Positions 1 through 63,963 of a stretch of 63,963 nt of DNA are shown one piece after another (positions within the stretch are counted from its first letter, which is position 1; each line of letters starts with the position of its first letter). The stretch comes from an uncultured Chlorobiaceae bacterium (GTDB lineage Bacteria > Bacteroidota > Chlorobiia > Chlorobiales > Chlorobiaceae). The position numbers were made by a program, and so were the translations under genes. Location of the stretch: positions 1-63,963 of the forward strand of contig CAIQGA010000020.1 in the NCBI GenBank assembly GCA_903871235.1. The letters are read 5' to 3'. The notes under the pieces were generated by a model, which searched no databases, was not told where the DNA came from, and saw only the letters and a list, made by a program, of their open reading frames with translations.

Positions 1-541
1 CATCAAATACCCCTTCATTGCAGAAATGGGAGCCAAATGAGTCACAGGTGAAGAGTATACGGTCTTCCTCAAGCCATGTGTAGATGGTGTCAGGCCAGTG
101 AAGGTTTGGCGCATTGATAAAATGCAGGGTTTTATTGCCCAGACTGAGCGTGTCACCGGTTTTGACCACAAGTGACTTGAAGTCGTGACCGGTCTGATCA
201 CGAAGAAATTTGATAGCATTACCGCTGCCAACGACTGTTGCATTTGGTGCAACAGCCAGCAGGTTTTTTGCATTACCAGAGTGGTCAGGTTCCGTATGAT
301 CAAGCACGATGTACTCAATCTCGGACGGGTCGGTCACCTGTTTGATTTTTTCGAGATATGATGGCCAGAACTTCTCTTTGGTCGTCTCTATGACCGTCTT
401 TTTCTCGGCATTGATAAAATAGGAGTTATAGGTTGTGCCATATTTTGTCTCCATGACAATATCGAAGGTGATAAGACCGGGATCAAGAACCCCAATCCAA
501 CTGACGTCATCTGTTATTGGCAGTACTTTGTTATCTATCAT
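1..541 (-). CDS. FprA-like flavodiiron protein (partial, N-terminal 180 residues)
   Basis: The reverse strand is open from an ATG at 541 to the window edge, so the C-terminal part lies outside. The translation starts [12 protein letters not shown] and contains HTEPDHSGN, the H-x-E-x-D-H metal-ligand motif of the metallo-beta-lactamase fold in A-type flavoproteins, followed by GSGNAIKF and the segment [14 protein letters not shown]. Such proteins hold a non-haem di-iron site plus a C-terminal flavodoxin domain and reduce O2 or NO in the cytoplasm. The flavodoxin half cannot be seen here. It lies 121 bp downstream of polB on the same strand. The family is well supported; the O2 versus NO substrate is unknown. 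Confidence 0.85.
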
Positions 542-662
542 GTTGATTATATCGAAGTGATTAAAAAAAAGTTTTTTCTCCCATTGTCATAAAAAGCCGG
601 GGAAATTTTCATCCATGACCACGACCGGCAATATAAGCATTACAACGTGAGGATAAATAAAA

Positions 663-3053
663 TCAACGAAGTTCTCCGCCTTGATAATTTGTTTCTGTAT
701 GCCGTATCTCTTTTTGAAGCACAATACCTTCTGCAGAAAACGCAAAAAGCGTGTCATCCGAAAAAATCATACTGTAATCCTGGGGTTTAAAAAAAGGCAG
801 GAATTTTTGACAATGTTCATCGAGACGCTTCAGATAAAATTGGGTGTTTTCATCTGGTCGCTCTTTCTGCCATTCCGACGCAAGCTTCCCTTTATCATAA
901 GAGGCGGATCCAGCTCCACTTCCTGATACATAAAAGGTGATTCTATCTCCTTTCGTTATCTCCATGCCGTTTTTCAGGACAATTTCATAGGTGATTGATT
1001 TTGAACGTTTCCCTGTTTTCACATCTTCAAGATACTGCTCAAGAGAGTTTTTAAGGCTTTCAGTTCTGGAAAAATCGGAAATGTCCAGTTCATGGTTTAA
1101 AATTTTATTTCTGTATTGGGTAAACAGGTTGTGCAGTTCGTTGGTATCTTCAGTTAACAGCGTTTCAAACCCCCTGCGTACAAAATCCCGTCCGAATTTT
1201 TCACTGCTTCTGCTGGTGAGTGAAGAGCCTTTCAGGATCATGATATTGTCATATCCAAGAAGGGCATAGTTTTTCTTCATATAGGAGATCATTTTTTTGA
1301 ATCGTCCGTCATAACCGATGTTGATCCCCTGCGGCATAAGCACAGAGACTTCTGCAACCAGCTCCCGTTCTTTGCTCTCTGTTGTTACTTCGGGTGGCGG
1401 TATAAAAAGAATACCATCCGTATCAACCTCAATAATTTTGCACCCACGGGCTTCAAATTCAACAATCATCTGCCTTGCAAGTGCCTGGCCTGTTGATGTT
1501 ACTTTGTCGGCTTCAATAAAATCGTTGAAAATGCCACCATTAAAGCCAAGGTATCCATACATGGCATTGATAAGGATTTTGAACGAACCCTGCATTGCAT
1601 CAAAATTGTTGGCAAGAGAGATATTGCCGCCTGTTTTCTCTGTGCGTGCCCTCTCTTTTGCTTTGAAGCGAAGCTCCTTCAACTCATGAAGCACTCCTGG
1701 AAAGGCCTTCAGCTCATCACTTTTCGGGCATATATTGTACGAGAGCATTATCGAAGGATAGAGTGACTCTACATCCGCATAGACAATTGGACCAAGAATT
1801 CCTTTAAGAAATACTTCGGTATATCCTCCTGAACCTTGCACTCCTGAAGAGGGTTTTGGAATTGACTGTTTGCGACGGAGATACTCTCTGACAAGAAGAA
1901 CTTCAATTTTTGCGGCCTGTCCAATACGCGATGTCATGGCATACGTATAGGGCAGCATCTGTGAGAGGTAAAAATTGCTGCCTGAAAGGAGTGATGAAAG
2001 TGCTCGTGTTTCGCGCACATCATCAAGGGCATAGGCAAGCAATTTTTCGTGATTCGTCTCCCATAGAGATGCAATATCTTTATAATCAACGTAGGTTCGA
2101 TTTGGTGAGGCAAAGCCAAAATGCTTCGCAACAGCCTTTAGTCCATAACTCTGTATTGATCGTTTTGAGATGTCATAGCTCTGTACAAGAAAGAGGGTAT
2201 CAATAACATGCCGACCAGGAATATCAAAAAATGGATAATCAATACTTCTTTCAGCAAAACGAATTGATGCTGAATATGTTTTTGGCAGCAAGCCGTTTCG
2301 TCCTATTGCAAAAGGAATTCCAAGCCGATCGCAACGGCGCTGGAGATAGGAGAGATCGAAACTGAAGATATTATGCCCTTCAATGACATCGGGATCCATG
2401 GTAATGATCAAGGCAATAAGCTCTTCAAGAAGAGCCTTTTCTGTTCTGTTCTTTGAATGAAGTACGCACTCCCACCCCCGACTGTCGCTCAGAGAGACAA
2501 TAATCACCTCATCATCTCCAATACCGACTGCACCAGTTCGAGTTTTTATCGGGTTGTAATTGGTTTCTATATCGAGCTGTATTCGATAAAGATCATCAAA
2601 AATCATCCCCTTGAACATGGTTTTTCCGCTTTGAAGAAAGTATTGTGTGATCGCATCACCTTTATTGTAGAGCAGGGAGTTCGCTTCATAAGGGGTGTTT
2701 TTGGTTGACTCCCCGGTTGAGTCGCCATATCGCTTTTTGTTGATGAAGTCGATGGCTCCCCTGTGATTTTTCCAGTTCCGAAAGATGGCCAGACTCTGAT
2801 AATAATTAGAGCCTCCAAGTTTTACCATCCAGAATTTCTCCCCATCTTCAGGCACAAATCCATCGAGCAGAGAGCTGTCAGAAAGAAAAAAGAATGGAAA
2901 AAACGGCTCATCATGATGGCGAACCTCCCCCTTTTCCCTATTAAAAACCCTGATAAGGGTATCTGAAAGCTGGTATGCGCCAACAATGTGCTCCTCCTTG
3001 TCTTTTCCGAACAAGAGATCGTTAGTTGCGATATCACTGATTATGCTGTCCAT
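663..3053 (-). CDS. polB: Family B DNA polymerase (PolB / Pol II-like)
   Basis: A 796-residue replicative/repair-type DNA polymerase. The proofreading exonuclease motifs are visible in order: LDIETN (ExoI), [13 protein letters not shown] (ExoII) and YALDDVRET (ExoIII). Polymerase motifs follow: [14 protein letters not shown] (motif A), [14 protein letters not shown] (motif B) and EVDTDGI (motif C, with the catalytic Asp pair). Family B enzymes in bacteria generally act in damage tolerance or repair rather than bulk replication. The start ATG at 3053 gives a complete N-terminal domain. The gene lies downstream of mnmG on the same strand, separated by 69 bp that contain a parS site. Function in this organism is inferred from the family. 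Confidence 0.93.
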
Positions 3054-3095
3054 GGTTGCATATTTGGTTAAGGGTATGGGTCAACAGCGAGAATA

Positions 3096-3111
3096 TGTTT
3101 CACGTGAAACA
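3096..3111. promoter_or_regulatory. parS site (ParB binding), copy 1
   Basis: The 16-bp palindrome TGTTTCACGTGAAACA matches the bacterial chromosomal parS consensus exactly. It sits in the 69-bp gap between mnmG and polB. ParB-CTP clamps load at such sites and organise origin segregation. No parA or parB gene is in the window. Confidence 0.9.
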
Positions 3112-3122
3112 CGCAATACTGC

Positions 3123-4988
3123 TCAACGACCGATGCGTATCATGAGTATGGAGATGTCCGATGGAGAGACGCCAAGAATTCGTGACGCCTGGCCGATCGT
3201 ATCCGGTTGATGTTTTTTTAGTTTTTCCCTTCCTTCGTTTGAAAGGCCAGAAACATTCTCATACTTGAACGAAGCAGGTATTTGATGCTGGTCGAGCCGC
3301 AAGATTTTTTCGGCCATCAGGATATCCCGTTTAAGATATCCCTCATATTTAATATCAATTTCAACCTGTTCGTAAACCAGTACATCAAGTGTTATGGCCT
3401 CGACATTTTGTTTGAATGAGGGTGATGCTTCAAGAAGCGTCGCCAGATGAACTCCAGGTCTTTTCAGGAGGCTCATGGCGCTTTGTGGTGCAGTTACTGC
3501 CGGATAACCAAGCTCTGAAAGGAGAATGTTTGCTTCCGAAGGGTGGATTTTTGTTTTCAGGCAGAGTTGATTCATTGCCTCAATGAGTGCCTGCTTACGG
3601 TTTCCAAAAGAAAATGTTTCTGCATCAAGCAGTCCGACTTCAAAGCCAAAGTGCTGAAGACGGATATCAGCATTGTCGTGGCGGAGCATGAGCCGATGTT
3701 CAGCCGAAGAGGTAAACATTCGATATGGTTCATTCGTCTCCTTGGTGATAAGGTCGTCGATGAGTACTCCGATATAGGCATCAGAACGTTTGAGATGAAG
3801 TGGTGGTCGTTTTTGGATATTGAGTGTTGCGTTAATGCCAGCAATCAAACCTTGTGCAGCAGCCTCCTCGTATCCGGATGTTCCATTGATCTGCCCTGCA
3901 AAGTAGAGGTTTTTTATGATTTTTGTTTCAAGGCTTCGGTTGATCTGGTGCGGAAAAAAGTAGTCGTATTCAATTGCATAACCCGGCCTGATCATTTTTA
4001 CCTTGCTGAGTCCGGGAAGAGAGCGAAGTGCTTCGAACTGAATTTCTTCGGGCAGTGATGTTGAAAAGCCATTGACATACATTTCATTAGTTTCAAACCC
4101 TTCTGGCTCAAGAAAGATATGGTGACTATCCTTGTCAGGAAATCGGCAGATTTTGTCTTCAATAGATGGACAGTATCTTGGCCCTATCCCCTGGACTTTT
4201 CCGGTAAACAAGGGGGAACGGTCAAATCCTTTTTTTAGAATTTCATGTGTTGCTGTGGTCGTTTTGGTCACAAAACAACTGATCTGATGCCGATCAATGA
4301 TTTGTGCACTTTTAAAAGAGAATGCAACATGCTGCTCATCACCTTTCTGTTCGTTAACTATCGAATAGTCAATAGTGCGTGCATCAATACGCGGCGGGGT
4401 GCCTGTTTTCAACCTGCCAGAGGCAAAGCCCAATTCAACAAGGTTTTCTGTAAGGTTTAAAACTGGAGGATCGGCAATGGTTCGTCCTCCGGCATAATGA
4501 TTCATGCCAATATGGATCAGTCCGTTCAAAAATGTTCCACAGGCAAGAATGACTGCCCGGCAACTGACGATGCGTCCTGATACAAGCTTGACTCCCGTAA
4601 CTGTACCCGCAGAGCACTCCACACCACTGACGGTATCCTGAAGAAGATCAATATTCTGCTCCCTCTCAATAGCCTTGCGCATATAGAGTGTGTAATTTGT
4701 CGGGTCAGCCTGTGCTCTTGGGGAGTGCATGGCAGGCCCTTTGCTTCTATTAAGCATTCGGAATTGTATTCCCGTTGCGTCAATTGCTTTTGCCATCTCA
4801 CCTCCGAGCGCATCAATCTCCCGGGTGATCTGCCCTTTTGCCACCCCTCCGATTGCTGGATTACAAGACATTCGGGCAATTGCTGTAAGGTTTGATGAGA
4901 TGAGCAGGCAGGATGTGCCCATTCTTGCTGCGGAGAGTGCCGCTTCGCAGCCGGCATGGCCAGCGCCGACAACTATGATGTCATACAT
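3123..4988 (-). CDS. mnmG: tRNA uridine-5-carboxymethylaminomethyl(34) synthesis enzyme MnmG (GidA)
   Basis: A 621-residue FAD protein of the usual MnmG length. The N-terminus [17 protein letters not shown] is the Rossmann FAD-binding GxGxxG motif, followed by [13 protein letters not shown] and GTFLNG. The C-terminal helical domain ends in [15 protein letters not shown]. With MnmE it modifies the wobble U of tRNAs reading split codon boxes, in the cytoplasm. The ATG at 4988 lies only 11 bp from a parS palindrome, so the 5' leader overlaps a ParB site. In many bacteria gidA neighbours gidB-parA-parB near oriC; those partners are not adjacent here. Confidence 0.96.
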
Positions 4989-4999
4989 GAATTATGCAT

Positions 5000-5015
5000 T
5001 GTTTCACGTGAAACA
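5000..5015. promoter_or_regulatory. parS site (ParB binding), copy 2
   Basis: A second exact TGTTTCACGTGAAACA palindrome lies immediately upstream of mnmG, 11 bp from its start codon. Together with the copy at 3096 it brackets mnmG. Being inside the probable leader of mnmG it could also affect expression of that gene when ParB is bound (inference). Confidence 0.9.
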
Positions 5016-5484
5016 TTTATCGATGGGTGAAAGTCTTTGTCGGAAAATATACACATAATAGTGCTTTTTTCCTTTTTCTGCGCCAGCGGCGTATTTTTAA
5101 TGCATCTCTAATTTGTTCGTATTGTTCATGTTGTGGATTTTTGTTGTTATAGTGTTATTCTATATTACTATAACTATATTGTGGCCAGGTTGTATGCAGA
5201 CTGATGACTTGATATGTTTGCTTGGCAGGATAACTTTTGTGGAGAATAATGCGCAGGGTTGATCGACCTCATAGAAATGGGATTGGTTTTTTTTGAAAGA
5301 GCAAAAGCTCTTGTTCTGCAAGAGTTTTCCCGATAAATAGTATTGACTATAGTTGTAGGATTGTTCGTGATATAAGGCGTATACCGGTGTGTGTCATGGT
5401 GCGGAATGTAGATTGTTAGTTAATCAATACCTCGTTTTATATATTGGCTCAAGTATTTCTTTCGAGTGTAACGCGATACCATCA
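5016..5484. other. AT-rich intergenic region between mnmG and secD
   Basis: About 470 bp between divergent mnmG and secD without a convincing gene. It contains a 7-bp inverted repeat TTATAGT/ACTATAA (5147-5153 and 5167-5173) and two imperfect DnaA-box-like strings (TGTGGATTT near 5132, TGTGGAGAA near 5238). A TTGACT at 5343 could be a -35 element for secD, but no well-spaced -10 was found. The secD frame is open upstream to 5389, but the residues added there do not look like SecD. Confidence 0.4.
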
Positions 5485-7350
5485 ATGAAAAATAAACGTT
5501 TTAATCTTCTCCTTATCGCAGTTGTCACACTTGTGGCTCTCTGGTCATTATGGCCTACCTGGCGTGATTACTCCCTTTCGACGCAGCTCAACAGTTTTTC
5601 TTCAGCGCAGGATAGCTTGAAGTATGCAATGGGGCACCGCGAAGAGATTGACGATGCCCGTAAAAAGAGTCTGAAGCTTGGACTCGATTTACGGGGTGGA
5701 ATGCACCTGGTGATGGAAGTTGACCAGGTGGATCTGTTTGAACAGAAAGCATGGAATAAGGACGGGAAGTTTGCTGCCATCCTGCAGAATGTAAGAGCAA
5801 AAGCTACGCAAAGCGATGCAAGGGTTATTGATCTCCTCTCCGTTGAATTCAGGAATGAGAACATCCCCCTGAGCCGTTATTTTTATGATATCCGCAATTC
5901 CAATCAGGAAATTGTAACAAAACTGGAAAAAGAGTCTGAAGAAGCTCTGATCCGCGCAAAAGAGATCATTCGTAACCGTATTGATCAGTACGGCGTGGCT
6001 GAACCAGTCATTACCACACAGGGTAGCCGGAAAATCATTATTGAGCTTCCCGGTGTTTCTGATGAAAACAGGGTGAGAAATTTGCTGAAAGGTACAGCGA
6101 AGCTTGAATTCAGGCTTCTTCGTGAACCAGAAGAGATGCTGAGGACGCTTGACAGGATCAACACCTATCTTGCACAGAACACTCAAAACGGCGCTGTCGC
6201 AGCGGCGGCTTTACCTGTTTCTGATTCCTCCGCCATTGCACCGGCTTCGTTACCTCTTGTGGCTACCACGCCCCAAGTGCCTGTCGGCAAGCAGCCATCT
6301 ACAAAACCCCTTTATGACGTCATAAGTGTTTCTCCTTATGGCACTGCTTATACCGCAGAGCGTTCGAAGGAGTATGTGCTTTCATTGCTGCATCGAAGCG
6401 ACATACAGGCACTGCTTCCCCAGGACAGTGAGTTGCTGCTTTCTGCAAAGCCTGAGGCAGGCAAGGATGGTGAAAAGCTCTACTCAATCTATCTTGTCAG
6501 AATGGCTCCCGAGTTGACTGGAGGTGTCATTACTGAAGCCAAAGCCACTTTTGGTTCGCAGAGTGTGCAGCCAGAGGTCATGATGTCGATGAACTCCGAG
6601 GGAACATCGAAATGGGCTCGTATTACTGGTGCAAACATCGGCAAGCGTATTGCAATTGTGCTCGACGGGTCAGTCTACAGCGCGCCGGTCGTTCAGTCAA
6701 AGATTCCCAACGGGAATTCAGTGATCAATGGAATTGGAAGTCTTGAAGAGGCAAAAGATCTTGAAATTGTGCTGAAAGCCGGTGCACTTCCTGCTCCGGT
6801 CCGCATTATTGAGGAGCGGACGGTCGGACCTTCACTCGGTGCCGATTACATTCGTGCCGGGATGCTCTCTCTTGCCTGGTCTTTTTGTGCCGTTTCGATT
6901 TTTATGCTGGTCTACTATAAAAAAGCCGGTATTGCGGCCGATATTGCCCTTGTGCTCAATATCCTGATTGTCCTTTCCGTTCTTGCAGGGTTCAATGCTT
7001 CCCTTTCATTACCGGGTATTGCCGGTATTGTGTTGACTATCGGTATGGCGGTCGATGCCAATGTGCTGATTTATGAGAGAATACGCGAAGAACTTGCCGA
7101 AGGAAAATCAGTGATTACGGCTGTGACACAGGGCTACGACCGTGCCTTTTCGTCGATTCTCGATTCACATGTTACAACCCTGTCGGCTGCCTTTCTGCTC
7201 TATACTTATGGTATCGGCCCAATTCAGGGCTTTGCCGTAACCCTGATGATTGGTACTTCCGCAAGTTTGTTTACAGCTATTGTGGTGACCCGTGAGATTT
7301 TCCATCTCCTGCTCGCCAAAAACCTTATGTCAGACAAAAGTTTCGGTTAA
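5485..7350 (+). CDS. secD: Protein translocase subunit SecD
   Basis: A 621-residue SecD. The start is placed at ATG 5485 ([14 protein letters not shown]), because the residues upstream lack the expected N-terminal membrane segment context. After TM1 comes the diagnostic [16 protein letters not shown] (motif D1), then the periplasmic domain with [14 protein letters not shown] and IIIELPGV, and the P1 head containing a low-complexity Ala/Pro/Ser stretch around 6190-6300. The C-terminal five TM segments include [15 protein letters not shown] and [18 protein letters not shown]. SecDF uses proton motive force to pull secreted proteins through SecYEG. secF follows after 21 bp, so the two are almost certainly one operon. 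Confidence 0.95.
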
Positions 7351-7371
7351 TATTTCAAGACGTTTCAACCC

Positions 7372-8307
7372 ATGAGGATCTTTCAGAAGACCAACTTTAA
7401 CTTTATCCGCTATCGTAAAATTGCGTACGGGTTTTCCATTATTCTGCTGGTTGCGGGCCTGGTCTCGCTCGCAGTCAAAGGACTGAACTATGGTATTGAC
7501 TTCAGGGGAGGTTCCGAAGTCGTGATACGGTTCGAGAAAAACGCTGATGTAGGCCAGATCCGTTCTGTGCTTGATGCGGCAGGCGTTTCAGGGACTCTCA
7601 AGCAGTACGGTATGGATCGTTCTTTTCTTTTCAGCACGGTTTTTCAGGGAGATACGGGACAGTTGAAATCGCTTGTTTCCAATGCTCTTAACGACCGGAT
7701 CAAGGGGAATGCGCATGAAATTGTCCGTATTGACGCCGTCGGACCAAGCATTGCTTCCGACTTGAAGTGGTCTGCGGTAAAAGCACTTCTGGCTTCGCTG
7801 TTTGCAATTCTTCTCTATGTCGGAATCCGGTTTGAAATAAAATTTGCAACCGCCGGTGTTATCGCTATTTTTCACGACATTCTTACTGTTCTTGGGCTAT
7901 TCAGTATTCTTGGTGGCCTATTTGCCTTTATGCCGCTTGAAATGGATCAAAGTATTATTGCTGCGTTTCTTACCATCGCAGGATACTCCATTACCGATAC
8001 GGTTGTCGTTTATGATCGTATCCGTGAGAGAATACGGGGGCAGAAGCCTTCAGAGTATGAGCGTATTTTTAATGAAAGCATGAATCAGACCCTCAGCCGT
8101 ACAATCATTACTTCAGGAACGGTACTTCTCTCTGTTTTTGTCCTCTTTATCTTTGCCGGGCCGGCAATCAGGGGTTTTGCTTTTGCTGTCTTTAGCGGAA
8201 TATTGATTGGTACCTATTCATCGATTTTTGTTGCTGCGCCTCTTGTTTATGACTGGCTCCGCATTACGAAAAGTTCTGTTCGTCTGAGAGGAAGCAAGGT
8301 GTCCTGA
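7372..8307 (+). CDS. secF: Protein translocase subunit SecF
   Basis: A 311-residue SecF. TM1 is followed by GLNYGIDFRGGSEVVIRF, the counterpart of the SecD D1 motif; later come GPSIASDLKWSAVKAL, an FHDI motif, and YSITDTVVVYDRIRER, the conserved SecF signature in the transmembrane bundle. It forms the inner-membrane SecDF complex with the gene just upstream. The length is normal and all key motifs are intact. Start is the ATG at 7372. Confidence 0.95.
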   Translation: MRIFQKTNFNFIRYRKIAYGFSIILLVAGLVSLAVKGLNYGIDFRGGSEVVIRFEKNADVGQIRSVLDAAGVSGTLKQYGMDRSFLFSTVFQGDTGQLKSLVSNALNDRIKGNAHEIVRIDAVGPSIASDLKWSAVKALLASLFAILLYVGIRFEIKFATAGVIAIFHDILTVLGLFSILGGLFAFMPLEMDQSIIAAFLTIAGYSITDTVVVYDRIRERIRGQKPSEYERIFNESMNQTLSRTIITSGTVLLSVFVLFIFAGPAIRGFAFAVFSGILIGTYSSIFVAAPLVYDWLRITKSSVRLRGSKVS

Positions 8308-8349
8308 GGGGGGCTCTCTCAGGGATGTTGATACTCAATTTTACCTATC

Positions 8350-8375
8350 TCCCTTGCCGTTGTCGTGGCAAGGGA
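8350..8375 (+). terminator. Stem-loop between secF and the SurA-like gene
   Basis: Nine-base perfect arms TCCCTTGCC (8350-8358) and GGCAAGGGA (8367-8375) with an 8-nt loop, 42 bp after the secF stop. There is no T-tract, so it may be a processing or attenuation hairpin rather than a classical terminator. A smaller CCTGAG/CTCAGG hairpin overlaps the secF stop codon. Confidence 0.4.
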
Positions 8376-8409
8376 ACTTCATAATCTTCACTTGTAAGGA
8401 ACCTGGGGC

Positions 8410-11673
<3,264 letters not shown>

Positions 11674-11748
11674 CTATAACTTGTGAGATAGAAATGGAAG
11701 CTCAAGATAATAAAAATGCCGTCATAATGCGCGCCTATCGGCAAGGAA

Positions 11749-12135
11749 TCAGCCCCAGAAAGCATCGGTAAAATGGTCGATGGTAAACGCGCTTATCCGT
11801 TGCTTCTCCATACGTTGCACCTGAATGGCAACAACATCGAAGCGACAGTCGCACTCCCCGTCGCCGTACAGAGCGAGATAAGCGCGAGCCGCCTTCAGAA
11901 TCTCATGCTGCTTCGGGAGTGTCACCGCCTCAGCCGGATGCCCCTTGGCCGAAGAGAGGCGGGTTTTTACCTCCACAAAACAGAGTGTACGGCCATGCAG
12001 GGCAATAATGTCGATCTCATTGCGATGAAAGCGGTAGTTGCGCTCAATGATGCGGTACCCCTTGTTGAGCAGATAGGCAGCGGCGAGTTGCTCACCCTCC
12101 TGACCAAGCAGGTGCGGGTCGTGGGGCTCTTTCAT
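11749..12135 (-). CDS. YraN/UPF0102 family putative endonuclease
   Basis: A 128-residue protein with the UPF0102 pattern: [21 protein letters not shown], then [22 protein letters not shown], which carries the E/D...D...E-x-K residues of a PD-(D/E)xK nuclease-like fold. The family is widespread and often next to rnhB, as here; its substrate is poorly known. The start codon overlaps the rnhB stop by 4 bp, so translation is probably coupled. Cytoplasmic. Confidence 0.88.
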
Positions 12136-12752
12136 GGCTTTTCGCCAAGTTGGCGGAGCCTGAAGCTCCGGCGATGTATCGGGCAGCGACCATACTGCAC
12201 GATTGCCTCAACATGCGCCCTGGTGCCGTAGCCCGCGTGGCGCTCAAAACCGTAGTGCGGGTAGTGCAGGGCAAAGGCAGCCATAAGCGCGTCCCGGTCT
12301 GTTTTAGCCAGCACCGATGCCGCAGCAATTGAAAAGGCCTTTGAGTCACCTTTCACAATAGTCTCATAAGGAATCGGGAGTTCTGTGCGGAACCTGTTGC
12401 CATCCACCAGAAGCAATTCCGGCCTCACCGGCAACGCAGCAACCGCCTCGTTCATGGCAAGCATGGTCGCCTGGAGGATGTTGATGTTGTCGATAGTCTC
12501 TGCATCCACAACAGCAACCGCCCAGAAGGCCGCCGCCTCCCTGATTGCGGGAGCAAGCAACCTCCTCTCTGCCGCCGAAAGTCTCTTGGAGTCATTCACT
12601 CTCTCCAGCAGAGTACCATCCGGCCTGAACCAGCGCGGAAAAACAACTGCCGCCGCCACCACAGGCCCGGCAAGAGGCCCCCGGCCCGCCTCGTCAATGC
12701 CGCAGATCAGGGAGGTGTGTTGCCATAGAGGCCATTCGTAGTCGGTAATCAT
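12132..12752 (-). CDS. rnhB: Ribonuclease HII
   Basis: A 206-residue RNase HII. The N-terminal [20 protein letters not shown] holds the first two catalytic acidic residues (Asp-Glu); further signatures are [12 protein letters not shown] and LLVDGNRF, and the late [22 protein letters not shown]. It nicks RNA-DNA hybrids and misincorporated ribonucleotides. Length and motifs are typical. It is transcribed with yraN. Confidence 0.94.
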
Positions 12753-12767
12753 TTTTTTGGTTCTTCG

Positions 12768-13442
12768 TTATATCTCCGTCAAAGCCTCGTTGAGAAACTC
12801 GACGAGAGGATGCACCACCCGGAACGTGTTGGCAAGCTCAGCCACAAATCCGGGATCAGTAACCTCCTCATCGCTGAAAAAGCGCTGGGTATAGTACCCC
12901 TTGAACTTGAGATACTCCACCGCCGGGTTCGTAGCATCATACCCTTTCGGCGGCCTGACCAGTTTTCCTGACGGCAAAACCCCTTCCGGAAATTGAAAAG
13001 AGAACTCTTTTTGAGCAATGATTGATTGCCACTCACCGAAATGAGCATCAATCTCCCGCCTTGTCTGCTCCAGAACAGCAGGCTCAGGCATGTAGATCCC
13101 TCCCCCCGCAAACGTTGCACCCGGTTCCAGATGGAGGTAGTAGCCGCCCCACTGGCTTTTTCGGCCCCTTCGGTTGATAAATGCAAAGAAATTGCTCTTG
13201 TAGGGCGATTTATCTTTTGAAAACCGGATGTCGCGGTTGATGCGCATGATACAGCTTTTGGGATCAAGACCCGCCGCAGCAACAGCCGGGTCGAATCCGG
13301 AAATTGCCACAAGCAGTTGAATCACCGTACCAAGCATCTCGCTGTATGCCTGCTGATAGGCACCCTTGTGCTCCGTGAACCATGCTCGCTCATTATGCTC
13401 TTTCAGCTCCCGGAGAAAGGCGAGGGTTGCGTTGGTTATCAT
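12768..13442 (-). CDS. DUF2461 (TIGR02453) family protein
   Basis: Conserved protein of unknown function. The frame is open to 13580 but the ATG at 13442 (MITNATLAFLRELKEHNERAWF) gives the usual family N-terminus and 224 residues. Family signatures are NRDIRFSKDKSPYKSNF and GGYYLHLEPGATFAGGGIYMPEP. It stands 15 bp downstream of rnhB in the gene order of the opposite strand, but is transcribed toward rnhB in the same direction, so it may share the transcript with rnhB and yraN. No catalytic residue is established. Confidence 0.85.
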   Translation of the reverse strand: MITNATLAFLRELKEHNERAWFTEHKGAYQQAYSEMLGTVIQLLVAISGFDPAVAAAGLDPKSCIMRINRDIRFSKDKSPYKSNFFAFINRRGRKSQWGGYYLHLEPGATFAGGGIYMPEPAVLEQTRREIDAHFGEWQSIIAQKEFSFQFPEGVLPSGKLVRPPKGYDATNPAVEYLKFKGYYTQRFFSDEEVTDPGFVAELANTFRVVHPLVEFLNEALTEI

Positions 13443-13696
13443 TGGCGGAAAGATTGAGGTTCGTATCGAAAACAACCACTCCATTCTCTTCAGAAATGTT
13501 TTCGTGTATTGTTGAATGTAAAATAAATCTTGTTGAAAAACACGGCATCCACTTGAGCGTTTTCGGGAGATATACCGCATTTATGGTATGCAAAATGCCG
13601 TTAAAGCGGGATTTACAATGTGCCATATTTTGATGATGTTGTCATAATGCAATCAATGCCCTGTTTTCTACGTCATCTTAAGCGCAATCAACGGCT

Positions 13697-13909
13697 ATGG
13701 CACATACAATTTCAGAGTGGCTTTTGCCACTGTTCGCATGGGCTCAGTTCTCACAAGAGTCAGCAACTCCCAAGAGTTCCAGACTGGAAACGTTGAGAGC
13801 AGAACGCACCGGCAAAGATTCCCGGAAAAGCATCCATCTCCCTTTGTCTCCTGAAGAGGAGATCATCATTCAGATGGGAAAAGAGCACCCGACTCTGTTT
13901 CTCACATGA
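13697..13909 (+). CDS. Short ORF ending in a repeated peptide (uncertain)
   Basis: A 70-codon frame whose last 18 codons (EEEIIIQMGKEHPTLFLT then stop) recur at 15124-15180 as EEEIIIQMAKEHPTLFLT. The shared part is in the 65-bp direct repeat. At the second site the frame is closed upstream by a stop, so there it is only a fragment. The 70-residue protein resembles no family I recognise and has no clear ribosome site; it may be a decayed gene end. Confidence 0.25.
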   Translation: MAHTISEWLLPLFAWAQFSQESATPKSSRLETLRAERTGKDSRKSIHLPLSPEEEIIIQMGKEHPTLFLT

Positions 13910-13916
13910 GGGTGTG
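13852..13916 (+). repeat. 65-bp direct repeat, left copy
   Basis: Matches 15123-15187 at 61 of 65 positions, in the same orientation, about 1.27 kb apart. The repeats bracket the AbiEi-like gene and its truncated partner. Both copies keep the reading frame of an 18-residue peptide ending at a stop codon. Confidence 0.85.
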
Positions 13917-14150
13917 CGCTTATCTCTCGTTTTTTTTGCCACCATGTTATTTTTCAGCATCGGTTATGAGCTGAATGATCAATCTGCTTATAAACGGGTA
14001 ACCCACGTTGTTCCCTCATGGGAGTGTAAAGCATTGCTCAGTTTTTTTCTGTGAATGCTTTACAGTTAAACCCTTTTCACAACCTTCACCACATTCCTGA
14101 TGGCACTGAGCTGTCAAGAATGAGCGGGAAATATGGGATCTTTTAAAAAG

Positions 14151-14182
14151 TGTCGTATATTTGTGTAATTTGCTTGTCGTAT
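14151..14182 (+). promoter_or_regulatory. Candidate operator: two TGTCGTAT direct repeats
   Basis: TGTCGTAT occurs at 14151-14158 and 14175-14182, spaced 24 bp start to start, just upstream of the AbiEi-like start at 14210. AbiEi antitoxins are known to repress their own operon from repeats upstream; assignment here is inference. Confidence 0.35.
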
Positions 14183-14209
14183 TTTGACATTTTAAAACTC
14201 TACGAAAAA

Positions 14210-14623
14210 ATGAGTAGATACGGAAGTCTTGAATACAAGATTATGGCAAGAATAGCGCGAAAGAAATGTGCTGTTTTCGTGCGCGAAGATTTTCAGGATT
14301 TGAGCGACTACGATCAGGTAGGGCGTGCGCTGCGAAAAATTACAAGAGAGGGGCGACTTGTTCGCTTGGGCTATGGTGTTTATGCCAAAACAAAAAAATC
14401 AACCATCACGGGTGAGCTTGTTCCCGCAGCACCATTGCCTCTTCTGGCAAAAGAGGCGCTGGCACGTCTTGGCATTCAAACCCTTCCCTCCCGTCTGGAA
14501 CAGGACTATAACGCAGGCAAGACAACTCAGGTTCCTACTGGCCGATTGATAGCCGTCAGGGGTCGCATAACCAGAAAAATCGGATATGGTGGTGCTTATG
14601 TCAGTTATGAATCGGCGACCTGA
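14210..14623 (+). CDS. AbiEi-like / DUF6088 antitoxin-type protein
   Basis: A 137-residue protein from ATG 14210; an earlier GTG at 14150 would add 20 unconvincing residues. The N-terminal winged-helix pattern (CAVFVREDFQDL, then VGRALRKITREGRLVRLGYGVYAK) is that of transcriptional-regulator antitoxins of the AbiE type, where it binds the operon promoter. The following part carries the PxxLAKEALARLG and GRLIAVRGRITRKIGYGG segments seen in the family. Its 3' end overlaps the next ORF by 38 bp. A complete AbiEii nucleotidyltransferase is absent, so this may be an orphan antitoxin. Confidence 0.65.
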   Translation: MSRYGSLEYKIMARIARKKCAVFVREDFQDLSDYDQVGRALRKITREGRLVRLGYGVYAKTKKSTITGELVPAAPLPLLAKEALARLGIQTLPSRLEQDYNAGKTTQVPTGRLIAVRGRITRKIGYGGAYVSYESAT

Positions 14624-14978
14624 AAAAGAACTTTTTGAGGAGGTGGCACTTCTCAAAAACATCGTTCCCTCTCTGGTTCGCCATATCCACGATCTGGCGT
14701 TATTGAAAGAGCTGGCCTTGGCCAATACGAATTTCTCTGCACTGGTTTCTGCTCCGATGCAGGAAGATGACCGACGATCAAAAAACAATCCTTTATTTGC
14801 AGGATTACCCAAGGCTGAAAAGTTTCGGCAACTGCTTGCGATATTGGAGACAGAAAAAGAGAAATACACCCGTGAATATGATCTGTTTGTTAAAGGCGTC
14901 TCGTATGCTGCAGAAGGGGAAGTTCCCGATTTCACTGCGGCGGTAAAGGCTGTTGGCGAACTTGTGCAGAAAACCTGA
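14586..14978 (+). pseudogene. Probable C-terminal remnant of an AbiEii-type nucleotidyltransferase toxin
   Basis: A 130-codon frame overlapping the end of the AbiEi-like gene. It lacks the nucleotidyltransferase core (no GSxx(10)DxD-type motif) but contains RHIHDLALLKELA and the tail KYTREYDLFVKGVSYAAEGE, which read like the C-terminal helical region of AbiEii proteins (HxYDLxRL, then DYxxMxxMIFGE). The simplest reading is that the toxin lost its catalytic N-terminal half by deletion, leaving antitoxin plus tail. If so it is non-toxic. The family call is tentative and based only on pattern. Confidence 0.45.
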
Positions 14979-15122
14979 GAGCATCGGTTTTTCAGAGAAA
15001 ATGAATCAAATCATCTCTTGTTTTGAATTTGTACCCGAGTCGCCTCTGCTGTTATTTTAAACTTCCCCGTCATAATGACCTTTCAGACCCTCTTGACCCA
15101 TTACAGAAAACATTTTATCATT

Positions 15123-15187
15123 TGAAGAGGAGATCATCATCCAGATGGCAAAAGAGCACCCGACACTGTTTCTCACATAAGGGTGTG
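15123..15187 (+). repeat. 65-bp direct repeat, right copy
   Basis: Partner of 13852-13916 with four mismatches. It lies between the truncated AbiEii-like ORF and the 3' end of the convergent Roco-TIR gene. Outside the repeat the 14979-15219 interval shows no gene. Confidence 0.85.
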
Positions 15188-15219
15188 GTCAAGTTCACCG
15201 GCTATTTTTGACTGGCTGC

Positions 15220-17853
15220 TTACAATAATTCGGTAATTCTTTCGATCAATGCAAGATATTGTTCTTCCTGCTCTTGTTCTGAAAGTTTGGAGAGCGGTGT
15301 ATCGGGATCGTTTACGGCTTGAAATATTGAGAGTTTACTTTTGTTGAATCGGCACGGTTCGACGATAAGTGGCAAAATGGTTGTTCCGTTATTTTCGGCA
15401 GACTCAAGGAGCGATGGCAGTTCGTTGTTCATGATAAAATCGGATGCAAGAAAATCGGTGCTGACCAACATGATGCTGGCTTTTGCAGATGCAAGAGCAG
15501 CTTCGATTTCTTTTTTCCATTGCCTCCCGGCTTTTATTCTTGTGTCATCCCACACATCCACATCAATTCCTTCATGCTTCAGCACCTTGAGATGAACCTG
15601 CAAGCGCTTCAGATACGCATCATTTGTGTGCGAGTAGCTGACAAATATGGTTATTCTTTCTGTGGGATTACGCCGGCCTTGTCGTGGGTATTTCTGTTTT
15701 TCACTCAGGACGTCATCAATCAACTGCCGGACATTGACCATGTCAAAGCTATTGCCACATTCAATTTCCTGTTTGCCTTTTTCAATCCGACGTTTGAGAT
15801 CTGAATACTTGAAGAAATATGTGCTTTCTGATCTGGAGCATTCCCGACAATTGCAGGGAATCAACTTATCAACCTTCATTTTTTCATACTGCGCATTGAT
15901 GCCTTCCAGTTTTTCGGCAATGATGGTCATAAAGTCCTGTTTGTTCTTGCCGGAGAGACGTATTACGATACGACGGGCATCATAGCTTTCACTGACTTCG
16001 GCTATAGCACTGTCACGCTCAAGCAGACAACCACGCTTCCATACCAGATCATGATTTGTAATGTAGCGGTGCATCTCCACAATGAACTGCGACATAATTC
16101 CTTTCGGCATAAACAGGTCGTATGCATACTGCAGATAGAGATTACCAGTTGAATCCCAGGGATATTCTGGTCTGGCTGATGGCAGTTTTTCAGGTACGAT
16201 GTAGTGGCCTGATCTGTCGATCTCATAAGTCAGGAAGAATTTCTGCATAAGCCTTAGAAGCTCGTCACGAAGCTCTGCATATTCCTGCTCATGCCAGATG
16301 GTTTCTGCATCATCCCGGCTGAATCGGCCATGCTGCTTGTCAAGCAAGGGATGATCGAGCATCTTATATACGGCATGAGTTGCCCAATTTGGTTTCAGGA
16401 AAATAGTCTTGTTGAGGAGGCTGTCATCCTGAAAGTGGAGAAAGACACCAATATCATGAAAATACTGACTCAACACGAGAGCGTCCTCTTTCTTCGCGAT
16501 TCCCTCTGCACCACAGAGTGCAAGATATTCCTGCCTTGAGATGGTGTGATTCTGTTCCTCGTCAAGGAGTTTTCTGACACCTGTCCACCGCGCTGGCACG
16601 GGACTTCCAATGTGTGATAACCTTTTTATTTGATACTTTATGGCCAGTTCCAGTTTACAAAGACGTTCTTTATCAGGTTCTGCAAAATCCACAGCAAGGA
16701 TATCGCTGATGTTCGTAAACCGTTGCCGCAAAGCGCCAAGATCAATATCTCGTTTGCGCTGCTGCTTTTCATTCGAGACAATGATAAGTGGGCTGCTGCC
16801 TCCGAACATCTCAATCAAATGCAACCAGTAGTTGAAATCGGTATCCTCCCTCCGATTATCCACGACCAGCACATACAATGAACGGTTTGAGAGAAAAAAA
16901 CGATGAGTTGCCTTGTAAATTTCCTGCCCTCCAAAATCCCAGATATTCATCCTGAACTCTTTTCCTTTGAGTTTTTCTGCGTCAAGTTCCGGAAAATCTT
17001 CCTGCCTGAGAGAGAAATAGTTCGGTTTGACATCAATACCAAGTGTGGTTTCATCATCATTAGGCAATGGAGCTTCATGGTTTTCAAGCTTTCGGGCAAG
17101 GGTGGTTTTACCTGCACTCGGTTCACCGACAATAAGTAGTTTTGCTTCAAAGAGGTAATCACTGTTTTGTTCTTCCAATTGCTTGAAATAATTTCTGATA
17201 GCCTCTTTTCCCTGTTTGACTATTTCCGGTGGTGGGGTTTCCAGTGGATTACCATAGAATGTGATGAAGCCTGTACAATCAGAAGAATTAGCATACGGTT
17301 TTTTATTTTCCCACTGAATACCCATTTCAAATTCAGTAATCCATGAGGGCAAATTTTTAATGCGATTACTGGAGAGATAAAGGTCTTTCAACTGTTTTCG
17401 GTCTTCAAGTGGACCAATATTACTAATATAATTACCACCAATGTAAAGATATAAAAGATTATTCAATTTAGATAGAGGAGCAAGATCACATATTTGATTA
17501 TCCCATGCAGAAAGCAATAAAAGCTTGGTAAATGTTGAAAGAGGGCTAAGATCGCTTATTCGATTTTTGGCTATGTAAAGATGTGTAAGGTTATCAAACT
17601 GGACAAGGAGACCAAGATCATATAATTCATTATCAGATATATCAAGGGTTGAAAGGTTTTTTAATAATTTTAACGGATTAATAATTCTTTTAAGATCATT
17701 TATGTGACAATTGTATAATCCGAGTCCTGTTATTTGATTATTGATATTTACCACATAACCCAATTCAAAGAAATCCTCGTCAAATTTCTCAAGCCGATCC
17801 AATTTAATACCAAGTTCTTTTTCAATCTGCCTCAAATAATCAAAGTCATTCAT
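15220..17853 (-). CDS. Roco protein with C-terminal TIR: LRR-Roc-COR-TIR
   Basis: An 877-residue multidomain protein. Residues about 40-175 are leucine-rich repeats (LSTLDISDNELYDL, LTHLYIAKNRISDL and similar). The Roc GTPase has a P-loop GEPSAGKTT (243-251), switch-II WDFGGQE (305-311), and a degenerate G4 (NEKQ near 361). A COR-like region follows, with a cysteine pair CNCREC near the end. Residues 732-877 are a TIR domain: FVSYSHTND, DVWDDTRIKAG, SIMLVSTDFLASDF and a candidate catalytic Glu811 in NNELPSLL. Roco proteins are GTP-dependent dimers; bacterial TIR domains commonly cleave NAD+ in immunity. It is the last gene of the type I restriction operon, 58 bp after hsdM. A role as a GTPase-gated NAD-depleting sensor is inference. 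Confidence 0.9.
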   Translation of the reverse strand: MNDFDYLRQIEKELGIKLDRLEKFDEDFFELGYVVNINNQITGLGLYNCHINDLKRIINPLKLLKNLSTLDISDNELYDLGLLVQFDNLTHLYIAKNRISDLSPLSTFTKLLLLSAWDNQICDLAPLSKLNNLLYLYIGGNYISNIGPLEDRKQLKDLYLSSNRIKNLPSWITEFEMGIQWENKKPYANSSDCTGFITFYGNPLETPPPEIVKQGKEAIRNYFKQLEEQNSDYLFEAKLLIVGEPSAGKTTLARKLENHEAPLPNDDETTLGIDVKPNYFSLRQEDFPELDAEKLKGKEFRMNIWDFGGQEIYKATHRFFLSNRSLYVLVVDNRREDTDFNYWLHLIEMFGGSSPLIIVSNEKQQRKRDIDLGALRQRFTNISDILAVDFAEPDKERLCKLELAIKYQIKRLSHIGSPVPARWTGVRKLLDEEQNHTISRQEYLALCGAEGIAKKEDALVLSQYFHDIGVFLHFQDDSLLNKTIFLKPNWATHAVYKMLDHPLLDKQHGRFSRDDAETIWHEQEYAELRDELLRLMQKFFLTYEIDRSGHYIVPEKLPSARPEYPWDSTGNLYLQYAYDLFMPKGIMSQFIVEMHRYITNHDLVWKRGCLLERDSAIAEVSESYDARRIVIRLSGKNKQDFMTIIAEKLEGINAQYEKMKVDKLIPCNCRECSRSESTYFFKYSDLKRRIEKGKQEIECGNSFDMVNVRQLIDDVLSEKQKYPRQGRRNPTERITIFVSYSHTNDAYLKRLQVHLKVLKHEGIDVDVWDDTRIKAGRQWKKEIEAALASAKASIMLVSTDFLASDFIMNNELPSLLESAENNGTTILPLIVEPCRFNKSKLSIFQAVNDPDTPLSKLSEQEQEEQYLALIERITELL

Positions 17854-17911
17854 AATGGTCAGGTTTTGATTGTAAAAATCCCTTCCAAATAAATCGAATT
17901 AAATCAGCTTC

Positions 17912-19396
17912 TTATACCTTGCTCAGCACCCCCAGAATCTCCTGAAAGCTTGCAAGTCCGGCCTCAAGGTTTTCGATGATCTCTCCAGCCAGTAGATCCG
18001 GATCAGGCAGATTATCAAGATCAGCGAGGCTTTTATCTTTGAGCCAGAAGATGTCGAGGTTGGTTTTGTCACGGGCGACAATCTCTTCGTAGGTGTACTT
18101 CCGCCAGCGCCCTTCGGGGGTTTTGGGGGTGAAGTTTTCCTTGCGTTTATGGCGGTTTTCGGGGTTGTAGCACTCGACAAACTCTTGCAGGTCAGATGAC
18201 TTCAGTGGGCTCTTTTTCAGGGTGTGGTGCACGTTGGTGCGGTAGTCGTAGAACCAGACTTCGCGAGTCCAGGGATCTTTATGGGCGGGCATCACGTCGA
18301 AAAAGAGGACGTTGGCTTTCACGCCTTGTGCGTAAAAAATGCCAGTCGGGAGCCTCAGAATGGTGTGCAGCTCGGTGGTTTCGAGCAGCTTTTTTCGGAC
18401 AAGCTCTCCTGCACCGCCTTCAAAGAGGACGTTGTCGGGAAGTACCACGGCGGCTTGGCCGTGAACCTTCAGGACGGTGTGGATGTGCTGCAAAAAGTTG
18501 AGCTGCTTGTTGGAGGTTATGGCCCAGAAATCCTGCCTGTTGTAGACAAGACTCTCTTTCTCCTGCTCCTCGTCATCGTTGGTGAAGGTCATGCTGCTCT
18601 TTTTGCCGAAGGGTGGATTGGTGAGCACGTAATCGTAGCGGATGCCACCATCAGCAAGCAGCGCATCAGCGGATGAGACTGCGGCAATGCCGTCGAGTTC
18701 GCCGATGTTGTGCAGAAACATATTCATCAGGCAGAGTCTGCGCGTGCCGGGCACAATTTCATTGCCGCCGAAGGTGCGATGTTTCAGAAATTCCTTGTCG
18801 CTCCGGTCGAGGCTATAGCGGTTGGTGATAAAATCGTACGCCTTCAGGAAAAATCCACCGGTGCCACAGGCCGGATCAACAATGCTCTTCATCGGCTCCG
18901 GGCGGATGCACTCCACCATCACCTCAATCAGGGCACGGGGCGTGAAGTACTGGCCTGCTCCGCTTTTGGTATCTTCGGCATTCTTTTCAAGTAGTCCTTC
19001 GTAAATTTCGCCTTTGACGTCAGCGCCCATCATCACCCAGCTCTCCTTGTCGATCATGTCAACTACCTTGTAGAGCATTGCCGGATCGGCAATCTTGTTC
19101 TGCGCTTTCAGGAAGATCTGGCCGAGCATCCCCGGCTTTTTGCCAAGATCGCGGAGCAAGCTGGCGTAGAGCACTTCAAGCTCTGCCCCACGTTTCTCCT
19201 TGAGCTTTGCCCAGGTGTACTCCTGCGGAATGTCGATGGTGCGGCTGTAGGGCGGTTTGCTGTACTCATCAGCCATTTTCAGAAAGATGAGAAAGGTCAA
19301 CTGTTCGAGATAATCGCCATAGCTCACGCCGCTGTCGCGCAGGACGTGGCAGAACGACCAGACTTTCGAGATAATGGCTGACGGGGTATTGGTCAT
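17912..19396 (-). CDS. hsdM: Type I restriction-modification methyltransferase subunit HsdM (system 1)
   Basis: A 494-residue N6-adenine methyltransferase subunit. The N-terminal HsdM helical domain (SKVWSFCHVLRDSGVSYGDYLEQLTFLIFLKMADE) precedes the SAM-binding DPACGTGGFFLKAYDF motif and the catalytic TNPPFGKKSS (NPPF) motif. With HsdS it methylates the recognition site; with HsdR it forms the restriction complex. The gene follows hsdS after 21 bp and precedes the Roco-TIR gene. Confidence 0.95.
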   Translation of the reverse strand: MTNTPSAIISKVWSFCHVLRDSGVSYGDYLEQLTFLIFLKMADEYSKPPYSRTIDIPQEYTWAKLKEKRGAELEVLYASLLRDLGKKPGMLGQIFLKAQNKIADPAMLYKVVDMIDKESWVMMGADVKGEIYEGLLEKNAEDTKSGAGQYFTPRALIEVMVECIRPEPMKSIVDPACGTGGFFLKAYDFITNRYSLDRSDKEFLKHRTFGGNEIVPGTRRLCLMNMFLHNIGELDGIAAVSSADALLADGGIRYDYVLTNPPFGKKSSMTFTNDDEEQEKESLVYNRQDFWAITSNKQLNFLQHIHTVLKVHGQAAVVLPDNVLFEGGAGELVRKKLLETTELHTILRLPTGIFYAQGVKANVLFFDVMPAHKDPWTREVWFYDYRTNVHHTLKKSPLKSSDLQEFVECYNPENRHKRKENFTPKTPEGRWRKYTYEEIVARDKTNLDIFWLKDKSLADLDNLPDPDLLAGEIIENLEAGLASFQEILGVLSKV

Positions 19397-19417
19397 AAGT
19401 ACAAAGGTTAATGCTTG

Positions 19418-20848
19418 TTACCTGGCAGTTCGTTTTTCAGCCCTGATGCGCTCAAGAAGCTTGTCGGCAGGCTCCCAGTCCGGGGCGTTACGGGTAATCT
19501 GAAGCTCCTCCAGGCTGAGCAGCTTGCCCTCAAAAGCTTTTTTGAGAATACTTTGCCGCAAGGCTTCCGCTTTTTCAACCGACTCCTTGATGGTGGATTC
19601 CATGTTATCGCAAACCGAGAGGCGCGTTTCGATTTCCTGCACGATTTGGGATTGCTCTTGTGGGGAGCAGTAGGGCAATGGGTAACTCTTGAGTTTCTCC
19701 CCATTGATGTTTGACTGATTCACCCCGTCAGTCTTTACTGAATTACCATAAACCTTGGCTGGGTGAGAATTCAGCCAGAAATTTAGATACTTACAGTCCA
19801 GTAATACAGCTATTTGATTGATTCGAATGAGATATCCTGCAAAAATAGCAGGCATTTCGCCATTATAGATTGCTGTTTTTCCAACGAGTTCCGGGCTGTT
19901 GGTGCGATTAAAAAGGACATCGCCTTTTGTTAATGAATATTTTGAAATATCGGCTTTCTCATTGGTATAGGCCAAATTATTCCACTCAATTCGACCTTGC
20001 TGAATATTTCCCATTCGTATGACAGGAACATCTCCGTTATCGAGTGATTTCGTCGAAGTACCATATTCAACCCCAAGAGTCAACTCACCTAATTTTAACC
20101 ACGTCCACCCATCCGGCAGTTCAGGTAATGCAATAAGCGCAGCCTGAGTAAGCGGAATAACCGGCTTGAGTTTTTTGCCCGAAAGTTTTGCTGCTTGCGT
20201 CCGTTCGGCTTTGATGGTTTCAAGCAGTTCCTGTGCTGACGGGTGGCTGGTTTGTTGCTCACGCCATGCTTTGGTGAGTTCACCTTCAAAGGCTTGTTTC
20301 AGAACGGCTTGCCGATAGATCTTAAGCTGTTCCTGAGCTTTTTTCAAACAGGCAATCCCGTTATCAAGTTCACTGAAAAGCTGCTCCAGTTTTGCAACAA
20401 TGGCTCGCTGTTCGGGGAGTGATGGTAAACTAATCTTAGTTGCCTCAAATGTCTTTTTTGTAACATGGACCATTCCTGATCCATGTGCAGAAGAATACAA
20501 TTCTCGTGTTATTTTGTCGAGGAAGTAATAAAGATATAGCTTTTCTATAAATGAATTTGGATTGACAAGAAAAATATGCTGATTTAGCCAAGCATCATCC
20601 TTTTTCCATATGTATGCACCGAGAGAGGCCGACCAAGCAAAAAGTAAATCTCCTTTTTTTACGAGATACCTTTCTTCAAAAACTTTATTACTATAATGGA
20701 ACTTTGATTTTTCGTCATTCAAATTTTTAATCCTAATGATAGGTAAACCTTCGTTTCCCCACTCTGCCGGTGTAAACGCACGACCATTAATATATTCAGC
20801 GACAGTTCCTAATGTTGTGCACACACGATGATTACTTATGATTTTCAC
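19418..20848 (-). CDS. hsdS: Type I specificity subunit HsdS (system 1)
   Basis: A 476-residue specificity protein if it starts at GTG 20848 (VKIISNHRVCTTLGTVAEYING). The frame is open to an ATG at 20959, but that would overlap the preceding gene by 94 bp, so the GTG is preferred. There are two target-recognition domains, each followed by a conserved helix: LPSLPEQRAIVAKLEQLFSE and YPLPYCSPQEQSQIVQEIE. The first half ends in QAVLKQAFEGELT and the second in SILKKAFEGKLL, the usual internal repeat. It sets the DNA sequence recognised by HsdMR. The target sequence cannot be predicted from here. Confidence 0.92.
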   Translation of the reverse strand: MKIISNHRVCTTLGTVAEYINGRAFTPAEWGNEGLPIIRIKNLNDEKSKFHYSNKVFEERYLVKKGDLLFAWSASLGAYIWKKDDAWLNQHIFLVNPNSFIEKLYLYYFLDKITRELYSSAHGSGMVHVTKKTFEATKISLPSLPEQRAIVAKLEQLFSELDNGIACLKKAQEQLKIYRQAVLKQAFEGELTKAWREQQTSHPSAQELLETIKAERTQAAKLSGKKLKPVIPLTQAALIALPELPDGWTWLKLGELTLGVEYGTSTKSLDNGDVPVIRMGNIQQGRIEWNNLAYTNEKADISKYSLTKGDVLFNRTNSPELVGKTAIYNGEMPAIFAGYLIRINQIAVLLDCKYLNFWLNSHPAKVYGNSVKTDGVNQSNINGEKLKSYPLPYCSPQEQSQIVQEIETRLSVCDNMESTIKESVEKAEALRQSILKKAFEGKLLSLEELQITRNAPDWEPADKLLERIRAEKRTAR

Positions 20849-20865
20849 TACACAGCGCTTAATTG

Positions 20866-21597
20866 TTAACTTACAAACAATTTCGGTATTCCCGGTTTTT
20901 GATCCCAGATAATCCCGTCCAGCGTACGACCAGCTTTCTTTTTGTTGAACCCGCCCCACTGCTTAAAGAAAAACGGCACATTGGCGGCAATGCATTGTTC
21001 CCTGATTTCCTGAACCCAATCAGGCTTCATGGGGCGGGCATTTCTGCCGCTTTCACCACCGACAATGACCCAGTCGATATCTTGCAAGTCCAGTTCCGAC
21101 AAGGGGCCAAGCAGAGGCTCACAAGATAAAAATTTTACCCGTGCATCAGTTTCCCTAAGCCTGTCAATTCGCGGCATGGCCTGCTGATTTTCCACCGATA
21201 CACCCATCCAGATATTGTGCGACCAATCCAGCCATCCTTCACTGTCATAATATTTTAAAACATCAGCTCGCTTGGTCAGTACCTGAAATACGTGATGCGG
21301 ATTCTGCTGCATAACGTTGAACACCTGCCGGATGTAGTCAATCGGTACACCCTTGTGGAAGAGGTCGCTCATGGAGTTGACAAAGACCACTCTCGGCTTT
21401 TTCCATCTGAATGGTTCCTGAAGCGTTTCGGGATGCAGAGTAAGCTTGAAGCCATTGCGGTACTTTTCAACTCCCATTGCTTGAAGCCGCTTTGCGAATG
21501 CCTCTGCGTAGCAGAACCTGCAACCATCAGAAACCTTGTCGCACCCCGTAACGGGGTTCCAGGTCATTTCCGTCCACTCAATATGAGACTGCGCCAT
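20866..21597 (-). CDS. DUF5131 / phage Gp37-Gp68-like three-Cys protein
   Basis: A 243-residue protein starting [19 protein letters not shown]. The cluster C-x6-C-x2-C ([11 protein letters not shown]) followed by YAE, with [15 protein letters not shown] and [14 protein letters not shown], is the signature of the DUF5131 family, which has a radical-SAM-like look. The next upstream gene is a TcmP-like protein, the partner named for co-occurrence with such three-Cys proteins. The ATG overlaps the tcmP stop by one base. Enzymatic activity is unproven; placement inside a restriction operon suggests a defence accessory or DNA modification role (inference). Confidence 0.82.
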
Positions 21598-22718
21598 TAT
21601 TTTGTTTTTAAATAAAACGTTACCTTTTTAGGACTATTTCGCCACTCTTTGTGATTCAAGTAAAACGAACCCTTTTTCGCTGGTTCACCATTGCTTTTTA
21701 AGACTGACAATGTATCCTCAATTTGCCAAGCCTTCAAAACTTCATTCGTGTGAATAGGTAAATGCCCTTTATGTAACGTAAACTCATAAACATCTTTGTT
21801 TGTTCGTGAATTTGAAAGAAGATACGCCCTTAATTCGTCTTCAAATCTAAAGGTAATGGAAGATTTATGGCCATCAAAAAGATACTCAGTGCGCATAAAA
21901 CGCCACACTCTACCTTCATTATTGTCTATAACCCATTTTGCCTCAAGCATTTTTTGAAAACCATAGATATGGCTTGTGAAAAAAAATAAACAATAATGCT
22001 GACCGGCATCTCTTTCAATGATAAATGTATCTACGTAATAGTCATTGCCTAAGCGGAGCTTAAAATGGGATTTTAAGTTTTCAATAAAATCAATACCAGT
22101 GGAGCTTATTGGCCACTCGTCAAGAGGGACAAGCTCTTCTATTAGGCATTGCAAACATTTAGGAGTTCCGTTAGATTCAACACGAAACATAAATTGTGTG
22201 GGGAGAAAAAGTAAAACCTCCGCTTTTTTTGTTGCCAACAGAGATTGAATATCAGCAAAGCGCACGTCACGATATCCCCAAGGATCTATAAAAACAAATG
22301 CTTTCGCTGAAGGGCTTAATTTATTTATCTGAGACGATACACTTTCCAACGCATTATTATACTCGCAACATGAATAGCTTATCGTGATTTTTTTTGAATG
22401 CCCAATTTCCTCAATAAAAGTTTTAAGTTGATTAATGTAATCCGGGTTATTATCATTAAAAAAACAATGGTAATTGACTTTGCTACAAAAGCCAGATTGT
22501 AATACTCGTTCTATTTCTTCAAGCATTACGATGGGGCTTCCAAAGCCACCATCATCATATACGCCATGACCGCAGTATACATCGAATAAAAAAATGTCAG
22601 AAAAAAATGGCGAATTACTCAATACCTGTAAATATTTTGCTAAATATTCTTTTAAAAGTTCGATTTTTGCCTTTGAATGTGGCTGTAAATTATTCTGCCA
22701 ATCTTTGATTATTTTCAT
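21597..22718 (-). CDS. tcmP: Three-Cys-motif partner protein TcmP-like
   Basis: A 373-residue protein matching the TcmP pattern: an early [18 protein letters not shown], then [20 protein letters not shown], reminiscent of a SAM-binding motif I, and [12 protein letters not shown]. The family accompanies the three-Cys DUF5131 protein, which follows directly here (1-bp overlap). The ATG overlaps the TGA of an hsdR 3'-end fragment (sequence GCATGA), showing that tcmP originally followed hsdR with coupled translation. The N-terminal part is AT-rich compared with the surrounding hsd genes. Function is unknown; a methyltransferase-like role is possible. Confidence 0.78.
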
Positions 22719-22862
22719 GCTGTCAACACCTCGTTAAGTTCATCAATAATCGCCTCTATCCTTTCTCCAAAAAGCTGCCACATTTTGCCACGCCCTCCAT
22801 GCGCATCGAACGGAGTGAGGTCGAGATCTTAGGCTCAATATGAATGCTGGCGGCAATGTGTT
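22719..22862 (-). pseudogene. Fragment of hsdR 3' end (about 47 codons, frameshifted)
   Basis: The interval is collinear with the last ~142 bp of hsdR (25915-26057), with about a dozen substitutions. One base is missing near 22830 (GATCTTAGG versus GATCGTCAGG on the plus strand), so the frame breaks after HIAASIHIEP. It ends VLTA-stop where intact hsdR ends VLTG-stop. The stop overlaps the tcmP ATG. The fragment is the scar of the event that placed the ABC-3C cassette between hsdR and tcmP. Confidence 0.88.
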
Positions 22863-22869
22863 GCTTTCC

Positions 22870-24591
22870 TCAAAACCGAAACCCAAATAGTCCACCCTCT
22901 TCCTGAGCGTCAGTGAGTACAACAGGAAGAATATGGTCATGAACATTGAAGCCGGGAGTTGTTTCCTTGAATGCGTCGTCTTCGTTCATGGTGACAATGT
23001 ACTGGAACCCAAGTTTTTCCGCAGTCTCTGCTCCAACTTTGAGTGCACTTGCAATCTGGCGACCATCGACACCGTCAAAAAGGTGGCTGTCGTGAACGAG
23101 AATGCCGGGGCCGATGCCACGCTTGGCACAAAGCCGCATAAGCATCATGTCGAAACAGAAAATCTGCATATTCTTTATGCCCTTGCTGCGAGAGCCTTGC
23201 ATGGGGAACTGGAATTGAGGACCGTTGGAAGTTTCATCCACAGTCATGCTTCCTGCTGATTCGTAAAGGCGTTTGGAAGTCTCCTCAAAAGCCAGAATGG
23301 CATCGGAGAGACGTTCTTTTTGTTCTGAAAAATCCCTGCGGAGGCGGAGGGTAAGGCGATTGCGCTCAATATCGAGCTCGTTTTTTGTGCCTTCCAGTTG
23401 CTCTGCGGCGGAGAAGCGCTGGCGCAGTAACTCCACTTCAGCCTCTTTTCGGGCCGTTTCCGTCTGGAGCCTGGAAAACTGATCGAGCGCACCATGGCTT
23501 TTCAAAAGATTCATTACCACTGAACGGCGTTCGTCGAGAGATTGTTTTTCCTGGTCACGTGCAAGGATTCGCTCCCTGGCAGATTCAAGTTCACCTGAGA
23601 GGTAGTCGCGACGGTTGCGAATAACTGATTCGTGGAAAAGCCGCACCTCATCATAGCGCTTGACGGCAACTCCTGGCAGTGAGATGCCTGCCTCAGCATA
23701 GATGCTCTCCAGTTCAGCAATTGGTGGCGGAGATTCTGAATGCATGGCGGTTTCCAAATCCCGGATAGAGCCGGTGTCAATGACATTGGCATTTGAAATA
23801 TCGCTGATCTTACGGGTGAGTTGGTCAGCCTCTGATTCAAGCTCGGAGTATTGAGGCAAAACACGGAACGCCGATAATTGGGTTTGCATTTCTTTGAGAT
23901 GAGCCTCGGCGATAGTCACTTGAGTGCGCAGGTCGGAGGTTTTTCCGATGATGCTCCCAAAAGCACCGGTTCCTGCTGCCTTTTTGAGTTCTTTCAATGT
24001 TTTTTCACGATCACGAATCCGCTGCCATTCGCTGGCAATTTGCCAATCAAGACCAAGGAGATAAAGAAGAGCAATCTGAAGGTCTCCAGGCTGCTGCATC
24101 GTGGCATGCTTTTCCGGAGTGGTAAAAGCCCCGCTTCGCTGGCGACGCACGAAATAGGGGAACAGCGAACGAAAGGTCGGTTTTCGGCCTTCTGTTTTTG
24201 GAAGGTTGTGCAATGCAAACATTTTTTCACCAAGCAATGTCGTCCACTCGGTGTTGGTTATGCTGCTCTTGTTGTTAAGAAAACCGTTGCCTTCCAGATG
24301 CAGTTTTGACTTCTCTTTCCCGGAACGTTCAGTTGTAATTTTTTCTCCACAAAGGTCGAAAGTAATACCAAAGGTTTCGTTGACAAGAGCTTCAGAACGA
24401 AAAAGTGACTCTTTCTCTGCATCTGCGCCAGAAAGAAAATCGATAATTTCAATCAAACTGCTTTTGCCGGCCCCATTTCGGGTTTGCTTGTTTGTGGCTC
24501 CAGCTTCCTTTTTGGCAATGAGAATATTCAGCCCAGAGTGAAACTCAAGCTCCTTGAAGCTGGGCAAGCTGCTGAAAACACGGTAAATCAT
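22870..24591 (-). CDS. ABC-three-component (ABC-3C) system ATPase, DUF2326
   Basis: A 573-residue Rad50/SMC-like ATPase. A Walker A NGAGKSS lies at residues 39-45, after an insertion (KEAGATNKQTR) typical of DUF2326. The centre (about 190-460) is rich in heptads and probably forms coiled coil. The C-terminal half has MQIFCFDMMLMRL and GILVHDSHLFDGVDGRQ, the Walker B/D-loop region of the family. In ABC-3C conflict systems such an ATPase is thought to sense nucleic acid or protein complexes and unleash an effector. The start overlaps the upstream small gene by 4 bp. A copy of its last 37 codons exists in the relic at 29809. Confidence 0.88.
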   Translation of the reverse strand: MIYRVFSSLPSFKELEFHSGLNILIAKKEAGATNKQTRNGAGKSSLIEIIDFLSGADAEKESLFRSEALVNETFGITFDLCGEKITTERSGKEKSKLHLEGNGFLNNKSSITNTEWTTLLGEKMFALHNLPKTEGRKPTFRSLFPYFVRRQRSGAFTTPEKHATMQQPGDLQIALLYLLGLDWQIASEWQRIRDREKTLKELKKAAGTGAFGSIIGKTSDLRTQVTIAEAHLKEMQTQLSAFRVLPQYSELESEADQLTRKISDISNANVIDTGSIRDLETAMHSESPPPIAELESIYAEAGISLPGVAVKRYDEVRLFHESVIRNRRDYLSGELESARERILARDQEKQSLDERRSVVMNLLKSHGALDQFSRLQTETARKEAEVELLRQRFSAAEQLEGTKNELDIERNRLTLRLRRDFSEQKERLSDAILAFEETSKRLYESAGSMTVDETSNGPQFQFPMQGSRSKGIKNMQIFCFDMMLMRLCAKRGIGPGILVHDSHLFDGVDGRQIASALKVGAETAEKLGFQYIVTMNEDDAFKETTPGFNVHDHILPVVLTDAQEEGGLFGFRF

Positions 24592-24836
24592 GGCTGTTTC
24601 CGGCTTAGGAGGCCATCCTGAAGCTCAATCGCTCCCAAGAGAAACAGGAGGTCAAGAGTAAGGACGTAGGCATCGTAGCGCAGGGTGGTTTTTTTTCTCT
24701 CTGCGGTAATGACCGAACGGGTAAGCTCTTCCCAGAGTGAAGAGACTGTCCTTGGCTGTGCCAAATGAGTGAGCAAGCGAGCTCCGACGGTGAGCAGTGC
24801 TCGTTCTTGCGATAAGTGTTTGGTAGGCAGAATCAT
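24588..24836 (-). CDS. ABC-3C system middle component (MC6-like)
   Basis: An 82-residue protein, MILPTKHLSQERALLTVGA, then TVSSLWEEL and YVLTLDLLFLLGAIEL. This matches the small middle component 6 of ABC-3C systems, a winged-helix-like adaptor linking ATPase and effector. It overlaps both neighbours by 4 bp (ATGA-type junctions), indicating a tightly coupled three-gene unit. Confidence 0.85.
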   Translation of the reverse strand: MILPTKHLSQERALLTVGARLLTHLAQPRTVSSLWEELTRSVITAERKKTTLRYDAYVLTLDLLFLLGAIELQDGLLSRKQP

Positions 24837-25735
24837 TCTATAACGTCTCTGGGTTCCTCAAAAATATCGCAGCGCTCAAAATAGTATGCAAGCACAGTCA
24901 ATACCGCCATCTGATGTTCTGGTGTCCCGATCTGGTTTCCGCCAGCCCACGTTTGTAGTTCATTGAATATTTTGTTCGGGTGCATTGTTTCTCGTAAATC
25001 CTCGTATTTTTTTCGGAAAGAAACTGCCAGACGCTCTCCCAGAGTTTCATCATGCCATTTTTCAAGGAATGCGGAAACTAACGGAGACTTTGCCAAGCCA
25101 TATTTGATCAGAGTACTTACGGTTTCAGAGAGGTTGTTGGCCTCGATCTTGCCAGGAGGAATGGCTTTCACGGTCGCACTGGTTGGCATTGTTTTGCATT
25201 CCAGTGATTCCAGCACGACTTGAATCTCTTTAAATCCGAGTCGCGCCTTTGTCTCTTCATCAGGAGCATGACCAAACCAGGATATCCGATCGTCCAACGA
25301 GAGTCTGCAAAAAATCTGCCGAAGTTCTTCCAGTCCCCAAGGCTCCAGAATAATGCCCGCATTGACATGCTCAAACTTGAGCAATAGCTCATGAATATGG
25401 GGCGGAAGTCCATCGGTTGCGTTATGGACGAAGGTCCATTTGTCGAAGTACCTGCTCCAATGCTCTTTTGCACCCTCAAAATCTTCCGTAATTTTGGCAA
25501 TAGCTCTCGCTGCATCCATTTCGTTGGGGGCATAAACCTGAAAAAGACGACGATCTGACTTGAGAAAGCCATCATTTTTTCGGTCACCAATATTGCCCCA
25601 TGGTCGGCAGGCCATAAAATCTGCTTTGTAGGCCAAACCCATCAATCGCTCAAAGAATGTTTGAAACTCGTTTCCCTTGGTTCGGAGATACAATAGTTCA
25701 AATTTATGTTCATAATAAGCGTCTTGCAGATTCAT
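24833..25735 (-). CDS. ABC-3C system effector-type protein, putative REase-fold nuclease
   Basis: A 300-residue protein, first gene of the three-gene cassette. Near the N-terminus GNEFQTFFERLM is followed by GDRKNDGFLKSDRRLFQVYAP (residues 50-70): an acidic residue, Asp, then a Q-x-Y in the place where restriction-endonuclease-fold enzymes carry Q/E-x-K. Family members of ABC-3C effectors often have this arrangement. The C-terminal half (about 200-300) is a helical region resembling the conserved C-terminal domain of ABC-3C effectors. Nuclease activity is inferred and the catalytic Lys is not obvious. Confidence 0.72.
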   Translation of the reverse strand: MNLQDAYYEHKFELLYLRTKGNEFQTFFERLMGLAYKADFMACRPWGNIGDRKNDGFLKSDRRLFQVYAPNEMDAARAIAKITEDFEGAKEHWSRYFDKWTFVHNATDGLPPHIHELLLKFEHVNAGIILEPWGLEELRQIFCRLSLDDRISWFGHAPDEETKARLGFKEIQVVLESLECKTMPTSATVKAIPPGKIEANNLSETVSTLIKYGLAKSPLVSAFLEKWHDETLGERLAVSFRKKYEDLRETMHPNKIFNELQTWAGGNQIGTPEHQMAVLTVLAYYFERCDIFEEPRDVIE

Positions 25736-25909
25736 GGCTTTTACGTCTGCGTGGTATTGTATTCGTTTTCAAAGTGAAGGTATGACGACAAAAAATACCT
25801 TTTTTATGAATAAATCGTTTTTTCTTATTCGTTTTTATTCTGCTTTTCGAATAAAAAAATAAAAATCGAATAAAATCGAATAAAAGCAGGGGTGAGATCC
25901 TTTATGACT
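25736..25909. promoter_or_regulatory. AT-rich spacer with CGAATAAA repeats upstream of the ABC-3C genes
   Basis: Between hsdR and the ABC-3C operon. CGAATAAA occurs three times on the plus strand (25848, 25867, 25877) and TTATTCG once in the opposite sense at 25825. CTGCTTTT (25840-25847) and AAAAGCAG (25882-25889) form an outer inverted repeat. This is a plausible operator/promoter for the cassette; no regulator is identified. Confidence 0.4.
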
Positions 25910-28705
25910 TTATCCCGTCAACACCTCGTTAAGTTCATCAATAATCGCCCCCGTCCTCTCTCCAAAAAGTTGCCACATTTTACCCCGGCCTCCATGCGCG
26001 TTGAAGGGGGTGAGGTCGAGATCGTCAGGCTCGATATGAATGCTGGCGGCAATGTGCTCCTTGATCATGCGCAGCCACTGCATCTGCTCTTCGGTGAACT
26101 TTTCGCCTGCGCCGGAGTGCTTGTTGAAGATCCATTTTTTGAAATTGGCGTCAACGGTTTTGTCGTAGAGGGTCAATACCGTGTCGATGCCGATGACGCG
26201 GCGGATGAGTGAGACGAGGGCGATGAGCTCGTTTTTCGGGCTGGTGCCATTGACCTGTTCGAGTTGCTCGTAAGCGTGCCAGATGCGCATTGGAGCCAGG
26301 GCGGGTTTGTCGGCTTTGAGGCGCTCAAACAGCTCGCGGATCATCCGGTAGGTGACCGTGCGATGCTGAAAGGGCTGGTTGTAGAAGATGGTGAGCGCGG
26401 TGATTTCATCTTTGTGCGCTTCAAGGTAGCTCTTGAACTCCCCGATCAGTGCTGTTGCCTTGTCGGCGCTTTCGGTGGCCCATTCACTTTTTGTGACCAG
26501 GTCGAGGTTGATGGTGTCAATAATCTGTTCATGCACGCGGCGGACGGTGTCGATAAACTCGTTCAGAGCTCCGTTAAAGGTGGAGCGTGCTTCGTGCAGG
26601 AGCGCCCGCCGTGCCTCTTCCCGCAACTGATGTGTTTCGGTTGAGGGGTTATCGCTATCCTCTTCTACAAGCGCTCCATGTAACGATTGTGCTTTCAGGC
26701 TGATAGCGTCGGGGTTCCAGGCGTCGAACAGTTCGCGGACAACCTGGTTGATGCTTTTGCCGCCCGTTTTTTCGATAAAGGTTGCCCGTTCCTCTTCGGT
26801 GATCTGCCGGTCGAGCCGGGCAAGGCGGCTGGCAAGGGAGATGAAGAGATCTTCCTCTTCGGCGCCGAAGGTGATGGCTTCAAGCAGCTCCTTCAGTGAA
26901 ATTGTGGGCTTGCGCTCAAGGGGTCGACTGTCGGTTTTCAGCGATCTGGTGACGCCGATGGCATCGACTATGACAAAGTGGGTTTTGGCGGAGGTGACGG
27001 ATGGGGTCACTTTTTTGAGGTCATCAAAACAGATGGTGCGTGTGCCTCGGCCTATCATCTGCTCAAAATAGTTGCTGCTTTTGACATCGCGCATGAAGAG
27101 CAGGCATTCGAGCGGCTTGACGTCGGTGCCGGTGGCGATCATGTCAACCGTGACGGCTATTCTGGGGTTGTACTCGTTGCGAAAGCGGGCGAGCAGTGAT
27201 TTGGGATCTTCGTCCGACTTGCAGGTGATTTTTTTGCAGAATGCGTTGCCTTCGCCAAACTCTTCGCGGATACTTTTGATGATATCTTCGGCATGACTGT
27301 CGGTTTTGGCGAAGACAAGGGTTTTGGGCACCTCGGTTCGTCCGGGGAACAAGATCGGCACTATCTCGCGAAAGGTCCGGATGATGTTGCGGATCTGGCT
27401 TGGATTGACGACATCACGGTCGAGCTGTGTGGACGTATAGGTGATGTCCTCGTCGAGCTGCTCCCACCGTTTGCGGCGGGAGAGCTTTTCCCGTTTGTCG
27501 ATAAATTCTCTCGCCTTGATTTCTGCGCCGTTTTTTGTGATCTCGGTTTCGATGAGATAGACGCTGTAACCCACATTGACGCCATCGGCTACGGCGCGTT
27601 CGTGGCTGTATTCGCTGACGATGTTTTCCTGGAAAAAGCCGAAGGTGCGCTTGTCGGGCGTTGCGGTCAGACCGATGAGAAAGGCGTCGAAGTAGTCGAG
27701 CACCTGCTGCCAGAGGTTGTAGATGGAGCGGTGGCACTCGTCGATGACGATGAAGTCAAAAAATTCTGGTGGAACCTTTGCGCTGTAGGCTACCGGTACC
27801 GGCTCTTTTGGCTGCCAGCGTTTTTCCGCCGGGTTCTCCTCCTCCAGCGAAGGGTCAAGCTCCTCGCCTTTCAGAATGGAGTAGAGGCGCTGGATGGTGG
27901 TGATGCAGACCTTACTGTCGCTGGCGATGGCGCTCGACTGGAGCCGCTGCACGTTGTAGAGTTCGGTAAACTTGCGGTTGTCGTCATTGGGTGTATAGGC
28001 CCGGAACTCCTGCTCAGCCTGTTCGCCGAGGTTGCGGGTATCGACCAGAAAGAGTATTCGTTTGGCGTCGCCGTGTTTGAGCAGGCGGTAGATAGAGGTG
28101 ATGGCGGCAAAGGTTTTGCCTGAACCGGTTGCCATCTGGATGAGCGCTCTCGGGCGTGCGTCACGGAAGGAGCCTTCGAGGTTGTTGATGGCGATGCTCT
28201 GGCACTCGCGCAAACCACGTTGGTTCAGCTCGGGAATGGAGTGCAGGCGTGCTCTGAGGCTCTGCTCCTTGCCAAGCCACTCGCGGAAGGTTTCAGGGCG
28301 GTGAAAGGTGAACACCGGCCGTGAGCGGGGTTTGGGGTCCCGGTAGTCGGTAAAGTGGGTCAAGATGCCGGTGCTTTCGTAGACGAAGGGGAGCGGGGCG
28401 TTCTGGAGGTGCTTCAGTTTGCTTGTTGCATATCCTGAAGATTGATCTTCTACAGAGGTGAGGCGCTCCCCCTCCTCCTCCCGTTTTGCCTCGATGATCC
28501 CGACAGGCTTGCGATCAACAAAGAGGACGTAGTCGGCCTCTGAGCCGTCCTGCATCGGGTAATGGCGCACCGCAATGCCCGCCGAAACATGCCAGTTGAT
28601 CTGGCTCTTCTCTTGAACAGCCCACCCCGCCGCCGTGAGCTGGCGGTCGATGGCGTCACGAGCTTTCTGCTCGGGCATCTGGTTCAGAGAGTTTTTATCC
28701 GGCAT
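25910..28705 (-). CDS. hsdR: Type I restriction subunit HsdR (system 1)
   Basis: A 931-residue restriction/translocase subunit. The N-terminal nuclease domain shows EADYVLFVDRKPVGIIEAKRE (Asp59, Glu72-x-Lys74, a PD-(D/E)xK site). The motor follows: Walker A MATGSGKTFAAITSIYRLL (191-209), VIDECHRS (DECH box), GLTATPDKR, VTVDMIATGTDV and MIGRGTRT. It translocates DNA and cleaves unmethylated DNA as part of R2M2S. It is the first gene of the defence operon. Its 3' end and an internal part are duplicated elsewhere (22719-22862; 29809-30289). Confidence 0.95.
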   Translation of the reverse strand: MPDKNSLNQMPEQKARDAIDRQLTAAGWAVQEKSQINWHVSAGIAVRHYPMQDGSEADYVLFVDRKPVGIIEAKREEEGERLTSVEDQSSGYATSKLKHLQNAPLPFVYESTGILTHFTDYRDPKPRSRPVFTFHRPETFREWLGKEQSLRARLHSIPELNQRGLRECQSIAINNLEGSFRDARPRALIQMATGSGKTFAAITSIYRLLKHGDAKRILFLVDTRNLGEQAEQEFRAYTPNDDNRKFTELYNVQRLQSSAIASDSKVCITTIQRLYSILKGEELDPSLEEENPAEKRWQPKEPVPVAYSAKVPPEFFDFIVIDECHRSIYNLWQQVLDYFDAFLIGLTATPDKRTFGFFQENIVSEYSHERAVADGVNVGYSVYLIETEITKNGAEIKAREFIDKREKLSRRKRWEQLDEDITYTSTQLDRDVVNPSQIRNIIRTFREIVPILFPGRTEVPKTLVFAKTDSHAEDIIKSIREEFGEGNAFCKKITCKSDEDPKSLLARFRNEYNPRIAVTVDMIATGTDVKPLECLLFMRDVKSSNYFEQMIGRGTRTICFDDLKKVTPSVTSAKTHFVIVDAIGVTRSLKTDSRPLERKPTISLKELLEAITFGAEEEDLFISLASRLARLDRQITEEERATFIEKTGGKSINQVVRELFDAWNPDAISLKAQSLHGALVEEDSDNPSTETHQLREEARRALLHEARSTFNGALNEFIDTVRRVHEQIIDTINLDLVTKSEWATESADKATALIGEFKSYLEAHKDEITALTIFYNQPFQHRTVTYRMIRELFERLKADKPALAPMRIWHAYEQLEQVNGTSPKNELIALVSLIRRVIGIDTVLTLYDKTVDANFKKWIFNKHSGAGEKFTEEQMQWLRMIKEHIAASIHIEPDDLDLTPFNAHGGRGKMWQLFGERTGAIIDELNEVLTG

Positions 28706-28934
28706 AGGGTGAAAGGAGAGAGTCGCAACACGAATAAAATGCTTTCTGCAATGTAGAGAACTTTCAAAGAACTACGGCAAAAAGAAAGCGGGGTGGTGGG
28801 GTTTTTTGACTTCTCCTTTACTGTAAAACTCTACTTTTTTTCTGTTTGGTCAAATTATCTGTACCTTTTTCGTACTATTCAGAGTGAGTTAACCTCGCAA
28901 GTGTTTCATAAAAAGAAGAATACCTTAATCCAAT

Positions 28935-29168
28935 ATGAGCACCATTTCTATTGCCGACATTCTTGAGCTTCCAGTGCAGGAGCGCCTTCGTCTCGTTGAG
29001 CTTATCTGGGATAGCGTTGCAGCAGTGCCTGAAGCTGTGGAAATCTTGCCTGCGCTTAAGGTTGAGCTTGAAGCACGCCTTGTGGAGTTCGAAGCAGACC
29101 CTGAAGCTGGCTACTGCTGGGGTCAAGTTAAATCACACCTTAATGATGGCTCATGGCGTACCGTCTGA
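28935..29168 (+). CDS. Addiction-module antitoxin (PF09720/TIGR02574 type), orphan
   Basis: A 77-residue protein MSTISIADILELPVQERLRLVELIWDS..., ending with a Leu-rich helix and WRTV. The N-terminal part is typical of the 'putative addiction module component' family, normally followed by a RelE/ParE-type toxin. Here only 113 bp separate it from an unrelated Phd/YefM gene and no RelE frame is present, so it looks orphaned or was left behind by rearrangement. Divergent from hsdR. Confidence 0.75.
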   Translation: MSTISIADILELPVQERLRLVELIWDSVAAVPEAVEILPALKVELEARLVEFEADPEAGYCWGQVKSHLNDGSWRTV

Positions 29169-29231
29169 ACATGCCGCAATGACAGGATGATTCAGTACAA
29201 TGCCCACTTACAGAACCAAAAAAGAACAAAT

Positions 29232-29260
29232 TTGACAATACGTATTAAAAGACGTACGTT
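29232..29260 (+). promoter_or_regulatory. Putative promoter/operator of the YefM-YoeB-like pair
   Basis: TTGACA (29232-29237) is followed 17 bp later by TACGTT. Two palindromes overlap it: AATACGTATT (29237-29246) and ACGTACGT (29252-29259). Autorepression by YefM/Phd at such palindromes is usual in the family; here it is inferred. Confidence 0.4.
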
Positions 29261-29281
29261 TTATGAAAAAGAGGAAACGCT

Positions 29282-29530
29282 ATGACTACAACGACTATAA
29301 GTGTAACGGGCGCACGAGCAAAACTTTACCAGCTTGTTGACGAAACGGTGAGTTCACACAAACCTGTTGTCATCAAAGGGAAAAGAGGGAATGCCGTTCT
29401 TTTGTCGGAAAGTGACTGGAATGCAATCTCGGAAACACTGCACCTTGTTTCTATTCCGGGCGTGCGCGAATCAATTCAGGAGGGGCTCAATGAGGAGATT
29501 ACTCAATGTTCGAAAGAGCTTGACTGGTGA
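29282..29530 (+). CDS. Phd/YefM-family antitoxin
   Basis: An 82-residue protein, MTTTTISVTGARAKLYQLVDETVSSHKPVVIKGKRGNAVLLSESDWNAISETLHL, the canonical Phd/YefM N-terminal DNA-binding dimer fold, with an acidic C-terminal tail that would wrap the toxin. It is followed by the YoeB-like toxin with a 4-bp overlap. Good Shine-Dalgarno-like AAGAGGAAACGCT precedes the ATG. Confidence 0.88.
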   Translation: MTTTTISVTGARAKLYQLVDETVSSHKPVVIKGKRGNAVLLSESDWNAISETLHLVSIPGVRESIQEGLNEEITQCSKELDW

Positions 29531-29790
29531 CTTGTCAGCTTGTTTATACAAAGCAGGCTCAAAAGGATGCCAAAAAACTTGCGTCTGCCGGATTGAAGCC
29601 CAAAGCATTGGAGTTGCTTGAAATTCTGCAAAAAAATCCATTCCAGACTCCTCCGCCTTTTGAGAAACTTGTTGGTGATCTTTTCGGAGCCTATTCAAGA
29701 AGAGTGAATATCCAGCATCGTCTTGTCTATCAAATCTATGAGACCGAGCGCATCGTCAAAATCATTCGTCTCTGGACTCATTATGAATAG
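29527..29790 (+). CDS. YoeB/Txe-family mRNA interferase toxin
   Basis: An 87-residue protein from GTG 29527, which overlaps the antitoxin stop (GTGA). Features: YTKQAQKDAKKLASAGLKPKALELL, then KNPFQTPPPFEKLVGDLFGAYSRRVNIQHRLVYQIYE and a C-terminal IRLWTHYE, closely matching YoeB (H-x-Y at the end, catalytic Glu/Arg/His region conserved). It cleaves mRNA in the ribosome A site in the family. Intact and presumably functional. Confidence 0.86.
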   Translation: MTCQLVYTKQAQKDAKKLASAGLKPKALELLEILQKNPFQTPPPFEKLVGDLFGAYSRRVNIQHRLVYQIYETERIVKIIRLWTHYE

Positions 29791-29808
29791 GCGACGCACT
29801 ATTCCTTC

Positions 29809-30289
29809 TCAAAACCGAAACCCAAATAGTCCCCCCTCTTCCTGAGCGTCTGTGAGTACTATCGGGAGGGTATAGTCGTGAACATTGAACTCTGGCGTGG
29901 TTTCCTTGAATGCGTCGTCTTCGAGCAGGCGGTAGATCGAGATGATGGCGGCAAAGGTTTTGCCTGAACCGGTGGCCATCTGGATGAGTGCTCTCGGGCG
30001 TGCGTTATGGAAGGAGCTTTCAGGGTTGTTGATGGCGATGCTCTGGCACTCGCGCAGAGCACGTTGGCTCAGCTTAGGAATGGAGTGCAGGCGTGCTCTG
30101 AGACTTTGCTCTTTTCCAAGCCGCTCGCGGAAGGTTTCAGGGCGGTGAAAGGTGAAGACCGGCCTTGAGCGGGGTTTTGGGTCCCGGTAGTCGGTAAAGT
30201 TGGTCAACAAGCCGGTGCTTTCGTAAACAAAGGGACGCGGGGCGTTCTGGAGATAGAACTACGGCAAAAAGAGAGCGGAGTGGTGGGTT
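29809..30289 (-). pseudogene. Mosaic relic of a second hsdR/ABC-3C copy (in-frame chimera)
   Basis: Three pieces in the original operon order. 30256-30288 matches the hsdR upstream region (28768-28800); 29923-30254 matches hsdR codons for residues about 101-209, including MATGSGKTFAAI; 29810-29922 matches the last 37 codons of the ABC-3C ATPase (EDDAFKETTP... GLFGFRF). The junction IYRLL/EDDAFKET is in frame, leaving a 133-codon ORF (29809-30210, with ATG at 30210). Everything between these pieces has been deleted. It is a decay product, unless the fused ORF has been kept by chance. Confidence 0.85.
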
Positions 30290-30397
30290 AAAGTTTCTGT
30301 GATTGTGTAATAAAATTGTACATTATTTGCAGATAAGCAGATTCCCGCAAGTAAATGTTGCTCCGTTATTACAAATTCTTTATTGCTCGTTCAGAAC

Positions 30398-31723
30398 ATG
30401 AGATATGGATTTTTTTGTCGTGATGCGCTTCGCCTGTCATTGGTCGCAGTGCTGTTATTGTTCGCTCTGGATGCTCAAGCCATGCAGATTTTTGTGAAAA
30501 CACTTACCGGCAAAACAGTCACCCTTGAAGTTGAACCGAGCGACTCCATTGAAAATGTAAAGCAGAAGATTCAGGATAAGGAGGGGATTGCGCCTGACCA
30601 GCAAGTATTAATTTTTGCTGGCAAGAAGCTTGAGGATGGACGAACACTTGCCGATTACAATATCCAGAAAGAGAGTACGCTGCACCTTGTGCTGAAGTTA
30701 ATGCCTTCATTAGATGAAGATGCGACAATAAAAAACCTTGTGGCAGCCCAGGCTTCTGCTGCCCGGCGATTTACTGAAACACAGAGCCGTAATGTGTGGT
30801 ACCACCTCGAATCATTGCCTGCCGATTTTGGTGCAGGGTACAAGAGCGCTGCGGCTTCAGCTATTAAACCAGAGGAAGTTGTTTCGCCGGTCGATAGAGG
30901 TGCGGAGTTGGCTTTCTGGTCAACCGGTGCGATAGATTTTGGTTCGGGGTTTGATGGGGCGAGTCGCTTTTCAGAATCGGGAGGAACCATTGGGCTTGAT
31001 ATTCCGCTTGATTCATGCTGGATTTTCGGGGTAGCAGTGGGCTATGGCAGTGGCAGGACAGAGGTCGATGATCGCGGTTCGGAGGTGAAAGCCCGGCAGA
31101 TTACCTCTATGGCCTATCTGTCGTTTAGTCCAGCCTCTCCGTGGAAACTGGATCTCATGGCTGGCTATGGTGATATCACTTTTCACAATACCCGTATCTC
31201 TACAGAAGGCACGGTTTATCCTGGCGTCCGTGATGGACATATCTACTTTACCGGGCTTTCTTCGAGTGGTTCGTTCTCTCTCAAGAGTTTTATGTTGCAG
31301 CCTTATCTACGCATTGAAGCCAGTACAACACGAATCGATGCCTCTTCCGAAAGTGGTGACAGTCAGTTGGCGTTAAGCTATGATAATCTGGATATGACGG
31401 ACGGCTCCGCCTCTTGTGGTCTCAGCGTTCATCGTGATATTCCTCTTGCTTCCGGCACGATCACTTTTTCATGCAGAGCACAGTACAGCCGGAATTTTAA
31501 TGGAGAGAATATTCAGGATATTTTTTACTCAAGTACAGGTGTTTCCGGAGGACTTTATTCGACGCGGAGTATGAGTAGTGCACAGAACGTCGGTACGTTT
31601 GGAGTCGGTTTTGGATACCTGGCGCACAATGGATTTCTTCTGGCGGGAGAATATCTCGGTATGCTGGGAACCGACGGCTATAGAGGAAACAGTATTACAG
31701 CCACTCTTCTGATCTCTTTGTGA
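30398..31723 (+). CDS. Ubiquitin domain fused to an autotransporter-like outer-membrane beta-barrel
   Basis: A 441-residue protein from ATG 30398 (TTG at 30383 would add 5 residues). Residues 1-28 are a signal peptide ending LFALDAQA; signal peptidase would cut exactly before [10 protein letters not shown], residue 1 of ubiquitin. Residues 29-101 equal eukaryotic ubiquitin at 65 of 73 positions (changes: I13V, T22S, A28Q, P37A, R42V, Q49K, S57A, R72K). All seven lysines and Leu8-Ile44-Val70 are kept. The C-terminal RGG is replaced by MPS, so conjugation is impossible. After a linker (about 102-165) the rest is a beta-barrel with alternating strands ([48 protein letters not shown]). No E1, E2 or deubiquitinase is nearby. 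Origin by transfer from a eukaryote is likely (inference). Confidence 0.92.
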
Positions 31724-31802
31724 AGCTGAAAAATGGGGAAGAGAGCATTTTGAGATAACGCAACGCAATGCGGCATCATCGCACTGCCTTCAGGCGGTAG
31801 TT

Positions 31803-32042
31803 TTGGCGGTTTCCTGTCTATTATTTCTTATCTTGACTGTCAGGTTGCAGGCCGCTCTGGCCGTTTTTCCGGCTGACGGAGATCGCTTGCAGTATGACTC
31901 AAAAAAAAAGTATCAGTTGAAGTATGCTCCCTGGCGGAGATTTGCACGGTTTTTGGGAGCCGATGCTTGGTTGCTATGGGGTATGAAAGAGGTTCTGAGA
32001 GGGGGCATTCCCCCCGGGGTTCTTGCCATTATAAAAGAGTGA
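31803..32042 (+). CDS. Small putative secreted or membrane protein upstream of RNase E/G
   Basis: A 79-codon frame beginning at TTG 31803; no ATG is available in frame, so the start is uncertain. The N-terminus ([15 protein letters not shown]) looks like a signal peptide or anchor, then [36 protein letters not shown] and a basic tail ending [12 protein letters not shown]. It ends 4 bp before the RNase E/G ATG, consistent with translational coupling. I do not recognise a family. The 31724-31802 interval shows nothing else. Confidence 0.45.
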
Positions 32043-32046
32043 ACGA

Positions 32047-33741
32047 ATGAAGAAGAGTTCGAATAAACAGTTGCTGATGAACAAGACCGGCGACGAGATA
32101 CAGGTCGCCCTTGTTGAGGAGGGTCGGCTGGTTGAGTTGATTATTGAGCGTCCGGAGAGTCGCAGAAGTATTGGTGATATCTATCTTGGCCGGGTGCATA
32201 AGGTTGTTGAGGGGCTGAAGGCCGCGTTTGTTGATATCGGGCAGAAGTCTGACGGGTTTTTGCATTTTTCAGATGTTGGCACCACGAATGAGGATTACAG
32301 GGCGCTGATTGAGGATGATGATGATGATGAGAATGGCGGTGTGGATGATGGCGATGCGGATGATGCGCCGCAGGATTTCCGGAATGGTGATGAACCGGCA
32401 GTTGGTGCAACTGTAAAGCAGGCAGCCCGCAGTGGAAGCAAGAAACCTTCGGCTGATGAGCAGGAGCGGGCTGAAAAAAGGCAGTCGTATACCCAGTTGA
32501 TTGCCGCCAAGCTCAAGCCGAACGATTCCATTCTTGTGCAGGTTATTAAGGAGCCGATCAGCAGCAAGGGTTCCCGCCTTACCTCCGATATTACCATTGC
32601 CGGGCGTTTCATGGTGTTGCTGCCCTTTGGTGGCGGTCAGGTTGCCGTTTCGCGGAGGGTCATTGCGCGCAAGGAGCGTTCAAGGTTGAAAAAGCTGGTG
32701 CGTTCCATCTTGCCGGAAGGTTTTGGTGCCATTATTCGTACCGTTGCCGAAGATCAGGAGGAGACGCTGTTGAAGCAGGATCTTGAGAAGTTGCTGGCCA
32801 AGTGGACGCAGATTGAGGAAAAGTTGCAGGATGCGGCTCCTCCCCAGTTGATTTTCAAGGAGGATACGATTATATCGAGTGTGCTGCGCGATTCGCTCAC
32901 CTCGGATGTTACAGAAATTGTTGCAAATTCACCGCTGATCCACAAGGAGACGCTGAACTATATTCAGTGGGCTGCGCCTGAGATGGTCAAGAATGTCACC
33001 TTCTACCAGGGCAAGCTTCCCTTGTTTGAGGGGTACGGGATTGCCAAGGATGTTGAGTCAATTTTTTCGCGCAAGGTGTGGCTCAAGTCGGGCGGTTATA
33101 TCATTATTGAGCATACCGAGGCAATGGTGGTGGTTGATGTCAATAGCGGCAGGTATGCGGCCAAGCGCGAGCAGGAGGAGAATTCACTGAAAACCAACCT
33201 TGAGGCTGCCCGTGAAGTTGTGCGGCAGTTGCGGTTGCGTGATATTGGCGGCATTATTGTGGTTGATTTTATTGATATGCTCGACCAGAAGAATGCCAAG
33301 AAGGTCTACGACTCCATGAAAACCGAGTTGCGTAACGATCGGGCAAAATCGAATATTCTGCCGATGTCCGATTTCGGGATTATGCAGATCACCCGTGAGC
33401 GGATACGTCCAAGCTTGATGCAGCGGATGGGCGATCAGTGCCCTGCCTGCGGGGGGAGCGGTGTGGTGCAAGCAAGGTTTACCACCATCAACCAGATTGA
33501 GCGGTGGCTCCGCAAGTATGCGCTGCAGAATTCCATGAAGTTTCAGCAGCTTGACCTCTATATCAGCCCGACGGTTGTTGAACCGTTGCAGAACAGTGAC
33601 ATGAAGACGGAGCTGAAGTGGTTTCTCCAGCACTTGCTCTTTGTACAGGTGAAGCCGGATGAAAGCCTCAGAAGTGACGATTTCCGCTTTTACAGCAGAA
33701 AAAATAATAAGGATATTACCGCCGAATATGGCGATATTTAA
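32047..33741 (+). CDS. rng: Ribonuclease E/G family endoribonuclease
   Basis: A 564-residue RNase E/G. The S1 domain starts [33 protein letters not shown] and is interrupted by an unusually acidic insert (about residues 88-120, rich in Asp/Glu and Gly). The 5'-sensor/catalytic part has [10 protein letters not shown] and [10 protein letters not shown], carrying the metal-binding Asp residues, and CPACGGSG, the Zn-link cysteines. It processes rRNA and mRNA. No long C-terminal scaffold is present, so RNase G-like. dapD follows after 32 bp. Confidence 0.93.
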
Positions 33742-33773
33742 CAGTAAAAAAGTAAAACAGCAGGGCGGGCTTT

Positions 33774-34637
33774 ATGGGACAGTATGATGCATTGAAAGAG
33801 GCTATTTTGGGTTTTTCATCGCTTGGCCCGGCGGCGCTCTGGGAAATTCCGGAAGCGCGCAGAGTTTTTAACGAGTTCAAGCAGTTGCTCAATGAGGGGT
33901 TGGTGAGGGCTGCGGAAAAATCGGGCGGAGAGTGGCAGGTCAACTTCTGGGTCAAGGAGGGGATTTTGCTCGGTATGCGTCTTGGAAGACTTCAGGGAAG
34001 CTATGTTTCGCTTGATGAGCATGGCACCGGCTTTACTTTTATCGACAAGGATACCTTGCCGCTGAAAGCAATAACGATGGAGAATAATGTTCGCATTGTG
34101 CCCGGAGGATCAGCGGTGCGGGATGGCTCTTATCTGGCACCTGGGGTGGTGATGATGCCTCCGGCCTATGTCAATGTCGGAGCTTACGTTGATGCGGGAA
34201 CCATGATTGATTCTCACGCCCTTGTGGGGAGTTGTGCCCAGGTTGGCAAAAAGGTGCATCTTTCGGCGGGTGTCCAGGTTGGCGGTGTGCTTGAGCCGGT
34301 TGGTGCCATGCCGGTCATTATTGAAGATGAGGTGATGGTTGGTGGTAATTGTGGCATTTATGAGGGCACCATTGTGAAAGAACGGGCGGTTATCGGTACC
34401 GGGGTTATCCTGAATGGTTCAACGCCGGTTTACGATTTGGCACGTAACGCCATTTATCGCAAAAGCGCGGAAGCTCCTCTTGTCATTCCTGCCGGGGCGG
34501 TTGTTGTTGCCGGGTCACGGAGAATCAAGGGAGATTTTGCTGCTGAACACGGGCTTTCGATCTATACGCCGGTGATTATAAAATACCGTGATGAACGGAC
34601 CGACAGTGCGACGGCTCTTGAAGAGGCTTTAAGGTGA
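33774..34637 (+). CDS. dapD: 2,3,4,5-tetrahydropyridine-2,6-dicarboxylate N-succinyltransferase
   Basis: A 287-residue left-handed beta-helix acyltransferase of the lysine/meso-diaminopimelate pathway. Hexapeptide-repeat turns run from [63 protein letters not shown]; the C-terminal lid has [14 protein letters not shown]. It transfers succinyl from succinyl-CoA to the ring-opened substrate in the cytoplasm. The stop codon is directly followed by the ATG of the next gene (0-bp gap). Confidence 0.92.
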
Positions 34638-36371
34638 ATGATGCAGAGGAACAAAGAGAGTAACGGGGGATGGTTGCGGAGAGGTGTGCCGGGCTTTATG
34701 GTAGCCCTTCTCCTCGTCTGTGCCTCTCCTTCCGCAGTGCTCTCCATGCCGCCAGCTCCATCTGTGCCTGCCGATTCGACAGACAAAGAGTATTTTGAGA
34801 TTGTCAAAAGTATCGATCTTCTTGGTGAGGTCTATCGCGAGGTTTCAAAAAGCTATGTTGACTCGATCAATGTGAGCGGCCTGATGTATGCGGGTATTGA
34901 TGGCATGCTTCGGACCCTTGACCCTTACACCCTTTTTCTTGATGAAAATGATTCGGATGAGCTTGATGAGCTGACCAGCGGACAATACGTCGGTATTGGT
35001 ATCTCCATAGCCTCCCTTGATGGTGAGGTTTTTGTTACTGCTGTTGTTGATGGTTATGCTGCGGCCAAAGCAGGTCTCAAGGTGGGCGACAGCATTGTGG
35101 CCATCAACAACGAGCATGTCAGGAAAATGTCGCTCGACAAGGTCAAAACATTGATAAAGGGTGCCGCTGGGACTCCGTTGCTTTTTGAGCTTGAGCGTCA
35201 GGGTTCTGTTCCATTTTCAGTCAGACTGATTCGGCAGGAGGTGCGGGTGAGCACGGTGAGTTATTTCGGTATTATCGGTGGTATCGGCTATATCGAGATG
35301 AAGAGCTTCGGTGCCCGTTCGACGACTGATTTGCGTGAAGCGTTGCAGGGGCTTGTGCGCCAGGCCGCAGAGCAGCATACCACGCTGCAAGGTATCATCC
35401 TCGATCTTCGAAACAATCCAGGCGGACTGCTCAATGTTGCCGTTGATGTTGCTTCGCTCTTTGTCCCTAACGGCAGCGAGGTGGTTTCCATTCGAGGGCG
35501 GTTGCCGGAAATGGCAAAATCCTATATAACGGGGACGTCTCCGCTTGATGCCAAGCTTCCCCTTGCTGTTTTGATTAACACGCAGAGCGCTTCTGCGGCG
35601 GAAATTGTTGCCGGTGCGATGCAGGATCTTGACCGGGGGGTTGTTCTTGGTGAACGCTCCTATGGCAAAGGGTTGGTGCAGTCGGTGGTACGGCTCTCCT
35701 ACAATACAGCTCTGAAGCTGACAACATCCAAATACTATACTCCTTCGGGTCGTTTGATCCAGAAAGAGAGCAATAATGCGGTGAGTGAATCGCGCAAGGT
35801 GCTTCCTCCGGTTCCGGGAGAGAAGGCCTCTGAGCTTTTTTATACGAAAGGCAGGAGAAAGGTATACGGCGGTGGCGGCATTATGCCAGATATTCAGCTC
35901 TCTGAACCGGTGACATCCCCCTACCTTTCGGAGCTCAGTAAGAGGGGGCTGCTCTTTCTTTTCTCCTCAGTCTATCGTTCCTCTCACCCTCTCATCCCTC
36001 CGCAGCCGATTGATCGTCCTGCGCTTCTGGCATCGTTTACCGACTTTCTGCGTGTCAAAAAATTTGTGTACACCTCCGATTCAGAACGGCGCTTCAATGA
36101 GTTGAAGGAGAGTATGAAGAAAGTTCAGTCGGAGAGTACTGAAAGTGATTTGCAATGCTTCTCGTTATTGCAGCGGGAGGTTGATCGACTTAAAGAGCTG
36201 GAAGTTGCAAAAGAGTCAGCGGAAGTTGCTGCGGAACTCGAAGTCGAGATTCTTCGCCATTATGACGAGCGCAGTGCACGGCGAGCTGAACTTGATCATG
36301 ACCCGGTGGTAAAAAAAGCCGTTGAGGTGCTCTCTGATTCACGTAAATATTTACGAATTCTTCATCCCTGA
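34638..36371 (+). CDS. ctp: Carboxy-terminal processing peptidase (S41, PDZ)
   Basis: A 577-residue periplasmic protease. The N-terminal signal/anchor (GFMVALLLVCASPSAVLS) is followed by a PDZ domain (about 105-185: GIGISIASLDGEVFVTAVV) and the S41 core with GIILDLRNNPGGLLNVAVD, NTQSASAAEIVAGAM (catalytic Ser) and GERSYGKGLVQ (catalytic Lys). The C-terminal extension (about 420-577) is helical with charged repeats. Members trim C-termini of cell-envelope proteins. The last 10 bp overlap the convergent DUF2499-like gene. Confidence 0.92.
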   Translation: MMQRNKESNGGWLRRGVPGFMVALLLVCASPSAVLSMPPAPSVPADSTDKEYFEIVKSIDLLGEVYREVSKSYVDSINVSGLMYAGIDGMLRTLDPYTLFLDENDSDELDELTSGQYVGIGISIASLDGEVFVTAVVDGYAAAKAGLKVGDSIVAINNEHVRKMSLDKVKTLIKGAAGTPLLFELERQGSVPFSVRLIRQEVRVSTVSYFGIIGGIGYIEMKSFGARSTTDLREALQGLVRQAAEQHTTLQGIILDLRNNPGGLLNVAVDVASLFVPNGSEVVSIRGRLPEMAKSYITGTSPLDAKLPLAVLINTQSASAAEIVAGAMQDLDRGVVLGERSYGKGLVQSVVRLSYNTALKLTTSKYYTPSGRLIQKESNNAVSESRKVLPPVPGEKASELFYTKGRRKVYGGGGIMPDIQLSEPVTSPYLSELSKRGLLFLFSSVYRSSHPLIPPQPIDRPALLASFTDFLRVKKFVYTSDSERRFNELKESMKKVQSESTESDLQCFSLLQREVDRLKELEVAKESAEVAAELEVEILRHYDERSARRAELDHDPVVKKAVEVLSDSRKYLRILHP

Positions 36372-37048
36372 GCGCGTCGCACTTGCTCCCGTTCATACTC
36401 CTTGATCTTGCGGTGTGCCCCGATGACAATCATAAGATTACTGATGCTCAGCAGGCTTTCTGCCGCACCGTGCAGCAGGTCATCGTGTGATAGTGTTGGA
36501 TAGCCCCTCACCTGGGTGGCGAGGTACATGCAGAAGATGGTAACCGAGATGAAGATCAGCACAAACCAGAAGCCAGCAACCGTCAGCGAAGAAAAAATAG
36601 TCTTGTCGCGACGGTAGAGTACCAGTAGCAGCACAAGAAAGGTGATATAGACAACGCTTGAGAGTTGCAGAATGGCGTCAAAAATATCCGCCCCGAGCCA
36701 GGATTGCGGTTTTCCGGCAATCATGATAGCGGCAAGAGCGGCCATGGAACCGGAGGCTGAGCGTTTTTTTGTCGATTTGAGCAGGTTCAGGGTTGCAAGG
36801 AGGAGCGCCGTGCTGCCGACGAGGTTGATGAGCTCCGACATGTCGAGAAGCTGCGGAATGGAGTCGCCGGAGATGTGATAACCCAGCACAAAAAAGCTGC
36901 CAATCCAGTGTGGCAGCATGGCAAGGCCAAAGAGGCGGATGCCAGGTCGCCCTGTTATTCTGCCGTAATGGAAGAGCAGGGCGGCGGCAACTCCCCATTC
37001 AAGCGCTGAGGAGATGTGGATAATCCAGTTTTGAAAGGAGAGCAGCAT
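36362..37048 (-). CDS. Ycf49-like membrane protein (DUF2499 + DUF3593-like fusion)
   Basis: A 228-residue inner-membrane protein with 5-6 hydrophobic segments. The N-terminus LSFQNWIIHISSALEWGVAAALLFHYGRITG...GLAMLPHWIGSFF reproduces the DUF2499/Ycf49 pattern of cyanobacteria and plastids (SWIIHVSSxIEW..., AMLP). The second half (LGADIFDAILQLSSVVYITFLVLLLVLYR) resembles DUF3593. In cyanobacteria these are separate genes; here they are one. It starts right after the chlP stop (TGAATG), so it is translated with the pigment reductase. Function unknown; a thylakoid/chlorosome-membrane pigment role is inference. Confidence 0.75.
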   Translation of the reverse strand: MLLSFQNWIIHISSALEWGVAAALLFHYGRITGRPGIRLFGLAMLPHWIGSFFVLGYHISGDSIPQLLDMSELINLVGSTALLLATLNLLKSTKKRSASGSMAALAAIMIAGKPQSWLGADIFDAILQLSSVVYITFLVLLLVLYRRDKTIFSSLTVAGFWFVLIFISVTIFCMYLATQVRGYPTLSHDDLLHGAAESLLSISNLMIVIGAHRKIKEYEREQVRRAQG

Positions 37049-38191
37049 TCAGGAGCCCTTGATCAGATGGTATATATTTTTGGAAAGAATTTTTATCTGG
37101 GTTGTCAAAGATGCCGGAACCATTTTTTTATAAAGATAGGAGTCAAACGTTATCCGCTGCACGTCATCGTCGGCGCATATTGCTACAAAACTCTCCCTGA
37201 GCCGGTTGTTGCGGTAGTATACTGATTGTAAAACATCGAGACCAAAAAAGATTTGAGCATAGAGCTTACGGAACTCTTTTTCGTAATTCTTCAGCGGCGC
37301 TTTATAGTTAAGGTGCTTGATCATTGCCTCTGCCCCAAGTTTTCCGGATTGCATGGCAAAGAAAATGCCTTCCCCGTTTGCAGGTGTTACAAGCCCTGCG
37401 GCGTCACCGACAAGAATAGCCTTTTCCTGGGTAAATGATTTCCGGGGCTTTATCGGAATTTGTGCCGCTTCATCGAGGTAGGGTTCGTCAGTGATCCCTA
37501 TTTTTTCAATAAATCGTTTCTGAAGTATTTTGACGTTTTTGCGCCTGCCTCCTGTACCGGTACCGATAGCCAGATGATCAGCTTTGGGGAAAATCCAGCC
37601 GTAAAAATCGGGAGAGACTTCGCCGTCAAACCAGATTTCAACGGTGTCAGCGAATTGCTCGATGGTTGGAGTGTACTTGAATCGCTGCTGCATGGCAATC
37701 ACCTTCAGCTCGTTGGGTGGAAAGTGCAGGTCAATGGCCGTTTTTGAGTTTGCTCCGTCTGCCCCGATAATTTTGCGAGCCCGGAGAGGCGCAACCTTGT
37801 CGTGGTGCGTGTTGATAACAAAGCCGTCGCCTGAGTTCGCGATTGACTTAACCAGCCCTTCAACAACAACAGCCCCTGCCCGTTCAGCTTCGGAGCGCAG
37901 ATAGCGGTCGAATTTTTCTCGCCGTACCATGCCGACATAGCCGTTTGGCATCTGCATCTCAATGATGCGCCCTTTTGGAGAGCGAACTCTCATGCTCGAC
38001 AGCTTTTTTTCGATGAGTTCGTCAGGAATGTTGAACTCTTCGATAAGGCCGAGAGGAATTGCGCCCCCGCAGGGTTTGATGTTTTCAAGGTCTCGTTCAA
38101 TGAGAACTGTTGATATTCCGGCCGTGGCCAGTACGGCGGCTGCGATGGCTCCCGAAGGTCCGCCACCGATGACTGCGACATCGTAACGCAT
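37049..38191 (-). CDS. chlP: Geranylgeranyl reductase (BchP/ChlP family)
   Basis: A 380-residue FAD-dependent reductase. Rossmann motif [19 protein letters not shown], then CGGAIPLGL and [18 protein letters not shown], later [25 protein letters not shown], all diagnostic of the geranylgeranyl reductase family. In phototrophs it saturates the geranylgeranyl tail of (bacterio)chlorophyll or the diphosphate. Chlorosome-containing bacteria may have more than one such enzyme; this one could serve BChl a or Chl a. The Ycf49-like gene is fused to its 3' end. glyS lies just upstream on the same strand. Confidence 0.9.
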
Positions 38192-38194
38192 GGC

Positions 38195-39670
38195 TTAAAG
38201 CTTTATTAGTTTTGATGCAAGAAATTCCCGTACTCTCGAAATTTCGATTCTTTCCTGTGTTGCCGTGTCACGGTAACGCACGGTAACACTGTTTTCTTCC
38301 AGTGACTGATGGTCAACCGTGATACAGAACGGTGTGCCGATCTCATCCTGACGCCGGTAGCGTTTGCCGATAGATCCGGCATCATCATACTGGATGAGGA
38401 GGTCTTCCGAAAGCTCTTCGCTGAGCAGAGAGGCCTTTTCACCCATACCGCCCTTTTTCATCAGCGGAAGTACGGCGGCTTTTACCGGCGCAACTTTCGG
38501 CGAGAGCTTCAGTACCACCCGTTCATCACCGTCAACGGTATCTTCCGTGTAGGCATCTGCAAGCAGCGCAAGGAAAAGGCGGTCACACCCGGCGGAGGTT
38601 TCAACCACGTAAGGGATGTAGCGCTCATTGGTAAGCTGGTCGATATACTCCATATTTTTTCCTGAAAACTCCTGATGCTGCTTCAGGTCAAAATCGGTTC
38701 TGGAGTGAATTCCCTCGATCTCCTCAATCCCGAAAGGAAACTCGAACTTGATGTCGTAGGCCAGGTCGGCGTAGTGGGCAAGTTTGTCGTGCTTGTACCA
38801 GTGAAGCTTTTCCTTGTTGATGCCGAGAGCTGTTGTGTACCAGGCGAAGCGCTCCTCCCGCCATGCTTCAAATGCCTCTGCCTGTGTTCCAGGTTTGACG
38901 AAATACTGCATCTCCATTTGTTCAAATTCCACCATCCGAAAGATGAAGTTTCCCTTCACAATTTCGTTGCGGAAGGCTTTGCCGATTTGCGCAATGCCAA
39001 ATGGCACCTTCATGCGCGATGATTCACGAACGTTGTGGAAGTTCACAAAAATTCCCTGAGCGGTTTCAGGGCGCAGGTAGACAATGGTTGATTTATCGGC
39101 CACGGCGCCCATATTGCACTGGAACATCAGGTTGAACTGGCGCACCTCCGTCCAGTCACCCGAGCCGGTATCCTGTGCCTTGATTCCCTCAGAAATAATG
39201 ATGTCGTAGAGAGCCCGGTTCGAATCGTCCGCACCCGCAACAGCTTCATAAGCACCTTGTACCCTCTGAAGCTCCTCTTCTTTGTTGTCACGGCGCAGTT
39301 TTTCGATATGGTTCTCAATCAGATGGTCTGCACGGTAACGCCTTTTGGTGGTACGGTCGTCAATCATCGGATCGTTGAAGCTCGCGACATGGCCAGAAGC
39401 TTCCCATACCCGGGGGTTCATCATGATTGAGGCGTCAAGGCCCACAATATTCTGGTGACGGCGGGTCATTGAGTTCCACCAGAGAGCTTTGATATTGCGT
39501 TTCATTTCGCTGCCAAGCGGTCCGTAATCAAAGCAGGAGGAGAGTCCCTCATAAATTTCAGAGGAGGGAAAAATAAAACCCCGTCGTTTGGCCAGCGAAA
39601 CCAGTTTATGCATCACCTTCTCGGGGGGCAGATTCACACTCTGCACCCGTTTTTGATCGGAATCACTCAT
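38195..39670 (-). CDS. glyS: Glycyl-tRNA synthetase (class II, dimeric type)
   Basis: A 491-residue alpha2-type GlyRS. Start chosen at ATG 39670 (MSDSDQKRVQSVNL) instead of 39730. Class II motif 2 and motif 3 are visible: GLDASIMMNPRVWEASGHV, RPETAQGIFVNFHNV (motif 2 region) and EVVETSAGCDRLFLALL. The N-terminal DHGPLGSEM-like element reads CFDYGPLGSEMKRN. It charges tRNA-Gly in the cytoplasm. Only three bases separate its stop from the start of chlP, so they share a transcript. Confidence 0.93.
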   Translation of the reverse strand: MSDSDQKRVQSVNLPPEKVMHKLVSLAKRRGFIFPSSEIYEGLSSCFDYGPLGSEMKRNIKALWWNSMTRRHQNIVGLDASIMMNPRVWEASGHVASFNDPMIDDRTTKRRYRADHLIENHIEKLRRDNKEEELQRVQGAYEAVAGADDSNRALYDIIISEGIKAQDTGSGDWTEVRQFNLMFQCNMGAVADKSTIVYLRPETAQGIFVNFHNVRESSRMKVPFGIAQIGKAFRNEIVKGNFIFRMVEFEQMEMQYFVKPGTQAEAFEAWREERFAWYTTALGINKEKLHWYKHDKLAHYADLAYDIKFEFPFGIEEIEGIHSRTDFDLKQHQEFSGKNMEYIDQLTNERYIPYVVETSAGCDRLFLALLADAYTEDTVDGDERVVLKLSPKVAPVKAAVLPLMKKGGMGEKASLLSEELSEDLLIQYDDAGSIGKRYRRQDEIGTPFCITVDHQSLEENSVTVRYRDTATQERIEISRVREFLASKLIKL

Positions 39671-39874
39671 TATTTGCCCAAGATTGTATAAAAAATTCTC
39701 AAGAAACTTTAGTTTAACAGGATAAAACATTCAACGCAAGAATGCAAGCGGGATAATCACAGGATGAGGGTTGGCTTGGGCTTTTGGCCGGGAATGAGTA
39801 CGTTTAGCTTACAATAGAGCGGGTTACTTGTTGAATTATTCGGTAAAATTGCAAACAGGCGAAAATAGAGAGCT

Positions 39875-40360
39875 ATGGTGATACTTAAAAAAGTTACGCT
39901 GCAGTACATTGAGATTGAAGATCGAATACGCATGTCGGCTGATTTTGATGGTGAAGCACCTGCGGTATTCTGGTTGACTCAGCGTCTTTGTCGGCGTATG
40001 GTGCCAAAGTTATCTGGTCATATCGAGAATTTAACACAGACTTCGCCTTTGGTTGACAAAGAGTTGATGCTTTCTGTTCAGCAGCATGATGCGGAGTGGA
40101 AGAAAGCGTTGTTGGAGCCCGTAAAGGTTCGCGGGTTTGAGCATTCGGTGTTACCGGAAACGGTAGATTTGCAATGTTTGGCAAAGGGTGCGGCCATCAT
40201 TTTTCCGTTTGATATAAAAGGAGAGCAGGCTCGCTTGCAGATGAATGTGGCTGAACTGCGGCAGTGGATGGGTGGTGTGTATCGGCAGTTTCGGGTGGCT
40301 GGCTGGTCGATGGAGGTTTGGCCCGAATGGTTCGCTCTCTCCGAATCTGGCAAAAATTAA
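39875..40360 (+). CDS. Hypothetical protein
   Basis: A 161-residue soluble protein, MVILKKVTLQYIEIEDRIRMSADFDG, with an AGAGAGCT-like ribosome site before the ATG. Residues 1-80 are mixed alpha/beta (VFWLTQRLCRRMVPKLSGHI), the C-terminus has LRQWMGGVYRQFRVAGWSMEVWPEWF. No signal peptide, transmembrane helix or known motif is visible. Neighbours are glyS (divergent) and clpS (convergent). I do not recognise a family. Confidence 0.6.
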   Translation: MVILKKVTLQYIEIEDRIRMSADFDGEAPAVFWLTQRLCRRMVPKLSGHIENLTQTSPLVDKELMLSVQQHDAEWKKALLEPVKVRGFEHSVLPETVDLQCLAKGAAIIFPFDIKGEQARLQMNVAELRQWMGGVYRQFRVAGWSMEVWPEWFALSESGKN

Positions 40361-40389
40361 GATTTGTTGTGTTTTCTGTACGGTGGATA

Positions 40390-40707
40390 TTATCCAGTCT
40401 GAATTTCCGTTTTAAGGGCAATCTCTTCGAGAATGGAGCTTACCTTGAGGCACTGGAAGATTTGGCCCGCATAGACGATGCTGCGTCCACGAGTGTGTAC
40501 TTCCCATGTATGTTTTTCGGCTTTTTGACGGCTGCAACCCACTGCTTTAATAATTTGTGTAATCACCTCGTCGAAGCTATGCTCTTCATCATTGAACAGG
40601 ATGACTCGATATGCGTCAAGCAAATCGGGGCCGGAGCGTTCTTCGGTCTGTTTCGTTACAGGTGCAGGTAACGATGACGTCCACCTGTTGCCAAGAGAGA
40701 AGTTCAT
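40390..40707 (-). CDS. clpS: ATP-dependent Clp protease adaptor ClpS
   Basis: A 105-residue ClpS. The core [49 protein letters not shown] has the NDxxHSxDxVI and HxxGxx signatures that bind N-degron side chains and dock on the ClpA/ClpC N-domain. The first 27 residues form a flexible tail. It delivers N-end-rule substrates to ClpAP/ClpCP. Confidence 0.92.
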
Positions 40708-40767
40708 AGGTTATCGACTTGGATCTGTTACAATGGCTGAAACAAGTATTGGGCACAGCAGGGCGTA

Positions 40768-41721
40768 TTATGCGTCAATGACCGGATTGAGGGCTCCGAG
40801 TAAAAAGTTGCCTTCCTCGGAGAGTTTCATTTTGAAGCGGCCCCCTATCGGGATGGTCATCAGATTTCTGATATGACCGTAAGAGAGTCCTCTCACGATT
40901 GGTCCGTCGATATGGGCCTCTTTACTATAATAGTTAAAGATATTCTGCTGCCGAATATTTTCAACGGTTGTATTTTCTGCTTCATTGCCGAACTGTCCGA
41001 ACAGAACGCCCTTGCAATGTGCCAGCAGACCGGCATTGTCGAGGTGTGAGAGCATTCTGTCGATGCGGTATGCCGGTTCGTTGATGTCTTCGAGAAAAAG
41101 CAGTGAATCGTTCAGCGAGGGCAGGTAGGGCGTTCCGATCATCGAAGAGAGTACGGATAGGTTGCCACCAAGAAGGATTCCTTCTGCTACTCCCGATCTG
41201 ACACAGGTTATAGGGTGTTCAGGATGGTTTTGAAGCGAAAGCGAATAAGCCGGAGAGGTCAACATTCCCCAGAAGTGCTCTTCTGTATAGGGCGTTGGTT
41301 TGTAGAGTTCTGTTGCAAGCATCGGGCCGGAAAAGGTGATCAGCCCTGTTTTTGCAAAGATGGCAAGCGAGAGTGCGGTAATGTCTGAATAACCGACAAC
41401 TATTTTCGGATTGGCGGTTATGATGTCATAATTTATTTTTTTTAATAATCTTGAGGCTCCCGCTCCTCCCCTCAGGCAGATAATTGCTTTTATTTTGGGA
41501 TCAAGGAACATCTCATGAAGATCGTGCAGCTTTTGCTGGTCGGCAATTGCCGGATCGGTATCAATACAGTTAAGGTGGCGGGAGGGCTTGACCCGGTAGC
41601 CATTATTTTCGAGATAGCCCACTGCCTGATTGATTTTATCAGGATAAGCGCAGTGTGAAGAGGGGGAGATGAGGCCTATGGTATCTCCCTTGTGCAGGGC
41701 TTTTGGGGTAAGGATTTTCAT
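40768..41721 (-). CDS. ldcA: LD-carboxypeptidase (S66 family)
   Basis: A 317-residue serine peptidase cutting the L,D bond of muropeptides in cell-wall recycling. Motifs: GDTIGLISPSSHCAYPDK, IICLRGGAGASRLL, VGYSDITALSLAIFAKTG (catalytic Ser in GYSD), EGILLGGNLSVLSSMIGTPYLP, FLEDINEPAYRIDRMLSHL (Glu), and RGLSYGHIRNLMTIPIG (His). All three catalytic positions are present. Usually cytoplasmic. Length is typical. Confidence 0.9.
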   Translation of the reverse strand: MKILTPKALHKGDTIGLISPSSHCAYPDKINQAVGYLENNGYRVKPSRHLNCIDTDPAIADQQKLHDLHEMFLDPKIKAIICLRGGAGASRLLKKINYDIITANPKIVVGYSDITALSLAIFAKTGLITFSGPMLATELYKPTPYTEEHFWGMLTSPAYSLSLQNHPEHPITCVRSGVAEGILLGGNLSVLSSMIGTPYLPSLNDSLLFLEDINEPAYRIDRMLSHLDNAGLLAHCKGVLFGQFGNEAENTTVENIRQQNIFNYYSKEAHIDGPIVRGLSYGHIRNLMTIPIGGRFKMKLSEEGNFLLGALNPVIDA

Positions 41722-41783
41722 AACACATAGAAAACATCAGCACCGGTGAAGATGCTGATGCTCTTTATTTCATTGGTATGAAA

Positions 41784-42050
41784 TCAGGAAATGGTTTCAG
41801 TCAGCAGAATTGCCTTGTTGCCGCTGACTTCAAAAAAACCGTCAAGAATAGAAAACGACTGCTCAGTGCGATCCGCCAAGGCAAGTTTTACCGTGCCTTT
41901 TGTCAATGATGAGAGCAGTGGCGCATGGTTTCTGAGTATCTGAAACTGCCCCAGATCACCCGGAGCAGTAACACTGACTACCTCCCCGGAAAAATGAAGT
42001 TTCTGGGGAGTGACGATCTCTATCTGAAAGCCTTTATCGGAATTCGCCAT
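41784..42050 (-). CDS. atpC: ATP synthase F1 epsilon subunit (short, beta-sandwich only)
   Basis: An 88-residue epsilon. [42 protein letters not shown] is the conserved N-terminal beta-sandwich. The C-terminal alpha-hairpin of other bacteria (about 45 residues), which can inhibit hydrolysis, is missing; this is usual in green sulfur bacteria. It follows atpD after 15 bp, the split atpDC operon of Chlorobi. Confidence 0.94.
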
Positions 42051-42065
42051 GGTTATTGCTTCTGT

Positions 42066-43475
<1,410 letters not shown>

Positions 43476-43581
43476 TTATTTGTGTAATCAAACGTTCGTG
43501 CTTCCGGGCTTCTCTGCCTTTTTTACCAGAAATGAGGTGCTACCGTATTGTTTTTCGCTTTTTCAGACTGTTCCGGAGACG

Positions 43582-43654
43582 AGCCACCTGAGGGAGTCGA
43601 ACCCACGACCTACTATTTACGAAACAGTTGCTCTACCAACTGAGCTAAGGTGGC
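43582..43654 (-). tRNA. tRNA-Thr (anticodon CGU)
   Basis: The reverse complement folds as a cloverleaf: acceptor GCCACCT/AGGTGGC, D arm GCTCAGTTGGTAGAGC, anticodon stem ACTGT/ATAGT around loop TTCGTAA (anticodon CGT, codon ACG, Thr), T arm GTGGGTTCGACTCCC. 73 nt, no encoded CCA. It lies upstream of atpD and the TlpA gene in a 330-bp gap. Confidence 0.93.
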
Positions 43655-43807
43655 TTAAACGTAGCGAAAAACAAGGTCAAATATAATTTTTTTGACAGAG
43701 AATCACAAAGACTAAATAACAGATGATTTATAGCAGTCAAAAAAAAGAAGAATTGTATATTGGGAATACTATGCGATTAAGCTTTTTTGATTTTTAACTG
43801 GAACGGT

Positions 43808-44392
43808 ATGAAAAGGATGTTCAGCCACTCCTGGAAGGTGTGGACAATCTCTGCTCTTTTGTTCTGCGGTGTGGCAGGGGTGCTGTTTAAGGTTTCGACA
43901 ATCTTGCCTGTTGAAAAGAAAAGTGTGGATGGGCTTTCGTTTCAGGCATTGCCATCGGCTCCGGCTTTTGCCGCACGCTCTCTTGATGGAAAAACTGTGG
44001 CGTCGACCCAGTTTGCCGGAAAAGTTTACATCGTGAATTTTTTTGCATCATGGTGCCCTCCATGCCGTGCGGAAATTCCCGACATGGTTTCCCTCCAGCA
44101 GCAATACGGAAGTAAAGGCTTCACATTTATTGGCGTAGCGGTTAATGAAACTGAACCCTCAATACGCGCTTTTATTCTAAAAAACAAGATAGATTATCCG
44201 GTTGTCATGGCTGACGACAATATCGTCTCTGCCTTCGGTCGATATGTTACGGGTGGTCTTAGTGCCATTCCGACCTCTTTTGTCATCAACTCTTCAGGTC
44301 GCATAACCCAGGTCATTACGGGGGGCAGAAGTAAAGAGGACTTTGAAAAAATCATTGTGGATGCCCTTAAAAAACCAGAAACTTTTCAATAA
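43808..44392 (+). CDS. TlpA/ResA-like thioredoxin-family protein
   Basis: A 194-residue exported thiol-disulfide protein from ATG 43808 (TTG 43787 would add 7). One N-terminal anchor helix (VWTISALLFCGVAGVLF) is followed by a thioredoxin fold with VNFFASWCPPCRAEIPDM (CxxC active site) and the cis-Pro SAIPTSFVINSSG. TlpA/ResA proteins reduce disulfides in periplasmic apocytochromes or copper sites. It is followed by a strong terminator at 44469. Confidence 0.88.
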   Translation: MKRMFSHSWKVWTISALLFCGVAGVLFKVSTILPVEKKSVDGLSFQALPSAPAFAARSLDGKTVASTQFAGKVYIVNFFASWCPPCRAEIPDMVSLQQQYGSKGFTFIGVAVNETEPSIRAFILKNKIDYPVVMADDNIVSAFGRYVTGGLSAIPTSFVINSSGRITQVITGGRSKEDFEKIIVDALKKPETFQ

Positions 44393-44468
44393 CGTCATCA
44401 TCTTATGATTGATGGTTTTCAGCTCCGGTGGCCGTCGCAATCCGGACAATCAGCTTTTTTTCTTCGAC

Positions 44469-44506
44469 ACGTTCGCAGTCAGTGGTGATTGCGAACGTTT
44501 TTTTTT
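44469..44506 (+). terminator. Rho-independent terminator
   Basis: Nine-base perfect stem ACGTTCGCA (44469-44477) / TGCGAACGT (44490-44498), 12-nt loop, then a T9 run. It ends the TlpA-like gene and lies 16 bp before the pckG start. Confidence 0.85.
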
Positions 44507-44521
44507 ATAACCTTAAGCCAT

Positions 44522-46399
44522 ATGAGAAAGACCATGACTGTAATGCAGATCAATCCTCCGGACTATGTGAAAAACAAAAAGCTGATCCAGTGGGTACAGG
44601 AGACGGCTGACCTTTGTAACCCGAGTGCGGTGCACTGGTGTGACGGTTCCCAGGAGGAGTATGACAAACTCGCCCAGCAGATGGTGGCGAGCGGTACCTT
44701 TATCAAGCTCTCGGAAGAGAAGCGCCCGAACAGCTATCTCTGTCGTTCGGACCCAAGTGATGTTGCGCGTGTTGAAGACAGGACCTATATCTGCAGTATC
44801 CGTCGCCAGGATGCAGGCCCGACCAACAACTGGGTTGCTCCAAAAGAGATGAAAGAGACGATGAAAGAGCTCTTCAGGGATTGTATGACTGGCCGTACCA
44901 TGTACGTCATCCCGTTCAGCATGGGGCCTCTTGGCTCTCCCATCGCCCATATCGGTGTTGAAATTTCCGATTCGCCCTATGTTGTAACGAACATGCGCAT
45001 CATGACGAGGATGGGACGCAAGGTTATGGATCTGCTTGGTGAAAACAGCGAATTTGTGCCTTGTCTTCACTCTGTCGGTGCGCCGCTTCAACCCGGAGAG
45101 CAGGATGTTGCCTGGCCCTGCAACGACACGAAATACATTGTCCATTATCCTGAAGAGCGTTCAATCGTCTCTTTTGGAAGCGGTTACGGCGGCAATGCCC
45201 TGCTTGGCAAAAAATGTTTTGCCTTGCGTATAGCCTCTTCGATGGCACGCGATGAAGGGTGGCTGGCTGAGCACATGCTCATTCTTGGCGTTGAATCGCC
45301 GGATGGCAAAAAAACCTACATCGGTGGAGCATTCCCGAGTGCCTGCGGTAAAACCAATTTTGCCATGCTCATTCCTCCTCAATCCTTTGAGGGGTGGAAG
45401 ATTACCACTATTGGCGATGATATCGCATGGATCAAGCCGGGCGAAGATGGTCGTCTTCGTGCCATCAATCCGGAGTATGGCTTTTTTGGTGTTGCTCCAG
45501 GCACATCGGATAAATCAAATCCGAACGCCATGGCAACGCTTGCAAAGAACTGTATTTTCACCAACGTCGCCATGACGCCTGATGGTGATGTCTGGTGGGA
45601 GGGGATGACGGATGAGGCACCTGAGCATCTTATCGACTGGCAGGGCCATGCATGGACTCCTGATTGCGGACGTCTCTCTTCGCACCCCAATGCCCGCTTT
45701 ACCTCTCCGGCAAGTCAGTGCCCTTCGCTTGATGCTGACTGGGAAGATCCGAATGGGGTGATGATCAGTGCATTTATTTTTGGCGGTCGCCGTGGAGATA
45801 CGGTTCCGCTCGTTTACCAGTCGGCAAACTGGAATTCGGGAGTTTATTTGGCCGCCACCATGGGCTCCGAAAAAACCGCAGCCGCCGCTGGCAAGGTGGG
45901 CGATGTTCGCCGCGATCCTTTTGCCATGATTCCTTTCTGCGGTTACCACATGGGTGATTATTTCAACCACTGGCTCCATGTAGGGCGTACACTGCCTGAA
46001 CTGCCAAGAATTTTTGGTGTCAACTGGTTCCGCAAGGATGAGAATGGCAAGTTCCTCTGGCCAGGTTTTGGTGAAAACATGAGGGTGCTGAAGTGGATTG
46101 TTGATCGTGTGCAGGGCAATGCTGGCGCTGTTGAGAGTCCGCTTGGCTGGATGCCGAAGTATGATATGATTGACTGGACAGGTCTGGAGGAGATGACAGA
46201 AGAGAAGTTCATCAAGCTGATGTCGGTCGATCGCGAAGCGTGGAAAAATGAGCTTCTTTCGCATGAGGCTCTTTTTGAAATGATTTACGACAGGCTTCCC
46301 AAAGAGTTTCCCCATATCCGTGAACTGATGCTTTCGACGCTCTGGATGTCGCCTGCACATTGGTCACTGGCTCCGGAAAACTACTCTTCCGAAAGCTGA
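44522..46399 (+). CDS. pckG: Phosphoenolpyruvate carboxykinase (GTP)
   Basis: A 625-residue PEPCK from ATG 44522. [21 protein letters not shown] at the N-terminus, [15 protein letters not shown] (P-loop with the reactive Cys), [24 protein letters not shown] and [19 protein letters not shown] are the signatures of the GTP class. It interconverts oxaloacetate and PEP; in green sulfur bacteria it can link the reductive TCA cycle and gluconeogenesis. A terminator sits immediately upstream and another immediately downstream, so it is monocistronic. Confidence 0.96.
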
Positions 46400-46428
46400 T
46401 ACTCGATTGCTTGAACTGCAATGGAAAA

Positions 46429-46455
46429 GGGCGCCTGCGAGGGTGCCCTTTTTTT
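46429..46455 (+). terminator. Rho-independent terminator of pckG (possibly bidirectional)
   Basis: Stem GGGCGCC (46429-46435) / GGTGCCC (46442-46448) with a 6-nt loop, followed by T7. It is between convergent pckG and dodecin genes and an A-run precedes it, so it could act both ways. Confidence 0.8.
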
Positions 46456-46477
46456 ATTGCTCGCCAGTCAGTTGCAA

Positions 46478-46690
46478 TCAGTTTTCGTCGAGGGTAAAGC
46501 CGATTTTGACGGTAACCTGCCAGTAGGCAACTTTCTGCTCTTCAACATGGCAGCGGGTTTCAAGAATTTCAACCCAGCGGATGTTTCTGACCGATTCCGC
46601 CGCTTTGGCGACAGCATTATTGACGGCATCCTCAATGCTTGTGGCCGAGGAACCTACCAGTTCGATTTTCTTATAGATGTGAGAGCTCAT
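46478..46690 (-). CDS. Dodecin
   Basis: A 70-residue dodecin: IYKKIELVGSSATSIEDAVNNAVAKAAESVRNIRWVEILETRCHVEEQKVAYWQVTVKIGF. The conserved Trp in RNIRWVE and the Q in YWQVTVK fit flavin-binding dodecins. They form dodecamers that store or scavenge flavins. Length is typical; single gene. Confidence 0.93.
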   Translation of the reverse strand: MSSHIYKKIELVGSSATSIEDAVNNAVAKAAESVRNIRWVEILETRCHVEEQKVAYWQVTVKIGFTLDEN

Positions 46691-46803
46691 GGCGTGTCGT
46701 GGTTTTAGTGCTTTAAAAAAAAGGGAGCGATGGCTTTTGCGGCCAGTACATCAGGCCAGCATTTAATAATAGCAAATCAGGCGAAATCTGCAAAAAAGCG
46801 CAT

Positions 46804-47688
46804 TCAGTCAGCGCTTTTTAACGCGATTTTTTCCTGTTCGGCGGTTTGGAGGTCGATTACTTTTTCGGCGTAAAGAGAGGCCCGGGCGTACGTTTTCTCC
46901 ATGCTCTCTATAAAGTTTTGGGAGGAGCGCCAGTAAGGAATTGCGCCAAGCCGTTTTGCCATTGAGGCGTGTATTGTTGGTGAGGTATGGATAAACGGCG
47001 GATCGGGAGAGGGTGTATATCCCCAGAACGTACCATGGTCGGAAGGCAGTGGTTCCGGCAGTGCCGAAATTTCATCACCTCCTGTGCTCTGGCGTTTGTA
47101 GCCGATTTTTTTGAGAAATTCCTCTTTGTCTATCCCTCGCAGGGTGAAGAGGAGAAAAGGATCCTGGTCAAAGGCCTCTGCCATCAGATAAAAGACGGCG
47201 GCAATGTGTTTGCAGGGGTTCGAGTAGTCGGGGCACGAACAGGTGGTGGTCAAATCGTTGTATTTTCCGGGAAAGAGCGAGAGCCCTGCGGTTTTAAGTA
47301 CGCGTTCAAGATTTTCCGGCATCTCTCCGCTGAGGAGTTGAGCGATGTAGATTTGTTTCGAGGTAAGTTTGTATTCCAAAAGCACTTTTTCCCCTTTTGT
47401 GTAGGGTGTCAGCGTGATGGAGACCTTGTAGGGGCGGACTCTTGATCCCTGCACTTTTGCCGCAACCCCCTTTTTGGCTGTGATGACAAGGTCTGTTACC
47501 TGCCCTTTTCGGGCGTACGATTTTCCACGAGTAATCCGTTCGCCGATGTCAAAGTTCTCAAGTGTTGTAATCCACAGCTTCCCCCACCAGGTCTGGCCAA
47601 ATGCTCCCTTTTTGTTCTGGGCCTTTATGCCACCGGTCACTGCTTTTGGGGCTGACGATGTTGGCCTTTTATACCAATAGTATTCCAT
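46804..47688 (-). CDS. SWIM zinc-finger protein
   Basis: A 294-residue protein. Near residue 150 CSCPDYSNPCKHIAAVFYLMAE has the C-x-C-x(n)-C-x-H pattern of the SWIM finger. N-terminal part KGAFGQTWWGKLWITTLENF is typical of the family that accompanies SNF2 helicases. It follows the SNF2 gene by 10 bp on the same strand. A DNA- or protein-binding accessory role is inferred. Confidence 0.88.
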   Translation of the reverse strand: MEYYWYKRPTSSAPKAVTGGIKAQNKKGAFGQTWWGKLWITTLENFDIGERITRGKSYARKGQVTDLVITAKKGVAAKVQGSRVRPYKVSITLTPYTKGEKVLLEYKLTSKQIYIAQLLSGEMPENLERVLKTAGLSLFPGKYNDLTTTCSCPDYSNPCKHIAAVFYLMAEAFDQDPFLLFTLRGIDKEEFLKKIGYKRQSTGGDEISALPEPLPSDHGTFWGYTPSPDPPFIHTSPTIHASMAKRLGAIPYWRSSQNFIESMEKTYARASLYAEKVIDLQTAEQEKIALKSAD

Positions 47689-47698
47689 TTTTTATCCG

Positions 47699-50600
47699 TT
47701 ACTCTCCCATTGCGTCCTGACTGAGCATAATCAGGTTGCGCAGATCATTGTTTGATAGTTCGGTCAGCCACTGCTCTCCTGTTCCGAGAACCTGGCCTGC
47801 GACCGTTGTTTTTTTCTCAATCATCTCATCAATGCGCTCTTCGAGGGTGCCCGAGGTAATAAATTTATGAACTTCCACATTTTTGTGCTGCCCAATACGG
47901 AATGCGCGGTCGGTCGCCTGATTCTCCACCGCCGGGTTCCACCACCGGTCGAAGTGAACGACGTGGTTGGCGCCTGTCAGGTTCAGGCCGGTTCCTCCCG
48001 CCTTCAGTGAGAGTACAAAGATTGCTGGCCCATTGTTTCCCTCCTGCTGAAAGCGCTCCACCATTTCGTCCCGTCTCTTTTTTGTGACTGCGCCATGCAG
48101 AAAGAGCACCTCTTCGCCGTAGAGATCCTGAAGATAGCGCTGGAGCATGGTGCCCATGCGGGTAAACTGGGTAAAGAGCAGCGTTTTTTCGCCCGCTTCC
48201 CGGATATCGCCGAGCAACTCTGTCAGGCGCTTGAGTTTGCCTGAGCGATCTTCAATGGCTGAGTTGTCACCAAGAAAATGGGCCGGATGGTTGCACACCT
48301 GTTTAAGTTTTATCAGCAGCGCCAGCACCAGTCCCCGCCGGTCAATGCCTTCAGCGCTCTCGATTTTCTCCTGCAGCTCATCCACCACCGCCTTGTAGAG
48401 CGAAGCCTGCTCTTTGGTGAGCGTGCAATACTCTTTCATCTCAATCTTGTCGGGCAGATCGGAGATAATCGACTTGTCGGTCTTCATTCGGCGCAGAATA
48501 AAGGGGCCGGTGAGTGATTTCAGCCTTGCCGATGCCTCGCTGTCGCCATACCACTGTATCGGGAGATAGAAGTTCTGGCGGAAAAAGTGCTGGGTGCCGA
48601 GAAAACCCGGATTGAGAAAATCCATGAGCGCCCAGAGGTCGCCGACATGATTTTCAACAGGGGTGCCAGTCAGGGCAATGCGATAATCAGCCTTGATTGT
48701 TCTTGCCGCTTTCGACTGTTTTGTCTCCGGGTTTTTGATGTTCTGCGCTTCGTCGAGAACAATGCCCGCCCAAGGGACCTTCGAGAGAAATTCGAGGTCG
48801 CGCTGCAAGAGTCCGTAACTTGAAATAACAAGGGCTGAAGCGGTTGCGGCTTTGCGAAAAGCGGCGGTTTTCATCCGGTCAGCACCGTGATGTATCAGCA
48901 CCGTCAAATCCGGAGTGAACCGCTCGGCCTCCTTTCGCCAGTTGTTAACGACCGAGGTGGGGCAAATCAGGAGCACCGCCCGTTTTTCTCCCATCTCACG
49001 CTCCCGCTGCAGCATTGCAAGAGTCTGGATGGTTTTGCCAAGGCCCATGTCGTCCGCAAGGCAGGCGCCAAGTCCCCATTTGCGGAGAAATGAGAGCCAT
49101 GAAAATCCCCGCTCCTGATAGGCTCGAAGCGTTCCCTGAAAATGGTCGGGGGGAGGAAGCTGTTCAAATTGGCCCTGGCTCGAAAGTTTTTCAAGCAGTT
49201 CCTGAAGCCACCCCTCAATTTCAACCGATCGAACAAAGAGAGCATCCTCTTTTTTCTCTGCGCCGAGTGCTGTTGCAAGAATATCTCTGGCAGAAAGCTC
49301 ACCCGTTGGATTTTTTTCAAGAAAATGGAGGGCATTGACCAGCTCCTTATGGTCAATCTGTGTCCACTGTCCGCGTACCCTCACCAGCGGAGCTTTCAGC
49401 TCGGCCAGCGTTTTCAGCTCCTGCAAGTCAAGCTCTTCATTGCCGAGTGCAGCGGCATAGTCGCAGAGAACCATGCTTTCCAGCGTGAGACCCGATCCGC
49501 TTCCCTGCATGGAGGGAAGTTTCACTTTTGTCTTGATGCCGATACGGTTGAGCGCTCTACGGCTGCTCCACCACGAGGGAAGCATGACAACAAATCCGGC
49601 GCTTCGCAGCAGCTCGGCATACTCCAGCAAAAATTGGTATGCGCCCTCTGTTGCGAGATCGAAGCCGCCCGGATTTTTCTTTTTCAGGCTTTGGGTGACT
49701 GCGGGGCAGAGGCCGGAGGCTTGCCCTAGGGCCGTGAGCATGAATTCGGTATAATCGGAGGCGTAGGATGCTGCGTGCTGTGATGCTGCGCTCTCCGGGT
49801 TCCAGAGATCTCCGGCGTTGAGAATAAGGCTTGGATCAGCTTTCAATTGCAGGTGATAGCCAACATGCCAGCGCTCCTGTTTTTTCCCTTTCAGCGGCGG
49901 CTCACTCAATTGAAAGCAAAACCTGAAGGGTGAGCGTTCATGGATCTCAATGGGACGGCGCCATGCGTTGAGCTGACAGGCAAACTGCTCAATCTCCTGC
50001 TCATTTTTCCAGATCACCCTGGCATCACTGCTCCTCAGCGCATGAAGCCATGCGTCATGGATGCTTTCAAATTCGGTGATTTTTGGTGTGCCCGCTTTCT
50101 CAAAAGGACGTACCAGTGTATTGACGATGAAAGAGAGGAGACGGCGGAGCACCACCCCTTTTGGCGCTTCCGGCGGTTGCGTTTTGCTACGGTTGAGCGA
50201 ACGGCATACCGCTGGCATGGTTGCCGCAAGTTTTTCAAGCCTGTGGGAGGTCTCCGTGTCGGGGAGTGGCTGCCACAGGGCCTCATGTGAGGTATCGGTT
50301 TTGACCATCGAAGGCAGCAGCGACTCGCTTCTGATGATGTTCAGTGCAATTGTTCGTACCTGTCGTGTCCAGAGGAGAGAGTTTCCAAAAATGACGCCAC
50401 TTCCGGGGATGTTGCTTTTTGCGGAAAGCTGGGAGAGTTCAAACAGAGAGGTGGAATTGAGCCTGAGTGCGGTAATCGGGTAGGCTTTGAGGCTCTCTTC
50501 ACCGTTAATGTCGGGCATTGTGCCGATCAGCGGAGATGAAGGAACCGGTTTTTCTCCCCGGCCTGGCAGCCAGACACAAAACTCTTTTGTGGTGTTGCTG

Positions 50601-50722
50601 CGCAGTGAAATCATGCCGATGCCGTCCATTGCAAGTCGCAACTCTTTCAGCATACCGATCTTTTTTCCCTCACTCCAAAGGAACGGGGCGCCGTCAAGGA
50701 TGGAGATGTGCAGTGCAATCAT
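47699..50722 (-). CDS. SNF2-family DEAD/DEAH helicase
   Basis: A 1007-residue protein. The C-terminal SNF2 motor (from about residue 540) has LADDMGLGKTIQTLAML, VLDEAQNIKNPETKQ, LTGTPVENHVGDLWALMDFL, FVLSLKAGGTGLNLTGANHVVHFDRWWNPAVENQATDRAFRIGQ. The N-terminal half is a bacterial HepA/RapA-unlike region with a SNF2-associated helical domain. It pairs with the SWIM-finger gene. Motors of this type remodel protein-DNA or RNA polymerase complexes; the substrate is unknown. Confidence 0.93.
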   Translation of the reverse strand: MIALHISILDGAPFLWSEGKKIGMLKELRLAMDGIGMISLRSNTTKEFCVWLPGRGEKPVPSSPLIGTMPDINGEESLKAYPITALRLNSTSLFELSQLSAKSNIPGSGVIFGNSLLWTRQVRTIALNIIRSESLLPSMVKTDTSHEALWQPLPDTETSHRLEKLAATMPAVCRSLNRSKTQPPEAPKGVVLRRLLSFIVNTLVRPFEKAGTPKITEFESIHDAWLHALRSSDARVIWKNEQEIEQFACQLNAWRRPIEIHERSPFRFCFQLSEPPLKGKKQERWHVGYHLQLKADPSLILNAGDLWNPESAASQHAASYASDYTEFMLTALGQASGLCPAVTQSLKKKNPGGFDLATEGAYQFLLEYAELLRSAGFVVMLPSWWSSRRALNRIGIKTKVKLPSMQGSGSGLTLESMVLCDYAAALGNEELDLQELKTLAELKAPLVRVRGQWTQIDHKELVNALHFLEKNPTGELSARDILATALGAEKKEDALFVRSVEIEGWLQELLEKLSSQGQFEQLPPPDHFQGTLRAYQERGFSWLSFLRKWGLGACLADDMGLGKTIQTLAMLQREREMGEKRAVLLICPTSVVNNWRKEAERFTPDLTVLIHHGADRMKTAAFRKAATASALVISSYGLLQRDLEFLSKVPWAGIVLDEAQNIKNPETKQSKAARTIKADYRIALTGTPVENHVGDLWALMDFLNPGFLGTQHFFRQNFYLPIQWYGDSEASARLKSLTGPFILRRMKTDKSIISDLPDKIEMKEYCTLTKEQASLYKAVVDELQEKIESAEGIDRRGLVLALLIKLKQVCNHPAHFLGDNSAIEDRSGKLKRLTELLGDIREAGEKTLLFTQFTRMGTMLQRYLQDLYGEEVLFLHGAVTKKRRDEMVERFQQEGNNGPAIFVLSLKAGGTGLNLTGANHVVHFDRWWNPAVENQATDRAFRIGQHKNVEVHKFITSGTLEERIDEMIEKKTTVAGQVLGTGEQWLTELSNNDLRNLIMLSQDAMGE

Positions 50723-50876
50723 TGGTTTTTCTGCCGGGATGATGTTCTTTATTTCAGTCGATCAGCACTCCTGTCTCGTTGCTACAGGAGAAAGAGCGTC
50801 AAAATAAGCAATTGAGGTGTAAGGAGTATAAAAATAATCAGCGAAGAGGTTGTGGAGCAGAAAGAGGGTCGGTGTG

Positions 50877-50913
50877 GCCCGAAACAGCCGTAACACTGAT
50901 GGCTGTTTCGGGC
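50877..50913 (-). terminator. Perfect 13-bp stem-loop downstream of the acetate-transporter gene
   Basis: GCCCGAAACAGCC (50877-50889) and GGCTGTTTCGGGC (50901-50913), 11-nt loop, no mismatch, 14 bp beyond the stop at 50928. There is no U-tract, so termination is likely but not certain. It separates the transporter from the SNF2 gene. Confidence 0.6.
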
Positions 50914-50927
50914 AAGATGGGCAAAGG

Positions 50928-51473
50928 TTACATGCCCAGGGATTTGAAGAGAAGCGGAAGGGCACAGAGGCCGATGGCAACATTTGTTGCGCCGCAGATT
51001 TTCGTGATCAAGGCGTTCTGCTTGTACCAGGCAAACGGCAGCAAAATGGTCAGCAGGTTGATGAGCAACAGCACGGTGGCTAACGGCCAAATTTTACCAA
51101 GCAGAATGGCTTTGTAGCTGAAGACTGCCGTGATGAAAAAGATACCAAGAAAGAGATGGGCATAGATCTTTTTGTCGCCGGGGTTGTAGAAATGCATGGC
51201 GACAACAACCCAGAAAAGCCCGTAGGTAGCAAAGATGGTACCGAGGTAAATTCGTATGTCAGCAGGTAACCCCATGTCGAACAGATACATGCAGACCGCA
51301 GTAAAAAGCTGCGCAACACCGCCGAACCAGAGTGCGATATTGGCGAGATTGCGTCCCAGCTTTGCATGATCCGTCTCCTTGTCAAGCCCGAATCCCAACT
51401 GTTCAACTCCAAACACCCAGACGGTGATGATCAGCCCGAACAACCCGATAGCTTCCGGATTAACAACATTCAT
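50928..51473 (-). CDS. GPR1/FUN34/YaaH (SatP)-like acetate/succinate transporter
   Basis: A 181-residue membrane protein with six hydrophobic segments from ATG 51473 (GGAGC ribosome site 6-10 bp upstream); an earlier ATG at 51524 is less likely. NPEAIGLFGLIITVWVFG resembles the family's N-P-x-x-x-G-L motif, and FGGVAQLFTAVCMYLFDMG...ATYGLFWVVVAMHFYNPGD matches the GG-AQ and SYGxFW signatures. It probably takes up acetate or other short acids, common mixotrophic substrates of green sulfur bacteria (inference). Confidence 0.75.
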   Translation of the reverse strand: MNVVNPEAIGLFGLIITVWVFGVEQLGFGLDKETDHAKLGRNLANIALWFGGVAQLFTAVCMYLFDMGLPADIRIYLGTIFATYGLFWVVVAMHFYNPGDKKIYAHLFLGIFFITAVFSYKAILLGKIWPLATVLLLINLLTILLPFAWYKQNALITKICGATNVAIGLCALPLLFKSLGM

Positions 51474-51728
51474 TTGAATAGCTCCTTTTTTATTGGTGAA
51501 AAAAGTTAACACAACGGTCATCACAAATATAATGGCCGCGTAAATGTACGGCTAATTTTGTTGAAAGAGTAAGGGTATTGCCCCTAATCATCAATACACA
51601 ACTGAAGGAGCTCTCCTTCCGCTATCGCTGGTTTTCTCTGCTATCCGCTGAAAATCAGCAAGAGATTTCGCTTTCTTTTGATACCTTTGGGGACGGAAGA
51701 ATGAGATAACAGAATATTTTTTTAAGCG

Positions 51729-53039
51729 ATGACCCTGCCTGCTGAAACTGCTTCACAAATCAATCAGAATACATTGACGTATCAAAAAAAAAATCGTCTT
51801 TCAGCTCAATTACTTTCAGCTTTTCCCGCCTTTGAGAGTCAGAATTTCCGTCGCTATTTTCCGGGACAGGTAATCTCGATGATTGGTACCTGGATTCAGA
51901 TGGTGGCGCAAGGGTGGCTGGTGCTCGAAATAACCGGTTCCGCCTTCGACGTGGGGCTTGCCGCTGCGGCCTCCACACTGCCGCCACTTTTTCTCTCCCT
52001 CTTGGGCGGAGTTATTGTTGACCGTTATCCAAGGCGCACCATCCTGCTCTGGACGCAGTCGGCGGCCATGCTGCTTGCTTTTGTGCTTGGTATTTTTGCC
52101 ATGACCGGCACGGTAACGCTCTCGATTATCCTTGCACTCTCCTTTCTTCTCGGCTGTGTGAATGCCCTCAATGTGCCCGCGCTCCAGGCCTTTTTGAGTG
52201 AAATTGTCGAGCGGGAGCATCTCCCCTCAGCCATTGCCATGAACTCGGCAATCTATAATGGTTCGCGGATTATCGGCCCCGCCATTGCCGGTTTTCTTAT
52301 ATCGGCAACTGGAACAGGCAGCGCCTTTCTGGTCAACGGTGTCAGTTTTTTTGCTGTCCTTCTCTCCCTGCTCTCCATGAAAAGGGCGCAAAGAGAGCCG
52401 CTCGAAAAAACCACCCAGAATCCCCTGCAGGCGATCAAAGAGGGGCTGCTCTATTCATGGAGCCATCCGCTGATCAGAACCAGTATCTTTTTTATTGCGG
52501 TCATTGCCATTTTTGCATGGTCCTACGTTACCATGTTGCCCGTTATTGCCAAGCACACCTTCGGCATGGACGCATCGGGCATGGGCTACCTCTATGGAGT
52601 CTCCGGTCTCGGCTCGGTTGTCGGTACCGTGTTGCTCTCCATCTACTCCAGAAAGGTTGACCGCCTTGTCTTTATTGCCGGGGGCACCATCCTCTTCGCT
52701 TTCGCCCTTATCGGTTTTACCTTCACCACATTTTTGCCTGCCGCACTTTTCTTTCTCTTTGTCAGTGGCTTTGGACTTGTTTCAGCCGTTTCAACCCTCA
52801 GCGCCACCATCCAGAGTACCGTTGATGACCGCTTTCGAGGACGGGTGATGAGCCTCTACATGATGATTTTTATGGGCTTCATGCCGATCGGTAACCTTGA
52901 AATCGGTTACCTCTCAGAGCATTTCGGCACAAGTATTGCCATCCGGATTGGATGCCTGGTGACGATTCTGGCTTCGGTGGTTCTCATCTTCTCCAGCCGG
53001 GGAGTGCGCAAGGCTTACAGCCGTTATCAGGCGTCGTAA
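51729..53039 (+). CDS. MFS transporter (EntS / MFS_3 type)
   Basis: A 436-residue major facilitator with about 12 TM helices. NFRRYFPGQVISMIGTWIQMVAQGWLVLEITGSAFDVGLAAA and DRYPRRTILLWTQS (MFS motif A-like loop between TM2 and TM3) mark the family often annotated as transmembrane secretion effector. Substrate unknown. It faces a Rieske-type reductase gene (convergent, 30 bp). Confidence 0.85.
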   Translation: MTLPAETASQINQNTLTYQKKNRLSAQLLSAFPAFESQNFRRYFPGQVISMIGTWIQMVAQGWLVLEITGSAFDVGLAAAASTLPPLFLSLLGGVIVDRYPRRTILLWTQSAAMLLAFVLGIFAMTGTVTLSIILALSFLLGCVNALNVPALQAFLSEIVEREHLPSAIAMNSAIYNGSRIIGPAIAGFLISATGTGSAFLVNGVSFFAVLLSLLSMKRAQREPLEKTTQNPLQAIKEGLLYSWSHPLIRTSIFFIAVIAIFAWSYVTMLPVIAKHTFGMDASGMGYLYGVSGLGSVVGTVLLSIYSRKVDRLVFIAGGTILFAFALIGFTFTTFLPAALFFLFVSGFGLVSAVSTLSATIQSTVDDRFRGRVMSLYMMIFMGFMPIGNLEIGYLSEHFGTSIAIRIGCLVTILASVVLIFSSRGVRKAYSRYQAS

Positions 53040-53069
53040 CCTGCAAGGAAATGAGATGAACTTGCTTTG

Positions 53070-54170
53070 CTACGGGCGATTGCGCCGCTCAAGCCCGGAG
53101 GCTTTTCGGCCAGCTTTTTCGAACTCCGGTGTGGCACCGTTCTGCAGGCGTTGCGCCAGATCCAGAGAGCGGTCGAACAGGGCGCGGGCACCGTCATGCA
53201 GAGCTTTGTTGTGCTTGACCATCTCAACATTGTGCTCCATGTCCTCCGCCGTCCAGCCGCGACTGTGAGCAATGAATGGAAACTGGGGAAAGTGCATGCC
53301 CAGCTCGCCAAAGAACAGCATCATCTGCCCAGCGACGGCCTGAATGTTGTCCTGCCCTCCAGTCACTATGAACCCCGCAACTTTGTTCTTCAGCATGACG
53401 CGGTTCTTCAGTGTGATTTGGTTCTGCACCGTGTTCAGGCGCTCCGCCATCTTAAAGTACAGCGAGCTTGCCGCGCCCCAGCGGATGGGCGTCGCAATCA
53501 GAACAACGTCCGCCCAGAATACCAGATTCTCATACACCGCGTGCATGCCGTCATTCGGGTCCATCTGTGAGATGCTGCAAGGCCAGGTACAAGCCTGCGC
53601 GCTCTTGGAGTAGTACCCTTCGCAGGCACGAAAGGAGTGCTCACGCAGCTTGATCATGCGTGTCTCCAGGGAGTGGTTCATTCGTGCGTGTTCAAGAGCA
53701 CTTTCCAGCAGCGCCTCGGAAGTCGAATAGCGCGGGTGGTTGTTGTCCATGACCGTGGTCGAGATACCCAACACGCGAAGCGCCCCGGGCTCGCGTCGCG
53801 TATCGCGATCAAGCGGATGCGGCGCATGTTCCAGCTTCTGGCGATCGGTCGTCGGCATTTCGCGTATCAGAAGCCGGCCGCCTTCCACCTTGAGTTCGAA
53901 ACGAGGAACGCGGTCCGCCTCGAAGCCGGGTTCACCTTCGCCTGAAATGCGATGAAACTTCCAGTTGTGCCATGGGCAAACGATGTAGTCGCCGTTGAGG
54001 GTGCCCTGCCCAAGCGGTCCGTTCACGTGATTGCAAGCCCCGTGGATTGCCCCAAAGCTTCCGCCAACGTACGACAGCGCAATCCGCGTGCGGCCTGCCA
54101 ATACCTGCTGAAGTGGCTTCTTCGAAAGTTCGGCCACTTCGCCCACGTCATGCCACCTCTCTTCGTTCAT
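53070..54170 (-). CDS. Rieske [2Fe-2S] - NADPH-dependent FMN reductase fusion
   Basis: A 366-residue two-domain protein. ATG 54170 is preferred (GAGGAAG ribosome site upstream) over 54188. Residues about 40-75 carry the Rieske motif CNHVNGPLG...CPWHNWKFH (C-x-H ... C-x2-H). From about residue 130 the protein is a flavodoxin-like FMN reductase (RVLGISTTVMDNN, WADVVLIATPIRWGAASSLYFKMAERL, GFIVTGGQDNIQAVAGQM). The pair would transfer electrons from NAD(P)H through FMN to a Rieske centre or the reverse; the substrate is unknown. Fusion of the two is uncommon. Confidence 0.82.
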   Translation of the reverse strand: MNEERWHDVGEVAELSKKPLQQVLAGRTRIALSYVGGSFGAIHGACNHVNGPLGQGTLNGDYIVCPWHNWKFHRISGEGEPGFEADRVPRFELKVEGGRLLIREMPTTDRQKLEHAPHPLDRDTRREPGALRVLGISTTVMDNNHPRYSTSEALLESALEHARMNHSLETRMIKLREHSFRACEGYYSKSAQACTWPCSISQMDPNDGMHAVYENLVFWADVVLIATPIRWGAASSLYFKMAERLNTVQNQITLKNRVMLKNKVAGFIVTGGQDNIQAVAGQMMLFFGELGMHFPQFPFIAHSRGWTAEDMEHNVEMVKHNKALHDGARALFDRSLDLAQRLQNGATPEFEKAGRKASGLERRNRP

Positions 54171-54654
54171 CGGTACTTCCTCAATCATTTGGGCCTCCGC
54201 CTACACCGCGAATTTTTGAAATTTTTCCATCACAGGCTCTGTCACTCACCATACCTTACCGAAAGTATAGCGAAATAATGTGGGGCCTTCAAAAAAACAG
54301 GGCACTACCTGTTTGAGAACTCCTCCGCAATGTGCCTGCTCCGAGCAGTTGCCTGTTACAATAAAGCGTGCTGTAATCAGATGGTGGTTTTAAATGGTTA
54401 GTCTGCCCTTAGGCAAGATGTTGTCTTTTTTGTCTTTATCGGTAGATGTTCTATCTTTGTTCGACTGGATTTGACCAGCCGCTCTTGCATTCAATGTACA
54501 TCGACAAGCGGCTTGGCGGAATTCAGGCCGTGCAGGTGTCGAAGTGGCTGGGAAGTCAGGTGTATGAACGAATGAGCGGAGTATGAGATCGACTGCCTTT
54601 TGGCCTCGTTCTGAAGGTAACCAACAGAAATTTGCAGCATCATAAACCATCGCT
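54171..54654. other. Intergenic region upstream of the SEC-C array
   Basis: 484 bp with no credible gene. A weak reverse frame (54390-54650) has no family signature. 54430-54461 repeats at 58953-58984 (30 of 32 bases), at the other end of the SEC-C array, and so may mark the array's ends. Confidence 0.5.
54430..54461 (+). repeat. 32-bp direct repeat flanking the SEC-C array (left)
   Basis: Thirty of 32 positions equal 58953-58984. The two copies are 4.5 kb apart, in the same orientation, enclosing the four UPF0149/SEC-C genes and the toxin pair. Confidence 0.75.
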
Positions 54655-55377
54655 ATGATGACAAAGAAATATCTTCCCTATAACAGCCTTGATCTCATAA
54701 CCGACAGCGAGCTTGATGAGCTTGAGCATTTTCTCATTTCGGATGCAACCCCCGATGAGACCATGTCGATTGATCTCCTTGACGGATATTTAACGGCATT
54801 GATTGTCGGGCCGGCAACGCCCTCTTCCAGTAGATGGCTTCCCCTTGTCTGGGATATGAGTGGAGGCGGTGCAGAGCCAGAATTTGAGTCTCCAGAAGAG
54901 GCCCAACATATTATGGCGCTGCTGATGAAAATGAAGAAAAGCATTGTCACGCAACTGTCAGACTCTTAGTATTATTTTGAGCTACTGCCTGATACCACCG
55001 GGCTTGAGGATGGGAGGATGAAGGATTTGCTTATCAGGCGATGGGCAACAGGATTTATGATCGGTGCTCGATGCAGCGGAGTTGACTGGTCCCCGCTCCT
55101 GAGAGATAAAAACTCCTTATTCTTGTTAACGTTGATTAATACGCTCAGCATCAGACCTGAAGATCCCATTCCGTTACCAACAAAAGAGCTCCGGAAGATT
55201 TGGCGGAACATGGACTATTGTGTGATAGAAATCGACAAGTTCTGGCGCCCTTACCGGCAGCAGGAATTGGCAAAGGCAAAAGGGATGGCCGTGGCAACCG
55301 AAGCAGAGCAAAACGGACGCAATGAGCCCTGCCCCTGCGGCAGCGGAAAGAAGTTCAAGAAATGCTGCGGGAGGTGA
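54655..55377 (+). pseudogene. UPF0149/SEC-C protein A1, interrupted by an in-frame amber codon
   Basis: The frame is the same from ATG 54655 to the TGA at 55377 except for TAG at 54967-54969, after QLSDS. Upstream DSELDELEHFLISDATPDETMSIDLLDGYLTALIVGP is the UPF0149 (YecA) N-terminus; downstream the protein continues to [18 protein letters not shown], an intact SEC-C metal-binding tail. Beyond the TAG there is no other disruption over 136 codons. It is either a young nonsense allele or a readthrough gene; an ATG at 55018 could restart a 119-residue SEC-C peptide. Closest paralogue is A2 (57096). Confidence 0.8.
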
Positions 55378-55389
55378 TTTTTATGCAGA

Positions 55390-55659
55390 TCACTCAACCA
55401 GTGTTCCGTTAATGAACTTGTGAAGAATACTTGATATATAAGTCTGATACGGCAAACCTTCTTTGATGGCCTTTCTTTGCAACTCAGTGAGGTCTCTTTC
55501 AGAAATCCGAATATTCAGCCGCTTATCCTTTTTCAAAGTATTGCGGGCGTACTCTGCCAGCTCTTTTCTTCTTTCTGGAAGGTCGGCGACAGGAACCCAT
55601 TCACCGTTTTCAAAGCTATCCAGTATTTCCTGCTCTTCTTTGGTAAGTTTAGCCGTCAT
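55390..55659 (-). CDS. Antitoxin of the BrnT-like pair (CopG/BrnA-type)
   Basis: An 89-residue protein from ATG 55659 (55671 would add 4). EEQEILDSFENGEWVPV, then RLNIRISERDLTELQRKAIKEGLPYQTYISSILHKFINGTL, reads like a ribbon-helix-helix CopG-type antitoxin. It lies downstream of the toxin gene on the same strand with a short overlap. It would bind both the toxin and the shared promoter. Confidence 0.78.
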   Translation of the reverse strand: MTAKLTKEEQEILDSFENGEWVPVADLPERRKELAEYARNTLKKDKRLNIRISERDLTELQRKAIKEGLPYQTYISSILHKFINGTLVE

Positions 55660-55960
55660 GTTTTTCTCCAAGATATTGCTGTGTGGCCTTCCTGCTCGGG
55701 ATAATGGTTTTCAGAAACAACTCTTCTTCATTCTCAACATAAGGTACGAGATATGCGTAATTGGTCATGCTAATGACCATGATTCGTTGTCCAGGGTAAA
55801 CCTTCTGGTTGGGATGTAGATAATCGTCCAATATTTCACCCCTTTCAACAAAGAAAACTACATCCTCGAAACAGATTCCTCGTGACGCTTTGAGTGCCAC
55901 GCTCTTTTCTGTATTCCAATTGATACTTTTCATTTCATCAATGTATCGCAATGTGTGCAT
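55649..55960 (-). CDS. BrnT-like toxin (DUF4258-like)
   Basis: A 103-residue protein; ATG 55933 is an alternative (94 residues). KSINWNTEKSVALKASRGICFEDVVFFVERGEILDD, HPNQKVYPGQRIMVISMTNYAYLVPYVENEEELFLKTIIPSRKATQQYL is the pattern of a BrnT/RelE-like toxin family with KTIIPSRKAT. It precedes a CopG-type antitoxin. The pair sits between SEC-C genes A1 and B1 on the opposite strand, likely an insertion into the array. Confidence 0.72.
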   Translation of the reverse strand: MHTLRYIDEMKSINWNTEKSVALKASRGICFEDVVFFVERGEILDDYLHPNQKVYPGQRIMVISMTNYAYLVPYVENEEELFLKTIIPSRKATQQYLGEKHDG

Positions 55961-56190
55961 TTTGGCAACAGAAAATAACTTGTTTTTGCATGTGGTTTAA
56001 CAATTTTTAGTATGGTCAGCGTGCCTCTCAAGCGAGTTCAATGCAGTCAACTCAGCTCCGACTGACAAAAGTCCTGTTTTATGGCATCAAGTCTTGCAAC
56101 ACTTGTGCTTGTTATCTTAATTTGAGGGATGCGCAAGGTCTACCACTCAAGGTGTCGTAAAGTACACTCAAAATCACAAACATACACATC

Positions 56191-56913
56191 ATGACACAAC
56201 ACGATTTTTCAGATGAGTTGCCTGACCTCCTCACCGACAGTGAGTTGAACGAGCTTCAGGATTTTCTTGATTCCGATACGGTGCCTGAAAGCGCAATGAT
56301 TCTTGATACGCTTGACGGTTTTCTTACTGCGCTGGTCATTGGTCCAGTATCAGTGCCGATAAAATTATGGATGCCGCTGGTGTGGGATCTGCCCGATGGC
56401 CGTGAAACTCCTGCATTTGAATCGGTGGAGCAGGCGAAAAGAATGACAAAGCTCGTACTGAAAATGAAGGAAAGCATCACGACACTGCTATCCAGTTCCC
56501 CGGATGTATACTGTCCATTGTACATGGTGGTTGATCATGAGAGCGACGAGATGTATAACAATTTAGTGAAGTTGTGGGCGACTGGATTTGTGGTGGGGAT
56601 ATACTGTAATAAAAATAACTGGCAACCGTTGCTTGACAAGAAGGAGGTTTTTGAAGAATTGTTAATGCCAATTTTTCTTCTCAGTCCCTTTTCGACTGAC
56701 GCCCCGTCACTGCCAACCAAAACATCCAATGTCATCAGAAGGCTTATTCCTGAGTATGTGAAAGAGATCCGCAATTTCTGGCTACCTCAGCGCCAGAGGG
56801 AACTGGCAAGGAAAAAAGGCGTGGTGATTGCCGACGAAGCGGAGCAAACCGGGCGCAATGAGCCCTGCCCCTGCGGCAGCGGAAAGAAGTTCAAGAAGTG
56901 CTGCGGGAGGTGA
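56191..56913 (+). CDS. UPF0149/SEC-C protein B1
   Basis: 240 residues. The N-terminal UPF0149 (YecA-like) domain ([40 protein letters not shown]) is helical; the C-terminal 20 residues [19 protein letters not shown] form a SEC-C motif binding Zn or Fe, as in the SecA tail. Such proteins interact with ribosomes or SecB in other bacteria; the role here is unknown. It equals B2 (58084) at 198 of 240 positions. The 111 bp after its stop match the B2 flank with 3 mismatches. Confidence 0.85.
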
Positions 56914-57024
56914 TGTGTGGCGGCCTGTTCGAGAAGTCGCTGCACAACTTCAGGAAGTTTTAATCCATGCTGTTGCCTTTTGGCAGATCCTGATCATTTC
57001 GGCATAGATGGCATTCCTCTTATT
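56914..57024 (+). repeat. 111-bp repeat after B1 (also after B2)
   Basis: Nearly identical (108 of 111) to 58807-58917, which directly follows B2. It shows that the duplicated unit extended past the coding region. No RNA or protein was recognised in it. Confidence 0.85.
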
Positions 57025-57095
57025 CAAAGGCTCAGTAATGGGTGAGCAAGTCTATGAATGAATCCATAAGCGTTACGGAACAATAAACCATCACG

Positions 57096-57815
57096 ATGAT
57101 GACACAGAAACATCTTTCAGATAACAACCCGATTATAATAAGCGACAGTGAGCTTGATGAGCTCCAGGAATTTCTGCTGTCGGACGCCTCCCCCGAAGGG
57201 GCCATGATGCTTGATACTCTTGACGGATTTTTAACGGCTCTGATTATTGGGCCAGTAATTGTTCCTCCCAGTGCATGGTTGCCTTTGGTGTGGGATATGA
57301 GTGGAGAAGGTAAAGAACCGAAATTTGAGACTTTAGAGCAGGATCAGCGTATCGAGGAGTTGCTGATGAAGATGATGAACAGTTTCGTCATGAAATTGTC
57401 AACGTCCCCGGATTATTACGAACCGCGTCCTGGTACGATGGCGCTGGGGAGTGATGAAACCAGGGATTTTTTGATCAAGCAGTGGGCAAAGGGATTTATG
57501 ATCGGAGTGAACGGCAGTGGTACCGCATGGGATCCGCTTCTTTTGGATAAACAGTTCTTAATGTTGTTAGCTCCGATTTATCTGCTCAGTTTGAGGGCAG
57601 ACGACTCCGTTCCATTAGATCTGGAGATGTACAGGGTATGGGAGAGAGTGCCGGAATATTTGAGAGGAATCAATGAGTTTTGGCTTCCTTCCCGGCGTGG
57701 AGAGATGGTAAAGGGAAAAGGGATGGCGTTGGTAACCGAAGCAAAGCGAATCGGACGCAATGAGCCATGCTCCTGCGGCAGCGGAAAGAAGTACAAGAAA
57801 TGCTGCGGGAGGTGA
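57096..57815 (+). CDS. UPF0149/SEC-C protein A2
   Basis: 239 residues, intact counterpart of A1: [74 protein letters not shown] and the tail RNEPCSCGSGKKYKKCCGR. The SEC-C motif has Ser in place of Pro at its second position and Tyr for Phe. Its 5' flank (AATAAACCATCACGATGATG) resembles that of A1, supporting a duplicated A-B unit. Confidence 0.85.
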   Translation: MMTQKHLSDNNPIIISDSELDELQEFLLSDASPEGAMMLDTLDGFLTALIIGPVIVPPSAWLPLVWDMSGEGKEPKFETLEQDQRIEELLMKMMNSFVMKLSTSPDYYEPRPGTMALGSDETRDFLIKQWAKGFMIGVNGSGTAWDPLLLDKQFLMLLAPIYLLSLRADDSVPLDLEMYRVWERVPEYLRGINEFWLPSRRGEMVKGKGMALVTEAKRIGRNEPCSCGSGKKYKKCCGR

Positions 57816-58083
57816 ATTTTTTGCACATCAAACAACCAGAGAGCTATCCTTTGTTTACGGGGTTGGTCTCAACCAATCTTCTTGAAACATTGAAAATGAT
57901 GCGCGGCATAAGCCAGATTATTTTCTCCAAAATCCCCTTGGAGGAGCGTTTTCGGCAACTTATATAATGGTTAATGCACGGATGGATAAATCAGTGGCAG
58001 GGCGAGAGCAAGCCGCAACGCGACAAGCATGATGGCGTTCATGTAGCCTGTAGTGCACATTCCAAATCCAAAAGAGACACATC

Positions 58084-58806
58084 ATGACACAACACGATTT
58101 TTCAGATGAGTTGCCTGACCTCATCACCGCCAGTGAGTTGAACGAGCTTCAAAATTTCCTTAATTCCGATACGGTGCCTGAAAGCGCAATGATTCTTGAT
58201 ACGCTTGACGGTTTTCTTACTGCGCTGGTCATTGGTCCAGTGTCTGTGCCGATAAAAAGATGGATGTCGCTGGTTTGGGATATGCCCGATGGCCTTGAAA
58301 CACCTGCCTTTGAATCCATGGATCAGGCGAAAAGAATGACAAAGCTCATACTGAAAATGAAGGAAAGCATCACGACACTGCTATCCAGTTCCCCGGATGT
58401 ATACTGTCCATTGTACATGATGGCTGATTATGAGAGCGACGAGATGTATAACAATTTCGTGCAGTTGTGGGCGACCGGATTTATGGCGGGGATATACTGT
58501 AATGAAAAGAACAGGAAACCGTTGCTTGACAAGAAGACCGTTTATCAAGAATTGATATTGCCAATTTTTTTTCTCAGTTCCTTTGCGAATAACGTCACGC
58601 CACTGCCCACCAAAACATCCAATGTCGTCAGAGGGCTCATTCCTGAATATGTGAAAGAGATCCGCAAGTTCTGGCTACATCAGCGCCAGAGGGAGCAGGC
58701 AAGAGAAAAAGGCGTGGTGATTGCCGACGAAGCAGAGCAAACCGGACGCAATGAGTCATGCCCCTGCGGCAGTGGAAAGAAGTTCAAGAAATGCTGCGGG
58801 AGGTGA
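58084..58806 (+). CDS. UPF0149/SEC-C protein B2
   Basis: 240 residues, paralogue of B1. In comparison by eye about 60 codons differ and 42 change the amino acid, with changes concentrated in the middle (residues 110-200) while the ends are conserved. The SEC-C tail is [19 protein letters not shown]. It is the last gene of the array. 57816-58083 before it shows no gene. Confidence 0.85.
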   Translation: MTQHDFSDELPDLITASELNELQNFLNSDTVPESAMILDTLDGFLTALVIGPVSVPIKRWMSLVWDMPDGLETPAFESMDQAKRMTKLILKMKESITTLLSSSPDVYCPLYMMADYESDEMYNNFVQLWATGFMAGIYCNEKNRKPLLDKKTVYQELILPIFFLSSFANNVTPLPTKTSNVVRGLIPEYVKEIRKFWLHQRQREQAREKGVVIADEAEQTGRNESCPCGSGKKFKKCCGR

Positions 58807-58917
58807 TGTGTGGCGGCCTGTTCGAGCAGTCGCTGCACAACGTCAGGAAGTTTTAATCCATGCTGTTGCCTTTTGGCAGATCCTGATCATTTCGGCATAG
58901 ACGGCATTCCTCTTATT
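58807..58917 (+). repeat. 111-bp repeat after B2
   Basis: Partner of 56914-57024 with three mismatches. Confidence 0.85.
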
Positions 58918-58952
58918 TTTCGCAATTCAGCACATTGCGCTCTTCTTCTCTC

Positions 58953-58984
58953 TTGTCTCTATCGGTATATGTTCTATCTTTGTT
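58953..58984 (+). repeat. 32-bp direct repeat flanking the SEC-C array (right)
   Basis: Partner of 54430-54461 (30 of 32). It lies just ahead of the second type I restriction operon. Confidence 0.75.
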
Positions 58985-59050
58985 TTGCTCCCCGGCAGCA
59001 CATCGTACACGCAAAATTTTTGTAATAGCAATAAAGGACGATCAAAAATC

Positions 59051-61183
59051 ATGCCTCCAGCTAATTTCCAGCAGCTCTCAAATTTTATATGGTCGGTTGC
59101 CGAACTGCTGCGCGGGCCTTACCGGCCTCCTCAGTACGAACGGGTGATGTTGCCGCTTACGGTACTGCGCCGCTTCGACTGCGTGCTGGAGCCAACCAAA
59201 GAGAGTGTCCTCAACAAACATGCAGAGCTCACCGCCAGGGGTGGGGCCAGTATTGAAGCCATACTGAATAATCTGGCCAAAGATGAAGATGGCAAGTCGT
59301 TGGGATTTCATAACCACAGTCAGCTCAATTTTCGCAAGCTTAAGGGTGACCCCGACAACATCGGTCGCCATCTCACCGATTATATCAACGGCTTTTCAGA
59401 GAACATCCGCAAAATTTTTGAGCGCTTTGAGTTTGACAAGGAGATAGAAAAGCTTGAAGAGGCCAACCGACTCTATCAGGTTGTTGCCCAGTTCGAAGAT
59501 ATGGATTTGCACCCCTCGCGGGTTGATAACATCACCATGGGGCTGGTCTTCGAAGAGCTGATCCGGCGATTCAATGAAGCGGCGAACGAGACATCGGGAG
59601 ACCACTTCACGCCGCGCGAAGTGATTCGACTGATGGTAAACCTGCTTCTGGAGCCCGATACCAGGGTGCTGACACAGGAGGGCATTATCGTCACCATCTG
59701 TGATCCTGCCTGCGGTACGGGTGGCATGTTGGCCGAGGCGCAGAACTGGATTCGTGCCCATAACGAGCAGGCAACGGTTAAAGTGTTTGGACAGGACTAT
59801 AACCCGCGCTCCTACGCCGTAGCGGCCTCTGACCTGCTTATAAAAGGTCATAAAGATAGCCGTATTGAATATGGAAATACCCTGATCGACGATAAATTTC
59901 CTGAGATGCGTTTTGATTATCTGCTCGCCAATCCACCGTTTGGAGTGGATTGGAAGGGGGAGAAGAGAGTGATTGACCGCTCCCCAAACTTTCGGGGCTA
60001 CAATGGCAAGCTCCCCCGTATCAACGATGGTGCGCTGCTCTTTCTTGTCCACATGATCTCCAAATTTCAGCCCTGGCATGAAGGCAATCGCAACAAAACG
60101 GGCTCCCGTGTAGCTATCGTATTCAATGGCTCTCCCCTCTTTACCGGAGGAGCAGGCAGTGGAGAGAGTGAAATTCGCCGTTGGATTATTGAGCACGACT
60201 GGCTTGAAGCCATTGTCGCCCTGCCCGAGCAGATGTTCTACAACACTGGTATTGGTACCTTTATCTGGGTGCTCAGCAATCGCAAAGCAGCTCACCGCAA
60301 AGGCAAGATTCAGTTGATTGATGCACGCGAACGCTGGATACCGATGAAGCGCAGCCTCGGTAACAAGCGCCGCTACCTTGATGAAGCCGCCATCGACACC
60401 GTTACGTGCGAGCATGGTGCGCTCGACAACTCTAAAACCAGCAAAATTTTCGATAACGCTGATTTTGGCTACCGGCGTATCACCGTTCAGCGTCCTCTTC
60501 GCCTGCGCTTCCAGATTACCCGCAAAACCAAAGAGCGCTTCCTCGACACCTGTCCTGAATTGCTTGATGCTGTTCTCTCAATGGAAGAGGCGTTGGGCAA
60601 CGAGCCTCTTTTCGACTGGAACAATGTGTGGGAAAAAGTGCAACATGTTGTTAAAGCCATGCTCCATCAAGCCAGCGGATGGACGCTGGGAGCCAAGGGC
60701 ACAGCGCAGAAAAAAATATTCCGGGAGGTCTTCACCGAAGTTGATCCGGGAGCAGAACCGGTTATCGCCAGGCAGCAAAAGATTGAGGCGTTGGACACCA
60801 AAACGCTGTTTCCTGATCAGACCCTGCCTGCCGGTTTGACACGCAACGAGCTGGAGGCTGTGCTGGGTCTGCGTGTTGGAAGAAAAGGCAAGTATATCGA
60901 ATACGAGCCTGACCCTGCGCTTAAAGACACCGAAAACATTCCTCTCAAAGAAGATATCGCCACTTACTTTCTGCGCGAAGTGCGCCCTTATGTCGGAGAT
61001 GCCTGGATTGACCGTGAAACGCTTGACGAGCAGGATGGTGGTATAGGCAAGGTGGGATACGAGATCAACTTCAACAGAGTTTTCTTTCAGTACAAGGCAC
61101 CTCGCTCCTTGAAGGAGATTGACACTGAGCTGGCTGATGTCGAGAAACGGATCATGGATTTGCTGAAGGAGGTGACGGAGTGA
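59051..61183 (+). CDS. hsdM: Type I methyltransferase subunit HsdM (system 2)
   Basis: A 710-residue HsdM from ATG 59051 (MPPANFQQLSNFIWSVAELLRGPYRPPQYERVMLPLTVLRRFD); the frame is open to 58985 but those residues do not fit. AGG-A ribosome site about 10 bp upstream. SAM motif CDPACGTGGMLAEAQNW and catalytic LANPPFGVDWKG are intact, and the long C-terminal part (about 440-710) is characteristic of this subclass. It differs strongly from system 1 HsdM. hsdS follows with a 4-bp overlap. Confidence 0.93.
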   Translation: MPPANFQQLSNFIWSVAELLRGPYRPPQYERVMLPLTVLRRFDCVLEPTKESVLNKHAELTARGGASIEAILNNLAKDEDGKSLGFHNHSQLNFRKLKGDPDNIGRHLTDYINGFSENIRKIFERFEFDKEIEKLEEANRLYQVVAQFEDMDLHPSRVDNITMGLVFEELIRRFNEAANETSGDHFTPREVIRLMVNLLLEPDTRVLTQEGIIVTICDPACGTGGMLAEAQNWIRAHNEQATVKVFGQDYNPRSYAVAASDLLIKGHKDSRIEYGNTLIDDKFPEMRFDYLLANPPFGVDWKGEKRVIDRSPNFRGYNGKLPRINDGALLFLVHMISKFQPWHEGNRNKTGSRVAIVFNGSPLFTGGAGSGESEIRRWIIEHDWLEAIVALPEQMFYNTGIGTFIWVLSNRKAAHRKGKIQLIDARERWIPMKRSLGNKRRYLDEAAIDTVTCEHGALDNSKTSKIFDNADFGYRRITVQRPLRLRFQITRKTKERFLDTCPELLDAVLSMEEALGNEPLFDWNNVWEKVQHVVKAMLHQASGWTLGAKGTAQKKIFREVFTEVDPGAEPVIARQQKIEALDTKTLFPDQTLPAGLTRNELEAVLGLRVGRKGKYIEYEPDPALKDTENIPLKEDIATYFLREVRPYVGDAWIDRETLDEQDGGIGKVGYEINFNRVFFQYKAPRSLKEIDTELADVEKRIMDLLKEVTE

Positions 61184-62469
61184 ATGTTCCTGAAGTGGTG
61201 GTGTCCAATCCCCTTGCATGGCCTGAAATTAGATTTCGTTACCTCGCGTCAACAGCTAAAGGTCGTTTGCCTCGGCAACTGAGTGAAAATGAGAACTATA
61301 AAACATCAGATGTCCCATATCTTTCGATGGAATATCTGCGTGGTGATGAAAAAGCCAGATATTTTGTTTCCCCTGATAACCTGCTTCTTGCGGGGGCATC
61401 GGATATTTTGCTGCTTTGGGATGGATCAAATGCCGGAGAGTTTTTAAAAGCAAAGTGCGGCGCTATTTCATCGACAATGGCTCTGGTCAGACCCTTTAAA
61501 CTTGCAAACAACTACCTTTTTTGGTTATGCAAAGCAGTGGAGCCCATTCTCAAAATTTTTACAAATGGCATGGGAATCCCTCATGTTGACGGGAAGTTTC
61601 TGAATAACCTCTGTATTCCTTGCGCACTCGATTCAAAAGTCCAGTATCTTATTGCTGATTATCTTGACCGCGAAACTTTACGCATTGATGCATTGGTGGC
61701 GGAAAAGCAAAGCATGCTCGCCTTGTTGGAAGAAAAACGTGCCGCTCTGATTAGTCGTGCAGTCACTCGTGGTATTAACCCGGCTGTCGAGTTCAAACCA
61801 TCTGGTATCGACTGGTTGGGAGATATTCCAACGCATTGGCGGATTTTTCGATTGAAGTTTGTTTTAGAAACGCTGGATCAAGGCAGCTCACCAGTTGCGG
61901 CAAACTTGCCAGCGAGTCTGGATGAACTTGGGATACTGAAACTTAGCGCTGTGAGTAAGGGCCGGTTCAAGCGCAATGAGAATAAGGCACTGAAAGAATC
62001 AGATGGAAACAACGAGGAACTCTCACTTCGCAAAGGGGACGTCTTGATTACTCGAGGTAATACTCCTGAGTTGGTTGCGGATGTTGCGTTCGTACCCTGT
62101 GACGAGCCTAACCTTTTATTGCCTGACCTTATATATCGGTTACGTGTTCGTTCAGATTTGATATTGCCTGATTTTCTGACGTATTTTCTGATAACCCAAA
62201 AAGCCAGAGTACAGATTCGACGAGATGCTCGCGGCTCAAGTGGTTCCATGGTAAAAGTGTCGCAAGGTCACGTACTCGATTGGCAGGTTCCATTGCCGCC
62301 AATCGTAGATCAAATTGCTATCGTAGATCAAATTCAGGCGGCAGAAAGTAGATTCCAGTCAATTTGGGGTAACCTTTCGAAATCGATTACACTTCTATCG
62401 GAACGTCGTACAGCTTTGATTACTGCCGCTGTTACCGGCCAAATTTCTGTCGAGGAGATGACCACATGA
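61180..62469 (+). CDS. hsdS: Type I specificity subunit HsdS (system 2)
   Basis: A 429-residue protein starting at GTG 61180, overlapping the hsdM stop (GTGA) with a strong AAGGAGGTG site. Two target-recognition domains; conserved helical ends LDRETLRIDALVAEKQSMLALLEEKRAALISRAVTRG and ILSERRTALITAAVTGQISVEEM. Recognises a DNA site different from system 1 (inferred from unrelated TRDs). Confidence 0.92.
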   Translation: MNVPEVVVSNPLAWPEIRFRYLASTAKGRLPRQLSENENYKTSDVPYLSMEYLRGDEKARYFVSPDNLLLAGASDILLLWDGSNAGEFLKAKCGAISSTMALVRPFKLANNYLFWLCKAVEPILKIFTNGMGIPHVDGKFLNNLCIPCALDSKVQYLIADYLDRETLRIDALVAEKQSMLALLEEKRAALISRAVTRGINPAVEFKPSGIDWLGDIPTHWRIFRLKFVLETLDQGSSPVAANLPASLDELGILKLSAVSKGRFKRNENKALKESDGNNEELSLRKGDVLITRGNTPELVADVAFVPCDEPNLLLPDLIYRLRVRSDLILPDFLTYFLITQKARVQIRRDARGSSGSMVKVSQGHVLDWQVPLPPIVDQIAIVDQIQAAESRFQSIWGNLSKSITLLSERRTALITAAVTGQISVEEMTT

Positions 62470-63623
62470 CTACCGTACCCGCTTCGATTCCTGTGCTGCG
62501 TTGGGCCGCAGAGCGTGCAAGTATCAATGACGTCGAACTTGAACGTCGATTTCGCAAATGGTCTGCATGGCTGACGGGGGCTGCACAGCCGACTCTCAAG
62601 CAACTGGAGTCGTTTGCACGTCTTACGCATATACCTTTTGGCTGTTTTTTTCTCTCTGAGCCACCTCAGGTTGCATTGCCTGTACCCGATTTTCGTACGT
62701 TGCGTGATACTCCTCTGGCCGAGCCGAGCACAGAACTGATTGATACTCTTTATTTGTGTCAACAGCGTCAGCACTGGTTTCGGGAATATGCGCAGATGCA
62801 AGGGATGCCTCGTTTGCATTTTGTCGGGCGGGCGAGATTGAGCGATGAGCCCATAACGGTTGCTGATGATATGCGACGCACACTTGAAATATCGCAACCT
62901 CAAAGACAATCACTTTCGACCTGGACTGAAGCGTTACGCAGTCTCATAGCCAAAGCCGATAATGCTGGTGTGCTGGTGATGGTCAGTTCCATTGTTGGCA
63001 GCAACAGTCACAGGAATCTTGATGTCGGGGAGTTTCGTGGTTTTGTGCTTGCCGATGATCTGGCACCACTCATCTTTTTAAATGGAGCAGACAGCAAATC
63101 GGCCCAGATGTTTACGCTTGCCCATGAATTGGCTCACATCTGGTTGGGAGAAAGTGGTGTGTCGAACAGTAATGCTGGCCGTGTGCCTGAACAAAACGTT
63201 GAGCGCTGGTGCAACCGTGTAGCAGCAGAATTGCTGGTGCCTCTCGACGAGTTGCGCAAAGTGCATAAGCCGAATGCGCCGGTAGCAAAGGAAATTCAGT
63301 CTCTTGCGCGGTTCTTCAAGGTCAGTACTCTGGTTGCATTGAGGCGATTGTATGATGCCGGCTTCATTGACGAGGCCACTCTTTGGCAGTATTATGATGA
63401 GGAAATCAGTCGCCTTGAAACAATCGCAAAAGAACGTAAAAATGATGGCGGCGACTTTTATCGCACAATGGGAGCGAGAACAGGCAAGCGTTTTGCGCGT
63501 GCGGTGCTGACAAGTACGCTGGAAGGTCAGACACTTTTCAGAGATGCATTCCGGTTGCTCGGTGTCCGTAAATCCGAAACCTTTTATGAGCACGCTTCTT
63601 TCATTTTAGGACACCAATCATGA
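62466..63623 (+). CDS. ImmA/IrrE family metallo-endopeptidase
   Basis: A 385-residue protein overlapping hsdS and hsdR by 4 bp at both ends (ATGA). FTLAHELAHIWLGESGVSN contains the HExxH zinc motif. The N-terminal 60 residues have a helix-turn-helix-like look (PTLKQLESFARLTHIPFGCFFLSEPP), as in HTH-ImmA fusions. Such proteases typically degrade a repressor, for example of phage or ICE origin. Inside a type I operon it may regulate or antagonise the restriction system (inference). Confidence 0.88.
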   Translation: MTTVPASIPVLRWAAERASINDVELERRFRKWSAWLTGAAQPTLKQLESFARLTHIPFGCFFLSEPPQVALPVPDFRTLRDTPLAEPSTELIDTLYLCQQRQHWFREYAQMQGMPRLHFVGRARLSDEPITVADDMRRTLEISQPQRQSLSTWTEALRSLIAKADNAGVLVMVSSIVGSNSHRNLDVGEFRGFVLADDLAPLIFLNGADSKSAQMFTLAHELAHIWLGESGVSNSNAGRVPEQNVERWCNRVAAELLVPLDELRKVHKPNAPVAKEIQSLARFFKVSTLVALRRLYDAGFIDEATLWQYYDEEISRLETIAKERKNDGGDFYRTMGARTGKRFARAVLTSTLEGQTLFRDAFRLLGVRKSETFYEHASFILGHQS

Positions 63624-63963
63624 AACAAACCAGCGAAGCCGCCTTTGAGACTGCCATCGAGTCCGTCCTATTGACCGATGGTTATCATACAGTTCCTTCA
63701 GCGGCTTACGACCGTGAGCGGGCAATCTTTCCTGACGAGGTACTGGAGTTCATTCGCACCACTCAGGCGAAGCAATGGGAAAAACTGCAATCCCTCCACG
63801 GCGAAGAGTGTGGCAAACGTGTTCTTGAGGCGCTCTGCAAATGGATGGAGACGCACGGTGTTCTTGCCACCTTGCGCCATGGCTTCAAATGTTTTGGCAA
63901 AACCCTGCGTCTTGCCTTTTTTCGTCCTGCACATGGACTCAATCGGGAGCTGGAATCAAATTA
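63620..63963 (+). CDS. hsdR: Type I restriction subunit HsdR (system 2, N-terminal part)
   Basis: Open from ATG 63620 to the window edge (114 residues). MKQTSEAAFETAIESVLLTDGYHTVP is the N-terminus of this HsdR subclass; KCFGKTLRLAFFRP lies before the nuclease region. It overlaps the ImmA/IrrE gene by 4 bp. The motor domain is outside the window. Confidence 0.85.
   Translation, partial: MKQTSEAAFETAIESVLLTDGYHTVPSAAYDRERAIFPDEVLEFIRTTQAKQWEKLQSLHGEECGKRVLEALCKWMETHGVLATLRHGFKCFGKTLRLAFFRPAHGLNRELESN

Follow-up and report, generated by a model that had tools for sequence, protein, structure and literature searches.

Directly behind the hsdM gene of a type I restriction-modification (RM) island, an uncultured Chlorobiaceae bacterium carries a gene, here called roco, whose product joins leucine-rich repeats (LRR), a Roc-COR GTPase unit and a TIR domain in one chain. 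This position raises the question of whether the product is an immune-type receptor, and whether it is tied to the restriction enzyme that precedes it or only travels with it. The window that we have analysed is the whole stretch of 63,963 nucleotides and represents one contig of a 3.3 Mb genome in 234 contigs; its nearest relatives are Chlorobium/Chlorobiaceae genomes. The features of the locus are collected in Table 1.

Table 1. Features of the roco gene and of the type I RM island in the window.
Feature	Positions	Strand	Basis and remarks
LRR-Roc-COR-TIR (TIR-Roco) gene, 877 aa	15220..17853	-	ORF, Pfam domains, AlphaFold pLDDT 88
N-terminal region with leucine-rich repeats, residues 1-230, G+C 33%	17164..17853	-	LRR matches, identity, G+C
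Roc GTPase, residues 235-400; P-loop 243-250, DFGGQ 306-310	16654..17151	-	Pfam Roc, conserved motifs
COR-A/COR-B and linker, residues 401-735; CxCxxC...C 667-699	15649..16653	-	Pfam, Cys motif
TIR domain and C-terminus, residues 736-877; candidate catalytic E811, codon 15421-15423	15223..15648	-	TIR_2, fold matches, AbTIR alignment
hsdM-roco spacer, 58 bp	17854..17911	-	Without terminator-like site; relics in G050, G030 and G017, about 20 bp in G057
hsdM, type I RM methylase	17912..19396	-	N6_Mtase 1.6e-68; orthologues 97-98% identical
hsdS, specificity subunit	19418..20959	-	Methylase_S 2.9e-39; 99.6% identical in G043, about 51% in G003/G011
DUF5131 (PDC-M30B/M41B), island cargo	20866..21597	-	Pfam/PADLOC
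Three-Cys-motif partner TcmP (PDC-M30A), island cargo	21597..22718	-	PADLOC
ABC-3C ATPase (DUF2326/CTD10, PDC-M68B), island cargo	22870..24591	-	Pfam/PADLOC
ABC-3C middle component MC6	24588..24836	-	Pfam
CTD10/PDC-M68A protein, ABC-3C partner	24833..25735	-	Pfam/PADLOC
hsdR, type I restriction subunit	25910..28705	-	EcoEI_R_C, ResIII, HSDR_N

The roco ORF is intact from ATG to stop and is read from 17853 to 15220. Thus, the first-pass annotation was right to call it a complete LRR-Roc-COR-TIR gene, to which the minus strand, omitted there, has to be added. In Pfam the product shows, in this order, LRR_4 (residues 65-106, 1.3e-12), Roc (238-362, 2.4e-23), COR-A (420-555, 2.8e-37), COR-B (571-714, 2e-39) and TIR_2 (736-845, 2.6e-14), and all five matches exceed the curated cut-offs. 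Roc and COR are adjacent and both over the cut-off, which places the protein among the Rocos. The GTP-binding motifs are intact and conserved in relatives (P-loop G243-EPSAGK-T250, WDFGGQE 305-311), and the G4 position reads NEKQ instead of NKxD, its N-E-K being mostly conserved among the relatives compared. The motif CxCxxC...C between residues 667 and 699 (15757-15857, minus strand) is found in 41 of 42 related Rocos and is absent from CtRoco and from the divergent Chlorobium TIR-Rocos; it is possible that it forms a metal site between COR and the effector.

The LRR is the fastest-diverging segment: compared with orthologues it is 44-51% identical, whereas most of Roc, COR and TIR reaches 63-87%. 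Its length varies between orthologues (the G057 protein has 1079 aa), and its G+C content of 33% differs from that of the remainder of roco (44%) and of hsdM (53.5%). Divergence, length change and A+T-richness are as expected for a sensor under change.

The AlphaFold model of the whole protein, made with 42 sequences, had a pLDDT of 88 and a pTM of 0.71. A structure search matched its LRR-Roc-COR part to CtRoco of Chlorobaculum tepidum (6hlu, Z 32.9, 630 residues at 4.7 Å) and to MbRoco2 (4wnr, Z 32.7), both of which share this core with roco, and its Roc-COR unit to CtRoco 3dpu (Z 31.4, 459 residues at 2.8 Å). Roc-COR and LRR chains dominated this search and TIR chains were absent among the matches listed, so the TIR was folded and searched separately (pLDDT 90, pTM 0.85). 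It matched the TIR-APAZ protein of SPARTA (Z 16.4, 2.1 Å over 130 residues), the plant receptors RPP1 and RUN1, SARM1 (Z 14.8) and AbTir (Z 14.3, 26% identity), and we are confident from the model that the domain has a TIR fold, nearest to the SPARTA, plant NLR, SARM1 and AbTir NADases.

The candidate NADase glutamate seen by the first-pass annotation is E811, and it withstood comparison: in the sequence alignment it pairs with the Glu of the NAD(+) hydrolase AbTIR, within TNYEL, and it is kept in all 19 ungapped sequences among 22 homologues across phyla, as well as in 20/20 sequences of the TIR alignment. The fold match, this conserved and AbTIR-aligned residue and the intact P-loop and DFGGQ motifs make NADase activity of the predicted domain likely, and a conserved Glu in a TIR fold falls short of proof of it. 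A TIR 82% identical to that of the window is also found with an unrelated N-terminus in a 654-aa protein of G027 (L038:9811-11775), whose gene starts 8 bp behind that of a GAF-domain protein; judged from sequence, this is TIR modularity, with swapping of the effector.

The LRR-Roc-COR-TIR architecture is already known and widespread. In prokaryotes, Kaur et al. (2021; eLife e70394, PMC8195603) describe a group of conflict systems whose core is AP-GTPase-COR. The LRRs at the N-terminus of these proteins evolve rapidly, the effector domains at the C-terminus are of at least 24 kinds, one of which is TIR, and the LRR-AP-GTPase-COR-effector proteins are predicted there to be counter-invader systems. 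The roco product shares with this class the fast-evolving N-terminal LRRs, the AP-GTPase with COR and the C-terminal TIR, and belongs to it by architecture, while CtRoco and other relatives carry other C-termini. A TIR hidden in the tail of CtRoco was considered and rejected, as its last ~155 residues gave no match to the TIR profile. What appears to set the gene of the window apart from the class as described in 2021 is its location directly after hsdM in a type I RM island, in a slot where relatives have relics. Our literature search retrieved no paper that tests a TIR-Roco against phage and no biochemical data for this protein class.

Plant TIR-NLRs and bacterial STAND NLR-like proteins also combine an LRR sensor, a nucleotide switch and a TIR effector in one chain, and the TIR folds of RPP1 and RUN1 are close to that of roco. 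However, roco uses a Roc-COR GTPase and not a STAND ATPase, with the LRR at the N-terminus and the TIR at the C-terminus. The NLR-like plan in which a Roco GTPase replaces STAND, as first proposed for this gene, is therefore supported in its anatomy by the domain plan, whereas its novelty was overstated, the same plan having been predicted as a counter-invader in 2021 (PMC8195603). With Thoeris ThsB, SPARTA TIR-APAZ and AbTir the protein has the TIR family and fold in common (PADLOC matches its TIR to ThsB1 at 1.5e-20), but its TIR is fused to LRR-Roc-COR, and the neighbours scanned include no SIR2/SLOG effector, Ago or APAZ partner and no ThsA, whose adjacency would mark a Thoeris system.

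The genes upstream form a type I RM island in which cargo genes separate hsdR from hsdS. Their order on the minus strand is hsdR, three ABC-3C genes (the CTD10 protein, MC6 and the DUF2326/CTD10 ATPase), tcmP, DUF5131, hsdS, hsdM and roco, so the earlier term "restriction operon" was right in kind, and the gap between the co-oriented hsdM and roco is exactly the 58 bp that had been reported. The ABC-3C set (22870-25735) looks complete and recurs in the islands of G055 and G017. The pair of TcmP and DUF5131 (20866-22718) corresponds to the PADLOC candidate PDC-M30, and a different TcmP-like gene of 295 aa replaces it in G011, G041, G027 and G063. Scans of the whole region gave 7 promoter-like sites against 6.4 expected, none of them in the spacer. 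Of terminator-like sites there was 1, located inside the roco gene, where 2.9 were expected, and both scans are uninformative at these rates.

Several observations concern the flanks. A 60-bp repeat occurs in copies 93% identical just past roco (15123-15182, minus strand) and beyond AbiE-like genes (13852-13911, minus strand), with further copies in L202, L199 and L036 and, in G043, directly after hsdM; it may have a role in rearrangement of the island. On the plus strand, 14150-14978 holds a 157-aa ORF beside a 130-aa protein that matches only the C-terminal third of AbiEii (PADLOC 1.6e-18), which looks like a truncated AbiE relic, and 30383-31723 holds an ORF in which a ubiquitin-like N-terminal stretch is fused to a C-terminus that may be autotransporter-like.

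Orthologues of hsdM at least 90% identical are present in 14 Chlorobium genomes, several of which share one chromosomal site. Across the orthologous islands hsdR and hsdM are stable (80-98% identical), and hsdS and the cargo vary and are swapped freely. Among 12 informative islands the slot behind hsdM holds a Roco in 3 and a relic in 3, the rest having other genes or none. The gene is intact behind hsdM in two genomes (G000 and G003), and in G011 it is broken, its two parts being on different contigs and foreign sequence adjoining the breaks; the spacings are 58, 5 and 28 bp, the 5-bp gap of G003 being due to an hsdM ORF about ten codons longer than the others. In G050, G030 and G017 the spacer and approximately the first ten Roco codons remain and the rest is lost. 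G057, conversely, has an intact Roco and no hsd genes. It still contains ~20 bp of the spacer and a gene related to one of the island cargo genes, and has apparently lost restriction and kept the receptor. In G057 a protein with an eCIS core domain (L034:13549-15525) is the neighbour of the Roco, again at this chromosomal site. In G043, hsdS and hsdM are 99.6% and 97% identical to those of the window, the Roco is absent, and the sequence that follows roco in the window starts within ~15 bp after hsdM. The hsdM-roco arrangement is thus old at this site, and the roco gene comes and goes, like accessory defence genes. The search for such hsdM neighbours that had been proposed at the outset succeeded within Chlorobium (two intact, one broken, three relics) and gave no restriction gene at about 19 loci outside the family.

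The divergent Chlorobiaceae TIR-Rocos are only ~28% identical, and three of them also lie behind DNA-modification or defence genes. The preceding gene encodes an N6_N4 DNA methylase in G026 (44 bp away), a type ISP enzyme in G052 (82 bp) and the HerA of a type III res-SIR2-HerA group in G032 (62 bp). Two sites are found amid housekeeping genes, one in G057:C42 (L040) and the other beside ahcY in G008/G125 (L043/L132). Directly behind an RM gene are 3 of the 6 Chlorobiaceae sites in a strict count, or 4 of 6 with G032. As a control we used 60 other TIR_2 genes of Chlorobiaceae, and among the 57 with a visible upstream neighbour 2, at most 3, are preceded on their own strand by an RM enzyme no more than 200 bp away. 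The strict count differs from this background with a Fisher p of 0.005-0.009, a value that is suggestive and not conclusive because the sites were defined post hoc and the counts are small. The repeated placement of TIR-Rocos behind DNA-restriction genes in Chlorobiaceae looks real, and it is the eroded relics and this recurrence behind several RM types that are new here.

Outside the family the picture differs. About 20 of the best 80 loci of one genome scan carry a TIR, in Chlorobiaceae, Anammoxibacter, Chloroflexi, cyanobacteria, Bacteroidota, Desulfobacca and Methylovulum, and a COR-A domain of any kind is present in 12 of 81 Chlorobiaceae genomes. At ~19 TIR-Roco loci outside Chlorobiaceae, restriction or methylase models matched none of 75 neighbours in the PADLOC tally, which serves as a check on Pfam tallies that cover 25 families and that rare RM genes could escape. 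The neighbours there are ordinary or mixed, some loci adjoining sensor kinases or housekeeping genes, so that a defence role outside Chlorobiaceae is argued from architecture.

The first-pass annotation had coupled roco to the type I system as a back-up suicide response for when restriction fails. In such a scheme HsdRMS would hold the TIR-Roco inactive or tuned, and the receptor would fire when a phage anti-restriction factor disables RM. The idea is plausible by analogy with PrrC, a suicide-type guard tied to the type I RM system EcoprrI (PMC10286901), although PrrC is an anticodon nuclease with no established sequence or mechanistic relation to roco. It also agrees with the age of the hsdM-roco order, attested by the intact, broken and relic copies and by the spacer relic of G057, with the tight spacing and the lack of a detected terminator in the gap of the window, and with the enrichment of RM genes before the Chlorobiaceae TIR-Rocos. 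Nevertheless, G057 retains its Roco without RM genes, G043 has a nearly identical hsdS and hsdM without the Roco, and the ~19 outside loci gave no RM match; these cases argue against obligate coupling, which we reject as a universal rule, and what stands of the earlier claim is the association above chance in Chlorobiaceae. Moreover, the RM enzymes are of several types (I, ISP, orphan-like MTase) and therefore offer no single conserved partner surface, and defence genes tend to cluster anyway. On balance, we regard a guard of HsdRMS as unlikely. A broader version, in which DNA-modification enzymes of Chlorobiaceae (type I, ISP and others) would have gained LRR-Roc-COR-TIR receptors as guards on several occasions, with an LRR or COR that reads either an anti-restriction factor or the state of the RM complex and a Roc switch that frees the NADase TIR when restriction is defeated, appears to us more doubtful still.

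It is instead probable that the RM operon is simply an expressed, mobile landing site and that Roco and RM are independent, which G057, with a Roco retained in the absence of RM, favours. The modular island with its freely exchanged hsdS and cargo, the changing content of the slot behind hsdM and the mosaic base composition all fit this explanation, which is the default version of the reading that we favour below, and the recurrence behind different RM types above the background of other TIR genes is what it accounts for least well. A Roco for signalling or development, with the TIR as scaffold or adaptor, would be compatible with the sensor kinases and housekeeping genes beside some outside loci and with our literature search, which turned up no bacterial Roco, CtRoco included, whose physiological role has been demonstrated. 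Such a role is improbable for the gene of the window, given the catalytic-type Glu retained without exception in ungapped sequences, the patchy, accessory presence in the family, the repeated erosion and the location in an RM island.

We therefore favour, with a probability of about 0.72, a cytoplasmic immune-type receptor with an LRR sensor, a Roc-COR switch and a TIR effector, carried as cargo in a slot of the RM island; most likely, as far as domain content and models can indicate, it is an abortive-infection NADase receptor. The N-terminal LRRs would sense a trigger, presumably phage, and it is possible, by analogy, either that they recognize a phage molecule directly or that they keep watch over the RM enzyme in the manner of PrrC with EcoprrI. 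The Roc-COR unit would act as a conformational or oligomeric switch. In CtRoco, GTP binding turns dimers into monomers and makes the LRR pivot on the linker that joins it to Roc (PMC5714945, PMC11052575), and by analogy with this hinge motion and monomerisation a GTP cycle may gate roco and free or assemble its TIRs. Once assembled, the C-terminal TIRs would consume NAD+, and the infected cell would be arrested or killed by its loss. The gene itself would travel as cargo in the slot behind hsdM; the type I RM island around it is modular and occupies a hot spot that is fixed in the Chlorobium chromosome.

Bacterial Rocos serve as structural models for LRRK2. A Roco with a NADase-type effector in an RM island would provide the Roc-COR GTP cycle with a direct and assayable output, NAD+, and the TIR-Roco makes it possible to examine whether Rocos of bacteria serve as immune receptors and whether any of them guard restriction enzymes. 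Its placement behind DNA-restriction genes makes the idea of a backup suicide alarm testable and, if the reading of repeatedly recruited guards were true, Chlorobiaceae would possess an RM-guarding receptor with a GTPase switch.

Follow-up and report, generated by a model that had tools for sequence, protein, structure and literature searches.

Textbooks present ubiquitin as a protein tag specific to eukaryotes, and its presence, almost unchanged, in a gene of an uncultured Chlorobiaceae bacterium raises the question of what a bacterium keeps such a protein for. We addressed this question by computational analysis of a window of 63,963 nucleotides (the whole stretch of DNA that was analysed), in which the gene lies at 30398..31723 of the forward strand.

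The gene joins a signal peptide, a ubiquitin and an autotransporter barrel

The gene is a single unbroken open reading frame, with an ATG at 30398, a stop codon ending at 31723 and an alternative TTG start at 30383, and it encodes a ubiquitin-autotransporter fusion of 441 aa. Scanning for a promoter and a terminator at this gene gave no more matches than chance. Residues 1-28 (30398..30481, +) correspond in sequence to a Sec signal peptide with a hydrophobic core (12-residue hydropathy of 3.07). Its cleavage motif, A-Q-A, directly abuts ubiquitin Met1, and the initial annotation was right in placing the cut exactly before this residue. The signal peptide is followed by the ubiquitin domain (aa 29-101, 30482..30700, +), which is identical to human ubiquitin at 65 of 73 positions and lacks the RGG tail, then by a predicted helix of 31 residues (aa 109-139, 30722..30814, +), a variable linker (aa 140-171, 30815..30910, +), mostly of low confidence in the model, and a C-terminal autotransporter β-barrel (aa 172-441, 30911..31720, +). 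The Pfam ubiquitin family (PF00240) matched aa 31-101 with an E-value of 6.8e-29 (99.9 bits for a cut-off of 25.4), a full-length β-grasp match above the curated cut-off, and comparison with the ubiquitin chains of the PDB gave up to 90% identity and fold matches of 0.7-1 Å. For the barrel, the Pfam autotransporter β-domain (PF03797) matched aa 175-419 with an E-value of 8.6e-32 (111 bits for a cut-off of 26). A chance resemblance to ubiquitin or to autotransporters was rejected, both E-values being far below chance.

An AlphaFold2 model of the protein was built from a twelve-sequence alignment. This model (mean pLDDT of 82) contained a ubiquitin fold, the helix at 109-139, about eight residues after the ubiquitin, a low-confidence linker at 145-168 and a barrel with exactly twelve strands of at least 11 residues, predicted to be the closest in fold to the PDB autotransporters EstA (the nearest), AaaA, NalP, EspP and BrkA. 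The Pfam match, the twelve-strand model and the EstA, NalP and EspP folds support the autotransporter-like barrel that had been proposed for this protein. The organization is that of the type Va autotransporters EstA, NalP, EspP and BrkA, with a signal peptide, an N-terminal passenger, a joining helix, whose placement in the pore is putative, and a C-terminal 12-strand β-domain. In contrast to their β-helix or enzyme passengers, the passenger here is a single 73-residue ubiquitin. Overall, the gene product carries an export signal, and its domain order and barrel type are established by computation.

The ubiquitin domain has lost its conjugation end

Compared with human ubiquitin, the domain carries the changes I13V, T22S, A28Q, P37A, R42V, Q49K, S57A and R72K. 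K6, K11, K27, K29, K33, K48 and K63 are all retained, K49 and K72 are new, and L8, I44, T66, H68 and V70 are unchanged. After L73, the RGG tail is replaced by M-P-S and the chain continues into the linker and the barrel, leaving no C-terminal Gly-Gly that could be freed and activated. The alignment thus agrees with the initial annotation, which had described a near-perfect ubiquitin with its seven acceptor lysines and the Leu8-Ile44-Val70 patch kept, R42 and R72 changed and the RGG tail gone, unable to be conjugated through its own C-terminus. No E1, E2 or JAB gene was found among the scanned neighbours of the gene; the genome itself gave no UQ_con (PF00179) match, an uninformative result as the control also gave no match.

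A secreted precedent, already named in the initial annotation, is BfUbb of Bacteroides fragilis, which is exported, is cut at the same position, has no terminal Gly and antagonises strains of its own species (PMC5705921), and which is able to trap human E1 via its C-terminal cysteine (PMC3352274); PMC12853789 cites a later BfUbb paper (Jiang et al.). Like BfUbb, the window protein has a near-human ubiquitin that is exported without a terminal Gly-Gly, cut exactly before Met1, horizontally gained and strain-variable (PMC3352274; PMC5705921). Unlike BfUbb, a free 76-residue secreted protein, it is not freely diffusible, its ubiquitin being fused to an outer-membrane barrel in one reading frame, and it lacks the C-terminal cysteine. 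The secreted ubiquitin effectors of plant-parasitic nematodes also combine ubiquitin with a signal peptide and act outside the producing cell, but they are eukaryotic, with a cleavable C-terminal extension and no membrane anchor (PMC5705921). In the open-licence literature, we found BfUbb and no account of a ubiquitin-barrel fusion, as the initial annotation had supposed, or of a wider exported family; an account in a subscription journal could be missed.

The near-identity to eukaryotic ubiquitin, with L8, I44, H68 and V70 intact in the window copy, would be expected if the protein were a mimic directed at eukaryotes such as grazing protists or hosts, interacting with their ubiquitin-binding proteins or, once taken up, blocking their conjugation machinery. 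We consider such mimicry clearly unlikely: R42 and R72 are changed and the protein has neither the RGG tail nor the BfUbb cysteine, which closes the BfUbb route to E1, and ubiquitin also occurs in Prochlorococcus and in anaerobes, which have no common host.

Ubiquitin-barrel fusions occur in several bacterial groups

Relatives of the gene were searched in a genome collection with the patterns KQKIQDKE and ADYNIQKE; 230 were found and 80 were kept by ranking, and the sample used below for site conservation is biased by both the patterns and the ranking. Eight proteobacterial loci (L002-L009, from Betaproteobacteria, Neptunomonas, Rhodoferax, Aquabacterium, Methylotenera and others) have the ubiquitin, the linker motif and the barrel in common with the window protein, and the motif RFTxxQxxNVWxHLExL of the candidate pore helix is common to the relatives. 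The same order of ubiquitin, linker motif and barrel was found in a second Chlorobiaceae species (G010), in whose protein two Ig-like domains separate the ubiquitin from the barrel. The fusion with a homologous barrel is therefore carried by ten genomes in all, the window and nine others, and the idea that it is unique to Chlorobiaceae was rejected on the eight proteobacterial loci.

Within its own family, this type of gene was present in 2 of 86 genomes. Such a rare and patchy occurrence would fit a non-functional recent import or an assembly or binning artefact. However, the frame is open, the downstream rng is 83-88% identical to same-genus genomes, homologous fusions exist in ten genomes, purifying selection is observed, and the ubiquitin starts at the signal-peptidase site. 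Taken together, these observations make an import or artefact extremely improbable and refute it as far as sequence allows; for the ubiquitin part, an assembly artefact was ruled out by the same part order with a homologous barrel in the nine other genomes.

About four other groups of barrels also carry a ubiquitin (L012/L103, L076/L102, the Prochlorococcus pair L022/L071, and L131), the C-terminal part of L103 being placed in the L012 group by 40% identity and not by Pfam. Alignment scores between the barrel groups ranged from 30 to 132, against 157 to 729 inside the group of the window. With so little similarity from one barrel group to the next, several independent origins of the fusion are probable. 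The window protein is not a one-off, since exported ubiquitin is present in these barrel groups as well as in the nine close relatives. Barrel and ubiquitin identities were uncorrelated (Spearman -0.01, 44 pairs); either the ubiquitin has reached saturation at a floor set by constraint, or barrel and ubiquitin differ in their history. In a ubiquitin-only tree, support reached at least 0.9 at 6 of 91 nodes, and the donor and the order of transfers are unreadable from it. On plasmids, the 20 matches listed were non-ubiquitin autotransporters of about 26% identity, and the count included one additional record, of 80-90% identity; the phage search found no relatives of the gene. Four loci lay on contigs classed as viral: the ubiquitin-autotransporter fusion L131, on a 50-kb contig, and L128, L129 and L130, which encode small proteins with a signal peptide, a ubiquitin and an IPTL-CTERM-like end.

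The window gene was gained at a variable site

Downstream of the gene lie rng, dapD and ctpA, and upstream is a defence-type island with ABC-3C genes (DUF2326/CTD10), hsdR and a Phd-YefM/YoeB pair. Beside the ubiquitin gene, at 29809-30210 (-), a deletion scar links a piece of hsdR with the 3' terminus of a second DUF2326 copy. The variable stretch from hsdR to rng (28706..32046) measures 3.3 kb in the window, where it holds the YefM/YoeB-type toxin-antitoxin, the hsdR/ABC-3C scar and the ubiquitin-barrel gene, and about 260 bp in the same-genus genome G036. In G025 and G022, of the same genus, rnhB adjoins rng, and G010 runs from a gyrase-type gene to rng without any island gene, its own ubiquitin copy being located elsewhere. 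As this stretch is short or island-free in relatives, the window gene was gained horizontally at a variable site. Farther upstream, at 22870-25735, ABC-three-component defence genes adjoin the type I hsdR.

A different neighbourhood was observed in five proteobacterial genomes, where a 332-aa protein with no Pfam match directly adjoins the exported-ubiquitin gene (L006:9264-10259(+), L007:9192-10187(+), L068:6836-7828(+), L014:6810-7802(+) and L003:6828-7829(-)); this protein is absent from the genome of the window. Its model (pLDDT of 67) had as best matches the SET-domain methyltransferases SETD3 and plastid PAP, which were weak (E about 0.01), and among 389 genomes of the sampled order, the only one with this protein was G318, which also bears ubiquitin. 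In these same five loci and in L033, whose contig ends, the ubiquitin precursor has a long additional N-terminal segment with a shared motif like LxITSxxxGxTFxST, located 45-60 residues before Met1 and ahead of the signal peptide. This motif is possibly a binding site for the 332-aa neighbour.

Exported ubiquitins are widespread, rare and mostly without LRGG

Among the 93 distinct prokaryotic copies at the loci examined, a hydrophobic export segment lies directly before the ubiquitin in 82, and the residues at -1 and -3 are small in 82; the signal-peptide hydrophobicity test was weak (median of 2.71 vs 2.62, P = 0.055). Median identity to human ubiquitin was 65/73, near 89%, and the LRGG tail was kept in only 11 of the 93, though residues 1-72 are conserved. 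The pattern bias of the first scan was answered by an HMM census, as all six ubiquitins read through (L089, L090, L103, L104, L105 and L109) have a signal peptide. The parts that lie 3' of the ubiquitin include dockerin, SLH, a T9SS tail, IPTL-CTERM, Ig/fn3/SdrD repeats and the barrel, and these modules read as each lineage's own means of surface placement. Censuses of Bacteroidota, one proteobacterial order, Bacillota and Pseudomonadota gave strong ubiquitin matches in well under 2% of the sampled genomes; copy number was one or two per genome, and the ten genomes examined for polyubiquitin had none. This rare, patchy and single-copy occurrence points to horizontal transfer.

Two other arrangements were observed. 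In the Actinobacteria L061, L062 and L067, the ubiquitin has no obvious signal peptide and is followed by a shared domain of about 150 aa, with tandem copies in L061 and L062. In a Verrucomicrobiaceae MAG (L075:3188-3580), an LRGG-intact ubiquitin, which may be eukaryotic contamination, is in frame with a cytochrome-c-like CxxCH segment.

Ubiquitin is known as a fast folder. Autotransporter passage is known to stall on stably folded domains, for instance calmodulin or nanobodies (PMC8419823). For these two reasons we only infer a surface display, and the sequence is also compatible with retention in the periplasm. The ubiquitin could fold before translocation and stay there, holding the barrel helix or binding a periplasmic partner, and the spacing of only about eight residues between ubiquitin and helix is in favor of such a stop. 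This is nevertheless very unlikely, considering that Gram-positive relatives have surface anchors without having such a periplasm, and that the two Ig-like domains between ubiquitin and barrel in G010 resemble an external stalk.

Selection maintains the fold and part of the surface

We compared omega in 16 pairs whose downstream parts are homologous and whose dS is unsaturated. The median was 0.06 for the ubiquitin and 0.35 for the downstream part, and omega was lower for the ubiquitin in 14 of the 16 (P = 0.0008; the pairs were hand-picked and are not fully independent). The bacterial ubiquitin is thus under strong purifying selection. Exceptions were the barrel pair L007/L008, in which the ubiquitin evolves as fast as the barrel (omega of 0.29 and 0.32), and the pairs L022/L071 and L078, in which its omega equals or exceeds that of the remaining protein. 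Synonymous sites were saturated in many pairs. Synonymous divergence (dS) was far lower in the ubiquitin than in the adjoining barrel for L004/L005 (0.02 vs 0.41) and L022/L071 (0.12 vs 0.65), which suggests a recent exchange of the ubiquitin segment.

We then compared surface patches, using residue lists (I44 patch, F4 patch, TEK box and E1 contacts) that we take from general knowledge of ubiquitin and excluding from the means columns 27-34 and 57-64, biased by the scan patterns. Weighted agreement with human ubiquitin was highest in the buried core (0.93), followed by the F4 patch (0.89) and the TEK box (0.86); it was 0.76 in the I44 patch, 0.75 in the other surface and 0.43 in the E1/C-terminal contacts. 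With these contacts at 0.43 and the core at 0.93, conjugation has been abandoned across bacteria, with the fold and some of the surface retained. In eukaryotes, receptors bind mainly at the I44 patch. The view that the protein still presents this recognition surface stands for the window copy, where the patch is intact; across bacteria, the patch is kept no better than the other surface. This weakens receptor mimicry further, eukaryotic receptor binding apparently not being what selection most visibly protects.

The same values bear on another explanation, that ubiquitin is kept for no other reason than being small, very stable and protease-resistant, as a head that shields the free N-terminus of surface proteins or plugs the barrel mouth, with no specific partner. 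Consistent with this, the ubiquitin invariably comes first, immediately after the signal peptide, although the scaffolds are unrelated, the core residues are the best kept, with the I44 patch no better than other surface, and several retained surface residues (K11/E34, K27/D52, E64/Q2 and T55/D58) take part in intramolecular contacts of the ubiquitin fold. However, identity is still near 89% to human despite saturated synonymous sites, whereas a domain needed for stability alone could diverge further, and ubiquitin was fused repeatedly although other folds would do as well. We regard a purely structural role as somewhat unlikely.

Proposed function and significance

Our preferred reading, to which we give a probability of roughly 40%, is that the ubiquitin is exported, does not conjugate and, held at the outer membrane as a tethered head, binds a partner, possibly with a BfUbb-like antagonism. 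Signal peptidase would cut before ubiquitin Met1, BAM would insert the barrel into the outer membrane, and the helix 109-139 would lie in the barrel pore; the ubiquitin, some eight residues away from this helix, would form a small head at the cell surface. Its folded surface would serve for non-covalent binding, with a protein from another cell as the most likely partner, and the head would act like BfUbb in a tethered instead of a diffusible form; the outside location, the binding to another cell and the antagonistic outcome are inferred. The BfUbb precedent, the repeated surface anchors, the omega of 0.06 and the loss of LRGG count for this reading, whereas possible periplasmic stalling, the biased site sample and the exceptions L007/L008, L022/L071 and L078 count against it.

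Across many phyla, we see close to an even chance that an extracellular, non-conjugated ubiquitin head has spread horizontally as a signal-peptide-ubiquitin unit, repeatedly joined to the lineage's own anchor, and acts in contact with other cells. Exported bacterial ubiquitin was already known from BfUbb; the barrel fusion and the wider surface-anchored family appear to be new, judging from the open-licence literature. A near-unchanged ubiquitin, strongly selected and with its tagging end lost, is exported and anchored in Chlorobiaceae and in many unrelated prokaryotes, and this family makes it testable what the ubiquitin sequence is kept for once its known job is gone. Cultured models exist, in Neptunomonas antarctica (two copies), Rhodoferax lacus and Ruminococcus albus. 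If the reading is true, anti-ubiquitin signals on environmental or gut bacteria would have to be read with caution as host ubiquitination. Overall, bacteria appear to use ubiquitin outside the cell without protein tagging.

Follow-up and report, generated by a model that had tools for sequence, protein, structure and literature searches.

The window, by which we mean the whole analysed stretch of 63,963 nucleotides from an uncultured Chlorobiaceae bacterium, carries a gene of 441 codons (30398..31723, forward strand) that joins a signal peptide, a ubiquitin domain and an autotransporter barrel. The ubiquitin has lost its conjugation tail. Going by the modelled anatomy, we consider it probable that such non-conjugated ubiquitins are displayed as the distal tips of surface proteins and serve as ligands rather than modifiers. 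On sequence comparison, the window protein appears to be one member of a larger class of exported, anchored, non-conjugated ubiquitins. Ubiquitin is taught as an intracellular tag of eukaryotes. The parts of the literature we searched for ubiquitin with surface anchors, prophages or Chlorobium, mostly non-subscription and hence weak evidence of absence, yielded no paper on anchored surface ubiquitins.

Protein architecture and the lost tail

The reading frame starts at an ATG at 30398, with an alternative TTG possible at 30383. The first 28 residues (30398..30481) form a signal peptide whose Ala-Gln-Ala end abuts M1 of the ubiquitin domain. Domain residues 1-73 (M1-L73, 30482..30700) match PF00240 with E = 6.9e-29. 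They are followed by an altered tail, M-P-S, a short linker and a 31-residue helix (protein residues 109-139; together 30701..30814), and then by an autotransporter beta-barrel (30920..31720; PF03797, E 8.8e-32), all on the forward strand. The helix motif before the barrel is kept in orthologues. An AlphaFold2 model built on nine aligned orthologues has a mean pLDDT of 82 and places ubiquitin at residues 29-99, the helix at 109-139, and the barrel up to the C-terminus. In Foldseek, the modelled tip aligned with the solved ubiquitin 7owc_A at an rmsd of 0.6 Å and a TM (target) of 0.98, and the modelled barrel matched EstA (3kvn), AaaA (9oqa), EspP, and NalP (1uyo). Both by profile and by its beta-grasp fold, the domain belongs to the ubiquitin family PF00240.

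As modelled, the protein has the anatomy of a type Va autotransporter, with a signal peptide, an N-terminal passenger, a pore helix, and a C-terminal barrel of about a dozen long strands (ca. 12 are expected for this type). EstA, AaaA, NalP and EspP share the C-terminal helix and barrel and the N-terminal passenger, but their passenger is an enzyme or a beta-helix, while in the window protein it is a 73-residue ubiquitin. The gene would thus encode a type Va autotransporter with ubiquitin as the sole passenger. The protein would be exported by Sec and cleaved by signal peptidase I immediately ahead of M1; the barrel would enter the outer membrane, its pore occupied by the helix, and a natively folded ubiquitin would be left outside the cell as the N-terminal distal tip.

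Compared with human ubiquitin, 65 of the 73 positions are the same, and the eight substitutions are exactly those originally predicted, namely I13V, T22S, A28Q, P37A, R42V, Q49K, S57A, and R72K. Also as predicted, K6, K11, K27, K29, K33, K48, and K63 are all present; in addition, the domain retains the Ile44 patch residues L8, I44, H68, and V70. Residues 74-76 are M-P-S in place of R74-G75-G76 and the chain runs on into the barrel, so that the window ubiquitin has no free Gly-Gly. A conjugatable ubiquitin has a free or exposable C-terminal Gly-Gly, and the window protein does not. The claim that the domain cannot be a conjugation donor is borne out by the absence of R-G-G and by the C-terminal fusion. 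No match to PF00179 (E2) was found in the window genome; control genomes likewise gave none.

Eukaryotic ubiquitin and the window domain share a fold and agree in 89% of residues 1-73, but the latter has no conjugation tail and no precursor cleavage site, is exported and, in the model, membrane-anchored, and is changed at R42 and R72. Both R42 and R72 are residues that contact E1. The changes at R42, R72 and the glycines are as expected if E1 no longer matters, and with its tail gone and these E1-contact residues altered the displayed ubiquitin would be no modifier. In yeast ubiquitin, the sites sensitive without added stress are R42, I44, K48, and G75-G76 (PMC4862753).

Conservation of the ubiquitin body

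To place the domain among its relatives, we scanned genome contigs once, with KQKIQDKE and ADYNIQKE as seed words; 230 relatives were found and 80 loci kept. The resulting 87 distinct domains leave out the second domain of L064 (35 identities), the second domain of L004, which did not fit the ungapped alignment, and the duplicates L048 and L050, while L001 (the window itself) and L006 (the same as L004) were omitted as repeats. They include 12 domains, from ten loci, that have no clear signal peptide; some of these loci may be eukaryotic, truncated, or mis-started.

Human ubiquitin makes a poor standard of comparison here, since several of the window substitutions are frequent in the bacterial family: among the 86 other distinct domains, Q28 occurs in 50, A57 in 62, S22 in 38, and V13 in 17. 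The excess of Q28 and A57 is partly an artefact of the two seed words used in the scan. The remaining states are rare in the same 86 domains (P37A in 5, Q49K and R72K in 2 each, R42V in none). Toward the C-terminus, identity among the 87 relatives falls from 78% at R72 to 55% at L73, 47% at R74, 36% at G75, and 17% at G76. The R-G-G tail is kept in 11 of 87 relatives, or in 7 of 75 without the domains having no clear signal peptide. The sharp conservation signal is this decay of the tail, not the lysines.

The original prediction allowed that the retained lysines could make the domain an acceptor on which host ligases build chains, should it reach the host cytosol. We consider this very improbable. 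All seven lysines are indeed present in the window domain and in 54 of the 87 relatives. Still, eight random changes in 73 positions spare all seven with a probability of 0.43, so their presence in a single sequence carries no weight. As the seeds contain the surroundings of some lysine positions, scores for K27, K29 and K33 come only from the 53 sequences that lack KQKIQDKE, and those for K63 only from the 30 that lack ADYNIQKE. On this basis, K6 is kept in 67/87, K11 in 83/87, K27 in 53/53, K29 in 51/53, K33 in 49/53, K48 in 77/87, and K63 in 26/30 sequences; these fractions are likely upper bounds, since hits were ranked by similarity to the query, which gives conserved sequences an advantage. 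Mean conservation over the 87 distinct relatives is 0.91 for the lysines and 0.89 for the other 64 positions within residues 1-71, and 34% of random seven-position sets from this range are conserved as highly. At least one lysine is lost in 33 of the 87 relatives; K6 is replaced by arginine in 20 of 87. Arginine accounts for 31 of the 44 losses, and such a change keeps the charge but loses the acceptor amine. Moreover, a route into the host cytosol is absent, and the modelled architecture would place the domain on the cell surface. Hence neither selection of the lysines as ubiquitination acceptors nor the proposed reach into the cytosol is supported.

The Ile44 face is conserved no better than the remainder of the domain either, so that no binding face is singled out. 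The original prediction had named loss of the lysines or of the Ile44 patch without constraint as evidence against itself; this is seen in a few orthologues but not generally. One such case is L012, with K6R, K48Q, I44T, and H68S, where omega against L013 is 0.30, as relaxed as in the barrel. On the whole, the intact lysines look like a part of whole-domain conservation rather than a sign of ubiquitination.

Conservation is highest at core positions (0.94). This would suit a domain that is merely a fast-folding, protease-resistant N-terminal module aiding export or protecting surface proteins, with stability as the only constraint, as would the occurrence of one domain ahead of very different C-terminal parts. 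However, polar surface sites other than the lysines (our own presumed assignment of exposed sites) are still 0.85 identical to human ubiquitin (from which the lysines, at 0.91, do not differ; Mann-Whitney p 0.47), which seems to be beyond what stability would need, and yeast ubiquitin tolerates change at most positions (PMC4862753). We consider this folding role unlikely. Under the ligand reading, selection would act on the folded domain as a whole, with its lysines, to maintain a surface for non-covalent binding.

Ten full-length orthologues (the window protein, G193, and L007-L014) allowed us to compare the two parts of the protein. Mean identity is 83% in ubiquitin and 36% in the linker and barrel, while pS is 0.82 and 0.74, respectively, and four-fold-site identity is 34% in both. 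With synonymous sites saturated in both parts, this difference means that ubiquitin has long been present within this family and is maintained by purifying selection. Recent transfer, offered originally as another cause of the likeness to human ubiquitin, is contradicted by the same data: between the window ubiquitin and its orthologues, pS is 0.67-0.96 (saturated) at 76-89% protein identity. A recent transfer of the domain from a eukaryote into the window genome is thereby ruled out; the best nucleotide match of the window ubiquitin among relatives, only 0.79, and the GC content of the gene (0.483, compared with 0.485 for the whole window) also count against it.

Constraint on the domain itself is confirmed by dN/dS, as omega in the ubiquitin part of close pairs is mostly about 0.05-0.2. 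Pooled over 30 closer pairs with alignable remainders, which are not independent as members recur among pairs, pN/pS is 0.053/0.324 in ubiquitin and 0.231/0.427 in the rest. Relaxed constraint was found in the tandem copies of L083 (omega 0.47) and in the pair L027/L076 (0.31).

Ubiquitin and barrel distances among the ten orthologues are uncorrelated (Mantel test, r 0.12, p 0.17), and therefore the ubiquitin tip may have been swapped by recombination. In the pair L009 (1220-1439) and L010, 25 of 26 four-fold sites are identical in ubiquitin and 76 of 111 in the barrel (Fisher p 0.003), which fits a possible exchange of the tip.

Anchors, phages, and plasmids

Nine relatives, L007-L014 and L017 (the barrel match of L017 being partial), have their parts in the same order along most of the protein; they come from beta- and gammaproteobacteria according to record titles where given. 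Other relatives come from Clostridia, Verrucomicrobia, Actinobacteria, Bacteroidetes, Prochlorococcus, KSB1, and methanogen-type archaea; these assignments rest on record titles, and many of the records are metagenome bins that may contain stray contigs. Of 89 domains, 77 have a hydrophobic stretch immediately before M1, and 68 of those also have small residues at -3/-1. Pfam anchors in the 89 proteins include 14 autotransporter barrels, 9 dockerins, 4 SLH, 4 IPTL-CTERM, and 3 type IX tails, and these classes may overlap. Among 41 proteins with domain coordinates, inspected individually, all 26 anchors were C-terminal to ubiquitin. With the protein anchored at its C-terminus, the N-terminal ubiquitin would form the distal tip. 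In G193, another member of the Chlorobiaceae, a signal peptide and ubiquitin are followed by two Ig-like domains and then by the same helix with a related barrel, as expected if the tip sits on a stalk. By contrast, the window protein has no stalk and its ubiquitin would sit near the membrane, which counts against the tip reading.

On viral contigs, we found two kinds of exported ubiquitin adjoining tailed-phage structural genes. The first is a ubiquitin-autotransporter gene at 10001-11446 of the 50.5 kb contig L138, between a minor tail gene and a tape measure gene; a second phage contig, L139, is 98% identical over this gene. The gene is flanked by a 187-base direct repeat, 84% identical and spaced by 1999 bases (L132:4486-4672 and 6485-6671), which looks like an insertion scar. 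The second kind, at L140:2322-2768 and on two near-identical phage contigs, is an exported ubiquitin with an IPTL-CTERM anchor, adjoining terminase, portal, and major head genes. Exported-ubiquitin genes are thus present inside phage structural gene clusters. Isolate phages (INPHARED) gave no matches. Judging from gene content, the viral hits L146 and L147 appear to be giant viruses of eukaryotes whose ubiquitin is of the ordinary kind.

Two further loci are of note. At L144:4811-5137, an exported ubiquitin has an intact LRLRGG end followed by a stop, with phage-tail-like genes on the same contig. On the viral contig L133, positions 5061-5330 encode a divergent ubiquitin-like protein without a signal peptide. 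We also considered plasmid carriage of the full gene and rejected it, as the 30 matches listed cover chiefly the barrel at about 25-28% identity; a ubiquitin-like domain was found on three plasmids.

Under the ligand reading, other lineages mount the same tip on other C-terminal anchors, and phages would help its spread. More broadly, and only tentatively, surface ubiquitin might represent a common and mobile type of tip ligand in bacteria and archaea: a near-eukaryotic ubiquitin, released at M1 and set on the C-terminal anchor of each lineage, partly carried as phage cargo (lysogenic conversion) and acting non-covalently on another organism.

Genomic setting and possible partners

The window gene is the only ubiquitin match in its 3.3 Mb assembly. 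It is flanked by remnants of restriction genes and by rng, which is 98% identical to that of G327, the nearest same-genus genome examined. In G327, the ubiquitin gene is absent and the matching flanks are about 250 bases apart, compared with about 1980 in the window. This rng identity and the syntenic flanks rule out a contaminant contig. Ubiquitin profile matches occur in 5 of 394 sampled genomes of the phylum, 2 of 86 of the family (the window genome and G193), and 1 of 65 of the genus, the window genome being included in each count. The gene is a patchy acquisition.

Upstream, the reverse strand carries candidate ABC-3C defence genes and a type I restriction R subunit (22870..28705; Pfam PF10088, PF20275, and EcoEI_R_C; PADLOC PDC-M68 and REase_I), and the forward strand a YefM/Phd antitoxin and YoeB-like toxin pair (29282..29790; PF02604, PF06769), all of which lie outside the ubiquitin system. 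With these candidate ABC-3C, restriction, and YefM-YoeB-like genes near, the insertion place looks like a hot spot of gain and loss. The whole of 22870-29790 resembles a defence region, including candidate ABC-3C genes of the DUF2326/CTD10 type, and an extra restriction-subunit fragment lies at 29809-30210.

The closest characterised protein is BfUbb of Bacteroides fragilis, which, according to two reports (PMC3352274, PMC5705921), is likewise a eukaryote-like ubiquitin with a signal peptide up to M1, lacks the terminal Gly-Gly, and is patchy among strains. With 65 of 73 positions shared, the window domain is closer to the human protein than BfUbb, for which 63% identity is reported. BfUbb is also secreted as a free, diffusible mature protein of 76 residues with a C-terminal cysteine, and the window ubiquitin is fused to a barrel as the passenger of an outer-membrane autotransporter.

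If the domain is a displayed ligand, two kinds of partner would be likeliest: a protein of bacterial competitors, as with BfUbb, or a ubiquitin-binding protein of microbial eukaryotes, on their surface or in the phagosome. Under the first, narrower reading, the displayed domain would inhibit related bacteria on contact, in the manner of BfUbb, whose signal peptide ends immediately before M1, which has no terminal glycine, and whose synthetic mature form inhibits sensitive strains (PMC5705921). The similarly patchy distribution of the two genes and the adjoining candidate defence and toxin-antitoxin genes point the same way. Anchoring of the window protein does not, as BfUbb is diffusible, nor does the absence of a conserved immunity-type neighbour at 16 loci, although BfUbb seems not to need one. 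We regard a contact inhibitor as somewhat unlikely.

The second narrower reading, in which ubiquitin engages ubiquitin-binding proteins of protists or hosts in attachment or in survival after uptake, appears rather unlikely. As anaerobic phototrophs, green sulfur bacteria are not known to have a eukaryotic host; moreover, record titles point to methanogen-type archaea for some relatives, and the Ile44 face does not stand out. Nevertheless, in bacteria and archaea alike the body stays near the eukaryotic sequence as the conjugation residues decay, and purified BfUbb binds human E1 and inhibits ubiquitination in vitro (PMC3352274).

Whatever the partner, a body that hardly changes in exported bacterial proteins whose tail has decayed separates the constraint of conjugation from those of binding and folding, and exported ubiquitins are thus a natural experiment on the reasons for ubiquitin conservation. 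They also turn BfUbb from a one-species curiosity into a class, with testable cultured members in Neptunomonas antarctica, Rhodoferax lacus, and Ruminococcus albus.

Across 16 loci, we found no shared operon partner, save one gene beside three of them. This gene, of 332-334 amino acids and without a Pfam match, adjoins the ubiquitin-autotransporter at L011:9922-10920, L012:11192-12190, and L008:8825-9829.
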